Below, piece by piece: positions 1 to 64,000 of a DNA stretch of 64,000 bases. The notes under the pieces are model-generated. The model saw nothing but the letters and a program-made list of their open reading frames with translations, searched no databases and was not told where the DNA came from. Where the stretch lies: positions 620,001 to 684,000 of the forward strand of contig NZ_JAKVLT010000001.1 in the NCBI RefSeq assembly GCF_022484225.1. The letters run 5' to 3'. The position numbers and the translations under genes were made by a program. Source of the stretch: Pseudoramibacter sp. (GTDB lineage Bacteria; Bacillota; Clostridia; Eubacteriales; Eubacteriaceae). Positions within the stretch are counted from its first letter, which is position 1, and every line of letters starts with the position of its first letter.

Positions 1-751
1 GGGCCACGGCGACCCGGGTATCTCCTTCGGAAATCCCCGCGCGCTTGAAGAAATTCTGAGTCGCCTGATAAGCCAGAATCGGCAGGTTGTTTTCGTGGCT
101 TAAATGGGCCAGAACAATCTGCTTGACACCGCTTTCCGCCAGGGCCACTGCCGTGTCTCCAGCCGTGTCGTTGGACAGATGCCCAACGTCACTGGCGATG
201 CGGTGCTTCAAATAATAGGGGTAGGGTCCCGTTTCGAGCATCGCGGTGTCGTGGTTGCTTTCAAGGACCACGAGATCCCGCCCTGACAAGGCCGCTTTGA
301 CTTCTGAGGACACCACACCGGTGTCCGTCGCGATGCCGATAGTGTGGCTGCCGCTGTCGAAGGTGAAGCCCACCGGGTCCGCCGCATCGTGGGAGATCGA
401 AAAGGTGCCGATCTCGAGATCGCCGATGTCAAAGGGCACGCCGGTCGCGAACAGCCGGATGTTATGGCCCTTGATTTTGCCGATATCCCCGGCCATGGCT
501 TCCCAGGTGGCGGCGTTGGCGTAAACCGGCAGATCGTAGCGCCGGGACAGCACCCCGACACCGTGAATGTGGTCCCGGTGTTCGTGGGTGACGAGAATCC
601 CGTCGATCTGCGCCGGCAGTTCGTCGATAGACGCCAGGCCCTGCTCGATCTTTTTCCCCGACAGCCCGGCATCCACGAGGAGCCGGGTCGCGCCGTGGGC
701 GACAAACAGACAGTTGCCTGAGGAACCGCTGTACAGACTGCAAAATTTCAT
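1..751 (-). CDS. walJ: WalJ/YycJ-type MBL-fold hydrolase (3' end cut by window)
   Basis: Metallo-beta-lactamase-fold protein of the WalJ (YycJ) family, which in Bacillus lies beside the WalRK cell-wall regulon genes and is linked to coordinating cell division with DNA replication. The ATG at 751 opens MKFCSLYSGSSGNC, the typical family N-terminus, followed by the metal-binding THEHRDH motif near residues 60-66, a second ligand region SHDAADPVG and a late SNHD motif. About 250 residues are visible; the reading frame runs off the left edge, so the C-terminus (normally about 260-265 residues) is missing. It is the last gene of the leftward block beyond murA. No walRK genes are visible in the window. 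The family assignment is firm; the exact role is inferred from homologues. Confidence 0.88.
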   Translation of the reverse strand, partial: MKFCSLYSGSSGNCLFVAHGATRLLVDAGLSGKKIEQGLASIDELPAQIDGILVTHEHRDHIHGVGVLSRRYDLPVYANAATWEAMAGDIGKIKGHNIRLFATGVPFDIGDLEIGTFSISHDAADPVGFTFDSGSHTIGIATDTGVVSSEVKAALSGRDLVVLESNHDTAMLETGPYPYYLKHRIASDVGHLSNDTAGDTAVALAESGVKQIVLAHLSHENNLPILAYQATQNFFKRAGISEGDTRVAVA

Positions 752-812
752 AAATACTTGCCTCACTGTGTTTTTTTATCTTAATTGGAAATCCTTAAAA
801 CGACGCAAAAAG

Positions 813-838
813 CAAACGCCCCGGAAAGGGGCGTAAAG
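813..838 (-). terminator. Probable terminator after murA
   Basis: A 7-bp GC-rich stem (ACGCCCC/GGGGCGT) with a 5-base loop lies just past the murA stop. On the minus strand it is followed by a T-rich but interrupted tract (TTTGCTTTTTG), so it is a moderate intrinsic terminator separating murA from walJ. Confidence 0.6.
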
Positions 839-857
839 CTTTGTTTAAGTATCGTGT

Positions 858-2144
858 TTAGTCTTCAGCCGGTTTGTCCACATGCACCCGGCGGATTTTC
901 GCGCCGAGGGCTCTGAAATTTTCTTCGAGGTTTTCGTAGCCCCGGTCGATGAACTTCAAACCAGTGATTTCTGACCGGCCATTGGCCACCAGCGCTGCGA
1001 TGACCATGGCTGCGCCGGCGCGGAGGTCGGTCGCCGCGATTTTCGTGCCTGACAGTTCCGGCACCCCTTCGATCATAGCCGTGCGGCCGTTGATCGTGAT
1101 TTTCGCGCCCATCTTGCGCAGTTCGTCCACGTATTTGAACCGGTTTTCAAAAATGCTTTCGTGGAGCTGGCTGTTGCCGTCGGCGATGGACATGAGCACC
1201 GCCATCGGCTGCTGGAGATCGGTCGGGAAGCCCGGGTAGGGCAGGGTCTTGACGTGGCAGCCCTTGAGGCGGCCGTCGTGGCTGACCCGCAGGCAGTCCC
1301 CGTTGACGTTTTCCACCGCCGCGCCCATTTCTTTGAGTTTCGCCGTCACACTTTCCATGTGTTTCGGGATGATGCCTTTGACGAGGACATCGCCGTTGGT
1401 CGCGGCCGCTGCCATCATGTATGTGCCTGCCGTGATCTGGTCCGGCACCACGGAATAAGAACAGGCGTGGAGAGCTTCGACGCCAGTAATGCGCAGGGTG
1501 TCAGTGCCGGCCCCTTTGATATTCGCGCCCATTTTATTGAGGAAGTTCGCCACGTCAACGATGTGGGGTTCCTTGGCGGCGTTTTCGATCACCGTGCGCC
1601 CTTCAGTGAGCACTGCGGCGAGCATGACGTTGATCGTGGCCCCGACGGACACGACGTCCATGTAGATGTTCGTGCCTTTGAGGGCGTCGGCTTTCATCTT
1701 CACGCAGCCGTGTTCAATGGTCACGTCCGCGCCCAGGGCTTCAAAGCCCTTGATGTGCTGGTCGATGGGCCGGTCGCCGATGTTGCAGCCCCCGGGCAGG
1801 GGGACAATCGCGTGGTGATAGCGGCCGAGGAGGGCACCTAAAAGATAGTAGGACGCGCGCATTTCACCGATTTCGTCCTGATAGGGTTCACAGTCGTAGG
1901 ACAGCTCATCCCGGGAATCGATGGTCAGCACGTCGTCGTGCCAGTCCACCTTCGCGCCGATGCGCTTTAAGATGTCCACCATCTTCCGCACGTCGTCAAT
2001 CTTCGGCACGTTGTCGATGGTCACGACATTGCGGCTCAAAAGGGCCGCCGGGATCAGGCCCAATACCGCGTTCTTCGCGCCCGTAATCTGCACTTCCCCT
2101 TTCAGGGGATATCCGCCTTCAATAATAAATTTATCCATGATCAT
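858..2144 (-). CDS. murA: UDP-N-acetylglucosamine 1-carboxyvinyltransferase
   Basis: MurA catalyses the first committed step of peptidoglycan synthesis, transferring enolpyruvate from PEP to UDP-GlcNAc in the cytoplasm. The 428-residue length is usual. Visible landmarks are the N-terminal TGAKNAVL substrate loop (residues 21-28), the catalytic loop [10 protein letters not shown] with the PEP-reactive Cys near 120 (Cys, so the fosfomycin-sensitive form) and the C-terminal [12 protein letters not shown] segment. The ATG at 2144 has GAAAGG five bases upstream; an in-frame ATG at 2138 is the alternative. It has its own promoter (about 2243-2270), divergent from dnaD. Firmicutes often have two MurA paralogues; which one this is cannot be told from the sequence alone. 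Confidence 0.95.
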
Positions 2145-2242
2145 TCAAACCTTTCAAAAAAGCGGGCAAAAACTTGACCCGCTTATCTTCTTTCTTTATC
2201 CAATCTCAATTGACTTTTTATTCGCATTTTTAAACTGGTGAT

Positions 2243-2270
2243 ATTATATCACAATCCCCTAAATTATCAA
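2243..2270 (-). promoter_or_regulatory. murA promoter
   Basis: On the minus strand a TTGATA -35 box (2265-2270) and a TATAAT -10 box (2243-2248) are separated by 16 bp. The start point would fall around 2236, leaving a leader of roughly 90 bases before murA. Confidence 0.65.
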
Positions 2271-2302
2271 CGATTTGAAGATATTTCTTTTTAGGCGGAC
2301 TG

Positions 2303-2311
2303 TGTTATAAT
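2303..2311 (+). promoter_or_regulatory. dnaD extended -10 promoter
   Basis: TGTTATAAT is an extended -10 element 29 bases before the dnaD ATG. No good -35 hexamer is visible, which is usual for extended -10 promoters. It is divergent from the murA promoter. Confidence 0.55.
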
Positions 2312-2339
2312 AGTCAAAAATTAAGGATGGTCAGCGGAA

Positions 2340-3425
2340 ATGGATAATCAGCATTCGACGAAGTTTGTCTTCGATCAAGCCTACGAAAATTACGGCATCA
2401 CGCCGGTGGAAAATGTCTTTATCAATGTGTACATGCCCCAGGCCAACGGGGACTACGTCAAGGTCTACCTCTACGGCCTCAAACAGTGCTTCTCCAAGGC
2501 GGCGGTGCCCATCGACAACGAGCTCCTCTCCGAGGAACTCCACATCACCGAAGGGGACGTGCGCAAAGCCTGGGACTACTGGCAGCAGCAGGGCATTCTG
2601 TCGGTGCACTACAACGACAGCGGCCGGGCCGAAGTGCATTATTTCAGCATTCCGGCCCAGCTGCTCAATCCCCAGAAAACCGCCGTCCAAAACACCGCCC
2701 CTGATCCCAAACCTGAAACCGAACAGGAAGCTCGGGTGAAGGGGATGTTCGACAAAATCGAAGAGATGTTCAAATCCCCCTTGTCCCTGACCACCCTGTC
2801 GACTTTGTCCGGCTACCTCAAAGATTATCATTTTGAGCCGGAAACCGTCGTGCTCCTCGCGGAATACGCGATGAACCACATCGCCGGCAAGGGCACGGCT
2901 TTCACCCAGAAGCAGACGTGCCGGTACATGGACCGGGTCGCCGACGGCTGGCACGACGCCGGGGTCATCACCTACGAAGACGCGGAGGTGTACATCGCCG
3001 AGTCCAAAACCCGCCAAAAGCGCTACTACAAAGTGCTCGGCGTGCTCGGACAGCACCGCAGCCCCATGCGCTCGGAGCGCAAGCTCATCGACAAGTGGTT
3101 TGACACCTACCAGTTCAAGCCTGAAATCGTCGAAGCGGCCCTGAACCGGACGTCCAAACCGAATTTAAAATACGTCGACGGCATCCTGACCCGGTGGTAC
3201 CAGAGCGGGATCACCACTTTGGAAGGGGTCGAAAAAGAAGGGGAGACCTTCCGGAAAAACGCCCGGCCGAAAACACAGGAAACAGCTGCTGATGCCGCAG
3301 CCGATTCCGATTTGAAAGAACGCGAGGATTTAATCGACGCCCTCGCCGATCAGGATACCCAATCTTTATGGAGGCTCATCGATGAAAATGAACAAGCCAA
3401 TTCAAACTCCTCAGACCGTCATTGA
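2340..3425 (+). CDS. dnaD: DnaD-domain replication initiation protein
   Basis: DnaD-family protein of 361 residues. In Bacillus, DnaD helps DnaA recruit the helicase loader to oriC and also acts in replication restart. The N-terminal part (about 1-110) looks like a winged-helix domain. Two DnaD-type C-terminal repeats follow, seen as the paired YLKDYHFEPETVVLLAEYA (about 158-177) and YQFKPEIVEAALNRT segments, the latter followed by YVDGILTRWYQSGI, the characteristic DnaD tail. The gene overlaps the downstream loader ATPase by 44 bp, so the two are almost certainly co-translated. The ATG at 2340 follows AAGGA at a rather long distance (13 bases). DnaB (the helicase) is encoded at 33.2 kb. Confidence 0.85.
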   Translation: MDNQHSTKFVFDQAYENYGITPVENVFINVYMPQANGDYVKVYLYGLKQCFSKAAVPIDNELLSEELHITEGDVRKAWDYWQQQGILSVHYNDSGRAEVHYFSIPAQLLNPQKTAVQNTAPDPKPETEQEARVKGMFDKIEEMFKSPLSLTTLSTLSGYLKDYHFEPETVVLLAEYAMNHIAGKGTAFTQKQTCRYMDRVADGWHDAGVITYEDAEVYIAESKTRQKRYYKVLGVLGQHRSPMRSERKLIDKWFDTYQFKPEIVEAALNRTSKPNLKYVDGILTRWYQSGITTLEGVEKEGETFRKNARPKTQETAADAAADSDLKEREDLIDALADQDTQSLWRLIDENEQANSNSSDRH

Positions 3426-4374
3426 GGGCTTTCTCAATGAACGGAGCCGCCACTTGTTCCGGGAGCATCAGCGCATTCAGGCCCTTGAAAAGCGCGTCCC
3501 GGAACTGGCGGACCTCAAGCGCCGGCGGGATTTGGCCGGCACGGCGCTGGTCCGGGCCCGGCTCAAAGGGGACCCCGAAGCCAAAGCCGCTTACGACCAG
3601 ACCCTGGCCGAGCTTCAGCAGAAGAAAGAGGCCCTGCTCAAAGCAAGCGGTCTGAACCCAGAAGACCTCGCCGTCCATTATTGGTGTCCCGACTGCAAGG
3701 ACACAGGCTACCAGAACGGCGCCCCGTGCCACTGCCTGGTCCAGGCCCTGACCGACGCAGCCTTTTCCCGTTTCGACCTCCGGCCCAAAGCCCGGAATGA
3801 AAACTTCGATACCTTCAATCTGGCTTATTATCCCGACGAAAAGCCGGCCCAGGGCCCAAGTCCCCGGGCGTACATGGGGGCGATGAAAACCCTGATGATG
3901 CGCTACTGCGACCATTTCGAACATGAGCAGGACAGCTTTCTGTTTTACGGGCGGCCGGGTCTCGGGAAGACCTTTTTGTCCAACTGCGTCGCCAACGCCC
4001 TCATCGCCCGGCAGAAAAACGTCATCTACATCACGGCGGAACACCTCATCGATCTCGTCCGGGAAAACATCGCCAACAGCGGCGACGGTGCCTTGTACAC
4101 GAGCCTTCTGACCTGTGACCTCCTCATCATCGACGATTTGGGCGCCGAATACCAGACCGCGTTTTCCGACGACCAGCTCTTCCAGATCATCAACGACCGG
4201 ATCTTAGGCGGCGACAAGATGATCATCTCGTCGAACCTCACCCCGAAGGCCATCCAGTCCCGGTACAACACCCGCCTGGCCTCCCGCATGACTGGCTATT
4301 TCAAGGCCCTGCGTTTTACCGGCAACGACATCCGGATGCTCAAGAAGCAGTCGGCGCATCAGTCCAGAACTTAA
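3382..4374 (+). CDS. DnaC/DnaI-type helicase-loader ATPase
   Basis: AAA+ ATPase of 330 residues resembling DnaC/DnaI loaders, which place the replicative helicase on single-stranded DNA. An N-terminal charged helical region is followed by a four-cysteine cluster (WCPDCKDTGY then CHC, about residues 95-115) like the zinc site of DnaI. The AAA+ core has Walker A GRPGLGKT (about 190-197), Walker B LLIIDDLGAEY (about 247-257) and the sensor-1 stretch MIISSNL. GGAGG lies 8 bases before the ATG. Pairing with dnaD supports the loader role. No terminator precedes the tRNA promoter downstream. Confidence 0.87.
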   Translation: MKMNKPIQTPQTVIEGFLNERSRHLFREHQRIQALEKRVPELADLKRRRDLAGTALVRARLKGDPEAKAAYDQTLAELQQKKEALLKASGLNPEDLAVHYWCPDCKDTGYQNGAPCHCLVQALTDAAFSRFDLRPKARNENFDTFNLAYYPDEKPAQGPSPRAYMGAMKTLMMRYCDHFEHEQDSFLFYGRPGLGKTFLSNCVANALIARQKNVIYITAEHLIDLVRENIANSGDGALYTSLLTCDLLIIDDLGAEYQTAFSDDQLFQIINDRILGGDKMIISSNLTPKAIQSRYNTRLASRMTGYFKALRFTGNDIRMLKKQSAHQSRT

Positions 4375-4404
4375 CATTTTTTTGATCTTATTTGCATAAT
4401 TGGC

Positions 4405-4434
4405 TTGACAACCCCTGCCGATATCGTTTATAAT
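4405..4434 (+). promoter_or_regulatory. Strong tRNA promoter
   Basis: A consensus TTGACA (4405-4410) and consensus TATAAT (4429-4434) are separated by 18 bp. The start point would be about 4441, a dozen bases before the mature tRNA. Confidence 0.85.
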
Positions 4435-4452
4435 AACATCCGTATTTGAAAT

Positions 4453-4527
4453 AGGGGTATCGCCAAGCGGTAAGGCAATGGACTCTGACTCCATCATCCG
4501 CAGGTTCGAATCCTGCTACCCCCGCCA
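4453..4527 (+). tRNA. tRNA-Gln (anticodon CTG)
   Basis: The 75 bases fold as a cloverleaf: D stem GCC/GGC, anticodon stem ATGGA/TCCAT with loop CTCTGAC (anticodon CTG, reading CAG), T stem GCAGG/CCTGC with TTCGAAT loop, discriminator G73 and encoded CCA. The body closely matches bacterial tRNA-Gln. The first acceptor pair is odd: base 1 is A and base 72 is C, where most bacterial tRNA-Gln have U1-A72. A strong promoter precedes it and a terminator follows, so it is a single-gene unit. Confidence 0.93.
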
Positions 4528-4556
4528 TTGATCATAACATCCAGATCGGGTGTGTG

Positions 4557-4586
4557 AACAGACGTCTGTCGGCGTCTGTTTTTTTT
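4557..4586 (+). terminator. Terminator of tRNA-Gln
   Basis: An 8-bp stem (AACAGACG/CGTCTGTT) with an 8-base loop is followed by a run of eight T. Confidence 0.88.
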
Positions 4587-4628
4587 ATGGGTTTTGGGAA
4601 CGATTTCTCTGTTTTAATAGTGAAACCC

Positions 4629-4657
4629 TTGCCATTTTATTATAAATTGTATAAAAT
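4629..4657 (+). promoter_or_regulatory. ogt promoter
   Basis: TTGCCA (4629-4634), a 17-bp spacer and TAAAAT (4652-4657) lie about 40 bp before the ogt start codon. Confidence 0.55.
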
Positions 4658-4698
4658 ATAAGCTAGACGTATAGAGTTTGTCCTGAGGAGGAAAGGAA

Positions 4699-5196
4699 AT
4701 GAGTGAACATTACATCAATTATTTCAAACCGCCATTTGGCCTGCTGCTTTTAGAATCCACAGAAGATGTGCTGCTCCGGGTCCGATGGGTCAAATCCAAA
4801 GATGTTCCTGAAACCGAAACCCGGCCCATACTCGAAGAAACGAAAAAACAGCTCCAGGAATACTTCGACGGCAAGCGCCAGAATTTCGACTTGTCTTTCA
4901 ACGCCAGGGGCACCGCTTTTCAAAAAAAAGTGTGGAAAGTGCTTCGGCAGATTCCCTACGGAGAAATCAAATCCTATAAAGATATTGCCGACGCCATCAA
5001 CAATCCGACGGCGCCGAGGGCTGTGGGAAGAGCCAACAACAAGAATCCGTTAAACATCATCATCCCGTGCCACCGGGTCATCGCGACCAGCGGCCTTTTA
5101 ACCGGCTACGCCGGCGGGGTCGAAATCAAGAAGAAGCTCCTGGAGCTGGAACGCCATTATCTTCGCAATTTTGCCGAAAAAGCCAACGAATCGTGA
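4699..5196 (+). CDS. ogt: Methylated-DNA-protein-cysteine methyltransferase
   Basis: Suicide DNA-repair protein of 165 residues that removes alkyl groups from O6-alkylguanine onto its own cysteine. The C-terminal DNA-binding/active-site domain is complete: RQIPYGEIKSYKDIA, the arginine-finger region RAVGRANNKNP, the active-site IIPCHRVI (acceptor Cys about residue 124) and GYAGGVEIKKKLLELE. The N-terminal domain is short, as in Ogt rather than the Ada fusion. A strong GAGGAGGAAAGG site lies just before the ATG. It has its own promoter and is followed closely by the phasin-like gene. Confidence 0.93.
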   Translation: MSEHYINYFKPPFGLLLLESTEDVLLRVRWVKSKDVPETETRPILEETKKQLQEYFDGKRQNFDLSFNARGTAFQKKVWKVLRQIPYGEIKSYKDIADAINNPTAPRAVGRANNKNPLNIIIPCHRVIATSGLLTGYAGGVEIKKKLLELERHYLRNFAEKANES

Positions 5197-5236
5197 TATA
5201 ATAAAAACAAAAAATTAAAAACAAGGAGGTTCCAAA

Positions 5237-5611
5237 ATGGCCAGCCGTTTTAATTTTGGAGACGAATTTAAAAAAATCATTTTAGCCGGCGTCGGCGCTG
5301 CCGCCGTCACCGCTGAAAAAGCCGAACAGGTGGTGGATTACTGTGTGCAGAAAGGCGAAATGACCGTGGAACAGGGCAAAGTCGTCAACGAAGAACTGAA
5401 GCACAACGTCAAAGAAAAAGTCAACGCGACCCGGGAAAAATTCAAGAGACAGACAAAATTCGACGACGTGCTCAAAGCCGTCGACAATTTGTCCGACGAA
5501 GAGCTCGAAGCCCTGAAAAATAAACTCAATCAAAAACAGGACGAAAAAGCTGCAGACGTCGAAGAAGCCGACGTCGTCGATGACGAAGCTGACGAAGCAA
5601 AAGCTGAATAA
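5237..5611 (+). CDS. Phasin-like small helical protein
   Basis: A 124-residue protein with a short amphipathic N-terminal segment (FKKIILAGVGAAAVTAEKAE) followed by long charged helices likely to form a coiled coil and a very acidic C-terminal tail. It resembles the small phasin-related proteins that in Firmicutes are often encoded next to AarF/UbiB proteins. True phasins coat polyhydroxyalkanoate granules, but no PHA synthase is visible here and that role should not be assumed. AAGGAGG lies 7-8 bases before the ATG and the gene ends 9 bp before aarF, so the two are one transcription unit. A TATAAT-like element (about 5192-5201) precedes it. The function is unknown. Confidence 0.7.
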   Translation: MASRFNFGDEFKKIILAGVGAAAVTAEKAEQVVDYCVQKGEMTVEQGKVVNEELKHNVKEKVNATREKFKRQTKFDDVLKAVDNLSDEELEALKNKLNQKQDEKAADVEEADVVDDEADEAKAE

Positions 5612-5620
5612 CGCATTCCG

Positions 5621-7258
5621 ATGAACGATTCAAAAAAACTGCCTAGGGGCTACCGCCGAAAACGTGTGCGGGAGATCCTAGGCATTTTATCTAAGCACAA
5701 AATTAAAGAAGGGATTACTCCCGAAAAACTCCGGGCCATTGTCGAAGAACTTGGTCCGGTTTTTGTTAAAATCGGGCAGATTCTGTCCATGCGCCAGGAC
5801 GTCCTTCCCGAAGCCTACTGTGAAGAGCTCGCAAAGCTGCGCACCGACGTCATGCCCCTGCCCTTTCAGACCATCGCCGAAGTGCTCGAGTCGGCCTACA
5901 ACCAGCCCCTGCGGAAAATCTTCGCCCACATCGACCACGAACCTCTGGGCTCGGCGTCCATCGCCCAGGTGCACAAAGCCATTCTTCTTGACGGCACCCC
6001 GGTGGTCGTCAAGGTTCAGCGGCCGGGCATCGACGAAACCATGCGCATCGACCTGTCGATTTTGAGCCAGCTCACCTCACTGATCCAGCGCACCGGCATC
6101 ACCGGAGACGTCATCGACTTTAAAATGGTGCTCTCAGAAGTCGCTGCGACGGCCCGCCAGGAAATGGACTTCATGAACGAAGGCCACAACGCGGAAGTGT
6201 TCATGCACAACAACCGGGACATCCGCTACGTGGACAGCCCGAAAATCTTCAAGCATTACACCACATCAAAAGTCCTCATGATGTCCTACATGGACGGCGT
6301 CGACATCGACGAGACTGAACGCCTCAAAGAAGCAGGGTACGACCTCGGGGAAATCGCCCTGAAGCTCGAAGAAAATTACATCAAGCAGATCGTCGACGAC
6401 GCCTTTTTCCAGGCCGACCCCCATCCCGGCAACATCCGCATCCACGACGGTAAAATCGTGTGGATCGACCTGGGCATGATGGGCACCCTGAGCCGCCGGG
6501 ACTGTGAACTCTTCCGGGAAGCCATCGCCGCCGTGGCGAAAAAGGACATTCGCGCCATCAAGACCGTGGTCTTAAACCTCGGGGACCACGACGGTCCCAT
6601 CGACCACCCCCGCCTTTACGGCGATTTGTCAGACCTCATGGACGAGTACGGCAGTGTGGACATCGGCGACATGAGCCTGTCGGATTTTCTCCAGGATCTC
6701 CTTCACATCTGCAATCAAAACCACATCCAAATGCCCCGGGGCATCACGATGCTGGTCCGGGGGGTTATGACCCTGGAAACCGTCGTCGCCCGTCTGGACC
6801 CTCACGCGAGCATCGTCAGCGTCATGCAGCAGCACGTCATCAAGCCGTCCATCGAAAACATCGACTTGAAGACCACTGCGGAAAAACTGAGCCGGGGCCT
6901 CTTAAGCGCCGGCACCCATTCCCTGAAGCTGCCCGAAAGCCTGTTAAATCTCTCGGAAACCACCCTGAAGGGGCAGAGCAAAATCAATTTGGAAATTGTC
7001 GGCAGCGAAGCGCCGATCAAAAAGATCACAAAAATGGTCAACCGCCTCGTGTTGGCCATCATCACCGCCGCGCTGCTGCTGTCGTCGAGCTTTCTGGCCA
7101 CGACGGCCATGACGCCCCGGATTCTCGGCATTCCCGCCTTGGCCTTCGTCGGCTACCTCGGCGCCTTGGTGCTCGGGGGCGGCACCCTGTACAGCGTGTA
7201 CCGCAGCTGGCGGAAAAAACGCAAAAGGCTGCCGTTTTTCCCGAAGCACAAGCTCTAA
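5621..7258 (+). CDS. AarF/UbiB (ABC1) kinase-like membrane protein
   Basis: A 545-residue member of the atypical ABC1/UbiB kinase family, whose proteobacterial members support ubiquinone synthesis. The family hallmarks are present: the KxGQ region [12 protein letters not shown] (about 47-58), the alanine-rich loop [13 protein letters not shown], a catalytic lysine in VVVKVQRPG, a DPHPGN loop (QADPHPGNI, about 267-275) and the metal-binding IDLGMMG (about 285-291). Two hydrophobic helices at the C-terminus anchor it in the membrane. A clostridium of this type would be expected to lack ubiquinone, so the substrate is unknown; lipid handling is the general suspicion for the family. It sits 9 bp after the phasin-like gene and ends at a bidirectional terminator facing rpe. 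Confidence 0.88.
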
Positions 7259-7260
7259 AA

Positions 7261-7302
7261 AAAAGACCTGATTCATATTTTTTATGAATCAGGTCTTTTG
7301 TG
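7261..7302. terminator. Bidirectional terminator between aarF and rpe
   Basis: A perfect 17-bp inverted repeat (7261-7277 and 7283-7299) with a five-T loop carries A4 and T4 tracts at its ends, so it can terminate both convergent genes. Confidence 0.9.
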
Positions 7303-7306
7303 TTGC

Positions 7307-7957
7307 TTAAAATAATTTTTTAAATTTCCGGATGTTTTCAGCGATGTCCCCTTTGAACAGGCAGGAGCCCGACACGATGGTGTCCACGCCGGCATCGAGA
7401 ATTTCCGGCAGGGTTTTGAAGTTCACGCCGCCGTCTACCTCCAAGCGGATATCCCGGCCGGAGGCGTCGATCATCTGGCGGATGGCCTTCAGTCGGTTCG
7501 TGGTTTCCGGAATGTAGGACTGACCGCCAAAGCCGGGATGAACCCCCATGACGAGCACCATGTCCACCCGGTCGAGGCAGGGCTTTACGGCGTCCACCGG
7601 CGTTTCCGGCGAAATGACCACCGCCGGGTGGCAGCCGAATTTTTCAATGGCGTCGAGGCAGGCGTCAGTGTCGTCCGGCGATTCCACGTGAACGGTGATG
7701 GTGTCAGCGCCGGCTTTGGCGAAGCGTTCGATGTAGGACAGGGGATGGGTGATCATCAGGTGAACGTCGAAGGGCAGATCCACCGTCTTTCGGATCTGGG
7801 CCACCTGATCCGGCCCCATGGTGATATTCGGCACAAAGTGGCCGTCCATGATGTCCACGTGCAGCCAGTCGGTGCCGGCTTTTTCTGCTTCCTGCAAATG
7901 GGCGCCCAGGCGCGTGAAGTCCGCGCTGAGCATCGAAATCGAAATCAATTTTTTCAT
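7307..7957 (-). CDS. rpe: Ribulose-phosphate 3-epimerase family protein
   Basis: TIM-barrel epimerase of 216 residues; the family interconverts ribulose 5-phosphate and xylulose 5-phosphate. Conserved parts include HVDIMDGHFVPNITMG (active-site His and Asp), DVHLMI, ITVHVE, PGFGGQ, LEVDGGV and a phosphate-binding VSGSCLF. Two loops differ from typical Rpe: the start reads ISISMLSADF where IAPSILSADF is usual, and the sixth-strand loop reads VMGVHPGFGGQ where VMTVNPGFGGQ is usual, with ISPETP in place of NPATP. It is the last gene after gyrA (25 bp gap). In Bacillus, rpe lies between rsgA and thiN, and there is none at that place in this window. Rpe is the likeliest function; a related sugar-phosphate epimerase is possible. 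Confidence 0.85.
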   Translation of the reverse strand: MKKLISISMLSADFTRLGAHLQEAEKAGTDWLHVDIMDGHFVPNITMGPDQVAQIRKTVDLPFDVHLMITHPLSYIERFAKAGADTITVHVESPDDTDACLDAIEKFGCHPAVVISPETPVDAVKPCLDRVDMVLVMGVHPGFGGQSYIPETTNRLKAIRQMIDASGRDIRLEVDGGVNFKTLPEILDAGVDTIVSGSCLFKGDIAENIRKFKKLF

Positions 7958-7982
7958 GGTTTTTCCCCTTTATTTTTTGATT

Positions 7983-10484
7983 TTATTGATCGCTGTCAGA
8001 CAGCATGTCCATTTGTTCTTCATCTTCCGGTTCTTCGTTCTGCACCTTGCAGATGGTGGCGATCCGTTCATCGCCCTTGAGGCGCATGAGCCGGACGCCC
8101 TGGGTCGAGCGGCCGATCTTGGAAATGTCGTCGGTCTTGAGTTTGATCACGATGCCTTCGTTGTTGATCATCATGATTTCGCCGCCGTCGTCGATGACGT
8201 TAAAGCCGACGAGCTTGCCGGTCTTCTTGGAGCATTTGTAGGTCTGAACCCCTTTGCCCCCGCGGTTCTGAATCCGGTACTGTTCCGCCGGGGTGCGCTT
8301 GCCATAGCCTTTTTCAGACACACAGAGCACGTCGCTGACGTCGGACAGGATGTCCATGCCGACCACTTCGTCGCCGCTTCTGAGATTGATGCCCCGGACC
8401 CCCATAGAGGTGCGGCCTGTGGGGCGGATGTCCGCCACGTGGAAGCGGATGGCGTAGCCTTCGTGGGTGCCCATGACGATGTCTTCGGAATCGTCAGCGA
8501 TGCGCACGTTGATGAGTTCGTCGCCGTCTTTGAGTTTAATGCCGTTGATGCCATTCTTCCGGCTTGAAGAGTAGTCCGAAAGGGCCGTCTTCTTAATGAG
8601 GCCCTGGCGGGTCGCCATGGCCAGGTATTTGCCCGGTTCGTCGAAGTCCTTGATCTGGATCATCGTCGTGATGTTTTCATCGCTGTCCAAATCCAGGATG
8701 TTGACGATCGCCGTGCCCCGGGCCGTGCGGCCGCCCACAGGAATTTCATAGGCCTTGAGGTTGTAGTACTTGCCCTTGTTGGTAAAGAACAGCAGGTCGT
8801 CGTGGGACGAACACGTGAAGATGTGCTCGATAAAGTCGTTTTCCCGGGTGGACAGGGCTGAAATGCCTTTGCCGCCCCGTTTCTGAGAACGGTAAGTATC
8901 GGCGGAAATGCGCTTCACGTAGCCGATGTGGGTCATGGTCACGACCACTTCTTCTTCTTTGATGAGGTCTTCCATGTTGAAGTCGTCCATGTCGATGTCA
9001 AAAGACGTGCGGCGCGGATCGCCGTAATTTTCCTTGAGTTCCCGCAGCTGATCTTTGATGATGTTGAGCACCAGCTGTTCGTCGGCAAGAATGGCCTTGT
9101 ATTCGGCGATTTTCTTTTCCAGGGCCGCATATTCTTCTTCGATCTTTTCCCGTTCCAGACCGGTCAGGCGCTGGAGACGCATATCCAGAATGGCCTGGGC
9201 CTGAATGTCGGTCAGGGTAAAGTTTTCCATGAGGCGGGCCTTGGCGATCTTGGCGTCCCGGGATTCCCGGATGATCTTGATGACCGCGTCGATGTTGTCC
9301 AGGGCGATGCGGTAGCCTTCGAGAATATGAGCCCGGGCTTCGGCTTTTTTCAGATCAAACTTCGTCCGGCGCACCACCACTTCTTTCTGGTGTTCGACGT
9401 AATAGTACAGAATCTGCTTGAGATTTAAAATCTTCGGCTGCCCGTCCACCAGGGCCAGCATGATCACCCCGTAGGTGTCCTGGAGCTGGGTGTGCTTGTA
9501 CAGCTGGTTTAAGATAATCGTGGCATTGGCGTCCCGCTTGAGGTCGATGACGATGCGGATGCCGTGCTTCAGGTCCGTTTCGTCGCGGATATCGGTGATC
9601 CCTTCCACGGTCTTGTCTTTGACCAGTTCTGCGATTTTCTGGATGAGCTTCGCCTTGTTGACCATGTAGGGAAGTTCAGAGACGATAATCTGCTGTTTGC
9701 CCCGCTTTGTCTGCTGAATGTCCACCTTGGAGCGGACCTTGATCCGGCCCCGGCCGGTGCTGTAGGCGTCGCGGATGCCGCCCTTGCCGAGAATGACCCC
9801 GGCGGTCGGGAAGTCCGGCCCCTTGATCGTCTGCATGAGTTCGTCCACGGTGATGTCCGGGTTGTCGATGTAGGCGATGGTGCCGTCGCAGACTTCGCCT
9901 AAATTATGAGGCGGGATGTTCGTCGCCATCCCGACGGCAATCCCCTGGGAGCCGTTGGCCAGGAGATGGGGGAAGCGGGCCGGCAGCACTGACGGTTCCT
10001 TTTCCGAGCCGTCGAAGTTGTCGATGAAGTCCACGGTGTCCTTGTTGATGTCCCGGAGCATTTCCATGGCCACTTTGCTCATTTTCGCTTCGGTGTAACG
10101 CATGGCCGCGGCGCCGTCCCCGTCGATGGAGCCGAAGTTCCCCTGGCCGTTGACGGTCAGGTAGCGGGTGGAGAAATCCTGGGCCATGCGGACCATAGCG
10201 TCGTAGACCGAGGAGTCGCCGTGGGGATGGTATTTCCCCAGAACTTCCCCGACGATACGCGCCGATTTTCTAAAGGGTTTGTCCGGGGTCATGCCCATCT
10301 GGTGCATCGCGTAAAGAATTCTGCGGTGGACCGGTTTGAGCCCGTCCCGGACATCCGGCAAAGCCCGCCCAATGATGACGCTCATCGCGTAATCAATGTA
10401 GCAGTTCTTCATTTCGTCTTCGATTTTGACGTCTTTGAGGGACTTTGCCACTGGCATCTGCTGATTCGTTTCGTTATTGTCCAT
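7983..10484 (-). CDS. gyrA: DNA gyrase subunit A
   Basis: The 833-residue breakage-reunion subunit of DNA gyrase, which introduces negative supercoils. The catalytic Tyr is about residue 130 (AMRYTE). The quinolone-determining region [17 protein letters not shown] keeps Ser at about 91 and Asp at about 95, the sensitive state. A GyrA-box (QKRGGKG, about 531-537) heads the C-terminal DNA-wrapping domain, which identifies gyrase rather than topoisomerase IV. The C-terminus is very acidic ([17 protein letters not shown]). It follows gyrB by 13 bp in the leftward operon yaaA-recF-gyrB-gyrA-rpe. Confidence 0.97.
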
Positions 10485-10497
10485 ATTTTATCCTTGT

Positions 10498-13551
<3,054 letters not shown>

Positions 13552-13555
<4 letters not shown>

Positions 13556-13776
13556 TGGGCTTTTTCAGAGACCAGCTGAAACGTCCCCAGCCCCTCGACT
13601 TCAACGGTGTCACCGGGCTTAAGTTTTTTGCCCCGGGCCGTGACGGTTTCGCCGTTGACTTTGACCATTTCATCCTGAATCATCGCTTTCGCCATGGAAC
13701 CGCTTTCGGCGATGCCGGCAAATTTCAGCAGCTGATCCAGTTTGATGATCTTGGAATAAATCTGAATGGTTTTCAT
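13552..13776 (-). CDS. yaaA: S4-domain RNA-binding protein YaaA
   Basis: Small single-domain S4 protein (74 residues from 13776) of the YaaA/YbcJ type. The S4 fold is visible as IKLDQLLKFAGIAESGSMAKAMIQDEMVKVNG followed by KKLKPGDTVEV (two segments). The family lies between dnaN and recF in many Firmicutes and is thought to bind RNA or ribosomes; its exact role is not known. Two ATGs are possible: 13782 is almost touching AAAGGTG, while 13776 has a normal 7-base spacing and is preferred. It begins the yaaA-recF-gyrB-gyrA-rpe unit. A TATAAT element on the minus strand (13905-13910) may serve as its promoter, though the -35 is poor. Confidence 0.88.
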
Positions 13777-13912
13777 CTTCATTCACCTTTTTTATCCTTA
13801 ATTTGATATTTTTGTGGACGCCCTTCTTTTTTGAGTTGATTTTATTTTTTCGCTCTAAAAAAACCAATTTTTCGTCAAAAACCTTATAAAAAAGGGCTGG
13901 GCCTATTATATC

Positions 13913-13963
13913 AAAAAAAAAGAGAATTTGCACGCGCTTTTAAAACGCTCACGTGCAAATTCC
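13913..13963 (-). terminator. Terminator of dnaN
   Basis: On the minus strand an 11-bp stem (GAATTTGCACG/CGTGCAAATTC) with an inner AT-rich hairpin is followed by nine T, just past the dnaN stop. It separates dnaA-dnaN from the gyrase operon. Confidence 0.88.
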
Positions 13964-13981
13964 CAAATGATCAAACTGGTT

Positions 13982-15091
13982 TTACATGTCGTCGGATACC
14001 CGAACCGGCAGGATCAGGGTGACAAAGCGGTCATCGTCCCCGACGATCAGCGCCGGCCCCACTGGATTGGTCAGGCGGATGGTGATGTCTTCTTCTGAAA
14101 TGACCTTCAGGGCGTCGATGATGAACTTGGAGTTAAAGGCGATGCGCAGATCATCGCCGGTTTTCTTAATCGGAATCACTTCGTGCACTTCGCCGATGTC
14201 CGCATTAGACGTCAAGGTCAGTTCTTCCATGCCGATGTCCAGCTTGATTAAATTGTTTTTGCCTTCGTTGGCCAGAAGAGCCGCCCGTTCCGTACTGTCC
14301 AAAAGAGCCCGGCGGCTGACGGTGATTTCCGTATTCGTTTCTTCAGGAATGATGTGATGGTAATTGATAAATTCCCCTTCGAGGAGGCGGGATGTGAATT
14401 CAGTATCGCCCACAGTAAAGAAAATCTGGGACTTGGAAAGATTCACCTGGATGTCTTCTTCTGTGCTGGAGATCATTTTTTCCAGTTCGCTCATGCTGCT
14501 TCCCGGCACGATCACCGAAACCGGCTGGTCGATGGCCTTGGACAGCGTGCCCTTTCTCAAGGCCAGGCGGTAGCCGTCCAGCGCGACGACCGTGATCTGA
14601 TCTCCTTCTATTTCAAGCTTCAGACCGGTCAACACCGGAATGTTTTCCTTGAGGGCCACGGAAAAAATGGTCCCGCGGATGAGATCGTGGAGCACGTCGG
14701 CCTTGATCGCGAAGGTGTAATCGTCGATAATTTCCGGAAATGCGGGGAAATCTTCGGGAGACATCCCTTTAATCGTATAAGTAGAGAGTTCACAGGTCAT
14801 CTTCAGGGTGTCCTGACCGGTGCTTTCAAAGTAAATGTCGTCACCGGACAGCTTTTTGACAAGGCTCGAGAAAAAGCTGGCCCCGAGAATGATGGCGCCG
14901 TCCTGTTCAATATGAGCAGGCAGCGTCGTTTTGACACTGATTTCAAGATTGGTAGAGGTGAGGACAATTTTATGATCTGTAGCTTCCATGAGAATGCCTT
15001 CGAGAATCGGCATGGTGGTTTTCCGCGCAACCCCTCTTTGGACGATGTTCAGCGCGTGGATGAGATCGGATTTTGAACAGTCAAATTTCAT
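13982..15091 (-). CDS. dnaN: DNA polymerase III beta subunit (sliding clamp)
   Basis: The 369-residue processivity clamp. The three tandem clamp domains are recognisable: MKFDCSKSDLIHALNIVQRGVA begins domain 1, the PILEGILMEA region follows, FSVALKENIPVLTGLKLE lies in domain 2, and the last residues form LILPVRVSDDM, the peptide-binding C-terminus typical of the beta clamp. The ATG at 15091 has AAGGAG six bases upstream; an upstream in-frame ATG (15115) adds eight residues and lacks a ribosome site. It follows dnaA after a 195-bp gap that carries the second DnaA-box cluster. Confidence 0.97.
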   Translation of the reverse strand: MKFDCSKSDLIHALNIVQRGVARKTTMPILEGILMEATDHKIVLTSTNLEISVKTTLPAHIEQDGAIILGASFFSSLVKKLSGDDIYFESTGQDTLKMTCELSTYTIKGMSPEDFPAFPEIIDDYTFAIKADVLHDLIRGTIFSVALKENIPVLTGLKLEIEGDQITVVALDGYRLALRKGTLSKAIDQPVSVIVPGSSMSELEKMISSTEEDIQVNLSKSQIFFTVGDTEFTSRLLEGEFINYHHIIPEETNTEITVSRRALLDSTERAALLANEGKNNLIKLDIGMEELTLTSNADIGEVHEVIPIKKTGDDLRIAFNSKFIIDALKVISEEDITIRLTNPVGPALIVGDDDRFVTLILPVRVSDDM

Positions 15092-15112
15092 AATGTGCTC
15101 CTTACTGCGTTG

Positions 15113-15250
15113 CATTATATATATATCTTTATATTAATCATAATAATGGTAGGTGCTGTGAATGCTGTGGATAAGTCATTGACGTTTGATATCAGGCCGG
15201 ATTGTCACAAAATGACGTGTGAAAAGGCCTGTGCACAAGCTGTGGATGAC
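15113..15250. other. Downstream half of oriC (DnaA boxes, trio-like repeat, AT-rich unwinding region)
   Basis: The region lies between dnaA and dnaN. Read on the minus strand it holds near-boxes TCATCCACA (15241-15249) and TTGTGCACA (15230-15238), a perfect DnaA box TTATCCACA (15166-15174), an abutting weak box GCATTCACA (15157-15165), then CTACCATTATTA (15141-15152), which matches the triplet pattern of the Bacillus DnaA-trio, and then a 28-bp A+T-rich stretch (15113-15140). This order of box, trio and AT-rich DNA is that of the Bacillus unwinding site. Confidence 0.75.
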
Positions 15251-15286
15251 CGGAAATTAAAAGGGGACAACTGCGCGGGGCCGGTG

Positions 15287-16645
15287 TCACTTTCCTTCAA
15301 TTTCGCTTTTGATCCGGAGAACGAGATTTTTAAAATCGGTGTTTTTCTGGATGTTTTCCGTGATTTTCTGGCAGCCGTGAATGACCGTGGAATGGTCCCG
15401 GCCGCCGAAGGCTTCGCCGATCGCGGGCAGGGACATGGTCGTCATTTCGCGGCACAGGTACATGGCGACCTGCCGGGGTGTGGTGATGGCCTTGGTGCGC
15501 CGTTTGCTGTTCATGTCTTCCACGGTGGTATTAAAGTATTTGGCCGTGATTTCCTTGATGTAATCGGCATTAATTTCATGCTGCTTTGAAACGAAGAGAT
15601 CGGCCAGGGCTTCTTTGGCGAAGGACAGCGAAATTTTTTCCCCGTGCAGCTTCGAGTAGGCGACTACCGTGGTTAGGGCGCCTTCCAGTTCCCGGATGTT
15701 GGAATGGATGTTGTTGGCGATGAAGCTCATGACGTCGTCTGGAATTTCTTCGTGGTAGGATTCAGCTTTTTTTCTTAAAATGGCCATTCGCGTTTCGAAG
15801 TTCGGCGCCGAAATATCGGTGATGAGCCCCATTTCAAAGCGGCTTCTCAGACGTTCGGCGAGCTTCGGGATTTCCTTGGGCGGACGGTCGGAACTGATGA
15901 CGATCTGCTTGTCTTCGTCGTGGAGCGCGTTGAAGGTATGGAAGAATTCTTCCTGAGTTCCTTCTTTGCCGGACAGGAACTGGATGTCGTCGATCAAGAG
16001 AATGTCGACGTTGCGGTAGCGGCTCCTGAAGGAGGTGTTGCTCTTGTTCTGGATGGCGTCGATGAATTCGTTGGTGAAGGTTTCGCAGGACACGTACACC
16101 ACTTTCTTTTCCGGGGTGTATTTTAAAATATAGTTGCCGATGGCCTGCATGAGGTGGGTTTTGCCAAGGCCGACGCCGCCGTAGATGAAAAGCGGGTTGT
16201 AGTGTTCCGAAGGGGCCTCTGCCACTGCGACGCAGGCAGCGTGGGCGAAACGGTTGTTTTCGCCGATGACAAAGCGGTCGAAGGTGTATTTCGGGTTGAT
16301 GCCGGTGCCGTTGGATTTTGCGGGTTCCGGCGCTGCTGTCTCAGTGATTTCCGGCTCAGGTTTTGCAGCATTTTCTTCGGCTTCAATTTCGTCTTCATTT
16401 AATATAAAGCGCGCGTGAATTTTGTCGTCTTTCATGATAAAAGAAAGAGCCGAGTCGGTCAGGGTCTGATAGCGGGTTTCGAGAATGGATTTCGAAAAGG
16501 ATTCCTTCGCTAATAAGTAAAAATTCTGCCCTTTGAGGGCCACTGGCTTCAGGTTGGGGAACCAGGTGGTAAAACTCACAGGCGGCAGTTCTTCCTGAAT
16601 GGTGTTGAGGGCTTTCTCCCAGATTTCGTTTAAAGAACTTTCCAC
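15287..16645 (-). CDS. dnaA: Chromosomal replication initiator DnaA
   Basis: Initiator ATPase of 452 residues. Domain I (about 1-80) is followed by an acidic, Ala/Pro/Glu-rich linker (about 85-112). The AAA+ domain has Walker A GGVGLGKT (156-163) and Walker B ILLIDD (215-220). The C-terminal DNA-binding domain has the DnaA signature region around CREMTTMSLPAIGEAFGGRD and HSTVIHGCQKI. A promoter with near-consensus boxes lies upstream (16850-16878), and its transcript would pass through the DnaA boxes at 16.7-16.84 kb, so autoregulation by DnaA is likely. Confidence 0.98.
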   Translation of the reverse strand: MESSLNEIWEKALNTIQEELPPVSFTTWFPNLKPVALKGQNFYLLAKESFSKSILETRYQTLTDSALSFIMKDDKIHARFILNEDEIEAEENAAKPEPEITETAAPEPAKSNGTGINPKYTFDRFVIGENNRFAHAACVAVAEAPSEHYNPLFIYGGVGLGKTHLMQAIGNYILKYTPEKKVVYVSCETFTNEFIDAIQNKSNTSFRSRYRNVDILLIDDIQFLSGKEGTQEEFFHTFNALHDEDKQIVISSDRPPKEIPKLAERLRSRFEMGLITDISAPNFETRMAILRKKAESYHEEIPDDVMSFIANNIHSNIRELEGALTTVVAYSKLHGEKISLSFAKEALADLFVSKQHEINADYIKEITAKYFNTTVEDMNSKRRTKAITTPRQVAMYLCREMTTMSLPAIGEAFGGRDHSTVIHGCQKITENIQKNTDFKNLVLRIKSEIEGK

Positions 16646-16699
16646 AATTTTCTCCGTACAATGATCAAATGATGTTGAAAAAAGGTCATATTTAAAAGC

Positions 16700-16850
16700 G
16701 ATTCACATGCTGTGGATAATTTTATCCCAAAAATGACAGGGGATTATTTTTGAATATGAGGGCTTTTTCCACAGTTATCCTCAGGTTTATCCACAAAATT
16801 GTAAAAAATGTGGATAAGTCATTTCATAAACTGTTGATAATGTGCATACA
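16700..16850. other. Upstream half of oriC (DnaA box cluster)
   Basis: The 366-bp gap between dnaA and rpmH holds three perfect DnaA boxes: TGTGGATAA at 16711-16719 and 16809-16817 (minus-strand orientation) and TTATCCACA at 16787-16795 (plus). One-mismatch boxes lie at 16765-16773 (TTTTCCACA), 16775-16783 (TTATCCTCA) and 16832-16840 (TGTTGATAA). The surrounding DNA is AT-rich. Gene orientation switches here from leftward to rightward, as expected at the start of bidirectional replication. Confidence 0.9.
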
Positions 16851-16878
16851 TTATAGCAAAATCTTTTGCTGTGTTCAA
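16850..16878 (-). promoter_or_regulatory. dnaA promoter
   Basis: On the minus strand TTGAAC (16873-16878), a 17-bp spacer and consensus TATAAT (16850-16855) are seen. The predicted start near 16842 places the DnaA boxes at 16711-16840 within the leader. Confidence 0.75.
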
Positions 16879-16922
16879 GCTTTCCACAGGTCTGGCCAGT
16901 GTCAAATTTTAAAGAAAATTAC

Positions 16923-16952
16923 TTGACAGAAAAGGGCGTAAAAGCATATAAT
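16923..16952 (+). promoter_or_regulatory. rpmH promoter
   Basis: Consensus TTGACA (16923-16928) and TATAAT (16947-16952) are separated by 18 bp, about 60 bp before the rpmH start. It diverges from the dnaA promoter. Confidence 0.85.
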
Positions 16953-17011
16953 TTTCTGGTAATATGGGAATTTATATTGGCTTATTGTATTTTTAAAGAG
17001 AGGAGCATGAA

Positions 17012-17146
17012 ATGAAACAGACATTTCAGCCTAAAAACAGACAAAGAAAAAAAGAACACGGATTTAGAAAAAGAATGTCAACAAAGAATGGACGTCTTGT
17101 ATTAAAAAGAAGAAGACAAAAGGGCCGTTCTAAATTATCGGCATAA
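17012..17146 (+). CDS. rpmH: 50S ribosomal protein L34
   Basis: A 44-residue, highly basic protein beginning [20 protein letters not shown] and ending in GRSKLSA, the unmistakable L34 pattern. AGAGGAGC lies about 6-9 bases before the ATG at 17012; the ATG at 17007 meets a stop after two codons and is discounted. It is the first gene right of oriC and heads rpmH-rnpA-yidD-yidC-jag. Confidence 0.97.
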
Positions 17147-17153
17147 TTCTGGT

Positions 17154-17178
17154 GACCGTTTCTGCGACGGTCTTTTTT
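17154..17178 (+). terminator. Intrinsic terminator/attenuator between rpmH and rnpA
   Basis: A 6-bp stem (GACCGT/ACGGTC) with a 7-base loop is followed by six T, 7 bp after rpmH. The short stem suggests partial termination, letting some transcripts continue into rnpA. Confidence 0.7.
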
Positions 17179-17203
17179 ATCATTTGATTTGGAGCTGATC
17201 ATT

Positions 17204-17545
17204 GTGAAATTGACTTCTCTGAAAAATTCGAAGAATTTTGATCGCGTTTTTCATCACGGACAAAGGTTTGGAAACCGCCACTTTCAATTTTATTATTTAA
17301 AGAATCGGAAAAGTACCAATCGTCTGGGTATTATTGTTAGCAAAAAAGTGTCGAAACGTGCCGTTGTCCGCAACAAAGTCAAAAGAAGAATCCGGGCTTC
17401 ATACCAGCAGGAAATGGGGCGCATCGCCCAGGGCTACGATCTGATCATCATTGCCAAAAAGCGGTGTGCAGCAGATCCTTATCAGGATTTAAACCGTTCT
17501 TTAAAGCATTTGTTTTACAAAACGAAACTCGAGCAGTCAAAATGA
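17204..17545 (+). CDS. rnpA: Ribonuclease P protein component
   Basis: Protein subunit of RNase P (113 residues), which helps the catalytic RNA trim tRNA 5' leaders. The family signature [13 protein letters not shown] lies at about residues 58-70, with a basic N-terminus [18 protein letters not shown]. The GTG at 17204 has TTGGAG at suitable spacing; a TTG at 17189 is in frame but lacks a site. The last codons overlap yidD by 4 bp. Confidence 0.95.
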
Positions 17546-17781
17546 AGCTGTTAAACCAGATGCGAAAGGGGCTTCAAAAAACGCTGCTGATTCTGATCCG
17601 GGGGTACCAGCGGTTCATTTCGCCGCTTTTCCCAAGACACTGCCGGTTTTATCCGACCTGTTCAGCCTATTGCTACGAGGCCATCGTCAAGTACGGGCCT
17701 TTTAAGGGAACGTGGCTCGGCATCAAGCGCATACTGAGATGCCATCCATTTAATCCCGGCGGATACGATCCGGTGCCTTAA
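17542..17781 (+). CDS. yidD: Membrane protein insertion efficiency factor YidD
   Basis: A 79-residue protein with the YidD signature: [17 protein letters not shown], then [15 protein letters not shown] with its three conserved cysteines, and [14 protein letters not shown] at the C-terminus. It assists YidC-dependent insertion at the inner face of the membrane. The ATG overlaps the rnpA stop (ATGA); longer versions starting inside rnpA are not needed. Confidence 0.95.
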
Positions 17782-17832
17782 TGATTGGTTTTAGATCAAT
17801 GAAACTCAACTCCAGGGAGAAAAATTTACCTA

Positions 17833-18723
17833 ATGCACTTTTTATATCAAGGATTCGGTTGGATTCTTTATCAGATTTTTCGTTTAATAGGAGATTACGG
17901 CTACGCTGTAATCCTGTTTACGGTGATTGTCAAGACGATTATTCTGCCGCTGAACATCAAACAAACGAATTCGATGAAGGAAATGCAGGCCATTACGCCT
18001 GAAGTTCAGAAGCTTCAGAAGAAGTACAAGAACAATCCTGAAAAGCTGAATGTGGAGACAATGAAATTGTACAAATTGTACAAGGTCAACCCGATGTCGG
18101 GATGTCTGCCGCTATTGATTCAGCTGCCCATTATCTGGGGGTTGTTCGGGGCCCTGCAAAATCCTCAAAAATACGTCTTTCCGGCAGGAAAATTATCGGC
18201 TCTGCATCAGTCCTTTTACTGGATTCCGAATTTAGGAAAACCCGATCCGTTTTATATTCTTCCTATTATATGTGTGGTGGTCACATTTTTGACGCAGAAG
18301 TTCACGACGGATATGTCCAATGCAGATCCGACGACGGCAACTTCGCAAAAAGTGATGATGATCATCATGCCTTTGATGATCGGCTGGTTTGCTTTGAAGA
18401 TGCCGGCTGGGGTCAGCTTGTACTGGGTTGTCCAGAGTGTCTATACCTTTGTGCAGCAGTTCATCGTGATGAGAAGACCGGTGAAGCTGGTGCCGATCGA
18501 AGAAGCGGAACGCCGCGTTAAAGAACAGGAAGTCAAGGACAAGAAGAAAAAGAAGGATCGTTTGAGAGAACAGTCCGAATTGCGTCAGCAGGCGCTCAAT
18601 GCCCAGCTGGGCAGACCGGAAAAGAAGACGAAGATGGCAAGACCTAAGACCAAACCGGTCTCACAGCGCCGCATTGTGACGAAGATTCCTAAAAGTGACG
18701 AACGAACGAAAAAGTCGAATTGA
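17833..18723 (+). CDS. yidC: Membrane protein insertase YidC
   Basis: YidC/Oxa1 insertase of 296 residues, the Gram-positive short form without the periplasmic domain. Five hydrophobic segments are visible, with the cytoplasmic coiled hairpin MKEMQAITPEVQKLQKKYK after the first conserved membrane segment. The sequence IKQTNSMK and the hydrophilic groove region are typical. No lipobox Cys is present at the N-terminus, unlike Bacillus SpoIIIJ. A long Lys/Arg-rich tail (about 215-296) probably contacts the ribosome. The ribosome site (GGGAG) is weak and distant. Confidence 0.94.
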   Translation: MHFLYQGFGWILYQIFRLIGDYGYAVILFTVIVKTIILPLNIKQTNSMKEMQAITPEVQKLQKKYKNNPEKLNVETMKLYKLYKVNPMSGCLPLLIQLPIIWGLFGALQNPQKYVFPAGKLSALHQSFYWIPNLGKPDPFYILPIICVVVTFLTQKFTTDMSNADPTTATSQKVMMIIMPLMIGWFALKMPAGVSLYWVVQSVYTFVQQFIVMRRPVKLVPIEEAERRVKEQEVKDKKKKKDRLREQSELRQQALNAQLGRPEKKTKMARPKTKPVSQRRIVTKIPKSDERTKKSN

Positions 18724-18736
18724 TGGAGCATAGTGA

Positions 18737-19429
18737 ATGAGTCAAACAATTACTGAAAAAGGAAAAACAATAGATGAGGCGGTCCAGAAGGCACTGACCC
18801 GTTTATCGGCGGAAAAGGATCAGGTTGATATTCACGTTGTTCAGGAACCGGAAGTGGGATTTATCGGTTTATTCGGGAAAAAGGAAGCGGTCGTCGAAGT
18901 GACTTTGAAAGAAAGCTTTGACCCTGAAGCACAGGCGGAAGCCTATGTGGAAGATGAATCTGAAAAGATTCAGAAACTGGCCTTTTCGTTTTTATCCGAT
19001 ATGTTTCACGCGATGCAGCTGGACGTCGACATTCAAACCGCTTACGATACGGAAGAAGATGTTTTGAATATTGAATTGTCCGGTGAAAAGATGGGACTCT
19101 TAATCGGACGCCGGGGACAGACCCTCGATGCCATTCAATATTTAACCAGCTTAGCGGTCAACAAAAAAATCGATCATCACGTCCGTGTCTGCATCAACAC
19201 TGAACATTACCGTGAAAAACGTCAGCAGACCCTTGAAAATTTAGCGAACAAAATGGCCAACAAAGTGGCCCGGAGTCACCGCAAATTTTCCCTCGAACCG
19301 ATGAATCCCGGAGAACGCCGCATTATTCATGCGACCCTTCAGGATGACAAAAGGGTTTACACCTACAGCGAAGGACAGGATCCCTACCGCTACGTCGTCA
19401 TTGATTTAAAAGAAAACGATCAGGAATAG
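18737..19429 (+). CDS. jag: RNA-binding protein Jag (KhpB)
   Basis: A 230-residue protein with the three-part Jag layout. An N-terminal Jag domain (about 1-52: TEKGKTIDEAVQKALTRL, ending GFIGLFGKKEAVVEV) is followed by an acidic linker, a KH domain around GLLIGRRGQTLDAIQYLTSL (about 119-138) and a C-terminal R3H domain (PMNPGERRIIHATLQ, about 190-204). KhpB binds many RNAs and influences cell elongation in streptococci. It lies 13 bp after yidC in its usual place. A terminator follows. Confidence 0.94.
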   Translation: MSQTITEKGKTIDEAVQKALTRLSAEKDQVDIHVVQEPEVGFIGLFGKKEAVVEVTLKESFDPEAQAEAYVEDESEKIQKLAFSFLSDMFHAMQLDVDIQTAYDTEEDVLNIELSGEKMGLLIGRRGQTLDAIQYLTSLAVNKKIDHHVRVCINTEHYREKRQQTLENLANKMANKVARSHRKFSLEPMNPGERRIIHATLQDDKRVYTYSEGQDPYRYVVIDLKENDQE

Positions 19430-19454
19430 ATCGCACATATTGAATAACAAACTG

Positions 19455-19512
19455 GTGAAAGCAGTTCGTCATGTGAGTCATCTGACTCCATTTCTGCTTT
19501 CACTTTTTTTTA
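19455..19512 (+). terminator. Terminator after jag
   Basis: A 10-bp outer stem (GTGAAAGCAG/CTGCTTTCAC) encloses a second small hairpin (GAGTCA/TGACTC) and is followed by eight or more T. It ends the rpmH-jag unit, so mnmE needs its own promoter, which is not obvious in the 20 bp that remain. Confidence 0.85.
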
Positions 19513-19531
19513 TTATAAAGGGGAAAGAATC

Positions 19532-20923
19532 ATGATACAGATTTTATATGATGATGTCATTGCTGCTATCTCGACCCCGGCCGGAACAGGCGGCATCGGC
19601 ATCGTGAGACTGTCCGGGGAAAAAGCCTTTGACATTGCAGATCAGATTTTCAAATCGCCTTCGGGAACAAAAATCTCAGAAATGCCGTCTCACACGATCC
19701 ACTACGGCCATGTGGTGAATTTAGAGGGCCGCGTCATCGATGAAGTGATGCTCACGGTGATGAAGGCGCCGAAGACTTACACCCGGGAAAACATTGTGGA
19801 GATCAACTGTCACGGCGGCAGCACCGTGCTTAACATGGTCCTTCAGACAGTTATCGATGCCGGCGCGCGCCTGGCCAATCCAGGAGAATTTACGGAAAGG
19901 GCGTTTATCAACGGCCGGATCGATCTTTCAGAAGCGGAAGCCGTGATGGACGTCATCGACGCCAAAACAGAGGCGGGCGTCGCTTATTCGATGAATCAGC
20001 TTTCCGGGGGACTTTCGAAAAAATATGAGGCCATTGACAAGGGCCTTCTGCATCTTTTGACTTACATCGATGCGGCTTTGGATTATCCGGAATACGATGT
20101 GGAAGAAGTCACGGAGCGGGAACTCGACGAAAACATCCGGCATCTTAGCGGCGAAGTCGACGCGCTGCTCGAATCAGCCAAAGTGGGCAAAATCATGCGG
20201 GACGGCATCGACACCGTCATCCTCGGCGAACCCAATGTGGGGAAATCTTCTTTGATGAACAAACTGTTCAGGGAGGACAAGGCGCTGGTGACGAACATTC
20301 CGGGGACCACCCGGGACACTATTGAAGATTATATCAACATCGGCGGCGTGCCTTTTCACATTATCGATACCGCAGGCATCCGGGAAACCAGCGACGTGAT
20401 CGAACGCATGGGCGTGGAACGGGCCAAACAGATGGTCAGCCAGGCTGAACTCGTGCTTTTTATTACTGATGTTTCACGTGAAACACAGCAGAACCGTCAG
20501 GAATGGCAGAACCTGCTTCAGGACAAAAAGGTCATTTATATTTACAACAAATCAGATCTCATCGACAGCAACGCCCAGTCTGAACTCAAAGAAGATCTTC
20601 AAGACAACGAAGTGGTGCTTTCGATTAAAACTGAAGCCGGTCTCGAAAAACTTAAAAAGAAAATGGTTAAAATGGCCATCGACAGCGAGACCGTTCAGCC
20701 GTCGGACAATCCGGTGGTTTCCAATGTCCGGCACATTTCTTTGCTGAAAAAAGTAAAAGCAGATCTTAAGAGCGCCTACGCCAGCTTGACGGCAGGCATG
20801 ACCATGGATATCATCGAAATAGATTTGAAAGAAGCTTTGGATCATTTGAGACAAATTACCGGAAAGTCCCTCGGGGACGATATTATTGATCAGATTTTTG
20901 CCAATTTCTGTTTGGGCAAATAA
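19532..20923 (+). CDS. mnmE: tRNA uridine-5-carboxymethylaminomethyl GTPase MnmE
   Basis: GTPase of 463 residues that with MnmG modifies wobble uridine 34 of certain tRNAs. The N-terminal folate-binding domain begins DDVIAAISTPAGTGGIGIVR. The G domain has GEPNVGKS (232-239), TTRDT, DTAGI and NKSD. The C-terminal FxxFCxGK end (FANFCLGK) carries the catalytic Cys. The reading frame contains a perfect parS site (20470-20485) written as codons for DVSRET, so DNA-binding selection is superimposed on the coding sequence. mnmG follows after 21 bp. Confidence 0.97.
   Translation: MIQILYDDVIAAISTPAGTGGIGIVRLSGEKAFDIADQIFKSPSGTKISEMPSHTIHYGHVVNLEGRVIDEVMLTVMKAPKTYTRENIVEINCHGGSTVLNMVLQTVIDAGARLANPGEFTERAFINGRIDLSEAEAVMDVIDAKTEAGVAYSMNQLSGGLSKKYEAIDKGLLHLLTYIDAALDYPEYDVEEVTERELDENIRHLSGEVDALLESAKVGKIMRDGIDTVILGEPNVGKSSLMNKLFREDKALVTNIPGTTRDTIEDYINIGGVPFHIIDTAGIRETSDVIERMGVERAKQMVSQAELVLFITDVSRETQQNRQEWQNLLQDKKVIYIYNKSDLIDSNAQSELKEDLQDNEVVLSIKTEAGLEKLKKKMVKMAIDSETVQPSDNPVVSNVRHISLLKKVKADLKSAYASLTAGMTMDIIEIDLKEALDHLRQITGKSLGDDIIDQIFANFCLGK
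20470..20485. promoter_or_regulatory. parS site inside mnmE
   Basis: TGTTTCACGTGAAACA is a perfect 16-bp match to the ParB/Spo0J centromere consensus. It lies about 4 kb from oriC within the mnmE G domain. Confidence 0.95.
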
Positions 20924-20944
20924 AGAAAGGGTAGAGAAAATAAT

Positions 20945-22828
20945 ATGGCGTACCAAGCTGAAAGTTATGAAACCATTGTGATTGGCGCGGGCCATGCCGG
21001 CTGCGAAGCAGCTCTCGCCACGGCGAGAAAGGGACATGAAACCCTGCTCCTCGCGATTAATCTGGATTCTGTGGCCATGATGCCCTGCAATCCGTCCATC
21101 GGCGGAACCGGAAAGGGGCACCTCGTCCGGGAAATCGACGCCCTCGGCGGCGAAATGGGCAAGAACATCGATGCCACGATGATTCAGTGCAAAATGCTGA
21201 ACACAGGGAAGGGACCGGCCGTGCATTCCCTCAGAGCCCAGGCCGACAAAAAAGCCTATCAGTTCAGGATGAAGGAAGTGATCGAAAACACGCCGCACCT
21301 GACCTTAAGACAGCAGGAAGCGACAAAGCTCATTATCAAAGACGGCACTGTCACCGGGGTGCAGGTGAGAACCGGCGCGACTTACGCGTGCAAGACCTGT
21401 GTGGTCTGCACGGGGACTTACCTCAATGGCAAAATCTTTATGGGAGAAGTGCAGTACAGCGGCGGTCCCAACGGGATGTTCCCGGCCAACTTCCTCTCAG
21501 ACAGTTTGAGAGAAGCAGGCTTTGATCTGCAGCGCTTCAAAACCGGAACTCCGGCCCGGGTCGATGAAAAGACCCTGGACTATTCAAAAATGAAAGTTCA
21601 GAAAGGAGACGACGAAATCACGCCGTTCTCTTTCGAAACAGATCACATCGACATCGATCAGATCGATTGCTATCTGACTTACACCAATGAAAAAACCCAC
21701 AAGATCATAAGGGATAATCTGGACCGCAGCCCATTAGTCACTGGCGACGTCGTCGGGGTCGGCCCGAGATACTGTCCGTCTATCGAAACAAAGGTCGTGC
21801 GTTTTGCGGACAAGGATCATCATCAGATGTTCATGGAACCGGAAGGGCTGCATACCCGGGAAGTTTACGTTCAGGGCATGTCGTCCTGTCTGCCCGAAGA
21901 AGTGCAGATCACGCTGTACAGAACGGTGCCGGGCATGGAACACGTGCAGTTCATGCGCTCCGCCTACGCCATCGAATACGATTGTATCCATCCGACGGCG
22001 CTGAAGGCGACTCTGGAAAGCAAAGACGTCAAAGGACTTTTCTTCGCGGGGCAGATCAACGGCACGTCGGGCTACGAAGAAGCGGGCGCCCAGGGTATCG
22101 TGGCCGGCATTAACGCCGGACTGCTTTTGGAAAAGGCAGAGCCGATGATTCTCGACCGCTCCCAGGCTTACATCGGCGTGCTCATCGACGACATCATCAA
22201 TGAAGACGCCACCGAACCGTACCGGATGATGACCTCCCGGGCAGAATACCGGCTGCTTCTGCGCCAGGACAACGCGGATCTGCGCCTGACTCCCATCGGC
22301 CGGCGTGTCGGACTCATTTCAGATGAACGTTACGCCCGCTTCCTCAAAAAGAAGGCGGATATCGAAGCTGAAAAACAGCGCTTGAAATCAACCATCATTT
22401 CGCCGTCGGAAAAACTCAATGCCATTTTAGATGGATTGGGGACAGCACCGGTTAATTCTGGTGTTTCACTGGCACAGCTCTTAAAGCGCCCGGAACTGTC
22501 TTACGCGAAACTGGCGCCGGTGGACCCCGGACGCCCAGAACTTTCCAAAGCGGTTCAGGAAGAAGTGGAAATTCAGATTAAATACGACGGGTACATTCAA
22601 AAACAGCTGCGCCAGGTGGTGCAGTTCAAGAAACTCGAAGAAAAACGGATTCCCGAAGGCGTACATTACGACGACATCGAAGGCCTGCGCCTCGAAGCCG
22701 TTGAAAAATTAAAAGCCGTCCGGCCTATGTCCATTGGGCAGGCGTCGCGGATCTCCGGAGTGAACCCGGCAGACATCGCGGTGCTTCACGTGTATCTTGA
22801 AAGTCACAGAGAGCTGTATCAAAAATGA
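20945..22828 (+). CDS. mnmG: tRNA uridine-5-carboxymethylaminomethyl enzyme MnmG
   Basis: FAD-dependent partner of MnmE (627 residues). The N-terminal dinucleotide-binding motif is VIGAGHAGCEAAL (about 12-24). Conserved stretches include NPSIGGTGKGHLVREIDALGG, the KTGTPAR region, GTSGYEEAGAQG and the C-terminal helical domain ending around ISGVNPADIAVL. The length is standard. The start codon of rsmG overlaps its stop by 4 bp. The mnmE-mnmG-rsmG order is the conserved origin arrangement. Confidence 0.97.
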   Translation: MAYQAESYETIVIGAGHAGCEAALATARKGHETLLLAINLDSVAMMPCNPSIGGTGKGHLVREIDALGGEMGKNIDATMIQCKMLNTGKGPAVHSLRAQADKKAYQFRMKEVIENTPHLTLRQQEATKLIIKDGTVTGVQVRTGATYACKTCVVCTGTYLNGKIFMGEVQYSGGPNGMFPANFLSDSLREAGFDLQRFKTGTPARVDEKTLDYSKMKVQKGDDEITPFSFETDHIDIDQIDCYLTYTNEKTHKIIRDNLDRSPLVTGDVVGVGPRYCPSIETKVVRFADKDHHQMFMEPEGLHTREVYVQGMSSCLPEEVQITLYRTVPGMEHVQFMRSAYAIEYDCIHPTALKATLESKDVKGLFFAGQINGTSGYEEAGAQGIVAGINAGLLLEKAEPMILDRSQAYIGVLIDDIINEDATEPYRMMTSRAEYRLLLRQDNADLRLTPIGRRVGLISDERYARFLKKKADIEAEKQRLKSTIISPSEKLNAILDGLGTAPVNSGVSLAQLLKRPELSYAKLAPVDPGRPELSKAVQEEVEIQIKYDGYIQKQLRQVVQFKKLEEKRIPEGVHYDDIEGLRLEAVEKLKAVRPMSIGQASRISGVNPADIAVLHVYLESHRELYQK

Positions 22829-23544
22829 ACGATCAAACCTATCTGAAATTTGCAGAAATTCTGAAATCCGAATCGCCGCTGCCGATCACAGAAGATCAGA
22901 GCCGGCTGTTTTACGATTTTATGAACGCGATGAAAGAGATGAATCAGCGGGTCAATCTCACACGGATTCTCGACGAAAAAGATTTTATCGAAAAGCATCT
23001 TCTGGACGCCATCACCTGTCCTTTGAAATCATCTGAAAATCAGATTCTGGATCTCGGGTCGGGAGGGGGCATCCCCGGCGTGCCCCTGGCGATCTATTAT
23101 CCGGACAAGCACTTCACGCTTTTGGACAGCACGGCGAAAAAGATGAAAGCGGTGAAGGAAATCACAGAAACCATTGGGCTCAAAAACGTGACCTGTGTTG
23201 CCGGCCGGGCGGAAGAGCTTGGCAAGAGACCGGAGTATCGGGAAACCTTCGACGCCGTCTGCGCTCGGGCTGTGGCAGCCTTTAATATATTGGACGAACT
23301 TTGTGCGCCGTTTTTGAAAACCGGCGGCACTTTTTACGCCTGGAAAGGACAGCAGGCCGAAGAAGAAATTGCGGCGGCAAAGTCAGGGCCGAAGAAACTG
23401 GGACTTGGCGAAGCACACATTACCCAGAATTTAATGCTGAAAAGCGCTGCGTTTCATGTTATAATTCAATGTGACAAAATCGCGAGCACTCCTTCAAAAT
23501 ATCCGCGAAATTACGGCAGAATCGTGAAAAAACCTTTAGCATAA
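22825..23544 (+). CDS. rsmG: 16S rRNA (guanine-N7) methyltransferase RsmG
   Basis: SAM-dependent methyltransferase of 239 residues acting on G527 (E. coli numbering) of 16S rRNA. The SAM-binding core ILDLGSGGGIPGVPLAI lies at about 74-90, with the family N-terminal region MNQRVNLTRI and the downstream CARAVAAFNILDELC segment. Loss of RsmG in other bacteria gives low-level streptomycin resistance. It overlaps mnmG (ATGA) and is followed by the parS-noc junction. Confidence 0.95.
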   Translation: MNDQTYLKFAEILKSESPLPITEDQSRLFYDFMNAMKEMNQRVNLTRILDEKDFIEKHLLDAITCPLKSSENQILDLGSGGGIPGVPLAIYYPDKHFTLLDSTAKKMKAVKEITETIGLKNVTCVAGRAEELGKRPEYRETFDAVCARAVAAFNILDELCAPFLKTGGTFYAWKGQQAEEEIAAAKSGPKKLGLGEAHITQNLMLKSAAFHVIIQCDKIASTPSKYPRNYGRIVKKPLA

Positions 23545-23560
23545 GGAAAAGAAGAAGTGC

Positions 23561-23580
23561 GATGTTTCACGTGAAACATC
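23561..23580. promoter_or_regulatory. parS site before noc
   Basis: The core TGTTTCACGTGAAACA (23563-23578) is a perfect match to the parS consensus, and the flanking bases extend the palindrome to 20 bp (GATGTTTCAC/GTGAAACATC). It lies in the 47-bp gap between rsmG and the noc ribosome site, so ParB loaded here could influence noc expression. Confidence 0.95.
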
Positions 23581-23591
23581 AGGAGCATGGT

Positions 23592-24434
23592 ATGAGAAAA
23601 AAGAAAAAAGATTTAATTAAAGATCAAAAAAAATACCAGAAGCATCAAATTCTGGACGTTCCCATTGATCAAATTATTCCCAATCCAAACCAGCCGCGGC
23701 AGGTCTTTGACAGCGAAGCTTTAAAAGAACTGGCAGAATCCATTGAGACTTACGGCGTGATTCAGCCCATTCAGGTGCGAAGACTGGATACCAATCTTTA
23801 CGAACTGGTTTCAGGGGAACGGCGCCTTCGGGCCTCCAAACTGGCGAAGCAGAAAACAATCCCGGCGATTGTGGTGAGCATCAACGATCAGGATTCAGCC
23901 GTTCTGGCCATTATCGAAAATGTGCAGCGGGAAGATTTGAATTATTTCGAAGAAGCCGAGAGCTATCAGCAGCTTATCAAATACTACCACATGACCCAGG
24001 GACAGGTCGCCAAACTCATTGGGAAGTCCCAGTCCTTTGTGGCCAACAAACTGAGACTGATCAAGATGGATGACGAAGTGATTCAGACGATCAAAGAAGC
24101 CGGCCTGTCTGAACGACACGCCCGGGCACTGCTCAAAGTGCCGGACAAAGACATCCAGATCGAGGTTATTCATCAAATTAAGAAGAAGGATTTAAACGTC
24201 AAGAAGACTGAAAAGCTGGTCGAAAAAATCCGGAACGAAGTGCTGGTGAACAATTACGATGAAAAGATCACCCCGGGAAAGAAGGCCAGGGTGAAATCTT
24301 TTATCAATGCGCAGATTTATCTCAACACGATCAAATCCGCTTTTAAGGAAATCCAGCGTACCAAACAGGATGCTCAGTATCGCGAAAAAGAAAAAGAAGA
24401 CAAAATAGTTGTGACGATCACGATTCCAAAATAA
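23592..24434 (+). CDS. noc: Noc-type ParB paralogue (nucleoid occlusion protein)
   Basis: ParB-family CTP-dependent clamp of 280 residues. The CTP-binding domain has NPNQPR and SGERRLRASKLA; the helix-turn-helix reads TQGQVAKLIGKSQSFVANKLRLIKM (two segments). The four residues that switch ParB to Noc specificity in published work (Q173, K179, K184, R201 in Caulobacter numbering) are all present: GKSQ, ANK, LIK and SERHARA. ParB encoded downstream lacks this set. The start at 23592 has AGGAG six bases upstream; an ATG at 23562 would translate the parS site as MFHVKH and is rejected. The N-terminus MRKKKKDLIKDQKKYQKH is strongly basic with no obvious membrane-binding amphipathic helix. Confidence 0.88.
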   Translation: MRKKKKDLIKDQKKYQKHQILDVPIDQIIPNPNQPRQVFDSEALKELAESIETYGVIQPIQVRRLDTNLYELVSGERRLRASKLAKQKTIPAIVVSINDQDSAVLAIIENVQREDLNYFEEAESYQQLIKYYHMTQGQVAKLIGKSQSFVANKLRLIKMDDEVIQTIKEAGLSERHARALLKVPDKDIQIEVIHQIKKKDLNVKKTEKLVEKIRNEVLVNNYDEKITPGKKARVKSFINAQIYLNTIKSAFKEIQRTKQDAQYREKEKEDKIVVTITIPK

Positions 24435-24465
24435 TCGGCTGATCATCCAATAGAAAGGAAGGCCA

Positions 24466-25242
24466 ATGTCAAGAGCAAAGGTAATTTCAATATTTAATCA
24501 AAAGGGTGGCGTCGGCAAGACGACGACGTGTATGAATTTGACGGCGGCGCTGAGTATAGATGGATATCGTGTTTTGACAGTCGATATTGATCCCCAGGGC
24601 AACACCACAAGCGGTTTCGGCATTGAAAAAAACAAACTGGACAAAAGTATTTACGATGCGCTGATCAACGGCCAGGATTTGCGGGAAGTCATTTTAACTA
24701 CTGGCTACGACCGGCTCAATCTGCTGCCGTCCAATATCGATCTGGCCGGTTCTGAAATCGAACTGGCCCACATGTCTCAGAGAGAGACGCGGCTGAGAAA
24801 GGTGCTCGAACCGATTCTGGAATACTACGACTACGTGTTTGTAGACTGTCCGCCGTCCCTCGGCCTGCTGACGATCAACGCCCTGACGGCTTCGGATTCT
24901 GTTTTAATTCCCATTCAATGCGAATACTACGCTTTGGAAGGGGTGGGCCAGCTGATTTCGACCATCAATCTGGTGAAAAAAGGGCTGAACCCAAAAATTG
25001 AAATTGAAGGTGTTTTGATGACCATGTACGATTCCCGGACGAATCTCGCGATTCAGGTCGTCAACGAAGTGAAGTCTTATTTTAAGGATAAGGTCTATCA
25101 CGTGAAAATTCCAAGAAACATCCGCCTGGCAGAAGCCCCGAGTTTCGGCGAGACCATTTTTGAAAATGCACCCAATTCAAAGGGCGCAGTCGCCTATGCG
25201 GAACTGGCAAAGGAATTTATCGGGAGGGAACATGTCAAGTAA
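24466..25242 (+). CDS. parA: Chromosome-partitioning ATPase ParA (Soj)
   Basis: Deviant-Walker ATPase of 258 residues. The P-loop KGGVGKTTT lies at about residues 12-20 with the signature Lys, DIDPQGNTTSGFG follows (Walker A'), and FVDCPPSLGLLTINAL is the Walker B region. Soj-type ParA works with ParB to separate origins and in Bacillus also regulates DnaA. AAGGAAGG lies before the ATG. Its last 11 bp overlap parB. Confidence 0.96.
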   Translation: MSRAKVISIFNQKGGVGKTTTCMNLTAALSIDGYRVLTVDIDPQGNTTSGFGIEKNKLDKSIYDALINGQDLREVILTTGYDRLNLLPSNIDLAGSEIELAHMSQRETRLRKVLEPILEYYDYVFVDCPPSLGLLTINALTASDSVLIPIQCEYYALEGVGQLISTINLVKKGLNPKIEIEGVLMTMYDSRTNLAIQVVNEVKSYFKDKVYHVKIPRNIRLAEAPSFGETIFENAPNSKGAVAYAELAKEFIGREHVK

Positions 25243-26134
25243 AAAACATCACAACGGACTTGGAAAAGGATTAGCGGCGCTCATTTCAGAAGACATTCAC
25301 TTTGACGAGAACGGCAGTCTGGAATCAGAAGCCCAGAGCGGAGACACCCGTCAGGACGGCGGGCTCATCGTCGAACTGCCCATCGGCAAAATACGTCCCA
25401 ACAAGGAACAGCCGAGAAAGCATTTTGACCAGCGGGCCCTGGAAGAACTGGCGACTTCGATCAAAGAACACGGTGTGCTTCAGCCGCTGGTGGTCAAAAA
25501 AGAAGACGGCGCCTACACCATCATTGCCGGCGAACGGCGGTGGCGCGCCGCGACCCTGGCGGGGCTCGATACCATTCCGGTCATCGTCAAGGATTTATCC
25601 GACCGGGAAGTGGTCGAAATTGCGCTGATCGAAAATGTGCAGCGGGAAGACCTCAACCCCATCGAAGAAGCCATGGCCTTTGAACAGCTTTCCAAAGAGT
25701 ACAATTTGACCCAGGGCGAAATCGGCATCCGCATCGGGAAAAGCCGCGCCGCTGTGACCAATGTCATGCGCCTTTTGAAACTGCCGGTTTCGGTGCGGCA
25801 GATGGTTTTGAAGAATCAGCTCAGCGGCGGCCATGCCCGGGCCCTTTTGGGACTGGAAGACAGCAAGATGATGGAAGCTCTGGCCAAGAAAGCCATCGAA
25901 CGGAACTGGTCGGTCCGGGAAATGGAAGATGCGGTGCGCCGGGTCAAGCATCCCCGGAAGCCCAAGGCACAGAAAAACAAAGATCCGTATCTCGTGGACG
26001 TCGAAGATCAATTAAGCAAGCATTTAGGCGCATCCGTTAAACTGACTCCGAAAAACAAAAAAGGAAGCGGAAAAATCACCATTGATTATGCTTCGACAGA
26101 CGATTTAAATCGGATTCTAGAACTCATCAAATAA
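25232..26134 (+). CDS. parB: Chromosome-partitioning protein ParB (Spo0J)
   Basis: ParB/Spo0J CTPase of 300 residues that loads at parS, slides as a clamp and recruits SMC. The start MSSKKHHNGLGKGLAAL contains the GLGRGL-like motif used to stimulate ParA. The CTP-binding motif is AGERRWRAA (about 92-100), and the helix-turn-helix is TQGEIGIRIGKSRAAV with GKSR and SGGHARA (Arg and Gly at the discriminating positions), consistent with parS binding. The ATG at 25232 with GGGAGG upstream is preferred to an ATG at 25160 deep inside parA. Confidence 0.95.
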   Translation: MSSKKHHNGLGKGLAALISEDIHFDENGSLESEAQSGDTRQDGGLIVELPIGKIRPNKEQPRKHFDQRALEELATSIKEHGVLQPLVVKKEDGAYTIIAGERRWRAATLAGLDTIPVIVKDLSDREVVEIALIENVQREDLNPIEEAMAFEQLSKEYNLTQGEIGIRIGKSRAAVTNVMRLLKLPVSVRQMVLKNQLSGGHARALLGLEDSKMMEALAKKAIERNWSVREMEDAVRRVKHPRKPKAQKNKDPYLVDVEDQLSKHLGASVKLTPKNKKGSGKITIDYASTDDLNRILELIK

Positions 26135-26144
26135 GGGAGGCAGC

Positions 26145-27035
26145 ATGAATAGAGGAGTACGTCTGAGACATCGGCTGAATTCATTGTCTACGGCTTTATT
26201 GGCCAATGTGATGAATCTGTTGATTATTTTGATCTTAAAAGGCATTTTAGATGTCGGCGTCAAACCGAACGGCCATTATAACATGGTGTACGGCGTGGTG
26301 CAGCTGGCCGTCATCGTCGGCTTCTGGCTGTACGTCACTTACGCGGCATTTAAGTCTTCGAGCGACGTTGACGACAATCAGGTTTTCGGCAAATATTTGA
26401 TTTATTCGCTTTTGCCGATGCTGATCATGACGGCGCTGACCACCATCATCATGATTAAGGGCCACACCGGGATTCGCTTTATCAAGTCCTGGAACGCCTT
26501 TACTTTTGTCGTATCGCCGACCTTGTATTTGTTCCTGCCCTTTGGGGTGCTGTCGGTGTGGTTTGGCAGCCGCGTTCCGGCCATTGCCTTTTTCTACATC
26601 TGCATCGGCATTATCGCAGCGGCGCAGGTTGTGGGCTACGCCATCGGCTCTCAGTCCCGGAAGGTAAGTGAAGCCAAGGACCGCAAGCGCAAAGCGCTGG
26701 AAGACAAGTACATGCTCGAACAGCAGGAAAAAGAACAGGCTGGAGAAACCGAAACTCCGGAAGCGCCAAAGGCGGCGCCCAAAACCAAAACATCCCGGAA
26801 ACCGAAAACCAGACGTCCGGACGCCAGCGATCCTTTAGGGGATGTGGATTCGCCTGCAGTTATTGAAACCGAAGCTTTTTCGCCGATCACCGACGAAATG
26901 GTGGAAAAGGTGCTTCGGGAAGAACGCCGGAAAAACCGGGAAAAGGAACAGCAGAAAAAGAAAAAACAGCCGGTGAAGGGACCGAAATGGGTCAGCACCG
27001 ATCAGAAAGACATCAACCGGAAAAACAAGAAATAA
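26145..27035 (+). CDS. Unknown five-helix membrane protein with long charged tail
   Basis: I do not recognise this 296-residue protein. Five hydrophobic segments (about 17-35, 49-69, 84-104, 118-140, 145-167) make up the first half. The second half (168-296) is hydrophilic and rich in Lys, Arg, Glu and Pro: a likely coiled coil (EDKYMLEQQEKEQAGE), a Pro/Lys/Thr-rich stretch, an acidic SDPLGDVDSPAVIETEAF patch and a strongly basic C-terminus. The tail should face the cytoplasm and could contact DNA, RNA or a protein partner. It starts 10 bp after parB behind AAGGGAGG, so it is probably co-transcribed with parA-parB, and ends at its own terminator. It does not look like the DUF4446 protein often found after clostridial parB. 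Confidence 0.75.
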   Translation: MNRGVRLRHRLNSLSTALLANVMNLLIILILKGILDVGVKPNGHYNMVYGVVQLAVIVGFWLYVTYAAFKSSSDVDDNQVFGKYLIYSLLPMLIMTALTTIIMIKGHTGIRFIKSWNAFTFVVSPTLYLFLPFGVLSVWFGSRVPAIAFFYICIGIIAAAQVVGYAIGSQSRKVSEAKDRKRKALEDKYMLEQQEKEQAGETETPEAPKAAPKTKTSRKPKTRRPDASDPLGDVDSPAVIETEAFSPITDEMVEKVLREERRKNREKEQQKKKKQPVKGPKWVSTDQKDINRKNKK

Positions 27036-27043
27036 AGAGAAAG

Positions 27044-27068
27044 AATGCAGCATCAGCTGCATTTTTTC
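27044..27068 (+). terminator. Terminator after the parB-linked membrane protein
   Basis: An 8-bp stem (AATGCAGC/GCTGCATT) with an ATCA loop is followed by a T-rich run, closing the mnmE-to-membrane-protein block. Confidence 0.87.
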
Positions 27069-27119
27069 TTACAAATGATTATTAAATAAATAAAGAAGAA
27101 AGGAATTAAAAACCAGCTC

Positions 27120-28028
27120 ATGAACAAAGGACTTAACCAGACTTACTTCAGCCGGGCCTGGCAGCATTTTACAGCTTCGATCAATACCGATGTGATCATC
27201 AATAAATTGATTTCTGTCGTGTTAACCCTTTTGGTGATGTGGATCGCATCGAAAATTCTCACGTTTATCATCAAGCGCGCTTTCAGAATCACCAAAAACA
27301 GCCGCTTTACAAATACCGAAGAAGATGAAAAACGCAACATGACCATTGCCAAAATCACAAAGTCGACGGTCAACACGACCATCGCCATTGTAGGCATTCT
27401 GGTCATTCTCTCTTATTTTATTAATATTTCAGCCCTCATCACAGTCGCCGGCGTCGGCACCGTTGCCGTCGGCTTCGGCGCCAAGCGCATCGTTGAAGAC
27501 GTGCTTTCGGGCATTTTTATCATCATGCAGGGCGAATTCTTTGTGGGGGATTACATCGAGCTGGACGGTGACCACAGCGGCGTCATTGAAGACATTTCGA
27601 CCATGATGACGTCGATCCGCCAGTACGACGGCAGCCTGTACATTGTCAGAAACGGCGAAATCAATCACCTGGTCAACTGCTCCCGGGGCTATATCCGCAA
27701 CAGCATCGATTTTCAGGTAGACGGCAGCGCCAGCGTAGTCAAAGTGACGGAAATCGCCAATACCGTCTGCGACATCGTGTATCAGAAAGATTCTGACATT
27801 TTTCCGGTGCGGCCCAAAGTGCTCGGCATGACCGGGATGGACGGTTCTTACGCCACGCTGCGGGTTTACGTCTTTTCAGATGCCGGCCACGCCCTGTCCG
27901 CTCAGGTGACGATGCGTCAGGCCCTGTACCAGGCGATGGAAGAAGCCGACATTAAAGTGCCGCGGAACACCGTCTGGCTGGCCAGTGAAAACGAAGGAGC
28001 AAAAGACCATGACCGATATGCCGTTTAA
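27120..28028 (+). CDS. MscS-family mechanosensitive channel
   Basis: Small-conductance mechanosensitive channel of 302 residues that relieves pressure on osmotic down-shock. A first membrane helix (about 31-52) and second (about 90-112) lead to the pore-lining helix VAGVGTVAVGFGAKRIVEDVLSGIFIIMQ with the Gly/Ala pattern typical of MscS TM3. A cytoplasmic beta domain follows (GDYIELDG, VIEDISTMMTSIRQYDG, NGEI). The ribosome site AAAGGA is rather far upstream. Its 3' end overlaps the DUF951 gene by 20 bp. Confidence 0.92.
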   Translation: MNKGLNQTYFSRAWQHFTASINTDVIINKLISVVLTLLVMWIASKILTFIIKRAFRITKNSRFTNTEEDEKRNMTIAKITKSTVNTTIAIVGILVILSYFINISALITVAGVGTVAVGFGAKRIVEDVLSGIFIIMQGEFFVGDYIELDGDHSGVIEDISTMMTSIRQYDGSLYIVRNGEINHLVNCSRGYIRNSIDFQVDGSASVVKVTEIANTVCDIVYQKDSDIFPVRPKVLGMTGMDGSYATLRVYVFSDAGHALSAQVTMRQALYQAMEEADIKVPRNTVWLASENEGAKDHDRYAV

Positions 28029-28206
28029 GCCAGGGGACATCGTCGCCATGAAAAAAGGCCATCCCTGCGGTGAAAACCGCTGGGAAATCCTCCACGTCGG
28101 CATGGATGTCCGGATGAAATGCACCAAATGCAGCCGGGTCGTCGTGCTGAGCCGAAAAAAATTTAAAAAAATGTTCAAAAAAAAGCTCGAAGCGCTTGAT
28201 TCTTGA
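28009..28206 (+). CDS. DUF951 family small protein (YyzM-like)
   Basis: A 65-residue protein of the DUF951 family, commonly found beside mscS/rpsF near Firmicute origins. The pattern FKPGDIVAMKKGHPCGENRW, then MKCTKCSRVVVLSRKKF shows three conserved cysteines that could bind metal, and a basic C-terminus. The function is unknown; nucleic-acid binding is a fair guess from charge. The ATG at 28009 follows AAGGAG by nine bases and overlaps mscS by 20 bp. A GTG at 27985 is less likely. Confidence 0.85.
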   Translation: MTDMPFKPGDIVAMKKGHPCGENRWEILHVGMDVRMKCTKCSRVVVLSRKKFKKMFKKKLEALDS

Positions 28207-28225
28207 TTTGAGGGTCTGATATAAT
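28196..28225 (+). promoter_or_regulatory. rpsF operon promoter
   Basis: TTGATT (28196-28201), an 18-bp spacer and consensus TATAAT (28220-28225) overlap the end of the DUF951 gene and precede a leader of about 100 bases. Confidence 0.7.
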
Positions 28226-28242
28226 AAACCAAGTTTGTATCC

Positions 28243-28305
28243 TTGCACAGCGGGTATTGATTCAAACTGTTATACCCCTGCATCAAGCAGGCCGAACCTG
28301 TGCCA
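28243..28305 (+). ncRNA. Probable S6:S18-binding leader of rpsF
   Basis: A closing stem GCACAG (28245-28250) with CTGTGC (28298-28303) encloses a hairpin GGGTAT/ATACCC and a second hairpin CTGC/GCAG, followed by an unpaired CCGAA (28292-28296). An rpsF leader with a bulged CCG next to a stem is the described binding motif for the S6:S18 complex, which represses its own operon. The fold is read by eye. Confidence 0.6.
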
Positions 28306-28330
28306 AATAAGACCATAAGGAGGTGAAACC

Positions 28331-28618
28331 ATGAAGGCATACGAAACAGTTTTTGTTTTAAAACCAGATATGGAAAAAGAAGCGATGGACACCATCATCA
28401 ATAACGTCAAATCTGTTATTGAAGCTGCTGGTGAAGTGGAAGGTGTCGATGAATGGGGCAAACGGAAGTTGGCCTATACGATCGCGAACAAATATACCGA
28501 AGGGTATTATGTGTTGGTGACCTTTAAAGCTGAACCGTCCGTTCTCGATGAACTGAACCACCGCTACTTGATCAACGACAATATCATCCGTGATATGATC
28601 GTTGCAAGAGAAGACTAA
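28331..28618 (+). CDS. rpsF: 30S ribosomal protein S6
   Basis: A 95-residue protein of the S6 fold. It begins MKAYETVFVLKPDM and contains the conserved VDEWGKRKLAYTIANKYTEGYY segment. S6 forms a pair with S18 on the platform of the 30S subunit. AAGGAGG lies before the ATG. It heads rpsF-ssb-rpsR with a structured leader that is likely the feedback target of S6:S18. Confidence 0.97.
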   Translation: MKAYETVFVLKPDMEKEAMDTIINNVKSVIEAAGEVEGVDEWGKRKLAYTIANKYTEGYYVLVTFKAEPSVLDELNHRYLINDNIIRDMIVARED

Positions 28619-28654
28619 TTGTCTGTTTTTTAAAATAGGAAAGGAAACGGAGCA

Positions 28655-29089
28655 ATGAATAAGGTTATTCTAGTTGGGCGCTTAGCGCGGGATCCTGAAC
28701 TGCGGACCACGACGACAGGCAAATCTGTTTGTTCTTTTGCCATTGCTGTTGACCGGCGCTTTAAAAGAGACGGTCAGCCCACTGCGGATTTCTTCAATGT
28801 GACCGCGTGGGGCAAACAGGGCGAAGTGATCAGTCAGTACCTGCGGAAAGGCCGTCAAATTGCCATTTCCGGACGCCTCCAGACCCGCAATTACGTTGCG
28901 AAAGACGGTTCCAAACGGTACACGACCGACATCGTTTTGGAAGAATTTGATTTTATCGGCAGCCGGAATGACGCAGTGCCGTCAGACCAGAACACCCAGC
29001 CCAATAATAACAGCGTTTCATTGGACGGCAGCGACGATATCGACGATGATTTCCATCTGCTGGCCGACGATGACGACGTGCCGTTCTAA
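28655..29089 (+). CDS. ssb: Single-stranded DNA-binding protein
   Basis: A 144-residue SSB. The OB fold (about 1-105) starts MNKVILVGRLARDPELRTT and includes FNVTAWGKQGEV and SGRLQTRNYVAKDGSKRYTT. A short disordered Asn/Gln-rich linker follows. The C-terminus is the acidic tip DDDDVPF, which recruits replication and repair proteins. It lies between rpsF and rpsR as in most Firmicutes. Confidence 0.97.
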   Translation: MNKVILVGRLARDPELRTTTTGKSVCSFAIAVDRRFKRDGQPTADFFNVTAWGKQGEVISQYLRKGRQIAISGRLQTRNYVAKDGSKRYTTDIVLEEFDFIGSRNDAVPSDQNTQPNNNSVSLDGSDDIDDDFHLLADDDDVPF

Positions 29090-29113
29090 GCTCCATCACG
29101 AAGGAGATACATT

Positions 29114-29344
29114 ATGCCAAGACCATTCAGAAGAAGAAGAAAAGTTTGCGAATTTTGCGAAAATGAAGATTTAAAGGTCGATTACAAAGATGTTGCCACT
29201 TTGAGAAAATACGTTTCTGAAAGAGGCAAGATTTTACCGAGACGTGCCACAGGCGCATGCGCAAAACATCAGCGCAAGATTACCCAGGCTGTCAACCGTG
29301 CCCGTAATCTGGCCCTCTTGCCGTATCAGTCAGATAATTTTTAA
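29114..29344 (+). CDS. rpsR: 30S ribosomal protein S18
   Basis: A 76-residue basic protein. The N-terminus [19 protein letters not shown] has a CxxC pair, and the body [21 protein letters not shown] then [20 protein letters not shown] is the classic S18 sequence. The Cys and His residues (CEFC, CAKH) suggest a zinc-binding form. AAGGAG precedes the ATG. It ends the rpsF operon before a terminator. Confidence 0.97.
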
Positions 29345-29367
29345 TACCGGCTTGAATTGAAACTTAA

Positions 29368-29396
29368 ACAGAAGGTTTTAACCCTTCTGTTTTTTT
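29368..29396. terminator. Terminator after rpsR
   Basis: An 8-bp stem (ACAGAAGG/CCTTCTGT) is followed by seven T; it lies between convergent rpsR and acyP. Confidence 0.87.
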
Positions 29397-29400
29397 GTTA

Positions 29401-29676
29401 TCATGAAAACCGGACGTGGAAAACAGTCTCGTGATCGTCGCAGGGGATTTCTTTTTTATCGATGCGGTCGATGCGGATCCAGCGGGACTGGGTTTTGAGT
29501 TTATCTAAAAAATAAGCCATATTGCCGGGATCGCCCTGAATTTCCATTTCCACGTCGCCGTCGTAACGATTTTTCACCCATCCCGTCAGATTGTAAAGGT
29601 CGGCGAGGTGGGAAGCCGTATAGCGAAAGCCGACGCCCTGGACGCGGCCCGAAACCAGAAGATGATAGCGCTTCAT
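29401..29676 (-). CDS. acyP: Acylphosphatase
   Basis: A 91-residue acylphosphatase, which hydrolyses carboxyl-phosphate bonds such as in acyl phosphates. The active-site region LLVSGRVQGVGFRYTA carries the catalytic Arg, and GWVKNRYDGDVEMEIQG carries the catalytic Asn. The second of two adjacent ATGs (29676) has the better spacing from AGGAGG; the first (29679) is almost touching it. It is a single minus-strand gene facing against replication. Confidence 0.93.
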   Translation of the reverse strand: MKRYHLLVSGRVQGVGFRYTASHLADLYNLTGWVKNRYDGDVEMEIQGDPGNMAYFLDKLKTQSRWIRIDRIDKKEIPCDDHETVFHVRFS

Positions 29677-29766
29677 CATGACCTCCTCAAAATAAAAGGG
29701 TATAAGGTTATTTTAACACAGGTTTTGCGGCCGGCACGGAGACTTAATGAAAAATATACAGGGCTA

Positions 29767-29775
29767 TGCTATAAT
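29767..29775 (+). promoter_or_regulatory. Extended -10 promoter of the yybS-gdpP operon
   Basis: TGCTATAAT (29767-29775) is an extended -10 element 33 bases before the yybS start. The -35 is poorly defined. Confidence 0.55.
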
Positions 29776-29807
29776 ATCTCATTACGAAAATAATAATAGA
29801 GGCTTGT

Positions 29808-30776
29808 ATGAAAACAAAAACAATTTGGGAAATGATTCTGGAAGGTGCCATTGCAGGCATTATACCGGCTTTGTTTGTGAGTATGCCGGTGCTGATCATT
29901 TTGTATCTTTTTATTCCCCTTTTGTGGGTCGATTTAGGCCGGCGCGAGGGGTGGAAGAAGACCATCTGGCCCACCGTTGTGGCGCCGGCGGTAATGCTGA
30001 TCACGAAAAACCCGGTGCTCATTCTGACCTGTACCCTGTATCTGGCGCTGGCCGGCATCGGACTGGCCTGGGTTTATGAAAAGGAAGCGGATGGAAAAGG
30101 GCGGATCGCCTCGGCCTATCTTGCGATTTTTCTCACGGTGATCGGCGGCATGGTGTTTTACCAGATTCTCCATCACACGTCGTTTATCAGCGTGCTGGTC
30201 AAACAGATCGAAGCCTTTGGCAAAAATCTCATGGCCACATACAAGAACAGTGCGGTGTTTACCAAGGCCCAGAGTGCCCAGGTCGCCTCGGCGGTCGAAA
30301 GCATGATCGACGAGACAAAGCTGATGATGCCTTCGGTCTTTTTGATCCTGCCGTTTTTTGCCGCGTGGCTTTTGATTCTGGCCTGCGACCAGACGGTGAA
30401 GCGGACCCGGGCTGCGGCAAAACCCCTGAAGCCTTTGAGCCACTGGCAGATATCAAAACCCCTGCGCAATTTTCTTCTGGTGATGCTGATTGTTCTGCTC
30501 ATCGCACAATGGGCCGCCGGTTCCGGCGATCACATTTACATCACGACTCTCAGTGAGCTGGTAGACACCTGTTTTTCACTGATGGGACTTTCTTTCCTGT
30601 ATTGGGTCTTTAACCGGAAACTGCCTAAAGAAAGCATGGGAAGAAAAATCATCATCTGTCTCGTTCTGATAATCATTCCGTCGAGCGTGATGATTTTGTC
30701 GATGATCGGCGTCATCGACGTTTATACCAATTTGCGGCTGGTGATTGTACTTCGAGACAGCACGAGGAGACGGTAG
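29808..30776 (+). CDS. YybS-like DUF2232 membrane protein
   Basis: A 322-residue polytopic membrane protein with about eight hydrophobic segments and a basic C-terminus (RDSTRRR). Its place directly before gdpP, rplI and dnaB is that of Bacillus YybS (DUF2232), and the EGAIAGIIPALFVSMPVLIILYLF N-terminal pattern (two segments) fits. The function is unknown. AGAGG lies five bases before the ATG, and gdpP starts 2 bp after its stop, so the two are translationally linked. Confidence 0.75.
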   Translation: MKTKTIWEMILEGAIAGIIPALFVSMPVLIILYLFIPLLWVDLGRREGWKKTIWPTVVAPAVMLITKNPVLILTCTLYLALAGIGLAWVYEKEADGKGRIASAYLAIFLTVIGGMVFYQILHHTSFISVLVKQIEAFGKNLMATYKNSAVFTKAQSAQVASAVESMIDETKLMMPSVFLILPFFAAWLLILACDQTVKRTRAAAKPLKPLSHWQISKPLRNFLLVMLIVLLIAQWAAGSGDHIYITTLSELVDTCFSLMGLSFLYWVFNRKLPKESMGRKIIICLVLIIIPSSVMILSMIGVIDVYTNLRLVIVLRDSTRRR

Positions 30777-30778
30777 AA

Positions 30779-32749
30779 ATGAATAAAATATTCACGGCGA
30801 ATACGCTATTGGCGATCATTGGTGTGATCACAGGCATTTATGTGTGCCAGGATCATTTTGTCATTGGCGCCATTATCATTTCCCTGACCTTTGCGGTGCT
30901 CATTGGCGCCCAGATAGTGGAACGCTACCGGCTCAAAAAGAATTTGTCAGTGAAAAAAATGGTGGAACGGAAGGTCGCCAGCATCACCCACGATCGGATG
31001 TTCGAAATGCCCATTGCGATCGTCATCACTTCCGAAGACGGCCGCGTGCTCATGCCGAACCGCGCTTTTATCCGGCAGTTTGGCAAAGACGTCAGCAAAA
31101 TGGGCGCCAACTTTCTTGAACAGATCGGGCTGCCGCCTAAAAAAGTCAAAGGCGACGGCACCTTCCACGAACTGCAGTATGAAGATCATACTTACCTCAT
31201 GAGCATCACGGAATTTTTCAGGGCCGACAAGCGCAAGCTGCTCTTTCATCTTATGGATGTGACCCAGCTCAAAAGCAGCGAAGCCCATTACCGTCACAGC
31301 CGGACCATTTTTGCCTGCGGCCAGATCGACAATTACGAAGATTTGAGCGAAAGTCTGTCGCCCCAGGAACGGACCGAGCTTTTTGCACAGATCGACGTGA
31401 TTCTCAACCGCTGGGCTCAGCGGAATGACGCCGTACTGCAGAAATTTGAAAACAATCATTATCTCGCGGTCTTTTCCCACGACAATCTCGTGAGAATGGA
31501 ACACGACCGCTTCCATATTCTGGATGAAGTGCGGGCGCTGAGCCGGGAAAACAGCGCGGTGTCTCTGTCCATCGGCATCGAAGATTCGGAAGAACATTTG
31601 TCCCTTCCGGAACTGGAAGAAGGCTCCCGCTCGGCGCTGGACATTGCGCTGGCCAGAGGCGGCGATCAGTGTGTCGTGAAAAAGGACGACCGCAACACCT
31701 ATTACGGCGGCGAAACCGAAGCCAAGGAAAAACGAACGAAGGTCAAAGCCCGGATCAAGGCTCAGGCGCTCCAGGAACAGATCGCTGAAGCGCGAAACGT
31801 CGTGATTATGGGGCATAAAATGCCGGACATGGACTGTGTGGGGGCGGCCATCGGCCTGATCGGCGCCTGCCGCGCGATGAACCGGGAAGCGAAGTTTGTG
31901 CTCCAGGAAATCAATGTGAGCATCCGCTCTCTGATGGACTACCTCAGCAAAGATCCGAATTACGCCGAATGTTTTATCAAGCCCCAGGAAGCAGAGGCTT
32001 ATATCGAAGAAGGAACCCTGCTCATCGTCGTTGATACCCAGAGCAAGAACTACGTCGAAATGCCGGAGCTCGTCGATGAGATTCGCAACAGCGTCGTCAT
32101 CGACCACCACCGTCCGTCGGGCGCTGAAATCAAGGCGACCGTCTTTTCCTACATCGAAGCCTACGCTTCGTCGACGTGCGAGCTGGTCTGCGAACTGCTC
32201 CAGTATTTCAACAAACGGGACATCATCGGCAAAACCGAAGCCAATGCCCTGATGGTCGGGATGTGCATGGATACGAAGATGTTCATGTCCAAAACCGGGG
32301 TGCGCACCTTTGAAGCGGCTTCTTACCTGAAGCGCAAAGGGGCCGACACGGTCATCGCGAAGACCATGCTGCAGAACGATATTGAAACCTATGCAGCGCG
32401 GACAGAAGCGGTCACCAACGCCGAGTTCTACGACAATTCCATTGCCATTTCGATGTACGAAAACCACAACGACAACGGCAAGCTCATCGCAGCTCAGGCT
32501 GCAGACGAACTGTTAAATATCCGCGGGATCAAGGCGTCGTTCATTCTGCTCAAAAATGACGACGGCGTTTGTATCAGCGCCCGTTCCATGGGAGAAATCA
32601 ATGTTCAGATGGTCCTTGAACAGCTGGGTGGCGGCGGCCATATGACCATGGCCGGCGCGCAGCTCAAAGACTGCAACGATTTAAGGGAAGGCCGGGATCG
32701 GCTGATCCGCGCCATTGAAGCATATAAAGAAGGGAAAACAGAATCATGA
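30779..32749 (+). CDS. gdpP: Cyclic-di-AMP phosphodiesterase GdpP
   Basis: Membrane-bound c-di-AMP phosphodiesterase of 656 residues. Two N-terminal membrane helices (about 8-45) are followed by a PAS-like domain (AIVITSEDGRVLMPNRAFI), a degenerate GGDEF domain (LSIGIED, then RGGDQCVVK) and the DHH domain with GHKMPDMDCVGAAIG (about 345-359), VVDTQS, IDHH (about 442) and a DHHA1 end GGGGHMTMAGAQL. The GGDEF half lacks the cyclase signature, as usual in this family. GdpP controls c-di-AMP and hence potassium balance and cell-wall tolerance. rplI overlaps the end by 4 bp. Confidence 0.94.
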   Translation: MNKIFTANTLLAIIGVITGIYVCQDHFVIGAIIISLTFAVLIGAQIVERYRLKKNLSVKKMVERKVASITHDRMFEMPIAIVITSEDGRVLMPNRAFIRQFGKDVSKMGANFLEQIGLPPKKVKGDGTFHELQYEDHTYLMSITEFFRADKRKLLFHLMDVTQLKSSEAHYRHSRTIFACGQIDNYEDLSESLSPQERTELFAQIDVILNRWAQRNDAVLQKFENNHYLAVFSHDNLVRMEHDRFHILDEVRALSRENSAVSLSIGIEDSEEHLSLPELEEGSRSALDIALARGGDQCVVKKDDRNTYYGGETEAKEKRTKVKARIKAQALQEQIAEARNVVIMGHKMPDMDCVGAAIGLIGACRAMNREAKFVLQEINVSIRSLMDYLSKDPNYAECFIKPQEAEAYIEEGTLLIVVDTQSKNYVEMPELVDEIRNSVVIDHHRPSGAEIKATVFSYIEAYASSTCELVCELLQYFNKRDIIGKTEANALMVGMCMDTKMFMSKTGVRTFEAASYLKRKGADTVIAKTMLQNDIETYAARTEAVTNAEFYDNSIAISMYENHNDNGKLIAAQAADELLNIRGIKASFILLKNDDGVCISARSMGEINVQMVLEQLGGGGHMTMAGAQLKDCNDLREGRDRLIRAIEAYKEGKTES

Positions 32750-33192
32750 AAGTAGTATTGTTAAAAAATGTTGCAAATGTCGGAAAAGAAGGCGAAATTG
32801 TCAATGTCAAAAATGGCTACGGCAATAACTTTTTGATCAAAAAAGGCCTGGCCGTTAAAGGCACAAAAGAAAACATTGAAAAAGCGAAGATTCATCAGGC
32901 AGAACTGGCGAAGCAGCGGGAAGAAGCCCGTCAGGCCGCCATCGATCTGGCGAAGAAGCTCGACGAATCCCAGCTGGTGATCAAAGAACGGGCGGCGGAC
33001 GACGGCGTGCTGTTCGGCTCTGTGACCAACAAAAATATCGCAGAACATCTGGAACAGGATCTGGGCTTGACGGTCGACAAGCGCAAAATTGAAATGCCCG
33101 AAGCAATCCGCAATGTGGGCCATTTCACGATCAAGATCAAAACGGCGCCAGGTGTCATCGGCAAACTCACGGTCATCGTCACTGAAAAGTAA
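32746..33192 (+). CDS. rplI: 50S ribosomal protein L9
   Basis: A 148-residue L9 with an N-terminal domain (MKVVLLKNVANVGKEGEIV, then NGYGNNFLIKKGLAV), a long central helix (TKENIEKAKIHQAELAKQRE) and a C-terminal rRNA-binding domain (LFGSVTNKNIAEHL, KIEMPEAIRNVGHF). It overlaps gdpP by 4 bp and precedes dnaB, the conserved gdpP-rplI-dnaB order. Confidence 0.97.
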   Translation: MKVVLLKNVANVGKEGEIVNVKNGYGNNFLIKKGLAVKGTKENIEKAKIHQAELAKQREEARQAAIDLAKKLDESQLVIKERAADDGVLFGSVTNKNIAEHLEQDLGLTVDKRKIEMPEAIRNVGHFTIKIKTAPGVIGKLTVIVTEK

Positions 33193-33203
33193 GCTGAAAT
33201 GGC

Positions 33204-34577
33204 ATGCCTGTTGTAAAATCAAAAGAACTGCCCCACAATTTAGAGGCAGAGGCCTCTGTGCTCGGGGGGCTCATCGTCAAGTCTGACCAGCTTATCACCG
33301 CTGAAGAGCACCTCAGGCCGGAGGACTTTTTTTCGGCGAGAAATCGCCTGATTTATGAGAATATGCTCAAAATGCGGGAAGAGGGGATTCCCATTGACTT
33401 GGTCACCCTGACCGAACGCCTGGCCAATCTGAACCTCATGGATAAAATCGGCGGACCAGCTTACCTGGCACAGCTCCAGGATGCGATGCCGATGTATTCC
33501 AATTTCGAGCATTACTGCATCATCGTGCAGGATCAGGCGCTGATCCGCCGGCTGGTCGAAGCGTCGTCGAGCATTATTGACGACTGCTACGGCGAATTTG
33601 AAAATGTCAGCGAAGTGGTCGAAAAGGCGGAAGAAAAGATTTTCCGCGTCGCCGAAGGGCAGATCACGGGAGATTTTACCAGCGTTCAGGATGTGGTCAA
33701 CGAAACTTTGGACCACATCGAAAAGGTGCGGCAGGCAGAAGGGGAACTCACTGGACTGGCCACGGGATTTTCCGAGCTCGATTTTAAAACCTCAGGGCTT
33801 CAGAACTCCGACCTGATTTACGTCGCGGCGCGGCCGTCCATGGGGAAAACCGCTTTTGCGCTGAACCTCGCCCAGTACGCGGCCGTGCATGAAAAAGCCA
33901 CGGTGGCCATTTTCAGTTTGGAAATGTCCCGGACCCAGCTGCTCCAGCGTATGCTGTGCTCAGAAGGACTCATCGATCTGTCCAAGGTCCGCAAAGGCAC
34001 TCTTGACGACGAAGAATGGCAGATTTTGAGCGACGCCTCTGCGCGGATTTACGGCACCAACATCTGGATCGACGACACCGGGGGCCAGACCCTGGCGGAC
34101 ATCCGGGCCAAAACCCGGCGGATGAAGGCGGAAAAAGGACTGGACCTCGTGGTCATTGACTACCTGCAGCTCATGAGCGGCAGGGGACGTTCGGAAAACC
34201 GTCAGAACGAAGTCTCTGAAATTTCCAGAGGCTTAAAAGCCCTGGCCCGGGAACTGGACTGCCCGATCATCTGCCTTTCGCAGCTCAGCCGCGCCCCGGA
34301 CGGCAGGCCGGACCATCATCCGCTGCTGGCCGATTTGAGAGAGTCCGGTTCGATCGAACAGGACGCGGACGTCGTGCTTTTTCTGTATCGGGAATATTAT
34401 TACGACAAGGAAAACGGCAATCCCTACATGGCCGAGCTGGACATTGCCAAACAGCGGAACGGCCCCACCGGCCGGATCAATTTGACCTGGCGTCCGGAAT
34501 ACACCCGGTTTATGGACTGGGCCGACGACAAGGATTTCCCGGATCAGCCTGCGCCGCCACCGGATGTGCCGTTTTAA
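33204..34577 (+). CDS. dnaB: Replicative DNA helicase DnaB
   Basis: Hexameric replicative helicase of 457 residues (called DnaC in Bacillus). The N-terminal domain (about 1-105) starts LPHNLEAEASVLGGLIV. The RecA-like domain has Walker A RPSMGKTAF (about 209-217), FSLEMSRTQLLQRML, Walker B LVVIDYLQLMSG (about 314-325) and an ADLRESGSIEQDADVV arginine-finger region. No intein is present. The likely loader and DnaD are encoded at 2.3-4.4 kb. Start codon ATG at 33204, 12 bp after rplI. Confidence 0.97.
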   Translation: MPVVKSKELPHNLEAEASVLGGLIVKSDQLITAEEHLRPEDFFSARNRLIYENMLKMREEGIPIDLVTLTERLANLNLMDKIGGPAYLAQLQDAMPMYSNFEHYCIIVQDQALIRRLVEASSSIIDDCYGEFENVSEVVEKAEEKIFRVAEGQITGDFTSVQDVVNETLDHIEKVRQAEGELTGLATGFSELDFKTSGLQNSDLIYVAARPSMGKTAFALNLAQYAAVHEKATVAIFSLEMSRTQLLQRMLCSEGLIDLSKVRKGTLDDEEWQILSDASARIYGTNIWIDDTGGQTLADIRAKTRRMKAEKGLDLVVIDYLQLMSGRGRSENRQNEVSEISRGLKALARELDCPIICLSQLSRAPDGRPDHHPLLADLRESGSIEQDADVVLFLYREYYYDKENGNPYMAELDIAKQRNGPTGRINLTWRPEYTRFMDWADDKDFPDQPAPPPDVPF

Positions 34578-34595
34578 GATGAAGAAGGAGTAGAT

Positions 34596-35435
34596 ATGCC
34601 CTTATCCATAGTGGGAACGCCCATCGGCAATCTCGAAGATTTTTCGCCCCGGGCGGTCCGTGTGCTGCAGGAGGCCGATCTGATTGCGGCTGAAGACACC
34701 CGGAACACCCTCAAGCTGCTCAACCATTTTGAGATTCATACGCCGATGACGGCGTATCACAAATTCAACGAAAAAACCGTCACCGGAGAGTTGGTTCAGA
34801 AAATGCAGGCCGGCGCACACATCGCCCTGGTCTCTGACGCCGGAATGCCGGTGCTCTCCGATCCCGGCCGCATTCTGGTGCGCGCCTGCCAGGACGCAGG
34901 GGTTCCGGTTACGGCGGTGCCGGGGCCGACGGCGTCGGTGACGGCCGTGGCTCTTTCGGGGATCGACTGCCGGCATTTTGTCTTTTTCGGATTTTTGGGA
35001 AAATCTTCAAAAGAAATTCGGGAAGGGTTAGAGGCCGTGGAAAAATCGCCGTGGCCGGTGGTGCTTTACGAAAGTCCTCACCGGCTGCTCAAAACCCTGG
35101 AGCAGATGGCCGGACGGTTCCCAGACCGGGAAATGAGTATTTCCCGGGAAATAACCAAGCGCTATGAAGAAACCCGCCGGGACACCGTTGCGGGCCAGCT
35201 GGCCTATTTTACGGCTCATCCTCCCAAAGGAGAATTTGTGCTGGTGGTTGACAAGGGTGATAAACTGGACAGCAAAGCCGCACAAATCAAGGCTTTGTCA
35301 GCGGGCAGCGCCGCCGATCATGTGGCGTATTATCTGCGCCAGGGACTCAGCGAAAAAGACGCGATGAAGGCCGCCGCCAAAGACCGGGGCGTTTCGAAGC
35401 GGGAAATCTACAAAATCGTCAAAATTGACGGGTAG
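34596..35435 (+). CDS. rsmI: 16S rRNA (cytidine-2'-O) methyltransferase RsmI
   Basis: SAM-dependent methyltransferase of 279 residues that modifies C1402 (E. coli numbering) of 16S rRNA. Family motifs are SIVGTPIGNLEDFSPRAVRVL, AAEDTRNTLKLL, ALVSDAGMPVLSDPG and GPTASVTA. The C-terminal part ends KAAAKDRGVSKREIYKIV. A perfect 16-bp Noc-binding palindrome (35138-35153) is embedded in codons for SISREI. GAAGGAG precedes the ATG. It follows dnaB by 18 bp. Confidence 0.95.
   Translation: MPLSIVGTPIGNLEDFSPRAVRVLQEADLIAAEDTRNTLKLLNHFEIHTPMTAYHKFNEKTVTGELVQKMQAGAHIALVSDAGMPVLSDPGRILVRACQDAGVPVTAVPGPTASVTAVALSGIDCRHFVFFGFLGKSSKEIREGLEAVEKSPWPVVLYESPHRLLKTLEQMAGRFPDREMSISREITKRYEETRRDTVAGQLAYFTAHPPKGEFVLVVDKGDKLDSKAAQIKALSAGSAADHVAYYLRQGLSEKDAMKAAAKDRGVSKREIYKIVKIDG
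35138..35153. promoter_or_regulatory. Noc-binding site inside rsmI
   Basis: TATTTCCCGGGAAATA is identical to the Noc-binding sequence described in Bacillus subtilis, a perfect 16-bp palindrome. Reading other CCCGGG occurrences in the window shows none with matching flanks. A Noc-type protein is encoded 11 kb away. Confidence 0.85.
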
Positions 35436-35456
35436 GCTTCTGCGCAAAAGGCCCTA

Positions 35457-35485
35457 TTGAATAATAAGATGGGATAAATTATAAT
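35457..35485 (+). promoter_or_regulatory. metG promoter
   Basis: TTGAAT (35457-35462), a 17-bp spacer and consensus TATAAT (35480-35485) precede a leader of about 75 bases. Confidence 0.8.
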
Positions 35486-35502
35486 AAAAATCAAATGAGC
35501 GT

Positions 35503-35548
35503 GAAAGCGCCAGATGCTTGAGAGCGAGATGCTTTCGGGATGCTTTAG
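35503..35548 (+). repeat. Repeated GATGCTT in metG leader
   Basis: GATGCTT occurs three times (35513-35519, 35528-35534, 35539-35545) in the leader, and GAAAGC (35503-35508) could pair with GCTTTC (35531-35536). It is too short for a T-box and has no SAM-riboswitch features. It may be a small hairpin or chance. Confidence 0.4.
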
Positions 35549-35567
35549 AATAGAGAGGAATGATTTT

Positions 35568-37520
35568 ATGCCAGAATCGAAAAAGACCTTTTACGTGACG
35601 ACGCCGATTTATTATCCGAGCGGCGATCTGCACATCGGGCACACCTACACGACGGTGGCGGCGGATACGCTGACGCGGTTTAAAAAGCAGGAAGGCTATG
35701 ACGCCTACATGCTCACCGGGACAGACGAACACGGACAGAAAATACAGAAAATTGCGGAAAAAGAAGGGGTTACGCCCAAAGCCTACGTCGACAAGACCGT
35801 GGCCAAGATCAAAGACCTGTGGAAACTCATGAACATTAATTATTCTCAGTTCATCAGGACCACAGATCCTGAACACGTCAAGAGCGTTCAGAAGATTTTC
35901 AAGCGCTTTTACGAACAGGGAGACATTTACAAAGGCACCTATGAAGGCTGGTACTGCACCCCCTGCGAATCCTTCTGGACCGAAACCCAGCTGGTGGACG
36001 GCAAATGTCCGGACTGCGGGCGCCCGGTGGAAAAGGCCCACGAAGAAGCGTATTTCTTTAAAATGAGCAAATATGCAGACCGTCTGCTGAAGTACATCGA
36101 AGATCATCCCGGGTTTATCCAGCCGGAATCCCGGAAAAACGAAATGATCAACAATTTCATCAAGCCCGGCCTTCAGGATCTGTGCGTGAGCCGGACGTCC
36201 TTCGACTGGGGCATTCCGGTGGACTTCGATCCGGGCCATGTGGTTTACGTCTGGATCGACGCTCTGACCAACTACATCACGGCCCTGGGCTATCTCAACG
36301 ACAAGCCCCAGCTCATGGACAAATACTGGCCGGCAGACCTGCATCTGGTCGGGAAGGACATCATCCGCTTCCATACCATTTACTGGCCCATCATGCTTAT
36401 GGCGCTGGATCTGCCTCTGCCGAAGACCGTCTACGGCCACGGCTGGGTGCTGCTTAAAGGCGGCAAGATGTCGAAATCCGTGGGCAACGTGGTGGACCCG
36501 GTGGAACTGGTCAAGAAGTACGGCGTGGACCCGCTGCGCTATCACGTCCTCAAAGAAATGAAATACGGTTCAGATGGGGTCTACAACGAAGACCTCCTCG
36601 TGGCCAACATCAACTCCGATCTGGCCAACGATCTCGGCAATCTGCTGTCCCGGACCATCGCGATGACGGTCAAGTATTTCGGCGGGGTCATTCCAGAAGA
36701 ACAGGCTGCCGGCGAATACGATCAGGATCTCAAAGACACGGCCAAGAAAGCCGTTGAAACCTATGCGTCCTACATGGACAAGCTGGACTTCAGCCGGGCG
36801 CTTCAGGCCATCTGGCAGCTCATCGGCCGCGCCAACAAGTACATCGACGAAACCGAACCGTGGATTCTCGGCAAAGACGAAAGCCAGAAGGCGCGTCTGG
36901 CCGCTGTGCTCTACAATCTGACTGAAACCCTCCGGATCGTCTCGGTGCTCATCGCGCCGGCCATGCCGGAAACCGCAGAAAAGATGCAGAAGGTCTTAAA
37001 TGTTCCGGATTCAGTTGAAACCTGGGAAAGCATCCAGACCTTCGGCCACTATCCTGTGGGCACTCAGGTGAAGAAATGCGCACCCCTTTATCCACGCATC
37101 GACGTCAAACAATACGAAAAAGAACAGGCCGAAAAGAAGAAAGCTCAGAAAGCTAAGTCCAAACAAAAGAAGCAAAAGGCAGAAGAAAAAGTGCCGGGGA
37201 TCATCACCATCGACGATTTTGCCAAAGTCAAGATGCGGGTCGCCAAGGTGCTGTCCTGCGAAAAACACCCCAATGCGGATAAGCTGTTGGTCTTCCAGCT
37301 GGACTTCGGAGATGAAAAGCGCCAGATCGTTTCCGGCATCGCCAAATGGTACAAACCGGAAGAACTGGTGGGCAAGAAGATCATCGCCTGCACGAATTTA
37401 AAACCCATTCAGCTCAGAGGGGTTGATTCCAACGGCATGATTTTATCCGCTGAAAAAGACGGCAAGCTCCGGGTGCTGACCGTCGACGGCGATATGCCCG
37501 AAGGGTCGGAAGTCGGCTGA
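35568..37520 (+). CDS. metG: Methionyl-tRNA synthetase
   Basis: Class I synthetase of 650 residues. The HIGH motif (22-25), a four-cysteine zinc knuckle (CxxC at about 130-133 and 147-150), and KMSKS (about 300-304) are present. After the anticodon-binding helices, a Lys/Ala/Gln-rich linker (about 520-545) leads to a C-terminal tRNA-binding OB fold of the EMAP type (FAKVKMRVAKVLSCEKHPNA, about 550-650), which dimerises the enzyme. The ATG at 35568 with GAGAGG upstream is preferred to one at 35514 that would translate leader repeats. Confidence 0.97.
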   Translation: MPESKKTFYVTTPIYYPSGDLHIGHTYTTVAADTLTRFKKQEGYDAYMLTGTDEHGQKIQKIAEKEGVTPKAYVDKTVAKIKDLWKLMNINYSQFIRTTDPEHVKSVQKIFKRFYEQGDIYKGTYEGWYCTPCESFWTETQLVDGKCPDCGRPVEKAHEEAYFFKMSKYADRLLKYIEDHPGFIQPESRKNEMINNFIKPGLQDLCVSRTSFDWGIPVDFDPGHVVYVWIDALTNYITALGYLNDKPQLMDKYWPADLHLVGKDIIRFHTIYWPIMLMALDLPLPKTVYGHGWVLLKGGKMSKSVGNVVDPVELVKKYGVDPLRYHVLKEMKYGSDGVYNEDLLVANINSDLANDLGNLLSRTIAMTVKYFGGVIPEEQAAGEYDQDLKDTAKKAVETYASYMDKLDFSRALQAIWQLIGRANKYIDETEPWILGKDESQKARLAAVLYNLTETLRIVSVLIAPAMPETAEKMQKVLNVPDSVETWESIQTFGHYPVGTQVKKCAPLYPRIDVKQYEKEQAEKKKAQKAKSKQKKQKAEEKVPGIITIDDFAKVKMRVAKVLSCEKHPNADKLLVFQLDFGDEKRQIVSGIAKWYKPEELVGKKIIACTNLKPIQLRGVDSNGMILSAEKDGKLRVLTVDGDMPEGSEVG

Positions 37521-37535
37521 TGTGAAAAAAACACC

Positions 37536-37567
37536 GTGCTGTGACGCAAGTCACAGCACTTTTTTTA
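37536..37567 (+). terminator. Terminator of metG
   Basis: A perfect 10-bp stem (GTGCTGTGAC/GTCACAGCAC) with a GCAA loop is followed by eight T. Confidence 0.93.
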
Positions 37568-37625
37568 TTAGATTTAAATTTGATTTGATATGATAAACAA
37601 AATGAACAGGGAGGAGAGATGGAAG

Positions 37626-39113
37626 ATGTTAAAGGAATTTATCCCGGCGAGACGGCCGGAAGACAAGGCGTTAAATGCAGAACGCAAGGCGTTGGAAAAG
37701 AAGCTGGGGGAAGACCAGCTGAAGATCACGGCGGCCAAGCTGCCGGTAATGGTGGTTTTTGAAGGCTGGGGCGCCGCAGGCAAAGGTACGGTGCTGGGCA
37801 AGGTGATCAAGGATATCGATCCCCGGTTTTTCAAAGTGAAATCCTTTGGCCCGCCCACCAAAGAAGAAAGGGCCTATCCCTTTATCCGGCGCTATCTGTT
37901 GGATATTCCGGAAAACGGCAAGTTCACGTTTTTCGTCCCGTACATGATGGAAGAAGTGACCGGCGATGTGATAAAGGGGCACCTGGATGAAGACGGGTAC
38001 CAGCAGACCATCGATGAAATCAACACCATGGAGCGTTCCCTTCACGACAACGGCACCCTGCTGATCAAGTTTTTCTTTCACCTCGGCCGCAAAGAGCAGA
38101 AAAGGCGGATTCAGAAACTGCAGGAAAATGCGGACACCAAATGGCGGGTCGATGCGGAAGATTTAAACGAAAACAAGCATTACCACGATTACGAAAAGCT
38201 GTACGACCGCTATTTGAGCGAAACCAACCAGTCCTACGCCCCGTGGGTGATCGTGGACGCCGGAACGGACAAAAAGTGGACGGAACTTCAGGTGCTGCGC
38301 TTCATTACCCAGAGTATCGACACCGCCCTGCAGAACAAAGGGCTGGCAGTGCCCATTCTCCAGAACCGCTTCCCGCTGGTGCGGGAGCCGAAGCTCGCGG
38401 AAGTGTCGCTGGACGGCAAATCTCTGGAAGACGGGGAATACCGGAAAGCACTTAAAAAATATCAGAAAAAGCTGGGGGATCTGCAGAACCGAATTCACCG
38501 CCGGGGCATCCCCGTGATCATCGGCTACGAAGGCTGGGACGCCGCAGGGAAGGGCGGCAATATCAAAAGAGTGACCGAAGCCCTGGACCCGCGGGGCTAC
38601 ACCGTGCATCCCATTGCGGCGCCGGAACCCCGCGAAAAGAACCGGCACTATTTGTGGCGCTTCATCGAAAAGATTCCCCAAAAGGGCGATATCGCCATTT
38701 TCGACCGGACCTGGTACGGCCGGGTCATGGTCGAACGCTTAGAGGGGTTCTGCTCGGTCAACGACTGGCAGCGGGCCTACAACGAAATCAACGAATTCGA
38801 ATACGACTTGAACCGCTGGGGCGCCGTGATCATCAAATTCTGGCTGCAGATCGATTCTGACACCCAGCTGAAGCGCTTCAAAGCCCGGGAAGCCGATCCG
38901 GACAAGCAGTGGAAAATTACCGATGAAGACTGGCGCAACCGCGACAAATGGTCTCAGTACGAACAGGCCGTCAACGAAATGATCGAAAAGACCAGCACGG
39001 CCTTTGCGCCGTGGCACATTCTGGAATCCTGCGACAAAAACTACGCGAGGGTTAAAGCCTTAAAAATTATCACCGAGGCTTTGGAACACCGGCTGGCCGA
39101 ATCGGCGCATTGA
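37626..39113 (+). CDS. Two-domain PPK2 (polyphosphate:AMP phosphotransferase type)
   Basis: Fused PPK2 protein (495 residues from 37626) of the polyphosphate:AMP phosphotransferase type, which makes ADP from AMP and polyphosphate. The first half has a P-loop (EGWGAAGKGTVLG, about 49-61) but lacks the DRTWYGR lid motif. The second half is complete: GYEGWDAAGKGGNIKRV, then IFDRTWYGRVMVERLEGF and DRDKWSQYEQ-type tail (NRDKWSQYEQAV). So only the C-terminal copy is likely catalytic. The start is uncertain: 37626 has GGAGGAG at normal spacing; 37590 and 37602 are other in-frame ATGs. It stands alone between metG and suf. Confidence 0.86.
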   Translation: MLKEFIPARRPEDKALNAERKALEKKLGEDQLKITAAKLPVMVVFEGWGAAGKGTVLGKVIKDIDPRFFKVKSFGPPTKEERAYPFIRRYLLDIPENGKFTFFVPYMMEEVTGDVIKGHLDEDGYQQTIDEINTMERSLHDNGTLLIKFFFHLGRKEQKRRIQKLQENADTKWRVDAEDLNENKHYHDYEKLYDRYLSETNQSYAPWVIVDAGTDKKWTELQVLRFITQSIDTALQNKGLAVPILQNRFPLVREPKLAEVSLDGKSLEDGEYRKALKKYQKKLGDLQNRIHRRGIPVIIGYEGWDAAGKGGNIKRVTEALDPRGYTVHPIAAPEPREKNRHYLWRFIEKIPQKGDIAIFDRTWYGRVMVERLEGFCSVNDWQRAYNEINEFEYDLNRWGAVIIKFWLQIDSDTQLKRFKAREADPDKQWKITDEDWRNRDKWSQYEQAVNEMIEKTSTAFAPWHILESCDKNYARVKALKIITEALEHRLAESAH

Positions 39114-39143
39114 CTTAAATTTTCAGAGAAAATCAGAAAAAAG

Positions 39144-39172
39144 TTGACGGGTCCATGAAAAAGTAATATACT
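39144..39172 (+). promoter_or_regulatory. suf operon promoter
   Basis: TTGACG (39144-39149), a 17-bp spacer and TATACT (39167-39172) precede sufC by about 50 bp. Confidence 0.8.
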
Positions 39173-39183
39173 TACGATTGTAT

Positions 39184-39202
39184 TCCGAGTGTTTCACTTG
39201 GA
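39184..39202 (+). promoter_or_regulatory. Inverted repeat in suf leader
   Basis: TCCGAGTG (39184-39191) and CACTTGGA (39195-39202) form an 8-bp inverted repeat (one G-T pair) around TTT, starting about 12 bp after the -10 box. It could be an operator or a small RNA hairpin near the 5' end. Confidence 0.45.
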
Positions 39203-39224
39203 TATTAAATCGGAGGTAATTATC

Positions 39225-39986
39225 ATGTCAGATCCATTATTAAAAGTACGTCAATTGACAGTTAATGTTGAAGATAAAGAAATTTTACATCAGGTCGATT
39301 TGGATATCGCAGCCGGAGAAACCCATGTGCTTATGGGGCCAAACGGCGCCGGAAAATCCACCTTGGGCTACGCCCTTATGGGCAACCCCCGCTATGAAGT
39401 GACCGGCGGCGAAGTCGCCTTTGACGGCGCTGATCTTTTGGATCAGACAGCAGATCAGCGCGCCAAATCGGGACTGTTCCTGTCTTTCCAGAACCCGCTG
39501 GAAGTGCCGGGGATTACCCTGGGCAACTTCATCCGCAACGCCGTTGAACAGCGCACCGGAGAACGGGTCCGTCTGTGGAACTTCAGAAAACAGCTCGAAA
39601 AAGAATGCGAAATCCTCGATATGGATCCCAGCTATGTGGACCGGGATCTGAACGTCGGCTTTTCCGGCGGCGAAAAGAAAAAGGCTGAAATCCTGCAGCT
39701 GTTAATGCTCAAGCCGAAGCTGGCCATTCTCGACGAAACCGACTCCGGTCTGGACGTCGACGCGGTGCGCACCGTCTCCAAAGGGGTTGAAGAATACCAG
39801 AAGCAGCAGGACGGCGCCCTTTTGATCATCACCCACAACACCGGGATTTTAAGCTCCCTGAAAGTGGACTACACCCACGTTCTGGTCAGCGGACAGATCG
39901 TCGGCGGCGGCGACGCCTCGCTGGTTGATGAAATCAACCGCGACGGCTACGAAAAATACGAAGCCAGAGCAAAAGCAGCAGAATAA
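39225..39986 (+). CDS. sufC: Fe-S assembly ATPase SufC
   Basis: ABC-type ATPase of 253 residues that drives the SufBCD scaffold. Walker A is GPNGAGKST (about 36-44), the Q-loop region FLSFQNPLEVPG, signature FSGGEKKKAE, and Walker B LAILDETDSGLDVDAV. The family-specific start DPLLKVRQLTVNVEDKEIL matches SufC. GGAGG lies eight bases before the ATG at 39225; a longer start at 39189 is not supported. It heads sufC-sufB-sufD-sufS-sufU. Confidence 0.97.
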   Translation: MSDPLLKVRQLTVNVEDKEILHQVDLDIAAGETHVLMGPNGAGKSTLGYALMGNPRYEVTGGEVAFDGADLLDQTADQRAKSGLFLSFQNPLEVPGITLGNFIRNAVEQRTGERVRLWNFRKQLEKECEILDMDPSYVDRDLNVGFSGGEKKKAEILQLLMLKPKLAILDETDSGLDVDAVRTVSKGVEEYQKQQDGALLIITHNTGILSSLKVDYTHVLVSGQIVGGGDASLVDEINRDGYEKYEARAKAAE

Positions 39987-40000
39987 TTGGAGGCCGGCTC

Positions 40001-41416
40001 ATGAGCAAAGAAAAAACTTATGTCGAAGACGTCGACCGCTCGCTGTACGATTTCCGTTACGACGAAAGCGACAAGGACTTCTACAAAGTCGAAAGCGGCC
40101 TGACGCCTGAAATTGTGGAACAGATTTCAGAAGAAAAGAACGATCCGGAATGGATGCGGGAACTGCGGCTCAAGTCTCTTGAAATTTTCAACGAAAAAGG
40201 CATGGGGCAGTGGGGACCGCCTATCGACGGCCTGGACATGAACAACATCGTCACCTACGTGCGCCCGAAGACCAAGATGAGCGCCAACTGGGAAGATGTG
40301 CCGAAAGACATCAAAGATACTTTTGAACGGCTGGGAATTCCCCAGGCGGAACGGAAGTCTCTGGCCGGGGTCGGCGCCCAGTACGACTCCGAACTAGTTT
40401 ACCACAACGTCCGTAAGGAAGTGGCGGAACAGGGCGTCGTCTACACCGATATCGAATCGGCCCTCCATGGGCCTTACGCGGACATGATCAAAGATCATTT
40501 CATGCATTTGATCACGCCCCATGACCATAAATTCGCAGCCCTGCACGGGGCGGTGTGGTCCGGCGGCTCTTTCGTGTACGTGCCCAAGGGCGTGTCGGTG
40601 GAAATCCCGCTGCAGTCTTATTTCAGACTCAACGCGCCGGGCGCCGGCCAGTTTGAACACACCCTGATCATCGTCGACGAAGGCGCAGACTTGCATTTTA
40701 TCGAAGGGTGCTCGGCGCCGAAGTACAACGTGGCCAACCTCCACGCCGGCGCCGTGGAACTCTTCGTCGGGAAAAACGCGAGACTGCGCTACTCCACCAT
40801 CGAAAACTGGTCCAAGAACATGTACAACCTGAACACGAAGCGGGCCAAGATCGAAGAAGGGGGCAAAATGGAATGGGTGTCCGGCTCCTTCGGCTCCCAC
40901 GTTTCCTATTTGTACCCGATGACCATTTTGAACGGCAAAGGCGCCAAGATGGAATACACCGGCATCACCTTTGCCGGCAAAGGCCAGAACCTCGACACCG
41001 GGATGAAGGTGGTGCACAACGCGCCGGACACGACGTCTGTGGTTTCTGCCAAATCCATTTCAAAGGACGGCGGGATTTCCACCTACCGCTCTTCTGTCGT
41101 GGTCAACAACAAGGCCAAGGGCGCGAAGTCGTCAGTGAGCTGCGCCTCTCTGATGCTGGATGACATTTCCAGATCCGACACCATTCCGGCCATGGATGTG
41201 CGCACCCAGGATGCAGATGTGGGACACGAAGCCAAGATCGGCCGCATCAGCGACGAAGCGGTCTTTTATCTCATGTCCCGGGGCATTTCCGAAGAAGACG
41301 CCCGGGCCATGATCGTCAGCGGATTTGCAGACAACGTTTCAAAAGAACTGCCGCTGGAATACGCCGTTGAAATGAACAATCTGATCCGCTTGGAAATGAA
41401 AGGAACAATAGGGTGA
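40001..41416 (+). CDS. sufB: Fe-S assembly scaffold SufB
   Basis: Scaffold protein of 471 residues on which new Fe-S clusters are built. Typical stretches are ISEEKNDPEWMRELRLKSLE, the beta-helix core, FIEGCSAPKYNVANLHAGAVE (two segments), and a late LMSRGISEEDARAMIVSGF. SufB forms a complex with SufC2 and SufD. It lies 14 bp after sufC, with a GGAGG site, and its stop overlaps the possible GTG start of sufD. Confidence 0.97.
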   Translation: MSKEKTYVEDVDRSLYDFRYDESDKDFYKVESGLTPEIVEQISEEKNDPEWMRELRLKSLEIFNEKGMGQWGPPIDGLDMNNIVTYVRPKTKMSANWEDVPKDIKDTFERLGIPQAERKSLAGVGAQYDSELVYHNVRKEVAEQGVVYTDIESALHGPYADMIKDHFMHLITPHDHKFAALHGAVWSGGSFVYVPKGVSVEIPLQSYFRLNAPGAGQFEHTLIIVDEGADLHFIEGCSAPKYNVANLHAGAVELFVGKNARLRYSTIENWSKNMYNLNTKRAKIEEGGKMEWVSGSFGSHVSYLYPMTILNGKGAKMEYTGITFAGKGQNLDTGMKVVHNAPDTTSVVSAKSISKDGGISTYRSSVVVNNKAKGAKSSVSCASLMLDDISRSDTIPAMDVRTQDADVGHEAKIGRISDEAVFYLMSRGISEEDARAMIVSGFADNVSKELPLEYAVEMNNLIRLEMKGTIG

Positions 41417-41421
41417 GGACA

Positions 41422-42495
41422 ATGAACGCAACACAAGAAGCAAACAGCCTGGTGGTCAACCACCTGCCGGGCCAGACCTGGAACTGGCTGAAAATGAACG
41501 ACGCCCGGGTTGCCGTCGAAGCCTCAGCCGTGCCTTTGGAAGCGCAGATGGACGTGCCCAAGGGTTTAAGCAAGGGCCAGAGCCTGGCGCCTGTGGGCGG
41601 CGGCATGGGGCCGGATTACGACCGCTGGATTCAGCAAAACGCTGCACCGCAGGTGTTTCAGACCGCGGAAGGCCAGAAAGTCGTCCAGCCGCTGAAACTG
41701 ACTTACGCCCTGAACGGGGGCGCGACAGGGGCCGTGGCCTGCCAGATTGACGCCAAGGCGGACAGCCGCCTCACCGTGATCATGGATTTTGCAGGACAGC
41801 CGGAAGGCCAGCCCGGAACGGCGGCCTTTTCGACGAAACTCCATATCGCTTCCGGCGCCGCCGTCACTTTGGTGCAGATTCACCGGAGCGGCGCGGGACA
41901 GCGGATTCTGAACGACGTCGGCGCCGTTCTGGAAGACGGCGCCCGCTTTGATGTCCTGCATCTGATCATGGACGGCAGCCACACCTACGTGGGATGCCAG
42001 GCCGATTTAAAAGGAGATCAGTCGTACTTTAACGCCGATGTGGCGTATCTGGTTCAGAATGAAGATCTGCTGGATACCAATTACGTGGCCCTTCACCACG
42101 GGAAGAAAACCGAAAGCCGCATCACGTCCGCAGGAGTCCTGAGAGACCGCGCCCAGAAGCTTTTCCGGGGCACCATCGACTTCAAGAAAGGCGCTGCGGG
42201 CAGCGTCGGCAACGAAAAAGAAGACGTGATGCTCATGGACGACACCGTGGTCAACAAGACCATTCCGCTGATCCTCTGCGCCGAAGAAGATGTGGAAGGC
42301 AACCACGGCGCCACCATCGGCAAACTGGACGATGCCCTGCTGTTTTATATGGAAAGCCGCGGCATGGACGCGGACGAAATTTACGAAATGATCGCGAAGT
42401 CCAAATTAGAGGCGGCAAGCCGTCTGATTCCGGATCAGGCCGTCCGCGAAGATGTACAGGCATATATCGAAGCGCATCAGGTTCAAAAGAAGTAA
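41422..42495 (+). CDS. sufD: Fe-S assembly protein SufD
   Basis: SufB-related scaffold partner of 357 residues. The beta-helix core around VGCQADLKGDQSYFNADVAY and the C-terminal NHGATIGKLDDALLFYMESRGMDADEIYEMI (two segments) match SufD, and DDTVVNKTIPLILCAEEDVEGNH (two segments) holds the conserved His/Cys region. Two starts are possible: ATG at 41422 (chosen) or GTG at 41413, which overlaps the sufB stop by 4 bp and also has AAAGGA at good spacing. The protein is shorter than many SufD. Confidence 0.92.
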   Translation: MNATQEANSLVVNHLPGQTWNWLKMNDARVAVEASAVPLEAQMDVPKGLSKGQSLAPVGGGMGPDYDRWIQQNAAPQVFQTAEGQKVVQPLKLTYALNGGATGAVACQIDAKADSRLTVIMDFAGQPEGQPGTAAFSTKLHIASGAAVTLVQIHRSGAGQRILNDVGAVLEDGARFDVLHLIMDGSHTYVGCQADLKGDQSYFNADVAYLVQNEDLLDTNYVALHHGKKTESRITSAGVLRDRAQKLFRGTIDFKKGAAGSVGNEKEDVMLMDDTVVNKTIPLILCAEEDVEGNHGATIGKLDDALLFYMESRGMDADEIYEMIAKSKLEAASRLIPDQAVREDVQAYIEAHQVQKK

Positions 42496-42510
42496 AAAGG
42501 AGAGAGGATT

Positions 42511-43746
42511 ATGGGACAATCGACGATTGATGTAGAAGCGGTTCGCAAAGAATTTCCAGTAATAAATCATACGGATTTGGCGTATCTGGACAATTCGGCG
42601 ACGGTTCAGAAACCGCAGTGTGTTCTGGATGCGGTGACCCATTATTATCAGACCGAAAACGCCAATCCGTTTCGGGGTCTTTACGATTTGAGCGTCGCCG
42701 CCACAGACGCCTACGAAGACGCCCGCCAGAAGGTTGCGGACTTCATCCACGCGCCGAAGAAACAGGACATCATCTTTACCCGCAACGCCAGCGAAAGTCT
42801 GAACCTGGTGGCCTACAGCATGGGCCGCTACCTCAAGATCGGCAAAGGCGATGAAATTTTAGTGAGCATCGCGGAACACCATTCCAACATGCTGCCGTGG
42901 CGGATGCTGGCGCAGGAAACCGGCGCGACGGTGCGTTATTTGAACTGCGGCAAAGACGGCAGTCTCACAGCTGACGATTTAAAAGCGGCGATGACGCCGA
43001 ACACTCGAATTGTCGCCATTGCGGAAGTTTCCAATGTGCTGGGACGCGTCTGGCCCATTGCGGAATTTGCCAAGATCTGCCACGAACAAGGCGCGATCAT
43101 CGTCGTGGACGGCGCCCAGAGCGTGCCCCACACAAAAGTCGACGTGACGGCCATGGACTGCGACTTCTTCGCCTTCTCCGGCCACAAGATGTACGCACCT
43201 ATGGGCATCGGCGTGCTCTACGGCAAGAGCGAATGGCTGAACAAAATGCCGCCGTTTATGACCGGGGGCGAAACCATCGACATCGTCACCACAGACCGCA
43301 TCGTCTGGGCCGAAGTGCCGCACCGTTTTGAAGCGGGCACCGTCAACGTCGGCGGCGCTGTGGGACTGGCCGCGGCCATCGACTTCATGCAGGAACTCGG
43401 CCTCGATCAGATCGAAGCCCGGGAACTGGAACTGACCACTTACGCGATGGAACGCCTCAAAGCCATTCCCCACGTGAACATTATCGGGGCTGATGAACCG
43501 GAAAATCACCACGGGATCATCGCCTTTTCCATTGACGGCGTGCACCCCCACGACATCACAACGATTCTCTCAGAAAACCATATCGCCGTTCGGGCCGGAC
43601 ATCACTGCGCAGAACCGCTGCACCACTATCTTGGCGTACCCTCGACGACCCGGGCGAGCCTGACATTCTACAACACACGGGAAGAAATTGACCGCCTTGC
43701 AGATACCGTAGGGCAGATCAGAAAGGAAATGGGATACGATGAATAA
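42511..43746 (+). CDS. sufS: Cysteine desulfurase SufS
   Basis: PLP-dependent desulfurase of 411 residues supplying sulfur for Fe-S assembly. The PLP lysine lies in FSGHKMYAPMGIGVLYG (about residue 230), and the catalytic Cys in RAGHHCAEPL (about 369). The N-terminal region YLDNSATVQKP and RNASESLNLVAY are typical of the group II (SufS) enzymes. AGGAGAGAGG precedes the ATG. Its end overlaps sufU by 8 bp, consistent with their direct sulfur transfer. Confidence 0.96.
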   Translation: MGQSTIDVEAVRKEFPVINHTDLAYLDNSATVQKPQCVLDAVTHYYQTENANPFRGLYDLSVAATDAYEDARQKVADFIHAPKKQDIIFTRNASESLNLVAYSMGRYLKIGKGDEILVSIAEHHSNMLPWRMLAQETGATVRYLNCGKDGSLTADDLKAAMTPNTRIVAIAEVSNVLGRVWPIAEFAKICHEQGAIIVVDGAQSVPHTKVDVTAMDCDFFAFSGHKMYAPMGIGVLYGKSEWLNKMPPFMTGGETIDIVTTDRIVWAEVPHRFEAGTVNVGGAVGLAAAIDFMQELGLDQIEARELELTTYAMERLKAIPHVNIIGADEPENHHGIIAFSIDGVHPHDITTILSENHIAVRAGHHCAEPLHHYLGVPSTTRASLTFYNTREEIDRLADTVGQIRKEMGYDE

Positions 43747-44212
43747 TCGAACCTTTTACAACGAAGTACTCACAGAGCACAATCTGCATCCGGCGCACAA
43801 ACATGAACTTGCCGACGCGAACATGACCTGCGAAGGCCTGAACCCGAGCTGCGGCGACGACATCTGGGTGCATCTGGACGTGGACGACAACGGCATCATT
43901 CAGAAAGGCGCCTTTGAAGGCGACGGCTGCGCCATTTCCCAGGCCTCCGCGGACATGATGTTTGATTTAATCATCGGAAAAACCAAGGAAGAAGCGCTGC
44001 GTTTGGCCGATCTGTTCTTAAAGATGATCAAAGAAGGCCACCTCTCCGACGAAGAAATGGAAGAGCTTGAAGAAGCCGCTTCTCTTCAGGACATCGCCCA
44101 CATGCCGGCGCGGGTGAAATGCGCGGTATTGGGCTGGCACACGCTGAAGGAAATGCTGACCGGGGAAGCCGATCAGGACAATCCTCAGCCCGTTTCGACG
44201 GAAAATGACTGA
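43739..44212 (+). CDS. sufU: Sulfur-transfer protein SufU
   Basis: Zinc-dependent sulfurtransferase of 157 residues that takes sulfur from SufS. The three conserved cysteines are present in NPSCGDD (about 40), GDGCAIS (about 63) and RVKCAVLGW (about 125), together with the characteristic insert GKTKEEALRLADLFLKMIKE that separates SufU from IscU. It is the last gene of the suf operon, followed by a terminator. Confidence 0.95.
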   Translation: MNNRTFYNEVLTEHNLHPAHKHELADANMTCEGLNPSCGDDIWVHLDVDDNGIIQKGAFEGDGCAISQASADMMFDLIIGKTKEEALRLADLFLKMIKEGHLSDEEMEELEEAASLQDIAHMPARVKCAVLGWHTLKEMLTGEADQDNPQPVSTEND

Positions 44213-44223
44213 GTACAGACTCT

Positions 44224-44252
44224 AAAACAGGACGTGAAGTCCTGTTTTTTTT
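44224..44252 (+). terminator. Terminator of suf operon
   Basis: A 10-bp stem (AAAACAGGAC/GTCCTGTTTT) with a GTGAA loop is followed by further T. Confidence 0.9.
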
Positions 44253-44346
44253 ATGCATTCTTTATAAAAAATCGCAGAAAGCATGATATAATAGGGGCAC
44301 AACAGAAATGAAAACCATTAAAACAAAAAGATAATTTTTTGCGCTT

Positions 44347-44400
44347 TTTGAACGAGATGGTGATGGGAATTTGAACTTTTTTTTGCATTTTATTTTGAAC
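44347..44400 (+). repeat. Three phased TTTGAAC repeats upstream of hydrogenase gene
   Basis: TTTGAAC occurs at 44347-44353, 44370-44376 and 44394-44400, with starts spaced 23 and 24 bp apart (about two helical turns). They sit just before the putative -10 box at 44411-44416. A bound regulator on one face of the DNA is possible. The rest of the 254-bp gap (44213-44466) is AT-rich and without genes. Confidence 0.5.
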
Positions 44401-44407
44401 ATGATTT

Positions 44408-44416
44408 TGATACAAT
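44408..44416 (+). promoter_or_regulatory. Hydrogenase gene promoter (extended -10)
   Basis: TGATACAAT is an extended -10 element about 83 bp before the chosen start. The usual -35 position is AT-rich without a clear hexamer. Confidence 0.5.
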
Positions 44417-44499
44417 ACTGTTAAAGAAATATCAATATTGAGCATCAAATGAGACTGTAAAACGGAATGTTATCTATCGTGAAGAAGGAGGAATTGGAA

Positions 44500-45987
44500 T
44501 TGAGTAACGATGGGCGTATTATTTCGCTGAAGCATAGAATTCTTTACAACGTTGCAAAAAAAGCCTTTGAGGGGACGCTGGAAGAAGAAAGGGATCAGCT
44601 GCCGGAAGAAATTATTCCCGGGATGATTCCCCATTACCGCTGCTGCGTTTACAAAGAAAGAGAAGTGGTCCGCCAGCGGATCCGCCTGGCCGAAGGCAAG
44701 GCCCCGGGACCTGTGGACAACGGCAATATCATCCAGGTCATCGAACCGGCCTGCGCCGACTGCCCGATTTCCAGCTATGTGGTCACGGACAACTGCCAGA
44801 ACTGCATCGGCAAAGCCTGCCTCAGTGCCTGCCGCTTCGGAGCGATTCACCCTGGCGAAAAACGCTCCCGCATCGATGCCAACAAATGCCGTGAATGCGG
44901 CATGTGCGCGAAGGCCTGCCCGTACAACGCGATCGCCCATTTGGTGCGGCCGTGCAAGAACTCATGCCCGGTCAACGCGCTGACGTACAACGAAGACGGC
45001 CTGTCGGTCATCGACGAAGAAAAGTGCATCCGCTGCGGCCAGTGCATCCATTCGTGTCCCTTTGGCGCGATCTCGACGAAAACGTCGGTGGTGGACGTGG
45101 TCAACGCCATCAAGAGCGACACGCCGGTATATCTGATGATCGCTCCTGCGGTCGAAGGCCAGTACGGCAAGGACATCACCATGGCCAGCTGGCGGAAGGC
45201 TGCGAAGGAAATCGGCTTCGAAGACTTTATCGAAGTGGGTCTCGGCGGCGACCTGACGACAGCGGCTGAAGCGCCGGAATGGTACGAAGCTTTCAAGAAA
45301 GGCGAAAAGCGGACGACGTCCTGCTGCCCGGCTTTTGTCAATTTGATTCTGCGCCATTATCCGGAAAACAAGGACAACATTTCGACGGCCCTTTCGCCGA
45401 TGTGCGAACTGTCCCGCCTGATCAAGGCTGAACATCCGGGATGCATCACCGTTTTCGCCGGCCCGTGCACCGCGAAAAAATCCGAAGTGGTCGATCAGAA
45501 AATTCCGGGAAATGCCGATTACGTCTTGACATTTTCTGAACTCCATGCCATCATGAAAGCCGCTGGTGTGGAACTGGAACCGGTCGAAGAAGATTATCAG
45601 CAGGCTTCGGTTTTCGGCAAACGCTACGCGGACGTCGGCGTCGCCCAGTCCTGTATCGAATATCTTAAAGAACAGGGCTATCCCGATGTGGATCAGATGA
45701 AGGTCAAGAGCGTCAGCGGCGGAAAAGCCTGCAAGACGACCATGATGATGATGGGCAAGGGACGCCTGAAAGAAGACTTTATCGAAGGCATGGCCTGCGA
45801 AGGCGGCTGCAGCCACGGCCCCCACGCCCACGATGACACGCGGAAGGCCATGAAAGACCGGGATAAGATGATCGACGATGCAGACCGGCGGACAATCAAG
45901 GACAACTTGAACCGTTTCGATCTGACGAAGTTCAACATGCATCGCGAAGGCCCGCTGCCGGATCCGAAAGCCGGACGGGCAGAGTAA
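44500..45987 (+). CDS. Monomeric [FeFe] hydrogenase, probable group B
   Basis: Stand-alone [FeFe] hydrogenase (495 residues from 44500) that would interconvert protons and H2 with an unknown electron partner. After a helical N-terminus come many cysteines for Fe-S clusters, including CxxCxxxxC-type CQNCIGKACLSAC and two ferredoxin motifs (CRECGMCAKACPYNA; CIRCGQCIHSCPFGA). The H-cluster domain has L1 TSCCPAF (about 272-278), L2 GPCTAKKSE (about 321-329) and L3 MACEGGCSHGP (about 431-441). These variants (PAF, not PGW; AKKSE) resemble the poorly studied group B. The TTG at 44500 follows AAGGAGG by eight bases; an ATG at 44467 would put that site inside the gene. No maturase genes (hydEFG) are in the window. 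Confidence 0.87.
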   Translation: MSNDGRIISLKHRILYNVAKKAFEGTLEEERDQLPEEIIPGMIPHYRCCVYKEREVVRQRIRLAEGKAPGPVDNGNIIQVIEPACADCPISSYVVTDNCQNCIGKACLSACRFGAIHPGEKRSRIDANKCRECGMCAKACPYNAIAHLVRPCKNSCPVNALTYNEDGLSVIDEEKCIRCGQCIHSCPFGAISTKTSVVDVVNAIKSDTPVYLMIAPAVEGQYGKDITMASWRKAAKEIGFEDFIEVGLGGDLTTAAEAPEWYEAFKKGEKRTTSCCPAFVNLILRHYPENKDNISTALSPMCELSRLIKAEHPGCITVFAGPCTAKKSEVVDQKIPGNADYVLTFSELHAIMKAAGVELEPVEEDYQQASVFGKRYADVGVAQSCIEYLKEQGYPDVDQMKVKSVSGGKACKTTMMMMGKGRLKEDFIEGMACEGGCSHGPHAHDDTRKAMKDRDKMIDDADRRTIKDNLNRFDLTKFNMHREGPLPDPKAGRAE

Positions 45988-45997
45988 AAATAAAAGC

Positions 45998-46025
45998 AAC
46001 CCAGCTGCTTTGCAGCTGGGTTTTT
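45998..46025 (+). terminator. Terminator of hydrogenase gene
   Basis: An 11-bp stem (AACCCAGCTGC/GCAGCTGGGTT) with a three-T loop is followed by T. Confidence 0.9.
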
Positions 46026-46043
46026 AATTGTCAGGAGGTTAAG

Positions 46044-47804
46044 ATGTCGGCATCGAAAACGCCAAAAGAACAAAGAAGAACGAAAATAGAAAACGGATTG
46101 ATTTACGCCCTGGTGGTGTGGTGCGCCGCCATGCTGGTGCTCAGCTTCATGCCGAGCCACATGATTGAGCGGCGGGTGCTCGCGTATTTTGAAATGGACC
46201 GGATGATTCAGCGGGCCATCTCAGCGGTGCTGTTCGTGGCTTTCTGGCATTTGAGACGCCGCCGCCACGGCGCATGGGTCATGACGGTTTTCTTTCTGGG
46301 GCTCAACGTGGTGCTCCAGTGTCTGGATCTCCTGTGGAGGTGGCATCAGGGCAAGGCGATGCTGCCGTCCGCCGTCATTCTCGCCGTCATGCTCTTTTTC
46401 TTCATAGGCTTTCAGGTGTTCCGGAAGGATTTCTGTTTTCCCGCTTCGCGCCGGTCTTTGAAAAAATCGCTGCTGTGGATCACTGTCGCCCTGGCGGCCG
46501 TGGTGTTCAACGCCGCCGTGACCGCGCATTTCTTCGGCGGGCACCGTTATTTTGTGGGCAGCCTGGGGTATGTGTTGAGCCTGCTTTTCGGCGGCTATTC
46601 CAAGCTTTTTACCGCGATCAGGCAAAGCGGACAGATCGCCAATCTTCACGTCTGGCGCTTTTACGTTTTTGAACGGAATTGTTTCTGGTTCAGCTGGTTC
46701 TGCATCGTGGCGGCCGTCGTCGGCATTTTCAGGCCCTGGCTCATCGAGCAGAACCGCAGCGAAGAAGATCTTCAGCACGCCCGGACCCTGCTCAAACTTT
46801 ACGGCCAGAATCCGTGTTCTTATTTGACCCTTGAAGACGACAAAACCCTTTATTTCGGGAAAAACGTCGACGGCGTGGTGCCTTACGGCATATCGGGTTC
46901 GACCATCATCATCAACGGCGACCCCATCTGCGCCGACGAAGACTTTCCGGCGCTGCTCAGTGAATTTAAACAGTTCTGCATCCGGGCGGGCTACGATCTT
47001 TTTTTCCTCATTGTGACGGATCATTACCTCAAAGATTACAAAGAACAGGGTTTTGGTATCTGCAAGTGCGGGGTGGAAGCGCGCTTTGATCTTCAGGCCT
47101 ACGACCTCCACGGGAAAAAGGGCGCGAAAATGCGCATGAACATCAACCACGCGAAGCGGGCCGGCGTCGAAGTCCGGGAATACAAGCCTCTGAAGCAACG
47201 CGATATGGAAATCGAACACGCCTTCGACCGCATCACCCGGGAATGGCTCGGGGGCAAAAAGAGTTCGATGCTGGTGTTCACCATGGGCACCGTCGGCCTT
47301 GACCGGCCCCTGGACAAGCGCTATTTTTACGCGTTGGATCAGAACGGTGAAATCTGCGCCTTTATCGTCTACGTGCCCTTTATGCACAACGAAGGCTACA
47401 TGGCGGATGTGACGCGGCGAGGCAAGAACGCTCCGGGGGGCGTCATGGAAACCATCAATTACCACGCCTTTCAGGTTTTTGCTTCAGAAGGCTGCAAGTA
47501 CGCGAGTCTGGGCTGCGCGCCCCTGGCGGGACTGGAACCCGGCGAACAGCAGGGCAGCCCCGGCGTCGAAAAGCTCCTCAAATTCGGCTACGACAAATTA
47601 AACGCCTGCTACGGCTTCCGGGATTTGTACCAGGCCAAGAAAAAATACAGCCCGACCTGGTGGGTGCCGTCCTATTTTGTGTATCTGCCGTCGCCGCCTA
47701 CACCGAAGATGTATTACGGGATGATCCGCATCCAAAATCCCAAGGGCATGAAAGACTACGCAGCGTCCATTCTCCGGCAGGCCTTTAAAAAGAAGGACCG
47801 ATGA
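46044..47804 (+). CDS. MprF-like membrane protein with DUF2156 acyltransferase domain
   Basis: A 586-residue membrane protein with about six N-terminal helices (about 18-230) and a cytoplasmic DUF2156 domain, the catalytic half of MprF, which moves lysine or alanine from aminoacyl-tRNA to phosphatidylglycerol. The domain has YLTLEDDKTLYFGKN, MRMNINHAKRAGVEVREY (conserved Asn-His region), GYMADVTRR and YASLGCAPLAGL with a typical C-terminal WWVPSYFVYLP. It is shorter than full MprF (about 840 residues) because the large N-terminal flippase part is reduced. It could be an aminoacyl-lipid synthase without flipping function. It stands alone between two terminated units, with AGGAGG before the ATG. 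Confidence 0.8.
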   Translation: MSASKTPKEQRRTKIENGLIYALVVWCAAMLVLSFMPSHMIERRVLAYFEMDRMIQRAISAVLFVAFWHLRRRRHGAWVMTVFFLGLNVVLQCLDLLWRWHQGKAMLPSAVILAVMLFFFIGFQVFRKDFCFPASRRSLKKSLLWITVALAAVVFNAAVTAHFFGGHRYFVGSLGYVLSLLFGGYSKLFTAIRQSGQIANLHVWRFYVFERNCFWFSWFCIVAAVVGIFRPWLIEQNRSEEDLQHARTLLKLYGQNPCSYLTLEDDKTLYFGKNVDGVVPYGISGSTIIINGDPICADEDFPALLSEFKQFCIRAGYDLFFLIVTDHYLKDYKEQGFGICKCGVEARFDLQAYDLHGKKGAKMRMNINHAKRAGVEVREYKPLKQRDMEIEHAFDRITREWLGGKKSSMLVFTMGTVGLDRPLDKRYFYALDQNGEICAFIVYVPFMHNEGYMADVTRRGKNAPGGVMETINYHAFQVFASEGCKYASLGCAPLAGLEPGEQQGSPGVEKLLKFGYDKLNACYGFRDLYQAKKKYSPTWWVPSYFVYLPSPPTPKMYYGMIRIQNPKGMKDYAASILRQAFKKKDR

Positions 47805-47808
47805 GAAA

Positions 47809-47837
47809 TTGCGCCGGCGGGCGGTGCATGATATAAT
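47809..47837 (+). promoter_or_regulatory. trpS promoter
   Basis: TTGCGC (47809-47814), a 17-bp spacer and consensus TATAAT (47832-47837) lie about 50 bp before trpS. The leader is too short for a T-box. Confidence 0.72.
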
Positions 47838-47885
47838 ACAAAAATGTAAACGCAATATCAACAAACCTTTAAAGGAGAATCATAT

Positions 47886-48932
47886 ATGAAAAAAATAATT
47901 TTGACCGGAGACCGCCCGACCGGCCGGCTGCATGTGGGGCATTACGTTGGGTCTCTTAAAGAACGGGTGAGACTGCAGAATTCCGGCGAATTTGACGACA
48001 TCTACATCATGATCGCCGACGCCCAGGCCCTCACGGACAATGCCGAACATCCGGAAAAAGTCAGACAGAACATCACCCAGGTGGCCCTGGACTACCTGGC
48101 CTGCGGGCTGGACCCGGAAAAATCGGTCATGTTTATTCAGTCCACTGTGCCGGAACTGACGGAGCTGAGCTTTTATTACATGAACCTGGTCACCGTGTCC
48201 CGGGTGCAGCGCAACCCGACGGTGAAGGCGGAAATCAAGCAGCGGGGATTTGAAGCCAGCATCCCCATGGGCTTTTTCAGCTATCCTATCAGCCAGGCGG
48301 CGGACATCACGGCCTTCCACGCCACGACGGTGCCGGCCGGAGAAGATCAGGAACCGATGATCGAACAGTGCCGGGAAATCGTGCGCAAGTTCAACGCGGT
48401 GTACGGGGAAACTTTGACCGAACCGGAAATCGTTCTGCCTCAGAACGCGGCGTGCCTGCGTCTGCCGGGGCTGGACGGCAAGGAAAAAATGAGCAAATCC
48501 CTGGGCAACTGCATTTATCTTTCCGAAGAACCGGAAGACATCAAGAAGAAAGTCATGTCCATGTTCACCGACCCCAATCACCTCAGGGTGCAGGATCCGG
48601 GACAGGTGGAAGGCAATCCGGTGTTCACTTATCTCGATGCGTTCTGTGAACCCGGCGATTTCGAAGCCTTCTGGCCGGATTACGCGAACCTCGACGAAGT
48701 CAAGGCCCATTACAGGAAGGGCGGCCTCGGCGATGTGAAGGTCAAGCGCTTCCTCAACGATGTGATCCAGGAACGGCTGCGTCCGATTCGGGAACGCCGG
48801 AAATCATGGGAAAAACGCCTGCCCGATGTGTACGACATGCTGAAGGCGAACTGCGAAAAGGCCGAAGGGGTTGCGGCCCAGACCCTGGCGGAAGTCCGTC
48901 ACGCGATGCGCATCGATTATTTTGCAGATTAA
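47886..48932 (+). CDS. trpS: Tryptophanyl-tRNA synthetase
   Basis: Class I synthetase of 348 residues. The HIGH-type motif is HVGH (16-19) in TGDRPTGRLHVGHYVGS, and KMSKS lies at about 201-205 (GKEKMSKSLGN). The tryptophan-pocket region PVGEDQ-type motif is present as VPAGEDQEPMIEQCREI. AAAGGAG precedes the ATG. It has its own promoter and terminator. Confidence 0.96.
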   Translation: MKKIILTGDRPTGRLHVGHYVGSLKERVRLQNSGEFDDIYIMIADAQALTDNAEHPEKVRQNITQVALDYLACGLDPEKSVMFIQSTVPELTELSFYYMNLVTVSRVQRNPTVKAEIKQRGFEASIPMGFFSYPISQAADITAFHATTVPAGEDQEPMIEQCREIVRKFNAVYGETLTEPEIVLPQNAACLRLPGLDGKEKMSKSLGNCIYLSEEPEDIKKKVMSMFTDPNHLRVQDPGQVEGNPVFTYLDAFCEPGDFEAFWPDYANLDEVKAHYRKGGLGDVKVKRFLNDVIQERLRPIRERRKSWEKRLPDVYDMLKANCEKAEGVAAQTLAEVRHAMRIDYFAD

Positions 48933-48948
48933 GGCGGCATAATGAGGA

Positions 48949-48971
48949 CCCGGGGAAACCCGGGATTTTTT
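48949..48971 (+). terminator. Terminator of trpS
   Basis: A 6-bp CCCGGG/CCCGGG stem closed by a GAAA tetraloop is followed by A and six T. Confidence 0.85.
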
Positions 48972-49076
48972 GTTTTTCAGTAAAAAACAGACAGTCGTGG
49001 TATAATAAATAAAATTTAAAGAAAATCAAAATGTATCATAAAATAACGAATTGTCTAAGGAAAGGACGGTGATTTT

Positions 49077-50234
49077 TTGAGAAAACGCCATTTAGCGATT
49101 TTAGGCTCCACAGGGTCCATCGGCACCCAGACCCTGGATGTGGTGAAAATGCATCCCGATTTGTTGGAAGTGACGGCCCTGGGATGCTGCCGATCGATCG
49201 ATCTGGCCGAAAAACAGGCGCGGGCATTCAAGCCGAAACTGGTGGCGGTTTACGACGAAACCCAGGCCGCAGTGCTGAAGACCCGCTTGTCCGACACGGG
49301 CATCACTGTCGTGTCCGGGATGGCGGGCCTCATCGAACTGGCCACCCAGCCCGAAGCCGATACGGTGGTGACGGCGATTGTCGGCATGATCGGCGTACAA
49401 CCGACGGTGGCGGCCATCAAAGCCGGCAAGGACATTGCACTGGCCAACAAGGAAACCTGCGTGACGGCGGGACATATCATCATGCCTCTGGCGGCTGCGC
49501 ATCATGTGCAGATTCTGCCGGTGGATTCCGAACACTCGGCCATTTTTCAGTCCCTTCAGGGGCGCGCCCATTCCAAAATCAAAAAAATTCTGCTGACTGC
49601 ATCCGGCGGCCCGTTCCGGGGCATGAGCCGGGACGAACTGGCCCAGGTGACCGTCGACGACGCCCTGGCCCATCCCACCTGGCAGATGGGACCCAAGGTG
49701 ACCGTGGATTCTGCGACCATGGTGAACAAGGGGTTAGAGGTCATCGAAGCGAAGTGGCTGTTCGATGTGCCGCCGGACGCGATTCAGGTGGTGATCCAGC
49801 CCCAGAGCATCATTCACTCCATGGTGGAATACGAAGACCATTCGGTCATCGCCCAGCTCGGCACCTCCGACATGCGCATCCCGATTCAGTACGCCCTGAC
49901 CTGGCCGGAACATCTGCCCTCGCCGGCAGAAGAGCTGGATTTTGCGGCGCTGAAATCCCTGGATTTTGACGTGCCGGACAACGACACCTTCAGGGGGCTG
50001 CCCCTGGCGGTGGAAGCGATCAAGGCCGGCGGGTCCATGCCCTGCGTCTTTAACGCCGCCAACGAATGGGCCAACGCGGCGTTCCGGCGCGGCCAGATCC
50101 GTTTTCTGGACATCTACCGCGTGATCGAGGATGTCATGGGAAGACACGGAGTCACCGCGGCGCCGTCCGTAGAGGAAATACAGGAAATTGCCAATGAAAC
50201 CTTCGAATACTGCGAAAAAAAATATCAAAAATAA
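49077..50234 (+). CDS. dxr: 1-deoxy-D-xylulose 5-phosphate reductoisomerase
   Basis: Second enzyme of the MEP isoprenoid pathway (385 residues), making MEP with NADPH. The NADPH-binding start is LAILGSTGSIGTQTLDVV; ALANKETCVTAG and VDSEHSAIFQSLQG hold metal and substrate ligands; TASGGPFRG and WQMGPKVTVDSATMVNKGLE follow (two segments). Translation starts at TTG (49077) behind AAGGAAAGGACGG; an upstream GTG meets a stop. It overlaps dxs by 41 bp. The usual neighbours cdsA, rseP and ispG are not here. Confidence 0.95.
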   Translation: MRKRHLAILGSTGSIGTQTLDVVKMHPDLLEVTALGCCRSIDLAEKQARAFKPKLVAVYDETQAAVLKTRLSDTGITVVSGMAGLIELATQPEADTVVTAIVGMIGVQPTVAAIKAGKDIALANKETCVTAGHIIMPLAAAHHVQILPVDSEHSAIFQSLQGRAHSKIKKILLTASGGPFRGMSRDELAQVTVDDALAHPTWQMGPKVTVDSATMVNKGLEVIEAKWLFDVPPDAIQVVIQPQSIIHSMVEYEDHSVIAQLGTSDMRIPIQYALTWPEHLPSPAEELDFAALKSLDFDVPDNDTFRGLPLAVEAIKAGGSMPCVFNAANEWANAAFRRGQIRFLDIYRVIEDVMGRHGVTAAPSVEEIQEIANETFEYCEKKYQK

Positions 50235-52146
50235 AACCGGGCAGCGCCGCATCCAGCCGTCGATTCTGTCCCAGATCCAGAAGACCGGCGACATCCGCAA
50301 GGTCGATCCCCGGGATTACGATCAGCTGGCGCGGGAGATCCGGCGTTTCCTCATCCAGAAGGTTTCGGTCACCGGGGGCCACCTGGCGTCCAACCTCGGA
50401 ACCGTGGAGCTGACCATGGCCCTGCACCTGGCCTTTGATTTTTCCAAAGACCGCATCGTCTTCGACGTGGGGCATCAGTCCTACGTGCATAAAATTTTGA
50501 CGGGGCGGAAAGACGGCTTTGACACCCTTCGCCAGTACGGCGGCCTCAGCGGCTTTCCCAAGCGCAGCGAGAGCGTGACGGACGCCTTTGACACCGGGCA
50601 CGCCTCCAACAGCGTGTCGGCGGCGCTGGGGATGGCCTGCGCCCGGGATTTGAAGGGGGACCGCAACGCGGTAATCGCCGTCATCGGCGACGGGGCCTCC
50701 ACCGGCGGCATGTTCTTCGAGGCGCTGAACAACGCAGGGCGGATGAAGCGCAACCTCATCATCGTGCTCAACGACAATGAAATGTCCATTTCGCCGAATT
50801 TGAGCGGCCTGGCGGTTTACTTGAGCGAACTGCGCACCGCATCTTCTTATACGGATCTCAAAGAACACGTAAAGCGCCGTCTGGCCCACCTGCCGAAAAT
50901 CGGGGAGCCCATTGCGGATCATCTGAGCAATGTAAAGGAAGGCATCAAGAACATGATGATTCCGGAAATGCTCTTTGAAAATTTCGGGGTGACCTATCTC
51001 GGCCCGGTGGACGGCACCAACGTCCAGCAGATGGTGCGCACGTTCCGGGATGCGCGGAAGCTTCAGAAGGCCGTGCTCGTGCACGTGATTACCAAAAAGG
51101 GCCGGGGGTACGAACCGGCGGAGCAGCACCCGGACAAATTCCACGGCATCGGCCCCTTTGAAATTGAAACGGGGCAGTTAAAACACCCGAAGACCCGGCC
51201 GGGGTGGTCCCAGATTTTCGGCCAGGCGATGGTGGAAGAAGGCGCCCGCTGCAGCCGACTTGTGGGCATCACAGCGGCCATGGCCGACGGGACGGGGCTC
51301 AAGGCCTTTGGCCTGCGCTACCCGGAACGCTTTTTCGATGTGGGCATCGCCGAAGAACACGCAGTGACCTTCGCCGGCGGCCTCGCCACCCAGGGGATGA
51401 TTCCCGTGGTCGCGGTGTACTCCACCTTTCTCCAACGGGCTTATGACCAGATCATGGAAGATGTCTGCCTGCAGAATCTCCACGTGATTTTCGCCGTGGA
51501 CCGGGCCGGACTGGTGGGGCAGGACGGCGAAACCCATCAGGGCATTTTTGACGTGTCTTTTCTGGCGCAGATGCCCAACATAACGGTGCTGGAACCGAAA
51601 AATGCCTGGGAACTCAAGGCCATGCTTCACGAGGCAATCTACAAGATGACCGGACCGGTGGCCATCCGCTACAGCCGGGGCACGGCTTCGACGGCTTTCG
51701 GGGAACACCGCAGGCCGGTGGGCGATTTAAAATCCGAGGTCCTCAGGGAAGGGGAGGATGCAACCCTTTTTGCCCTGGGGCATTTGTGCGAAACAGGCGC
51801 CGCGATGTGCGACCGGCTGGAAACCGAGTACGGGATTCGCTGCGGGCTGGTCAACATCCGCTGTTTGAAGCCGATGGATACCGAGACCCTCCGCCAAATG
51901 GCAAAGCGGGGTCCGGTCATCACCTTTGAGGACAACGTCCGGACCGGCGGATTTGGGCAGCGGGCCGCAGCGTGGCTCGCCGAGCACGAACCGGGGCGGC
52001 GGATATTAATCATGGCGGTGGAAGATCAGTTTGTGCCCCACGGCGCGACCGACGCGCTGATGGCAGAATTGAAATTGGATGCGGCTCAGGGCGCGGCGCG
52101 CATCGCAGACTTTGTCAAACAAGTTCAGAAAAATAAAAATGAATAA
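50194..52146 (+). CDS. dxs: 1-deoxy-D-xylulose-5-phosphate synthase
   Basis: First enzyme of the MEP pathway (650 residues), a TPP-dependent condensation of pyruvate and glyceraldehyde 3-phosphate. The TPP-binding motif GDGASTGGMFFEALNNAG lies at about 165-182, with GHQSYVHKILTGR, SEHAV-type IAEEHAVTFAGGLA, DRAGLVGQDGETHQG and RYSRG further on. The ATG at 50194 lies inside dxr (41-bp overlap) with AGGAA upstream, so translation is likely coupled to dxr. The N-terminus has about 25 extra basic residues. Confidence 0.95.
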   Translation: MKPSNTAKKNIKNKTGQRRIQPSILSQIQKTGDIRKVDPRDYDQLAREIRRFLIQKVSVTGGHLASNLGTVELTMALHLAFDFSKDRIVFDVGHQSYVHKILTGRKDGFDTLRQYGGLSGFPKRSESVTDAFDTGHASNSVSAALGMACARDLKGDRNAVIAVIGDGASTGGMFFEALNNAGRMKRNLIIVLNDNEMSISPNLSGLAVYLSELRTASSYTDLKEHVKRRLAHLPKIGEPIADHLSNVKEGIKNMMIPEMLFENFGVTYLGPVDGTNVQQMVRTFRDARKLQKAVLVHVITKKGRGYEPAEQHPDKFHGIGPFEIETGQLKHPKTRPGWSQIFGQAMVEEGARCSRLVGITAAMADGTGLKAFGLRYPERFFDVGIAEEHAVTFAGGLATQGMIPVVAVYSTFLQRAYDQIMEDVCLQNLHVIFAVDRAGLVGQDGETHQGIFDVSFLAQMPNITVLEPKNAWELKAMLHEAIYKMTGPVAIRYSRGTASTAFGEHRRPVGDLKSEVLREGEDATLFALGHLCETGAAMCDRLETEYGIRCGLVNIRCLKPMDTETLRQMAKRGPVITFEDNVRTGGFGQRAAAWLAEHEPGRRILIMAVEDQFVPHGATDALMAELKLDAAQGAARIADFVKQVQKNKNE

Positions 52147-52160
52147 CGAGAGGTTTAATC

Positions 52161-52436
52161 ATGGTGACCATTGAATTTCGCCCGGAAGAAATGCGGGCAG
52201 TGGCCCTCGATCAGGGCAAAGTGATCGGCGAATGCACCGTTACGGCGTCGGGCAGAATCTGGCTTCTGACCCACACCGAGGTGGACAAGGCCTACGGCGG
52301 CCAGGGCATCGCCGGGCAGCTGGTGGACAGCGTCGTCGAAGCCGCAAGACAGCAGGGCATTAAGATTCATCCTCTGTGCGACTACGCCCAGAAGCGCTTC
52401 ACACGCCATCGCGACTACGACGACGTCAAGGCATAA
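52161..52436 (+). CDS. Small GNAT-like acetyltransferase (YjdJ/NATD1 type)
   Basis: A 91-residue member of the short GNAT family (Acetyltransf_CG). Only the core is present: ECTVTASGRIWLLTHTEVD followed by the acetyl-CoA loop YGGQGIAGQLVDSVVEAARQQG and IHPLCDYAQKRFTRHRDY with the conserved Cys-Asp-Tyr. Substrates are unknown in all bacteria. AGAGG lies before the ATG. It follows dxs by 14 bp and may be on the same transcript; a bidirectional terminator follows. Confidence 0.88.
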   Translation: MVTIEFRPEEMRAVALDQGKVIGECTVTASGRIWLLTHTEVDKAYGGQGIAGQLVDSVVEAARQQGIKIHPLCDYAQKRFTRHRDYDDVKA

Positions 52437-52480
52437 AAAAACAAGCATCTGATTTGATTTTAAATCAGATGCTTGTTTTT
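52436..52480. terminator. Bidirectional terminator between GNAT and LOG genes
   Basis: A near-perfect 19-bp inverted repeat (52436-52455 and 52462-52480) with A and T tracts at its ends serves both convergent genes. Confidence 0.9.
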
Positions 52481-52494
52481 ATTTTCTGATGATT

Positions 52495-53049
52495 TTAATG
52501 GTAGCGGCGGTCGATTTCCCGGCCGATTTCCCGGTAAATGGCTTCCAGGTTGTCGGCAAAGAGAATCGTATCAAAAGTGGCCTGATCGAGGAAGCCGTGT
52601 TCGACCATTTTATGGTACATTTCCCGCATGGGTTCGTAATACTGGTTGGGGTTGTAGAATACGGCGGGTTTGTCGTGGCGGTGAAGCTTGCGGAGAGAAA
52701 TGATTTCCGTGATTTCTTCGATGGTGCCGGGGCCGCCGGGCAGGGCGATGAAGAAGTCGCCGTAGTCGCGCATCATGGTCTTGCGTTTGGCCATGGTTTT
52801 AACGGTGAAGGTTTTGGTCAGCCCGTCGTGGGGCAGTTCAATGGCCTTCAAAAATTCTGGTATGATGCCGTAGACTTCGCCGCCGGCTTTCAGGGTGGCG
52901 TCGGCAACGGCGCCCATGAGGCCGGTCCAGCCGCCGCCGTAAATGAGCCGGTGGCCGTGCTGGCCGATCCAGGTGCCGAGGGCTTCGGCGTCCTTGCGGT
53001 ACTGGGCGAGGTCGCCGAATTTTGATCCGCAGTAAACGGTGATGTTCAT
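52495..53049 (-). CDS. LOG-family protein (TIGR00730)
   Basis: A 184-residue Rossmann-fold protein of the LOG family, related to cytokinin-activating phosphoribohydrolases that split nucleoside 5'-monophosphates. Motifs are ITVYCGSKFG, YGGGWTGLMGAVADATL and the signature PGGPGTIEEITE (about 111-122). The ATG at 53049 has AAAGGA upstream. It follows the pyrophosphatase gene by 23 bp on the minus strand. Its substrate in a clostridium is not known; many members act on AMP. Confidence 0.9.
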   Translation of the reverse strand: MNITVYCGSKFGDLAQYRKDAEALGTWIGQHGHRLIYGGGWTGLMGAVADATLKAGGEVYGIIPEFLKAIELPHDGLTKTFTVKTMAKRKTMMRDYGDFFIALPGGPGTIEEITEIISLRKLHRHDKPAVFYNPNQYYEPMREMYHKMVEHGFLDQATFDTILFADNLEAIYREIGREIDRRYH

Positions 53050-53072
53050 AGATCTTTTCCTTTCTTTTGTCA

Positions 53073-54704
53073 TTAACCTTCTTCAGAAGAGGCGACGCGC
53101 ATCAGCGGCGGCACCACCTGTTTCTTTCTGGAGAACATGCCAGGGAAGAACTGGCTGATGTCTTCGTCTTCGATGCCGAAGGCGTCCCGGACCAGGTGCC
53201 GTTCTTTGCCGGCGATGAGCAGTTCGGAGCCGCCGAGGACGATGTCCGTCACCATGAGGATCGCCAGGTCGGCATTTTCTTTTTCGCAGTTGGCCTGCAT
53301 CTGGTCGAGCAGGGGATGGAGCTTGTCAAACAGGCTCTTGTAGTCTCCGGTGTTGATCTGGGAAATTTCGACTTTGTAGTCGCCCATGGTGAAGATCTTC
53401 CGGTCCGTCCCGATGATCTGGGCCGGGGTCATGTCGCCTAAGTTGGAACCGGCGATGAGCATGGAGCGCCCGTATTCTTTTAAGTTGACGCCGGCGATTT
53501 CCGCCAGTTCCTGGGCCGCTTTCTTGTCCTGTTCGGTGCAGGTCGGCGAATTGAACAGCAGGGTGTCGGAAATGATGGCCGAGAGCAGAAGCCCTGCGAC
53601 GTTTTTCGGAATGGGGACGTTCTTTTCGTGGTACATTTTCGTGATGATCGTGCACGTGCAGCCCAAAGGTTCGACGCGCATGTAGAGGGGCGCGTCCGTC
53701 TGGACTTCCGCGACGCGGTGATGGTCGATGATTTCGGCGATTTCCGCGTCTTCCAGGCCGTTGATGGACTGGGTTTTTTCGTTGTGGTCGACGAGGATGA
53801 CGCGCTTGCGATGATAGTCGAGCAGGGATGATTTGGTGATCGTGCCCAGGACGACCCCGTCGTCGGTGACGACCGGGAAGCGGTTGTGGGGCGACGACAG
53901 CATGTTGCTCTTGACGTCTTCCAGGGTTTCAGACATCATGAAAAATTCCATGGTATCGTGGTTGACGTACTGGCGGATCGGGGTGACCTGTTCGAGGAGG
54001 CGCACCACTTCAAAAGGTGATTTTTCAGTCAGGATCGTCGTGCCGGCAAAACCGTCAGGGATGGAAATGTCGGTGCCCTTGGGGACATCGGAGACGATGA
54101 CATAGGCGTTGCCGTTGGCAAAGGCCATGTCCCGGGAGCTGTCGTTGCGCGTCGTGAGGACAATGTCTTCAGGGTCTAGATGATCGTCGGACTGCAGCTG
54201 GGAATTGTTGTAGACGCAGCCTTTGACGGCGCCCTTCGGTTCATCCCCAATGAGGCGGGCGTCGAGGGCCCTTAGAATATTGCGGAAAGGGGTCCTGGAT
54301 TTCATGAGCCGGTCCTTCTGGAAGGGATCGGAATAGGCGTGCATGATGTCCGGCAGCGAAATGATGCCGATCAGCTTGCGCTGGTCGTCGACCACAGGCA
54401 GAGACCGCCCGGGGTTGTCGATGATCAAATCCATGGTGTGATGGATGGAGTTCTGCTCTGTGACCATGGAATCGTTGTTTAAATGAATATCGCAGACCTG
54501 GGGCTTGACGCTTTTGATCAGCCGCGGCGGCTGAACGCCGAAAGTGTCCAGGGCAAACTGTGTTTCTTTATTGATCGGGCCGAGGCGGCAGGCCATGGTT
54601 TCCGGAGAACCGGTCTCCCGTTTCAAATAGGCATAAGCGATGGCCGAACAAATTGAATCGGTATCAGGCTTTTGATGCCCGAAAACATAAGTCATTTGAG
54701 ACAT
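53073..54704 (-). CDS. CBS-domain manganese-dependent inorganic pyrophosphatase
   Basis: Family II pyrophosphatase with a regulatory insert (543 residues). The DHH phosphoesterase core starts VFGHQKPDTDSICSAIAYAYL; it is interrupted by two CBS domains (about 70-125 and 250-310) with a DRTGG domain between. The core then resumes with LVDHNEKTQSI, EIIDHHR and the DHHA2 domain (LLSAIISDTLLFNSPT). Adenine nucleotides bind the CBS pair in studied clostridial enzymes, inhibiting or activating. Its energy-sensing role fits the nearby PPK2 polyphosphate gene. AAGGAGG precedes the ATG. Confidence 0.94.
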   Translation of the reverse strand: MSQMTYVFGHQKPDTDSICSAIAYAYLKRETGSPETMACRLGPINKETQFALDTFGVQPPRLIKSVKPQVCDIHLNNDSMVTEQNSIHHTMDLIIDNPGRSLPVVDDQRKLIGIISLPDIMHAYSDPFQKDRLMKSRTPFRNILRALDARLIGDEPKGAVKGCVYNNSQLQSDDHLDPEDIVLTTRNDSSRDMAFANGNAYVIVSDVPKGTDISIPDGFAGTTILTEKSPFEVVRLLEQVTPIRQYVNHDTMEFFMMSETLEDVKSNMLSSPHNRFPVVTDDGVVLGTITKSSLLDYHRKRVILVDHNEKTQSINGLEDAEIAEIIDHHRVAEVQTDAPLYMRVEPLGCTCTIITKMYHEKNVPIPKNVAGLLLSAIISDTLLFNSPTCTEQDKKAAQELAEIAGVNLKEYGRSMLIAGSNLGDMTPAQIIGTDRKIFTMGDYKVEISQINTGDYKSLFDKLHPLLDQMQANCEKENADLAILMVTDIVLGGSELLIAGKERHLVRDAFGIEDEDISQFFPGMFSRKKQVVPPLMRVASSEEG

Positions 54705-54792
54705 AATACATCCTCCTTTAATAACTTTTATTGTAACAAAAAGTCAAATTAATTGGTAATCAATTATACGCTTTATTCAGATAATTTTTTTT

Positions 54793-54799
54793 GTTATAA
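54793..54799 (+). promoter_or_regulatory. Likely -10 box of the rlmN operon
   Basis: A TTATAAT element follows a T-rich stretch about 58 bp before rlmN in the 152-bp divergent gap with the pyrophosphatase gene. No convincing -35 was found. Confidence 0.5.
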
Positions 54800-54856
54800 T
54801 ACCTCTATACAATGCGTATGGATTTTACAATTCAAATCCAGGTTTAAAGAGGTTTC

Positions 54857-55888
54857 ATGGAAAATATTTTTGGCTACAATTTAGCACAGTGCCAGCAGCT
54901 GATGCAGCGTCTCGGCGAACCCAAATTCAGAGGGGGCCAGCTGTTTCAGTGGCTTTACGAAAAAGGTGCCCCGTCTTTTGAAGCCTGCAGCAATTTGCCC
55001 GCCAAGCTGCGGCAGAAACTGGCCGAGACCGCCGTCATCGACCACGGCGAGCTGATCCGGCGCCAGCGGGACCCGGAAGACGGCACGGAGAAGCTTTTGA
55101 TCCGCTTTGCAGACGGCGAATGCATCGAGACGGTGCTCATGCGCTATCATTACGGTCTGTCCCTGTGCGTTTCGAGCCAGGTGGGCTGCGCCATGGGCTG
55201 CGCCTTCTGCGCGTCGACCCGGGGCGGGGTCATCCGCAACCTGAAGGCGGGGGAAATCGCCAGCCAGATTTACTGGGCCCAGGCCCTTTCCGGCGAACGG
55301 GTCAGCCGAATCGTCGTCATGGGCATTGGAGAACCCCTGGCCAACGGTGAGGAACTGCTGAGGTTTATCGATTTAGCCAATCACGGCTATGGGATCGGGC
55401 AGCGGCGCATCACAGTTTCAACCTGCGGGCTGGTGCCCCAGATGAAAGCTTTGGCCAAACGCCACCTTGAAATCAATTTAGCCGTTTCGCTCCACGCGCC
55501 GACCCAGGATATCCGGGAACGCATCATGCCGGTGGCCAGGCGGTACCCGCTCCCAGAACTGTTAGAGGCCTGCCGGTATTACTTTGAAGAGACAGGCCGC
55601 CGCATCACATTTGAATACGCTTTGATGGCCGGCGTCAACGACCGGCCGGAGGATGCCGAAACCCTGATCTCATTGTTCCGGCACCAAAACGTGCATATCA
55701 ATCTGATCCGCCTCAACCCCATTTCAGACGGGGCCTTTTCAGGCAGCGAACAGGTCGAGGCCTTTGCAGGCCGCCTGCAGAAGGGCGGCATCAACTGCAC
55801 GGTCAGAAGGCGGATGGGAAAAAATATCGATGCAGCTTGCGGCCAGCTGCGCCATAAAACTCAGCAGGAAAAAAAGGTGAAAAAATGA
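54857..55888 (+). CDS. rlmN: Dual-specificity 23S rRNA/tRNA methyltransferase RlmN
   Basis: Radical-SAM methyltransferase of 343 residues that methylates A2503 of 23S rRNA and A37 of some tRNAs. The radical-SAM cluster is C111-xxx-C115-xx-C118 (CAMGCAFC). The N-terminal accessory domain has PKFRGGQLFQWLYEKGA, GIGEPLAN is typical, and the methyl-carrying C-terminal Cys is in NIDAACGQLR. It lacks features of Cfr. The stop overlaps prpC by 4 bp. It heads rlmN-prpC-prkC-rsgA-thiN. Confidence 0.96.
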   Translation: MENIFGYNLAQCQQLMQRLGEPKFRGGQLFQWLYEKGAPSFEACSNLPAKLRQKLAETAVIDHGELIRRQRDPEDGTEKLLIRFADGECIETVLMRYHYGLSLCVSSQVGCAMGCAFCASTRGGVIRNLKAGEIASQIYWAQALSGERVSRIVVMGIGEPLANGEELLRFIDLANHGYGIGQRRITVSTCGLVPQMKALAKRHLEINLAVSLHAPTQDIRERIMPVARRYPLPELLEACRYYFEETGRRITFEYALMAGVNDRPEDAETLISLFRHQNVHINLIRLNPISDGAFSGSEQVEAFAGRLQKGGINCTVRRRMGKNIDAACGQLRHKTQQEKKVKK

Positions 55889-56628
55889 AATGTGCTTATT
55901 CAACGAATATCGGGGCTAAGCGAAAGTCCAACCAGGATGCTTATCTAGCGGCCAACGTCGAGAAGGACGGGGTCTTGTACTACATCTTCGCCGTGGCAGA
56001 CGGCCTGGGCGGACACCGCTCCGGCGAAGTGGCCAGCCAGATCGCCATTGACACGATTAAAGAACATATCGGCGAGATTAACGACTTTACGAATTATCAG
56101 GAAGTCAACGCGTTCTTCAATGCCATCAACAAGAAGATCATCCACGAAGGAGTGATGGAACCGGAAGAACTGGGCATGGCGACGACTTTGACCATGGCCA
56201 TCGTCAACGGCGAAAAAATGGTGATTTACCACGTGGGTGACAGCCGGGCCTACCGCATCAACGCCAGCGGCATCGAACACCTGACCAAGGACCATTCATT
56301 GGTTCAAGCGCTCATCGACCGGGGCCGCATCACACCGAGCGAGGCGAAGGACCACCCCCAGAAAAACATCATCACCCGGGCGCTGGGGACAGACGAAACC
56401 CTGAGGGCAGATCTTTTTGAATACAAACTGTATCCGGGAGATCTGATCCTGCTGTGTTCCGACGGCCTCTACAACATGGTCAGCGATCCAGAAATTCACC
56501 AGATCGTCATGGAAAACGACATCGAAGAAGCGACGCGCAAGCTGGTGAATCTGGCCAATTACAACGGCGGAACGGACAACATTACCTTGATTATTTTCAA
56601 GCCGGAATTTGGAAAGAAGGAGGATTGA
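55885..56628 (+). CDS. prpC: PP2C-type serine/threonine phosphatase
   Basis: A 247-residue PP2C phosphatase that counters the PASTA kinase encoded next. Motifs include TNIGAKRKSNQDAYL, the metal-binding ADGLGGHRSGEVAS (about 36-49), TTLTMAIV, VGDSRAYRI, SDGLYNMV and the final GGTDNITLII. The start overlaps rlmN (ATGA), and the stop is one base from the prkC GTG, so the three are tightly coupled. Confidence 0.95.
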   Translation: MKCAYSTNIGAKRKSNQDAYLAANVEKDGVLYYIFAVADGLGGHRSGEVASQIAIDTIKEHIGEINDFTNYQEVNAFFNAINKKIIHEGVMEPEELGMATTLTMAIVNGEKMVIYHVGDSRAYRINASGIEHLTKDHSLVQALIDRGRITPSEAKDHPQKNIITRALGTDETLRADLFEYKLYPGDLILLCSDGLYNMVSDPEIHQIVMENDIEEATRKLVNLANYNGGTDNITLIIFKPEFGKKED

Positions 56629-56629
56629 C

Positions 56630-58360
56630 GTGATCGGGAAAGTATTAAACAACCGGTATAAGATTATTGAACTGATCGGGCGCGGCGGCATGGCCTATGT
56701 CTACAAGGCTCAGGACCTGAAGCTCAACCGCTACGTGGCGGTTAAAATCCTCCGGGAAGAATACACGGAAAACGAACAGTTCATCAAAAAGTTCGACCGG
56801 GAATCCCAGGCTGCTGCCGGACTTTCGGACCCGAACATCGTGTCGGTTTACGACGTGGGCGTGGACGGCGACGTGTATTTCATCGTCATGGAATATGTCG
56901 ACGGCATCACCCTGAAGCAGTATCTGACCCAGAAGGGCCGTCTGGACTACGAAGAAGCGACCAATTTTATCATCGACATCGCGGAAGCGCTGAAATGCGC
57001 CCACGAACACGGCATCATTCACCGGGACATCAAGCCCCAGAACATCATGCTGACGTCGGATCTGACGCCGAAGGTGACGGACTTCGGCATCGCCCGGGCC
57101 ATCACCAGTGCGACCATCACCATGACGAACCAGACCATGGGGTCGGTGCACTACATCTCTCCGGAACAGGCCCGGGGCGGCTATGTGGACGCCCGTTCAG
57201 ACCTGTACTCCCTGGGGATCATGTACTACGAACTGCTCACCGGGGAACTGCCCTTTGACGATGACAACTCGGTGTCCATCGCCATCAAGCACATTCAGGA
57301 AGACATCACCCCGCCCAACGAAATCAACCCGGACATACCCCAGAGCGTGTCCGACGTGGTCGTACGCCTTTGTCAGAAGAAGCCGGAAGACCGATATCAG
57401 AACTGCGAAGAGCTCATCGAAGATCTCGACCAGATCATGCTCGATGCTTCGGTGAGCCCGGTGGGGGAAACGGCTTCCACCGCAGATTTGTTTAAAGACG
57501 AGAATCCCCTTCAGGAAGACATCACCGGCATCAACGATTTGAGAAAGAAAAAGCGGAACCGGAAGATCGCGCTGATCGTCGCCCTCATCGCGGCAGCCCT
57601 CATCGGGGTTGTGGCTTACGCCATGACGCGGCAGAAGGTGACCGTTCCGGATCTCACAGGCATGACGGAAAGCCAGGCCACGGCTGCCTGCAAGCAGCTG
57701 GGACTTTCACTGGAAGTCAGCGATCACGACTACAGCGACAGCGTGGGCAAAGGGAAGATCATGAGCCAGACCCCGAAGGCCAATTCTCAGGTCGCCAAAG
57801 GACGGGCCATCCGCGTGACCATCAGCAAGGGCAAAAATTCGACGACGGTGCCCAGCGTCGTGGGCCTGACCGAGAGCGCGGCGGTGTCGAAGCTTGAAGA
57901 CGCCGACCTCACGGTTTCGGAAGTCAAGCGGGAATACAACGACAAGTACGATTCCGGCATTGTGTACGCCGTCTCGCCCAACGCGGGCTCCAGCGTCTCT
58001 AAGAACGGCAAAGTCGTGCTCTACGTCTCCAAAGGCCAGAACACGGCATCGGTGCCGGGCGTCGTGGGCCTGACTCAGAGCGACGCCGAAAGCCGGATCA
58101 AGGCCAACGGCTTCTCGGTGGGATCTGTGACGTCTCAGAATTCCGACAGCTACGCCAAGGGCGTGGTCATTTCCCAGTCGCCGTCAGAAGGCTCCAGCGC
58201 CTCCAAGGGTTCCTCCATCAATTTCGTCATCAGCTCCGGGCCGGCGCAGCAAACCACGGATGACAGCTCTGATGACAACAACAACGGCGGTCAGGGCACC
58301 CAGACTCAGGATCAGTCTCAGAACCAGAACAGCAATTCACAGTCGCAGAGCCACACATGA
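56630..58360 (+). CDS. prkC: PASTA-domain serine/threonine protein kinase
   Basis: Membrane kinase of 576 residues sensing peptidoglycan fragments. The kinase domain has the glycine loop IGRGGMAYVYKA, VAVKIL, HRDIKPQN (about 131-138), DFG (about 151-153) and an activation loop with several Thr. One membrane helix (about 313-333) leads to three extracellular PASTA repeats (about 335-540: PDLTGMTESQ, PSVVGLTESA, PGVVGLTQSD). A low-complexity Asn/Gln/Ser/Thr tail ends the protein. The GTG at 56630 has GGAGG six bases upstream; an in-frame TTG at 56609 is less likely. The rsgA start overlaps its stop. Confidence 0.95.
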   Translation: MIGKVLNNRYKIIELIGRGGMAYVYKAQDLKLNRYVAVKILREEYTENEQFIKKFDRESQAAAGLSDPNIVSVYDVGVDGDVYFIVMEYVDGITLKQYLTQKGRLDYEEATNFIIDIAEALKCAHEHGIIHRDIKPQNIMLTSDLTPKVTDFGIARAITSATITMTNQTMGSVHYISPEQARGGYVDARSDLYSLGIMYYELLTGELPFDDDNSVSIAIKHIQEDITPPNEINPDIPQSVSDVVVRLCQKKPEDRYQNCEELIEDLDQIMLDASVSPVGETASTADLFKDENPLQEDITGINDLRKKKRNRKIALIVALIAAALIGVVAYAMTRQKVTVPDLTGMTESQATAACKQLGLSLEVSDHDYSDSVGKGKIMSQTPKANSQVAKGRAIRVTISKGKNSTTVPSVVGLTESAAVSKLEDADLTVSEVKREYNDKYDSGIVYAVSPNAGSSVSKNGKVVLYVSKGQNTASVPGVVGLTQSDAESRIKANGFSVGSVTSQNSDSYAKGVVISQSPSEGSSASKGSSINFVISSGPAQQTTDDSSDDNNNGGQGTQTQDQSQNQNSNSQSQSHT

Positions 58361-59289
58361 ATACCATGGCGGATTCAATGAAAAATGCTAAAACCACTTC
58401 ACCGATCTCCGGACGCATCGTCAAGGGGGTCGGTGGTTTTTATACGGTGATGACGGAAGCGGGGCAGACGGTGACGGCCAAGCCCATCGGCATTTTCAGG
58501 CATCAGCACCTCACGCCGACAGTGGGGGACTTGGTTGAAGCTGTCAAAGAAGACGCCCAGGACCAGTACTACGCCATGACAGCTATCAGGCCCCGCCGGA
58601 ACCTGTTCGTGAGACCGCCGGTGGCCAATGTGGACACGGCGATCGTGACCTTTGCGCTCCGGGCGCCGAAGCCCAACGTGCTGCTCATCGACAAGCTGCT
58701 CGTCGCCTGCGAAGTGCGCGGCGTGACGCCGGTGCTGTGCTTCACCAAGGCCGATCTTGCCAAGCCGAAAGATCTTGAAGTGGTCAATATTTACCGAAAA
58801 ACCCCTTATACCATTGTGATCAGCGCCGGGGACAGCTCTGAAAAAATTGCAGCGGCCGCCGGTCAGCTCAAGGCCATTATCGGCGGCGGAACGGCTTTTT
58901 TCGCCGGACCGTCCGGAGTGGGGAAGTCCACGCTGACAAACGCGCTGTGCGGCCGGGAGATCATGGACACAGGCCATTTGTCGAAAAAGCTCAAGCGCGG
59001 CAGGCACACGACCCGCCACGTCGAGCTGCTGGCCCTTCCGGACGGCGGCTATCTCTTCGACACGCCGGGGTTTTCGTCTCTCAGACTGGACGCGGATATG
59101 GACGATGCGATGCTGCGGGAAGCCTTTGCTGAATTTCCCCAGGGGGGCTGTAAATTTGCGGACTGCCGCCACGTGAAAGAACCGGGATGCGCCGTGCGGG
59201 AACAGGTGGCGTCCGGGCAGATCGCCCAGTCCCGCTATGAAGATTATTTGACCTTGCTGGCGCAGCTCGAAAATCAGAAGTTAAAATGA
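58357..59289 (+). CDS. rsgA: Ribosome small subunit GTPase RsgA
   Basis: Circularly permuted GTPase of 310 residues that helps mature the 30S subunit. After an OB fold (SGRIVKGVGGFYTVMTEAG), the G motifs come in permuted order: TKAD (G4) first, then GPSGVGKST (G1, about 187-195) and DTPGF (G3). A zinc-finger tail CKFADCRHVKEPGCAV holds three Cys and a His. The ATG overlaps the prkC stop; later in-frame ATGs (58366, 58378) could also serve. Confidence 0.95.
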   Translation: MNTMADSMKNAKTTSPISGRIVKGVGGFYTVMTEAGQTVTAKPIGIFRHQHLTPTVGDLVEAVKEDAQDQYYAMTAIRPRRNLFVRPPVANVDTAIVTFALRAPKPNVLLIDKLLVACEVRGVTPVLCFTKADLAKPKDLEVVNIYRKTPYTIVISAGDSSEKIAAAAGQLKAIIGGGTAFFAGPSGVGKSTLTNALCGREIMDTGHLSKKLKRGRHTTRHVELLALPDGGYLFDTPGFSSLRLDADMDDAMLREAFAEFPQGGCKFADCRHVKEPGCAVREQVASGQIAQSRYEDYLTLLAQLENQKLK

Positions 59290-59975
59290 AATCAAAGAAA
59301 ATCGTTATTTTTACCGGCGGGTCCTACGGGCCCGCTGAATTTTATGAAAATCAGCTTGAAAAAATAAAGCCGGACGCGGTCATCGCGGCAGACAGCGGTC
59401 TGGAGATGATCAGCCGGTTAAACCTCACGCCGGCTCTCATGGTCGGCGATTTTGATTCGGTGGATCAGACCATTTTTTCTGATTATGAGAAAAAAGGCGT
59501 TTTAATAAAACGCCATCCGGTCCACAAAGACCAGACCGATACAGCCCTGGCCGTCGACTGTGCGCTGGAGATGGGCGCGGCGTCGGTGGTGCTTTTCGGC
59601 GCCACAGGCACCCGGATCGATCACATGCTCGCGAGCCTTGCGGCGATGGTGCCCCTGGCCAGGCACGGCATTCAGGCGCAGCTCGCCGATCCTTACAACC
59701 AGTTGTTTTTATTTCAGGGGCCCCGGCATTTAAAACTGCATTTGAAAACCGGCACGACGGTGAGTCTGACGGCGCTTTCGGACCACACCGGGCCGGTGAC
59801 GTTGAAGGGATTTGCCTACCCTCTGGATCATCAGTGCTTAAGTTTCTGCGACGCAGGGCTGACCGTGAGCAATTTTGCCGCGGCGCCGGAACAGGAAGTG
59901 CATTTTGAATCAGGCCTGCTTTTGATCGACGTGGTCGATGAAAAAGAAACGCCCCAGAGTGAAACTGCGCAATAA
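59286..59975 (+). CDS. thiN: Thiamine pyrophosphokinase
   Basis: A 229-residue enzyme that makes thiamine diphosphate from thiamine and ATP. Conserved stretches are AADSGLEMISRLNLTPALMVGDFDSVD (two segments), HKDQTDTALAVDCALE and GATGTRIDHMLASLA. A C-terminal beta domain binds thiamine. It overlaps rsgA by 4 bp; in Bacillus an rpe gene lies between the two and is absent here. A bidirectional terminator follows. Confidence 0.94.
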   Translation: MKSKKIVIFTGGSYGPAEFYENQLEKIKPDAVIAADSGLEMISRLNLTPALMVGDFDSVDQTIFSDYEKKGVLIKRHPVHKDQTDTALAVDCALEMGAASVVLFGATGTRIDHMLASLAAMVPLARHGIQAQLADPYNQLFLFQGPRHLKLHLKTGTTVSLTALSDHTGPVTLKGFAYPLDHQCLSFCDAGLTVSNFAAAPEQEVHFESGLLLIDVVDEKETPQSETAQ

Positions 59976-60005
59976 AAAAAGTCACCCGTCGGTGACTTTT
60001 TTATT
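59976..60005. terminator. Bidirectional terminator between thiN and rpmB
   Basis: An 11-bp stem (AAAAAGTCACC/GGTGACTTTTT) with a CGTC loop lies between the convergent genes, with A and T tracts on either side. Confidence 0.9.
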
Positions 60006-60035
60006 GTTTTTGTGTAATATGAGAATGGGTTCTGA

Positions 60036-60224
60036 TTATGCCCGTTCGACTTTGCCGGAACGCAGGCAGCGTGTGCAGACATATTCACGGCGCGGTGTGC
60101 CGTCGACCACAATTTTGATCTTCTGCAGATTTGGCTTCCACATTCTTTTATTGTGTTTATTGGAGTGCGCGACAGAGTTGCCGGAAACAACGCCCTTGTG
60201 GCACACAAAGCATTCTTTTGCCAT
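60036..60224 (-). CDS. rpmB: 50S ribosomal protein L28
   Basis: A 62-residue L28 with the pattern AKECFVCHKGVVSGNSVAHS, then KRMWKPNLQKI and YVCTRCLRSGKVERA. The two CxxC pairs (about 5-8 and 52-55) mark the zinc-binding form. AAGGAGGG lies before the ATG at 60224; longer starts extend into the promoter. It is placed next to asp23-fakA as in Bacillus, on the opposite strand. Confidence 0.96.
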   Translation of the reverse strand: MAKECFVCHKGVVSGNSVAHSNKHNKRMWKPNLQKIKIVVDGTPRREYVCTRCLRSGKVERA

Positions 60225-60269
60225 GGCTTCAACCCTCCTTATTCGAATCGTCTGTGTTAACAGTACAGT

Positions 60270-60299
60270 ATTATAACATAAGACCAAAAAAGTTTGCAA
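60270..60299 (-). promoter_or_regulatory. rpmB promoter
   Basis: On the minus strand TTGCAA (60294-60299), an 18-bp spacer and consensus TATAAT (60270-60275) are seen, about 45 bp before rpmB. Confidence 0.8.
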
Positions 60300-60318
60300 T
60301 AAGTTTTTGTACTTTATT

Positions 60319-60347
60319 TTGACTTTATTGACTTTAAGCGGTAAAAT
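60319..60347 (+). promoter_or_regulatory. asp23 operon promoter
   Basis: TTGACT (60319-60324), a 17-bp spacer and TAAAAT (60342-60347) lie about 75 bp before asp23, divergent from rpmB. A small hairpin (GCGCC/GGCG) lies in the leader. Confidence 0.7.
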
Positions 60348-60424
60348 AAATTTACCTATCTGTAGAATTAAAAAGAAAATCGGGTACAGCGCCTAAAGGC
60401 GTTTCAATAAAAAAGGAGACGACA

Positions 60425-60778
60425 ATGAAGTTAAGTTTGGAAAATGATTTAGGACGAATTGAAATTTCCAGGAAAGCCATTGCCGACATCGCGGCGGATA
60501 CCGCAATGCAGTGCTACGGACTGGTGGGCATGGCCCATCAGCGCGGCAGAGACGGACTGATTGAACTCTTGACGCGGGAACGCTCGAGCAAAGGCGTCAG
60601 CGTCTCGATCGACGAAGACGGCAAACTGATCATCGACCTTTTCGTGATTGTCGAACAGGCGATTAAGATTTCAGTGGTGGCTGAAAATATCATTTCGGCG
60701 GTTAAATATCAGGTCGAACGTCAGACCTCGATGAAAGTCAAGCGCGTGACGGTCAACGTCGTCAGTGTAAGAGCATAA
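60425..60778 (+). CDS. Asp23/Gls24 family protein (YloU-like)
   Basis: A 117-residue protein of the Asp23 family, which is found at the membrane of Firmicutes and linked to envelope stress. It shows LGRIEISRKAIADIAADTAMQCYGLVGMA (two segments) and VVAENIISAVKYQVERQTSM typical of YloU. No membrane segment is present. It sits 14 bp before the fakA-like gene, as yloU does before yloV. AAGGAG lies before the ATG. Confidence 0.92.
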   Translation: MKLSLENDLGRIEISRKAIADIAADTAMQCYGLVGMAHQRGRDGLIELLTRERSSKGVSVSIDEDGKLIIDLFVIVEQAIKISVVAENIISAVKYQVERQTSMKVKRVTVNVVSVRA

Positions 60779-60792
60779 TTCTGGAGGAACGA

Positions 60793-62418
60793 ATGGAAAT
60801 TCAAAAGATTGACGGCGCGATGCTTCGCAAAATGTTTGAGTATGGCGCTCAGAATCTTGAAATTTACAAGAAAAACGTCGATGAATTAAATGTATTCCCG
60901 GTTCCGGACGGCGATACTGGCACCAACATGAGCATGACCTTTGCCAATTCGATCCGGGAATTGAACAAGTTAAAGAATGACGAACTCTACGCGGTTTCAA
61001 AAACGGCCTCCAGCGGCGCGCTGTTCGGCGCCCGGGGCAACTCCGGCGTCATTTTGTCCCAGCTTTTAAGGGGATTGGCCCGCGCAAACAAAGGGCACAA
61101 AACCCTGGATGTCAAAGGCGTGGCGGAAGGCATCAAATCCGCGGCGGACACGGCGTACAAAGCCGTAATGAAGCCCACGGAAGGGACGATTCTGACCGTC
61201 GCCTGGGAAATGTCCGAGTTTGCCCAGGCCCATTACAAAGAATACGACGACATTTTGAGTTTTCTTAATGACGTTCTGGCCCAGGGACAGGATGCCCTGA
61301 GACGGACACCGGAAATGCTGCCGGTTTTGAAAGAAGCCGGGGTCGTCGATTCCGGCGGCCAGGGGCTGATTTACATCGTCGAAGGCGCCGTGAAGGGCCT
61401 GGCCGGCAAAGAACTGGAAAAAGCCGTGACCCTGCAGCCTTCCGAACGGGAACGCTTTGTGGACGATTCCAACATGAAGCCGGAAGACATCACCTACGGC
61501 TACTGCACTGAGTTTATTGTCAAACACGCGAAAGACGCCGATGAAAACGCCCTTCGGGATTATTTGTCGACGATCGGGGACTGTGTGCTGGTCATCAAAG
61601 ACGACGATTTGATCAAAGTCCACGTGCATACCGACCATCCCGGGAAGGCCTTTGAAAAGGGGCTGACCATGGGGACGCTGACCCGGATGAAGGTGGACAA
61701 CATGCGGGAAATGCTCGGCGTTCCGGACGAAGAAGAAGCGGAAGAACCCCAGGGCGACCCGGTGCCCTATGGCTTTGTGGCTGTTTCTCCCGGGGACGGC
61801 CTGTCTGAAATCTTTAAGGAACTGGGGGTCACCCGGGTCATCTCCGGCGGCCAGACCATGAATCCCAGCACCGAAGATTTTACGGCGGAAATCAAAAAAA
61901 TCAACGCCGATCATATTTTCCTGTTCCCGAACAACGGCAACATCATCATGGCGGCCAATCAGGCGGCGGAAATGTCGGACAAAGATGTCCGGGTTATTCC
62001 GTCCAAGACGATTCCCCAGTGCATCACCGCCATGCTGAGCTTTGACGCCGATGTGGACTGCGACGCCAACGAAAAGGCGATGGACGATGTGCTGGCGACT
62101 GTCAAAACCGGCGAAGTGACCTACGCCGTGCGCAACACGAAAATCGACGGCAAGGCCATTGCCAAAGGCGATATCATGGGCATCAGCGAAGGCGAAATCA
62201 AAACCGTCGGCACAGACGTCAACGACGTGACGGAAAAACTCATCGATCAGCTCATCGACCCGGAAAGCGAATTGATTTCGATTTATTACGGCAACGGTTT
62301 AAAGAAAGAAGATACGGAAAGTTTAGTGGAAGCGGTGGAACAGCGCTACGACGACTGCGACGTTGAAGTGAGTGAAGGCGCGCAGCCGCTGTATTACTAC
62401 ATCGTTTCTGTAGAATAA
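60793..62418 (+). CDS. fakA: DAK2-domain fatty-acid kinase-like protein (FakA/YloV)
   Basis: A 541-residue homologue of FakA, the ATP-binding subunit that phosphorylates fatty acids held by FakB. The N-terminal DAK2 domain has NVFPVPDGDTGTNMSMTF (about 36-53, metal/ATP-binding Asp residues) and GARGNSGVILSQLLRGLA. The middle domain and C-terminal FakA-specific half (EFIVKHAKDADENALRDYL, GGQTMNPST, FLFPNNGNIIMAA) complete it. No fakB is in the window. GGAGG lies before the ATG. recG follows after 14 bp. Confidence 0.92.
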   Translation: MEIQKIDGAMLRKMFEYGAQNLEIYKKNVDELNVFPVPDGDTGTNMSMTFANSIRELNKLKNDELYAVSKTASSGALFGARGNSGVILSQLLRGLARANKGHKTLDVKGVAEGIKSAADTAYKAVMKPTEGTILTVAWEMSEFAQAHYKEYDDILSFLNDVLAQGQDALRRTPEMLPVLKEAGVVDSGGQGLIYIVEGAVKGLAGKELEKAVTLQPSERERFVDDSNMKPEDITYGYCTEFIVKHAKDADENALRDYLSTIGDCVLVIKDDDLIKVHVHTDHPGKAFEKGLTMGTLTRMKVDNMREMLGVPDEEEAEEPQGDPVPYGFVAVSPGDGLSEIFKELGVTRVISGGQTMNPSTEDFTAEIKKINADHIFLFPNNGNIIMAANQAAEMSDKDVRVIPSKTIPQCITAMLSFDADVDCDANEKAMDDVLATVKTGEVTYAVRNTKIDGKAIAKGDIMGISEGEIKTVGTDVNDVTEKLIDQLIDPESELISIYYGNGLKKEDTESLVEAVEQRYDDCDVEVSEGAQPLYYYIVSVE

Positions 62419-62432
62419 GGGATGCAGGGCGG

Positions 62433-64000
62433 ATGAAATTAGAGGATGCGATTCGAAAGGTACCCGGAATCGGGCCAAAGCGGGAAGCCGCACTTTTGGC
62501 CGACGGGATCGAGACGGTCGGTGATTTCCTTGCCCACACCCCCAGAACCTATGTCGACCGGTCCAAACAGGCGGCTCTGACGGAAACGGCAGAGCAGCCG
62601 GTGACGGTCGAAGCGGTGATCACATCAAAAGGGGCAGTTCGCCATATCCGGCGGAATCTGTCCCTTTTTCAATGTCAGATCGAAGACCGTTTTGGCAATC
62701 AAGGCAGGATCACGGTTTTCAATCAGCCCTGGACCAGAGAACATCTGGAAACGGACAAATGGTATTATTTTTTTGGCAAAGTCAGCCGGAAAAAGGGAAC
62801 GGCCGTCATGGTCAATCCCCAGTTTGCGCCGGCGGATCAGCCGGGCCATTTTTTTGATCTGACGCCGGTTTACGGTAAAATCGGCGGCCTCGGCAGCGAA
62901 GGGGTGCACAAAACAGCTGCGCGGATTCTGCGCCCGAAAAGCGAAAAAGATCGTTTAGAGGTGCCGGAGATTCTGCCGGAATCTCTGCGCCAAAAGTATC
63001 ACCTCGAAGGGGCCGAAGCGACGCTGACGGGGCTGCATCTGCCGAAGACCATGGCCGATGTGGAAAAGGCCAAACAGCGCATGAAATTCGAGGAGGCGCT
63101 GAAAATCAACATCGGAATTCTGCGGCACAGCACCGTCGGCGAACCATCGAAGATCGTGCTCCGGGACTTGGCGCCGATTTCCCGCTTTGAAAACGGCCTG
63201 CCTTTCGCCCTGACCCCGGGCCAGGAGAAAGTGCTCGGCGATATCGAGGCGGATCTCAAAAGCGGCAAAGTCATGAACCGGCTGGTCCAGGGCGACGTGG
63301 GCAGTGGCAAGACCATCATCGCCGTCGCCTGCGCCTACTGGATGGCCTTGGGCGGCTATCAGTGCGCCTACATGGCGCCCACCGAAATTCTGGCCCGGCA
63401 GCACGCCCGGAATTTCGACGCGTTCCTGTCGCCCTACGGCATCACTGTCACGCTGATCACCGGGAGCATGAAAGAGAAAGAACGGGCCAACGCCCTGGCG
63501 CATATCGCAAACGGCGAAGCCCAGGTCATTGTCGGCACCCACGCGCTGTTTCAGAAAGACGTGCAGTATTACAATCTGGGCATGGTGATCACCGACGAGC
63601 AGCACCGCTTCGGTGTGCATCAGCGCGGCGTCTTTGCCGAAAAGGGCGAGCGGCCCCACATGCTGGTCATGAGCGCCACGCCGATTCCGAGAACGCTGGC
63701 GCTGACTTTGTACGGAGATCTGGACGTGTCGGTCATCGACACGATGCCCGAAGGGCGCAAGCCGGTCAAGACTTATTTTTACACCGAGAAGGCGATGCCG
63801 AAAATCTTGAGTTTTATGGCGAAGGCGATGTCCAAGGGGCGCCAGTGCCTCATCGTCTGTCCCTTTATCGAAGATTCTTCAGAGATGGCCGACGTCCGGG
63901 ACGCCCAGAGCGTTTACCGCGAGGTGCAGCGGTATTACAAAGGGCTGTACCGCGTCGGCTGCCTCCACGGAAAAATGAGCGCCGCCGACAAACAGGACGT
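62433..64000 (+). CDS. recG: ATP-dependent DNA helicase RecG (3' end cut by window)
   Basis: Helicase that rewinds stalled forks and D-loops; about 522 of the usual 680-700 residues are visible before the window ends. An N-terminal helix-hairpin-helix (VPGIGPKREAALLADGI) and wedge OB domain are followed by the helicase core: Walker A GDVGSGKT (about 289-296), APTEILARQHA, GTHALFQ, DEQHRFG (about 388-394) and SATPIPRTLAL. CxHGKM marks the second RecA domain. ATG at 62433 with GGGCGG upstream. The yloU-yloV-recG order is conserved; the sdaAB genes found between them in Bacillus are absent. Confidence 0.95.
   Translation, partial: MKLEDAIRKVPGIGPKREAALLADGIETVGDFLAHTPRTYVDRSKQAALTETAEQPVTVEAVITSKGAVRHIRRNLSLFQCQIEDRFGNQGRITVFNQPWTREHLETDKWYYFFGKVSRKKGTAVMVNPQFAPADQPGHFFDLTPVYGKIGGLGSEGVHKTAARILRPKSEKDRLEVPEILPESLRQKYHLEGAEATLTGLHLPKTMADVEKAKQRMKFEEALKINIGILRHSTVGEPSKIVLRDLAPISRFENGLPFALTPGQEKVLGDIEADLKSGKVMNRLVQGDVGSGKTIIAVACAYWMALGGYQCAYMAPTEILARQHARNFDAFLSPYGITVTLITGSMKEKERANALAHIANGEAQVIVGTHALFQKDVQYYNLGMVITDEQHRFGVHQRGVFAEKGERPHMLVMSATPIPRTLALTLYGDLDVSVIDTMPEGRKPVKTYFYTEKAMPKILSFMAKAMSKGRQCLIVCPFIEDSSEMADVRDAQSVYREVQRYYKGLYRVGCLHGKMSAADKQD

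What the first reader, a model, noticed from the sequence alone, without database searches (positions are those of the whole stretch)
35138..35153. Perfect 16-bp Noc-binding palindrome inside rsmI
The exact Bacillus Noc site is embedded in a coding region 11 kb from noc. A specified 16-mer has a tiny chance of occurring in 64 kb, and other CCCGGG occurrences in the window lack the flanks. Together with the Noc code above, it suggests an active nucleoid-occlusion network.
Basis: partly seen in the sequence, partly recalled or inferred. Interest (0 to 1): 0.65.

Follow-up and report, generated by a model that had tools for sequence, protein, structure and literature searches.

The report
Conserved Noc-binding site inside rsmI
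A 16-base DNA address for the chromosome-guarding protein Noc is written inside an unrelated gene (rsmI), belongs to a set of such sites clustered around the replication origin, and has been kept unchanged by selection across a bacterial family wherever the Noc gene is present, but has decayed in the one genus that lost Noc.

Summary
TATTTCCCGGGAAATA lies at 35138-35153 inside rsmI, 10.7 kb from a noc gene with the known NBS-reading residues. The genome (1.97 Mb, Pseudoramibacter lineage, Eubacteriaceae) holds nine exact 14-bp NBS cores (0.03-0.04 expected, reversed control 0) and nine one-mismatch copies. All 18 lie within 61% of the ori-ter half-length from oriC; none lies around the terminus. 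It is not the only copy, and the synonymous codons do not vary freely: in 18 noc-bearing genomes of eight genera (between-genus RsmI identity about 56%) the ISRE codons are always ATT TCC [C/A]GG GAA, with 2 synonymous changes where degeneracy-matched codon sets never had so few in 100,000 draws. In the 19 genomes of the one genus lacking noc, the same codons changed 19 times and look ordinary. Noc binding, spreading and division inhibition are inferred. The Bacillus membrane-anchor motif is not recognisable in this Noc.

The parts
35138..35153 (.). Noc-binding site (NBS) TATTTCCCGGGAAATA embedded in the ISREI codons of rsmI
   Evidence: exact match; conserved in 18 of 18 noc+ family members within one mismatch of the 14-bp core
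34596..35435 (+). rsmI, 16S rRNA (cytidine-1402-2'-O)-methyltransferase, host gene of the site
   Evidence: TIGR00096 E=4e-73
23562..24434 (+). noc, ParB-family protein with the four NBS specificity residues Q/K/K/R; the likelier start is the ATG at 23592 (MRKKKKDL...)
   Evidence: TIGR04285 301 bits, below its cut-off of 315; best PDB hits are Noc 7nfu, 7ol9, 7ng0; residues read against PMC7383237
24466..25242 (+). soj/parA
   Evidence: ParA-family hits
25232..26134 (+). spo0J/parB (start set by inference to the ATG at 25232), carrying ParB-type R and G at the two base-specific positions
   Evidence: TIGR00180 parB_part E=3.4e-58; sequence
23563..23578 (.). parS site TGTTTCACGTGAAACA overlapping the 5' end of the noc ORF
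   Evidence: exact match
20470..20485 (.). second exact parS, in the ORF 19532-20923 (read as mnmE from gene order, not tested)
   Evidence: exact match
16646..17010 (.). probable oriC between dnaA and the next gene (rpmH-like): AT-rich, several TTATCCACA-like DnaA boxes
   Evidence: sequence, dnaA, sampled genome skew minimum near 600 kb and maximum near 1600 kb
52526..52539 (.). one-mismatch NBS-like site ATTTCCCGGTAAAT, function uncertain

Best explanation
The palindrome is a genuine Noc-binding site (NBS) kept by selection on DNA sequence inside the rsmI coding region, about 18 kb from oriC. It is one of nine exact (up to 18 including one-mismatch) NBS placed around the origin half of the chromosome. 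Most likely mechanism: a Noc dimer nucleates on the site through its QKKR recognition residues, loads CTP, closes into a clamp and slides over neighbouring DNA. The origin-proximal chromosome is thereby marked with Noc, the terminus is left free, and division is timed to segregation. Shown here: the sites, their ori bias, the specificity residues and the noc-dependent synonymous constraint. Inferred from Bacillus and Staphylococcus work: binding, CTP-dependent spreading and inhibition of division. Uncertain: membrane tethering, because the Bacillus amphipathic motif is not recognisable.
For: Nine exact 14-bp cores against 0.03-0.04 expected, control 0. All 18 sites with at most one mismatch lie within 0.61 of the half-chromosome from oriC, KS p=0.0025; the 1.05-Mb gap between exact sites centres at 1589 kb, beside the GC-skew terminus near 1600 kb. 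Same pattern in G008, a 4.4-Mb relative: 13 of 14 sites within 0.34, KS p=2e-5. noc found in all 21 genomes of eight genera and in none of the 19 g3 genomes; in the five g3 loci read, rsmG, soj and parB lie together with no noc. Site codons ATT/TCC/MGG/GAA in 18 of 18 noc+ genomes, ranks 1, 2, 3 and 9 of 120 columns for synonymous identity; in g3 ranks 47-158 of 213. Parsimony: 2 synonymous changes on a tree of length 5.38 against 19 on a tree of length 1.78; 0 of 100,000 against 66,796 of 100,000 matched random codon sets. The T before the core is kept in 16 of 18 although its codon's amino acid is S, A, T or C. Eight of the nine sites recur at the same place in at least one other species of the genus.
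Against: No binding data. g3 is one clade, so the noc/site association rests on one loss event. Two of the 19 noc-less genomes keep an exact rsmI site, and the htpG site with the same ISRE motif is exact in 7 of 18 noc-less genomes, so exact matches can persist or arise by codon preference. Noc scores 301 against the TIGR04285 cut-off of 315, and the N-terminal membrane helix is not evident.
Confidence: 0.9

Rival explanations
1. Chance: the RsmI peptide ISREITK together with common codons spells the palindrome, with no DNA-level function.
For: Given the peptide, codon usage gives about 3% for the four core codons. htpG carries the same ISRE motif and is exact in 7 of 18 noc-less genomes.
Against: Probability over one genome per lineage is about 10^-15 if independent (an overstatement because of shared ancestry). 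Matched-codon test 0 of 100,000 in noc+ genomes, ordinary in noc- genomes. Conservation persists over rsmI GC3 from 0.15 to 0.75.
Confidence: 0.04
2. Constraint on mRNA structure or translation (a hairpin or codon-pair effect in rsmI), not on Noc binding.
For: In this genome the site can pair with an upstream CCGGGAAAU to form a hairpin.
Against: The hairpin's upstream arm is present only in part of g1 and in g6 and is missing in g2, g4, g5, g7, g8 and g9. Fold z-score is only -1.6. The same palindrome recurs in other genes, other frames and one intergenic place with origin bias, and the constraint disappears with noc.
Confidence: 0.03
3. A Noc-NBS system whose main job here is not membrane-based division occlusion but another origin-linked role, such as replication-initiation control or chromosome organisation. 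(This is a different output of the same site, not an alternative to Noc binding.)
For: Most Noc proteins of the family lack a recognisable Bacillus-type N-terminal helix. S. aureus Noc also controls replication initiation (PMC5540599).
Against: Short or basic N-termini (MRKKKKDL, MKSIIESIVE) could still touch membranes; start codons are uncertain; the hydrophobic-moment test did not discriminate. The site distribution is the one expected for occlusion.
Confidence: 0.25

Closest known systems
Noc-binding sites of Bacillus subtilis (16-bp NBS, Wu et al. 2009; cited in PMC8429893, PMC4331003)
   Same: Same core ATTTCCCGGGAAAT, scattered in the origin-proximal part and absent near the terminus, with a cognate Noc gene beside soj-spo0J
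   Different: Nine exact sites in a smaller genome of an anaerobic clostridial family; the rsmI site is shown to be conserved at codon level over the whole family
Staphylococcus aureus NBS/Noc (PMC5540599)
   Same: Core consensus identical to that of B. subtilis, ori-biased distribution (41 ChIP loci)
   Different: Experimentally mapped; Noc there also controls replication initiation
parS sites of ParB/Spo0J
   Same: Related 16-bp palindrome read by the paralogue; two exact parS lie in the window
   Different: Two base positions per half-site differ (PMC7383237), and the two exact parS are both within about 7 kb of oriC (window 20470 and 23563)

Membership tests
Noc-binding site (NBS) | matches the consensus ATTTCCCGGGAAAT / 16-bp TATTTCCCGGGAAATA | tested here: met
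   exact at 35138-35153
Noc-binding site (NBS) | many copies, origin-proximal, absent around the terminus | tested here: met
Noc-binding site (NBS) | maintained where noc is present and relaxed where it is absent | tested here: met
   (one loss event; two noc-less genomes keep an exact copy)
Noc-binding site (NBS) | bound by Noc in vitro or in vivo | not testable with these tools
   needs ChIP-seq, EMSA or BLI
Noc (nucleoid occlusion protein) | specificity residues Q173/K179/K184/R201 (Caulobacter ParB numbering) | tested here: met
   GKSQSFVANKLRLIK...SERHAR, against PMC7383237; same in relatives
Noc (nucleoid occlusion protein) | ParB paralogue next to rsmG-soj-spo0J | tested here: met
Noc (nucleoid occlusion protein) | ParB-box/CTP motifs (GERRxRA, ENxQRE) | tested here: met
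   GERRLRA and ENVQREDLN; aligned to PDB 7nfu, 7ol9, 7ng0. CTP binding itself not testable
Noc (nucleoid occlusion protein) | N-terminal membrane-targeting amphipathic helix | tested here: inconclusive
   Bacillus-type motif not seen; starts MFHVKHQEHG or MRKKKKDL; start codon uncertain; moment test not discriminating
Noc (nucleoid occlusion protein) | NCBIfam TIGR04285 curated score | tested here: not met
   301.3 bits against cut-off 315. A naming threshold, not a biological feature; I therefore claim an NBS-reading Noc-type ParB paralogue rather than a proven canonical Noc

The most novel reading that the evidence does not exclude
In Eubacteriaceae a Noc lacking the Bacillus membrane anchor is nevertheless under selection strong enough to freeze codons in rsmI over family-wide divergence, so Noc-NBS may serve an origin-linked function that does not need membrane tethering; rsmI would be an ancestral, nearly immovable Noc loading site.
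Probability: 0.25. Interest if true: 0.7.

Novelty: new member of a known kind. Interest (0 to 1): 0.5.

Why it matters
It is a clear case of a chromosome-organising site imposing codon choice on a host gene over family-wide divergence, with a natural knock-out (the genus that lost noc) in which the constraint vanishes. It extends an ori-centred Noc-NBS network to strictly anaerobic Eubacteriaceae, where the literature searches made here found no Noc study, and it raises a testable question: whether Noc without a recognisable Bacillus-type membrane helix still occludes division.

Tried and rejected
mRNA hairpin as cause: partner arm not conserved across genera. Pure codon chance: rejected by the matched-codon test, though it is a fair worry for single sites, as htpG shows. 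rsmI site as a feature of all Clostridia: not so; in 391 class genomes the embedded form was found in the family and in only one other family (G115, one mismatch). Hydrophobic moment to detect a membrane helix: did not separate the candidates from the Bacillus-type N-terminus (whose reference string was from memory). A first reading of relatives' rsmI without turning minus-strand loci was wrong and was redone. Literature searches for rsmI with Noc, and for Noc in Clostridioides difficile, gave nothing relevant.

Full report
OBSERVATION. TATTTCCCGGGAAATA is at window 35138-35153, in frame in rsmI (34596-35435; TIGR00096), coding ...M-S-ISREI-T-K.... It is the only exact 14-bp core in the window; one one-mismatch copy is at 52526-52539. 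The window is G000:C1:620001-684000 of a one-contig, 1,965,548-bp genome. The nearest named relatives of its Noc are a Eubacteriaceae MAG (94%) and Pseudoramibacter porci (85%), so it belongs to the Pseudoramibacter lineage.

NETWORK. The genome has nine exact cores and nine one-mismatch cores; the reversed pattern has none. Markov models of order 1-3 expect 0.03-0.04 exact copies (higher orders give up to 0.4 but are contaminated by the site itself being in the sample). dnaA and an oriC-like region lie at window 15287-17010, i.e. about 636.7 kb in the genome. Sampled GC skew turns near 600 kb and near 1600 kb. All nine exact sites lie within 0.50, and all 18 within 0.61, of the half-chromosome from oriC (KS p=0.006 and 0.0025). 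The 1.05-Mb arc free of exact sites is centred at 1589 kb, at the terminus. Part of that arc is AT-rich (about 38% GC at 1.5-1.7 Mb), which also lowers chance matches there. A 4.4-Mb relative (G008, ori taken at about 690 kb next to its noc) shows the same: 13 of 14 sites within 0.34, p=2e-5. Eight of the nine exact sites recur at the same place in another species of the genus: in tex, htpG (Hsp90), a UPF0047 gene, rsmI, cbiJ and three others; the ninth is intergenic. They use all three reading frames.

READER PROTEIN. Window 23562-24434 is a ParB paralogue between rsmG and soj-spo0J. Its closest solved structures are Noc proteins 7nfu, 7ol9 and 7ng0. It has Q, K, K and R at the four positions that switch ParB to NBS recognition (PMC7383237), while the window's ParB has R and G at the two base-specific positions. 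It scores 301 bits for TIGR04285, just under the naming cut-off of 315.

CONSERVATION TEST. In the family (40 genomes held), noc is present in all 21 genomes of eight genera and absent from all 19 genomes of genus g3 (only ParB-level hits or weaker). In the five g3 loci read, rsmG, soj and parB adjoin with no noc between. I read the rsmI codons in 18 noc+ and 19 noc- genomes. In noc+ genomes the ISRE codons are ATT 18/18, TCC 18/18, CGG 13 or AGG 5, GAA 18/18. The neighbouring codons (S181, I186, T187, K188) vary, yet the base before the core stays T in 16 of 18 even where the amino acid is A, T or C. Among 120 comparable columns these four rank 1, 2, 3 and 9 for synonymous identity between genera. 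In noc- genomes they rank 47, 53, 93 and 158 of 213. On the RsmI tree, 2 synonymous changes occurred in noc+ lineages (tree length 5.38) and 19 in the noc- clade (length 1.78); degeneracy-matched random codon sets had as few in 0 and 66,796 of 100,000 draws respectively. The five AGG cases give ATTTCCAGGGAAAT, a change at a central base only; in G008 other near-consensus sites also vary at the centre.

CAUTIONS. htpG, with the same ISRE motif, is exact in all five species of the genus but variable in other noc+ genera and exact in 7 of 18 noc-less genomes. Two noc-less genomes keep an exact rsmI site. The noc loss is one clade, hence probably one event. In a class-wide search (391 genomes) the embedded rsmI form occurs only in this family and once elsewhere (G115, whose rsmI has a one-mismatch core).

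MECHANISM. Established for B. [quoted passage not shown]). PMC4331003 reports that helix in all homologues its authors examined. Here the N-terminus reads MFHVKHQEHGMRKKKKDL..., and in relatives MKSIIESIVEQ..., METGMKKTLN..., MRFFKKDKK... and so on. The Bacillus motif is not recognisable, but start codons are uncertain (a parS overlaps the 5' end) and my moment calculation did not discriminate. So DNA marking by Noc is well supported, membrane-based occlusion is plausible, and a different output cannot be excluded.

VERDICT. Both of its refutation conditions were tested and not met. The finding is a new, unusually well conserved member of a known kind.

Noticed in passing
window 23563-23578: An exact parS overlaps the 5' end of the noc ORF (encoding MFHVKH); in several relatives a parS-like string (VSRET or FHVKH in translation) sits just upstream of the noc core, in varying frames.
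   Followed up: partly
G000:C1 about 1500-1705 kb: The terminus region is much more AT-rich (about 38% GC) than most of the rest (about 50-57%) in the sampled stretches, perhaps horizontally acquired DNA.
   Followed up: no
Noc N-termini, L066-L095 and L196-L225: Noc proteins of Eubacteriaceae and relatives often lack the Bacillus-type N-terminal motif although the DNA-reading residues are kept.
   Followed up: partly
L003, L140, L151, L153, L157, L170, L194, L195: htpG (Hsp90) carries a second NBS in its ISREM motif, exact throughout the genus; also exact in several noc-less genomes.
   Followed up: yes
window 52514-52539: Two overlapping NBS-like partial sites (ATTTCCCGGCCGATTTCCCGGTAAAT) in an ORF on the minus strand.
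   Followed up: no
L175 (G115, another family): An rsmI outside the family with GTTTCCCGGGAAAT at the same codons; that genome also has a Noc-like hit (200 bits). Shared ancestry or convergence not tested.
   Followed up: partly
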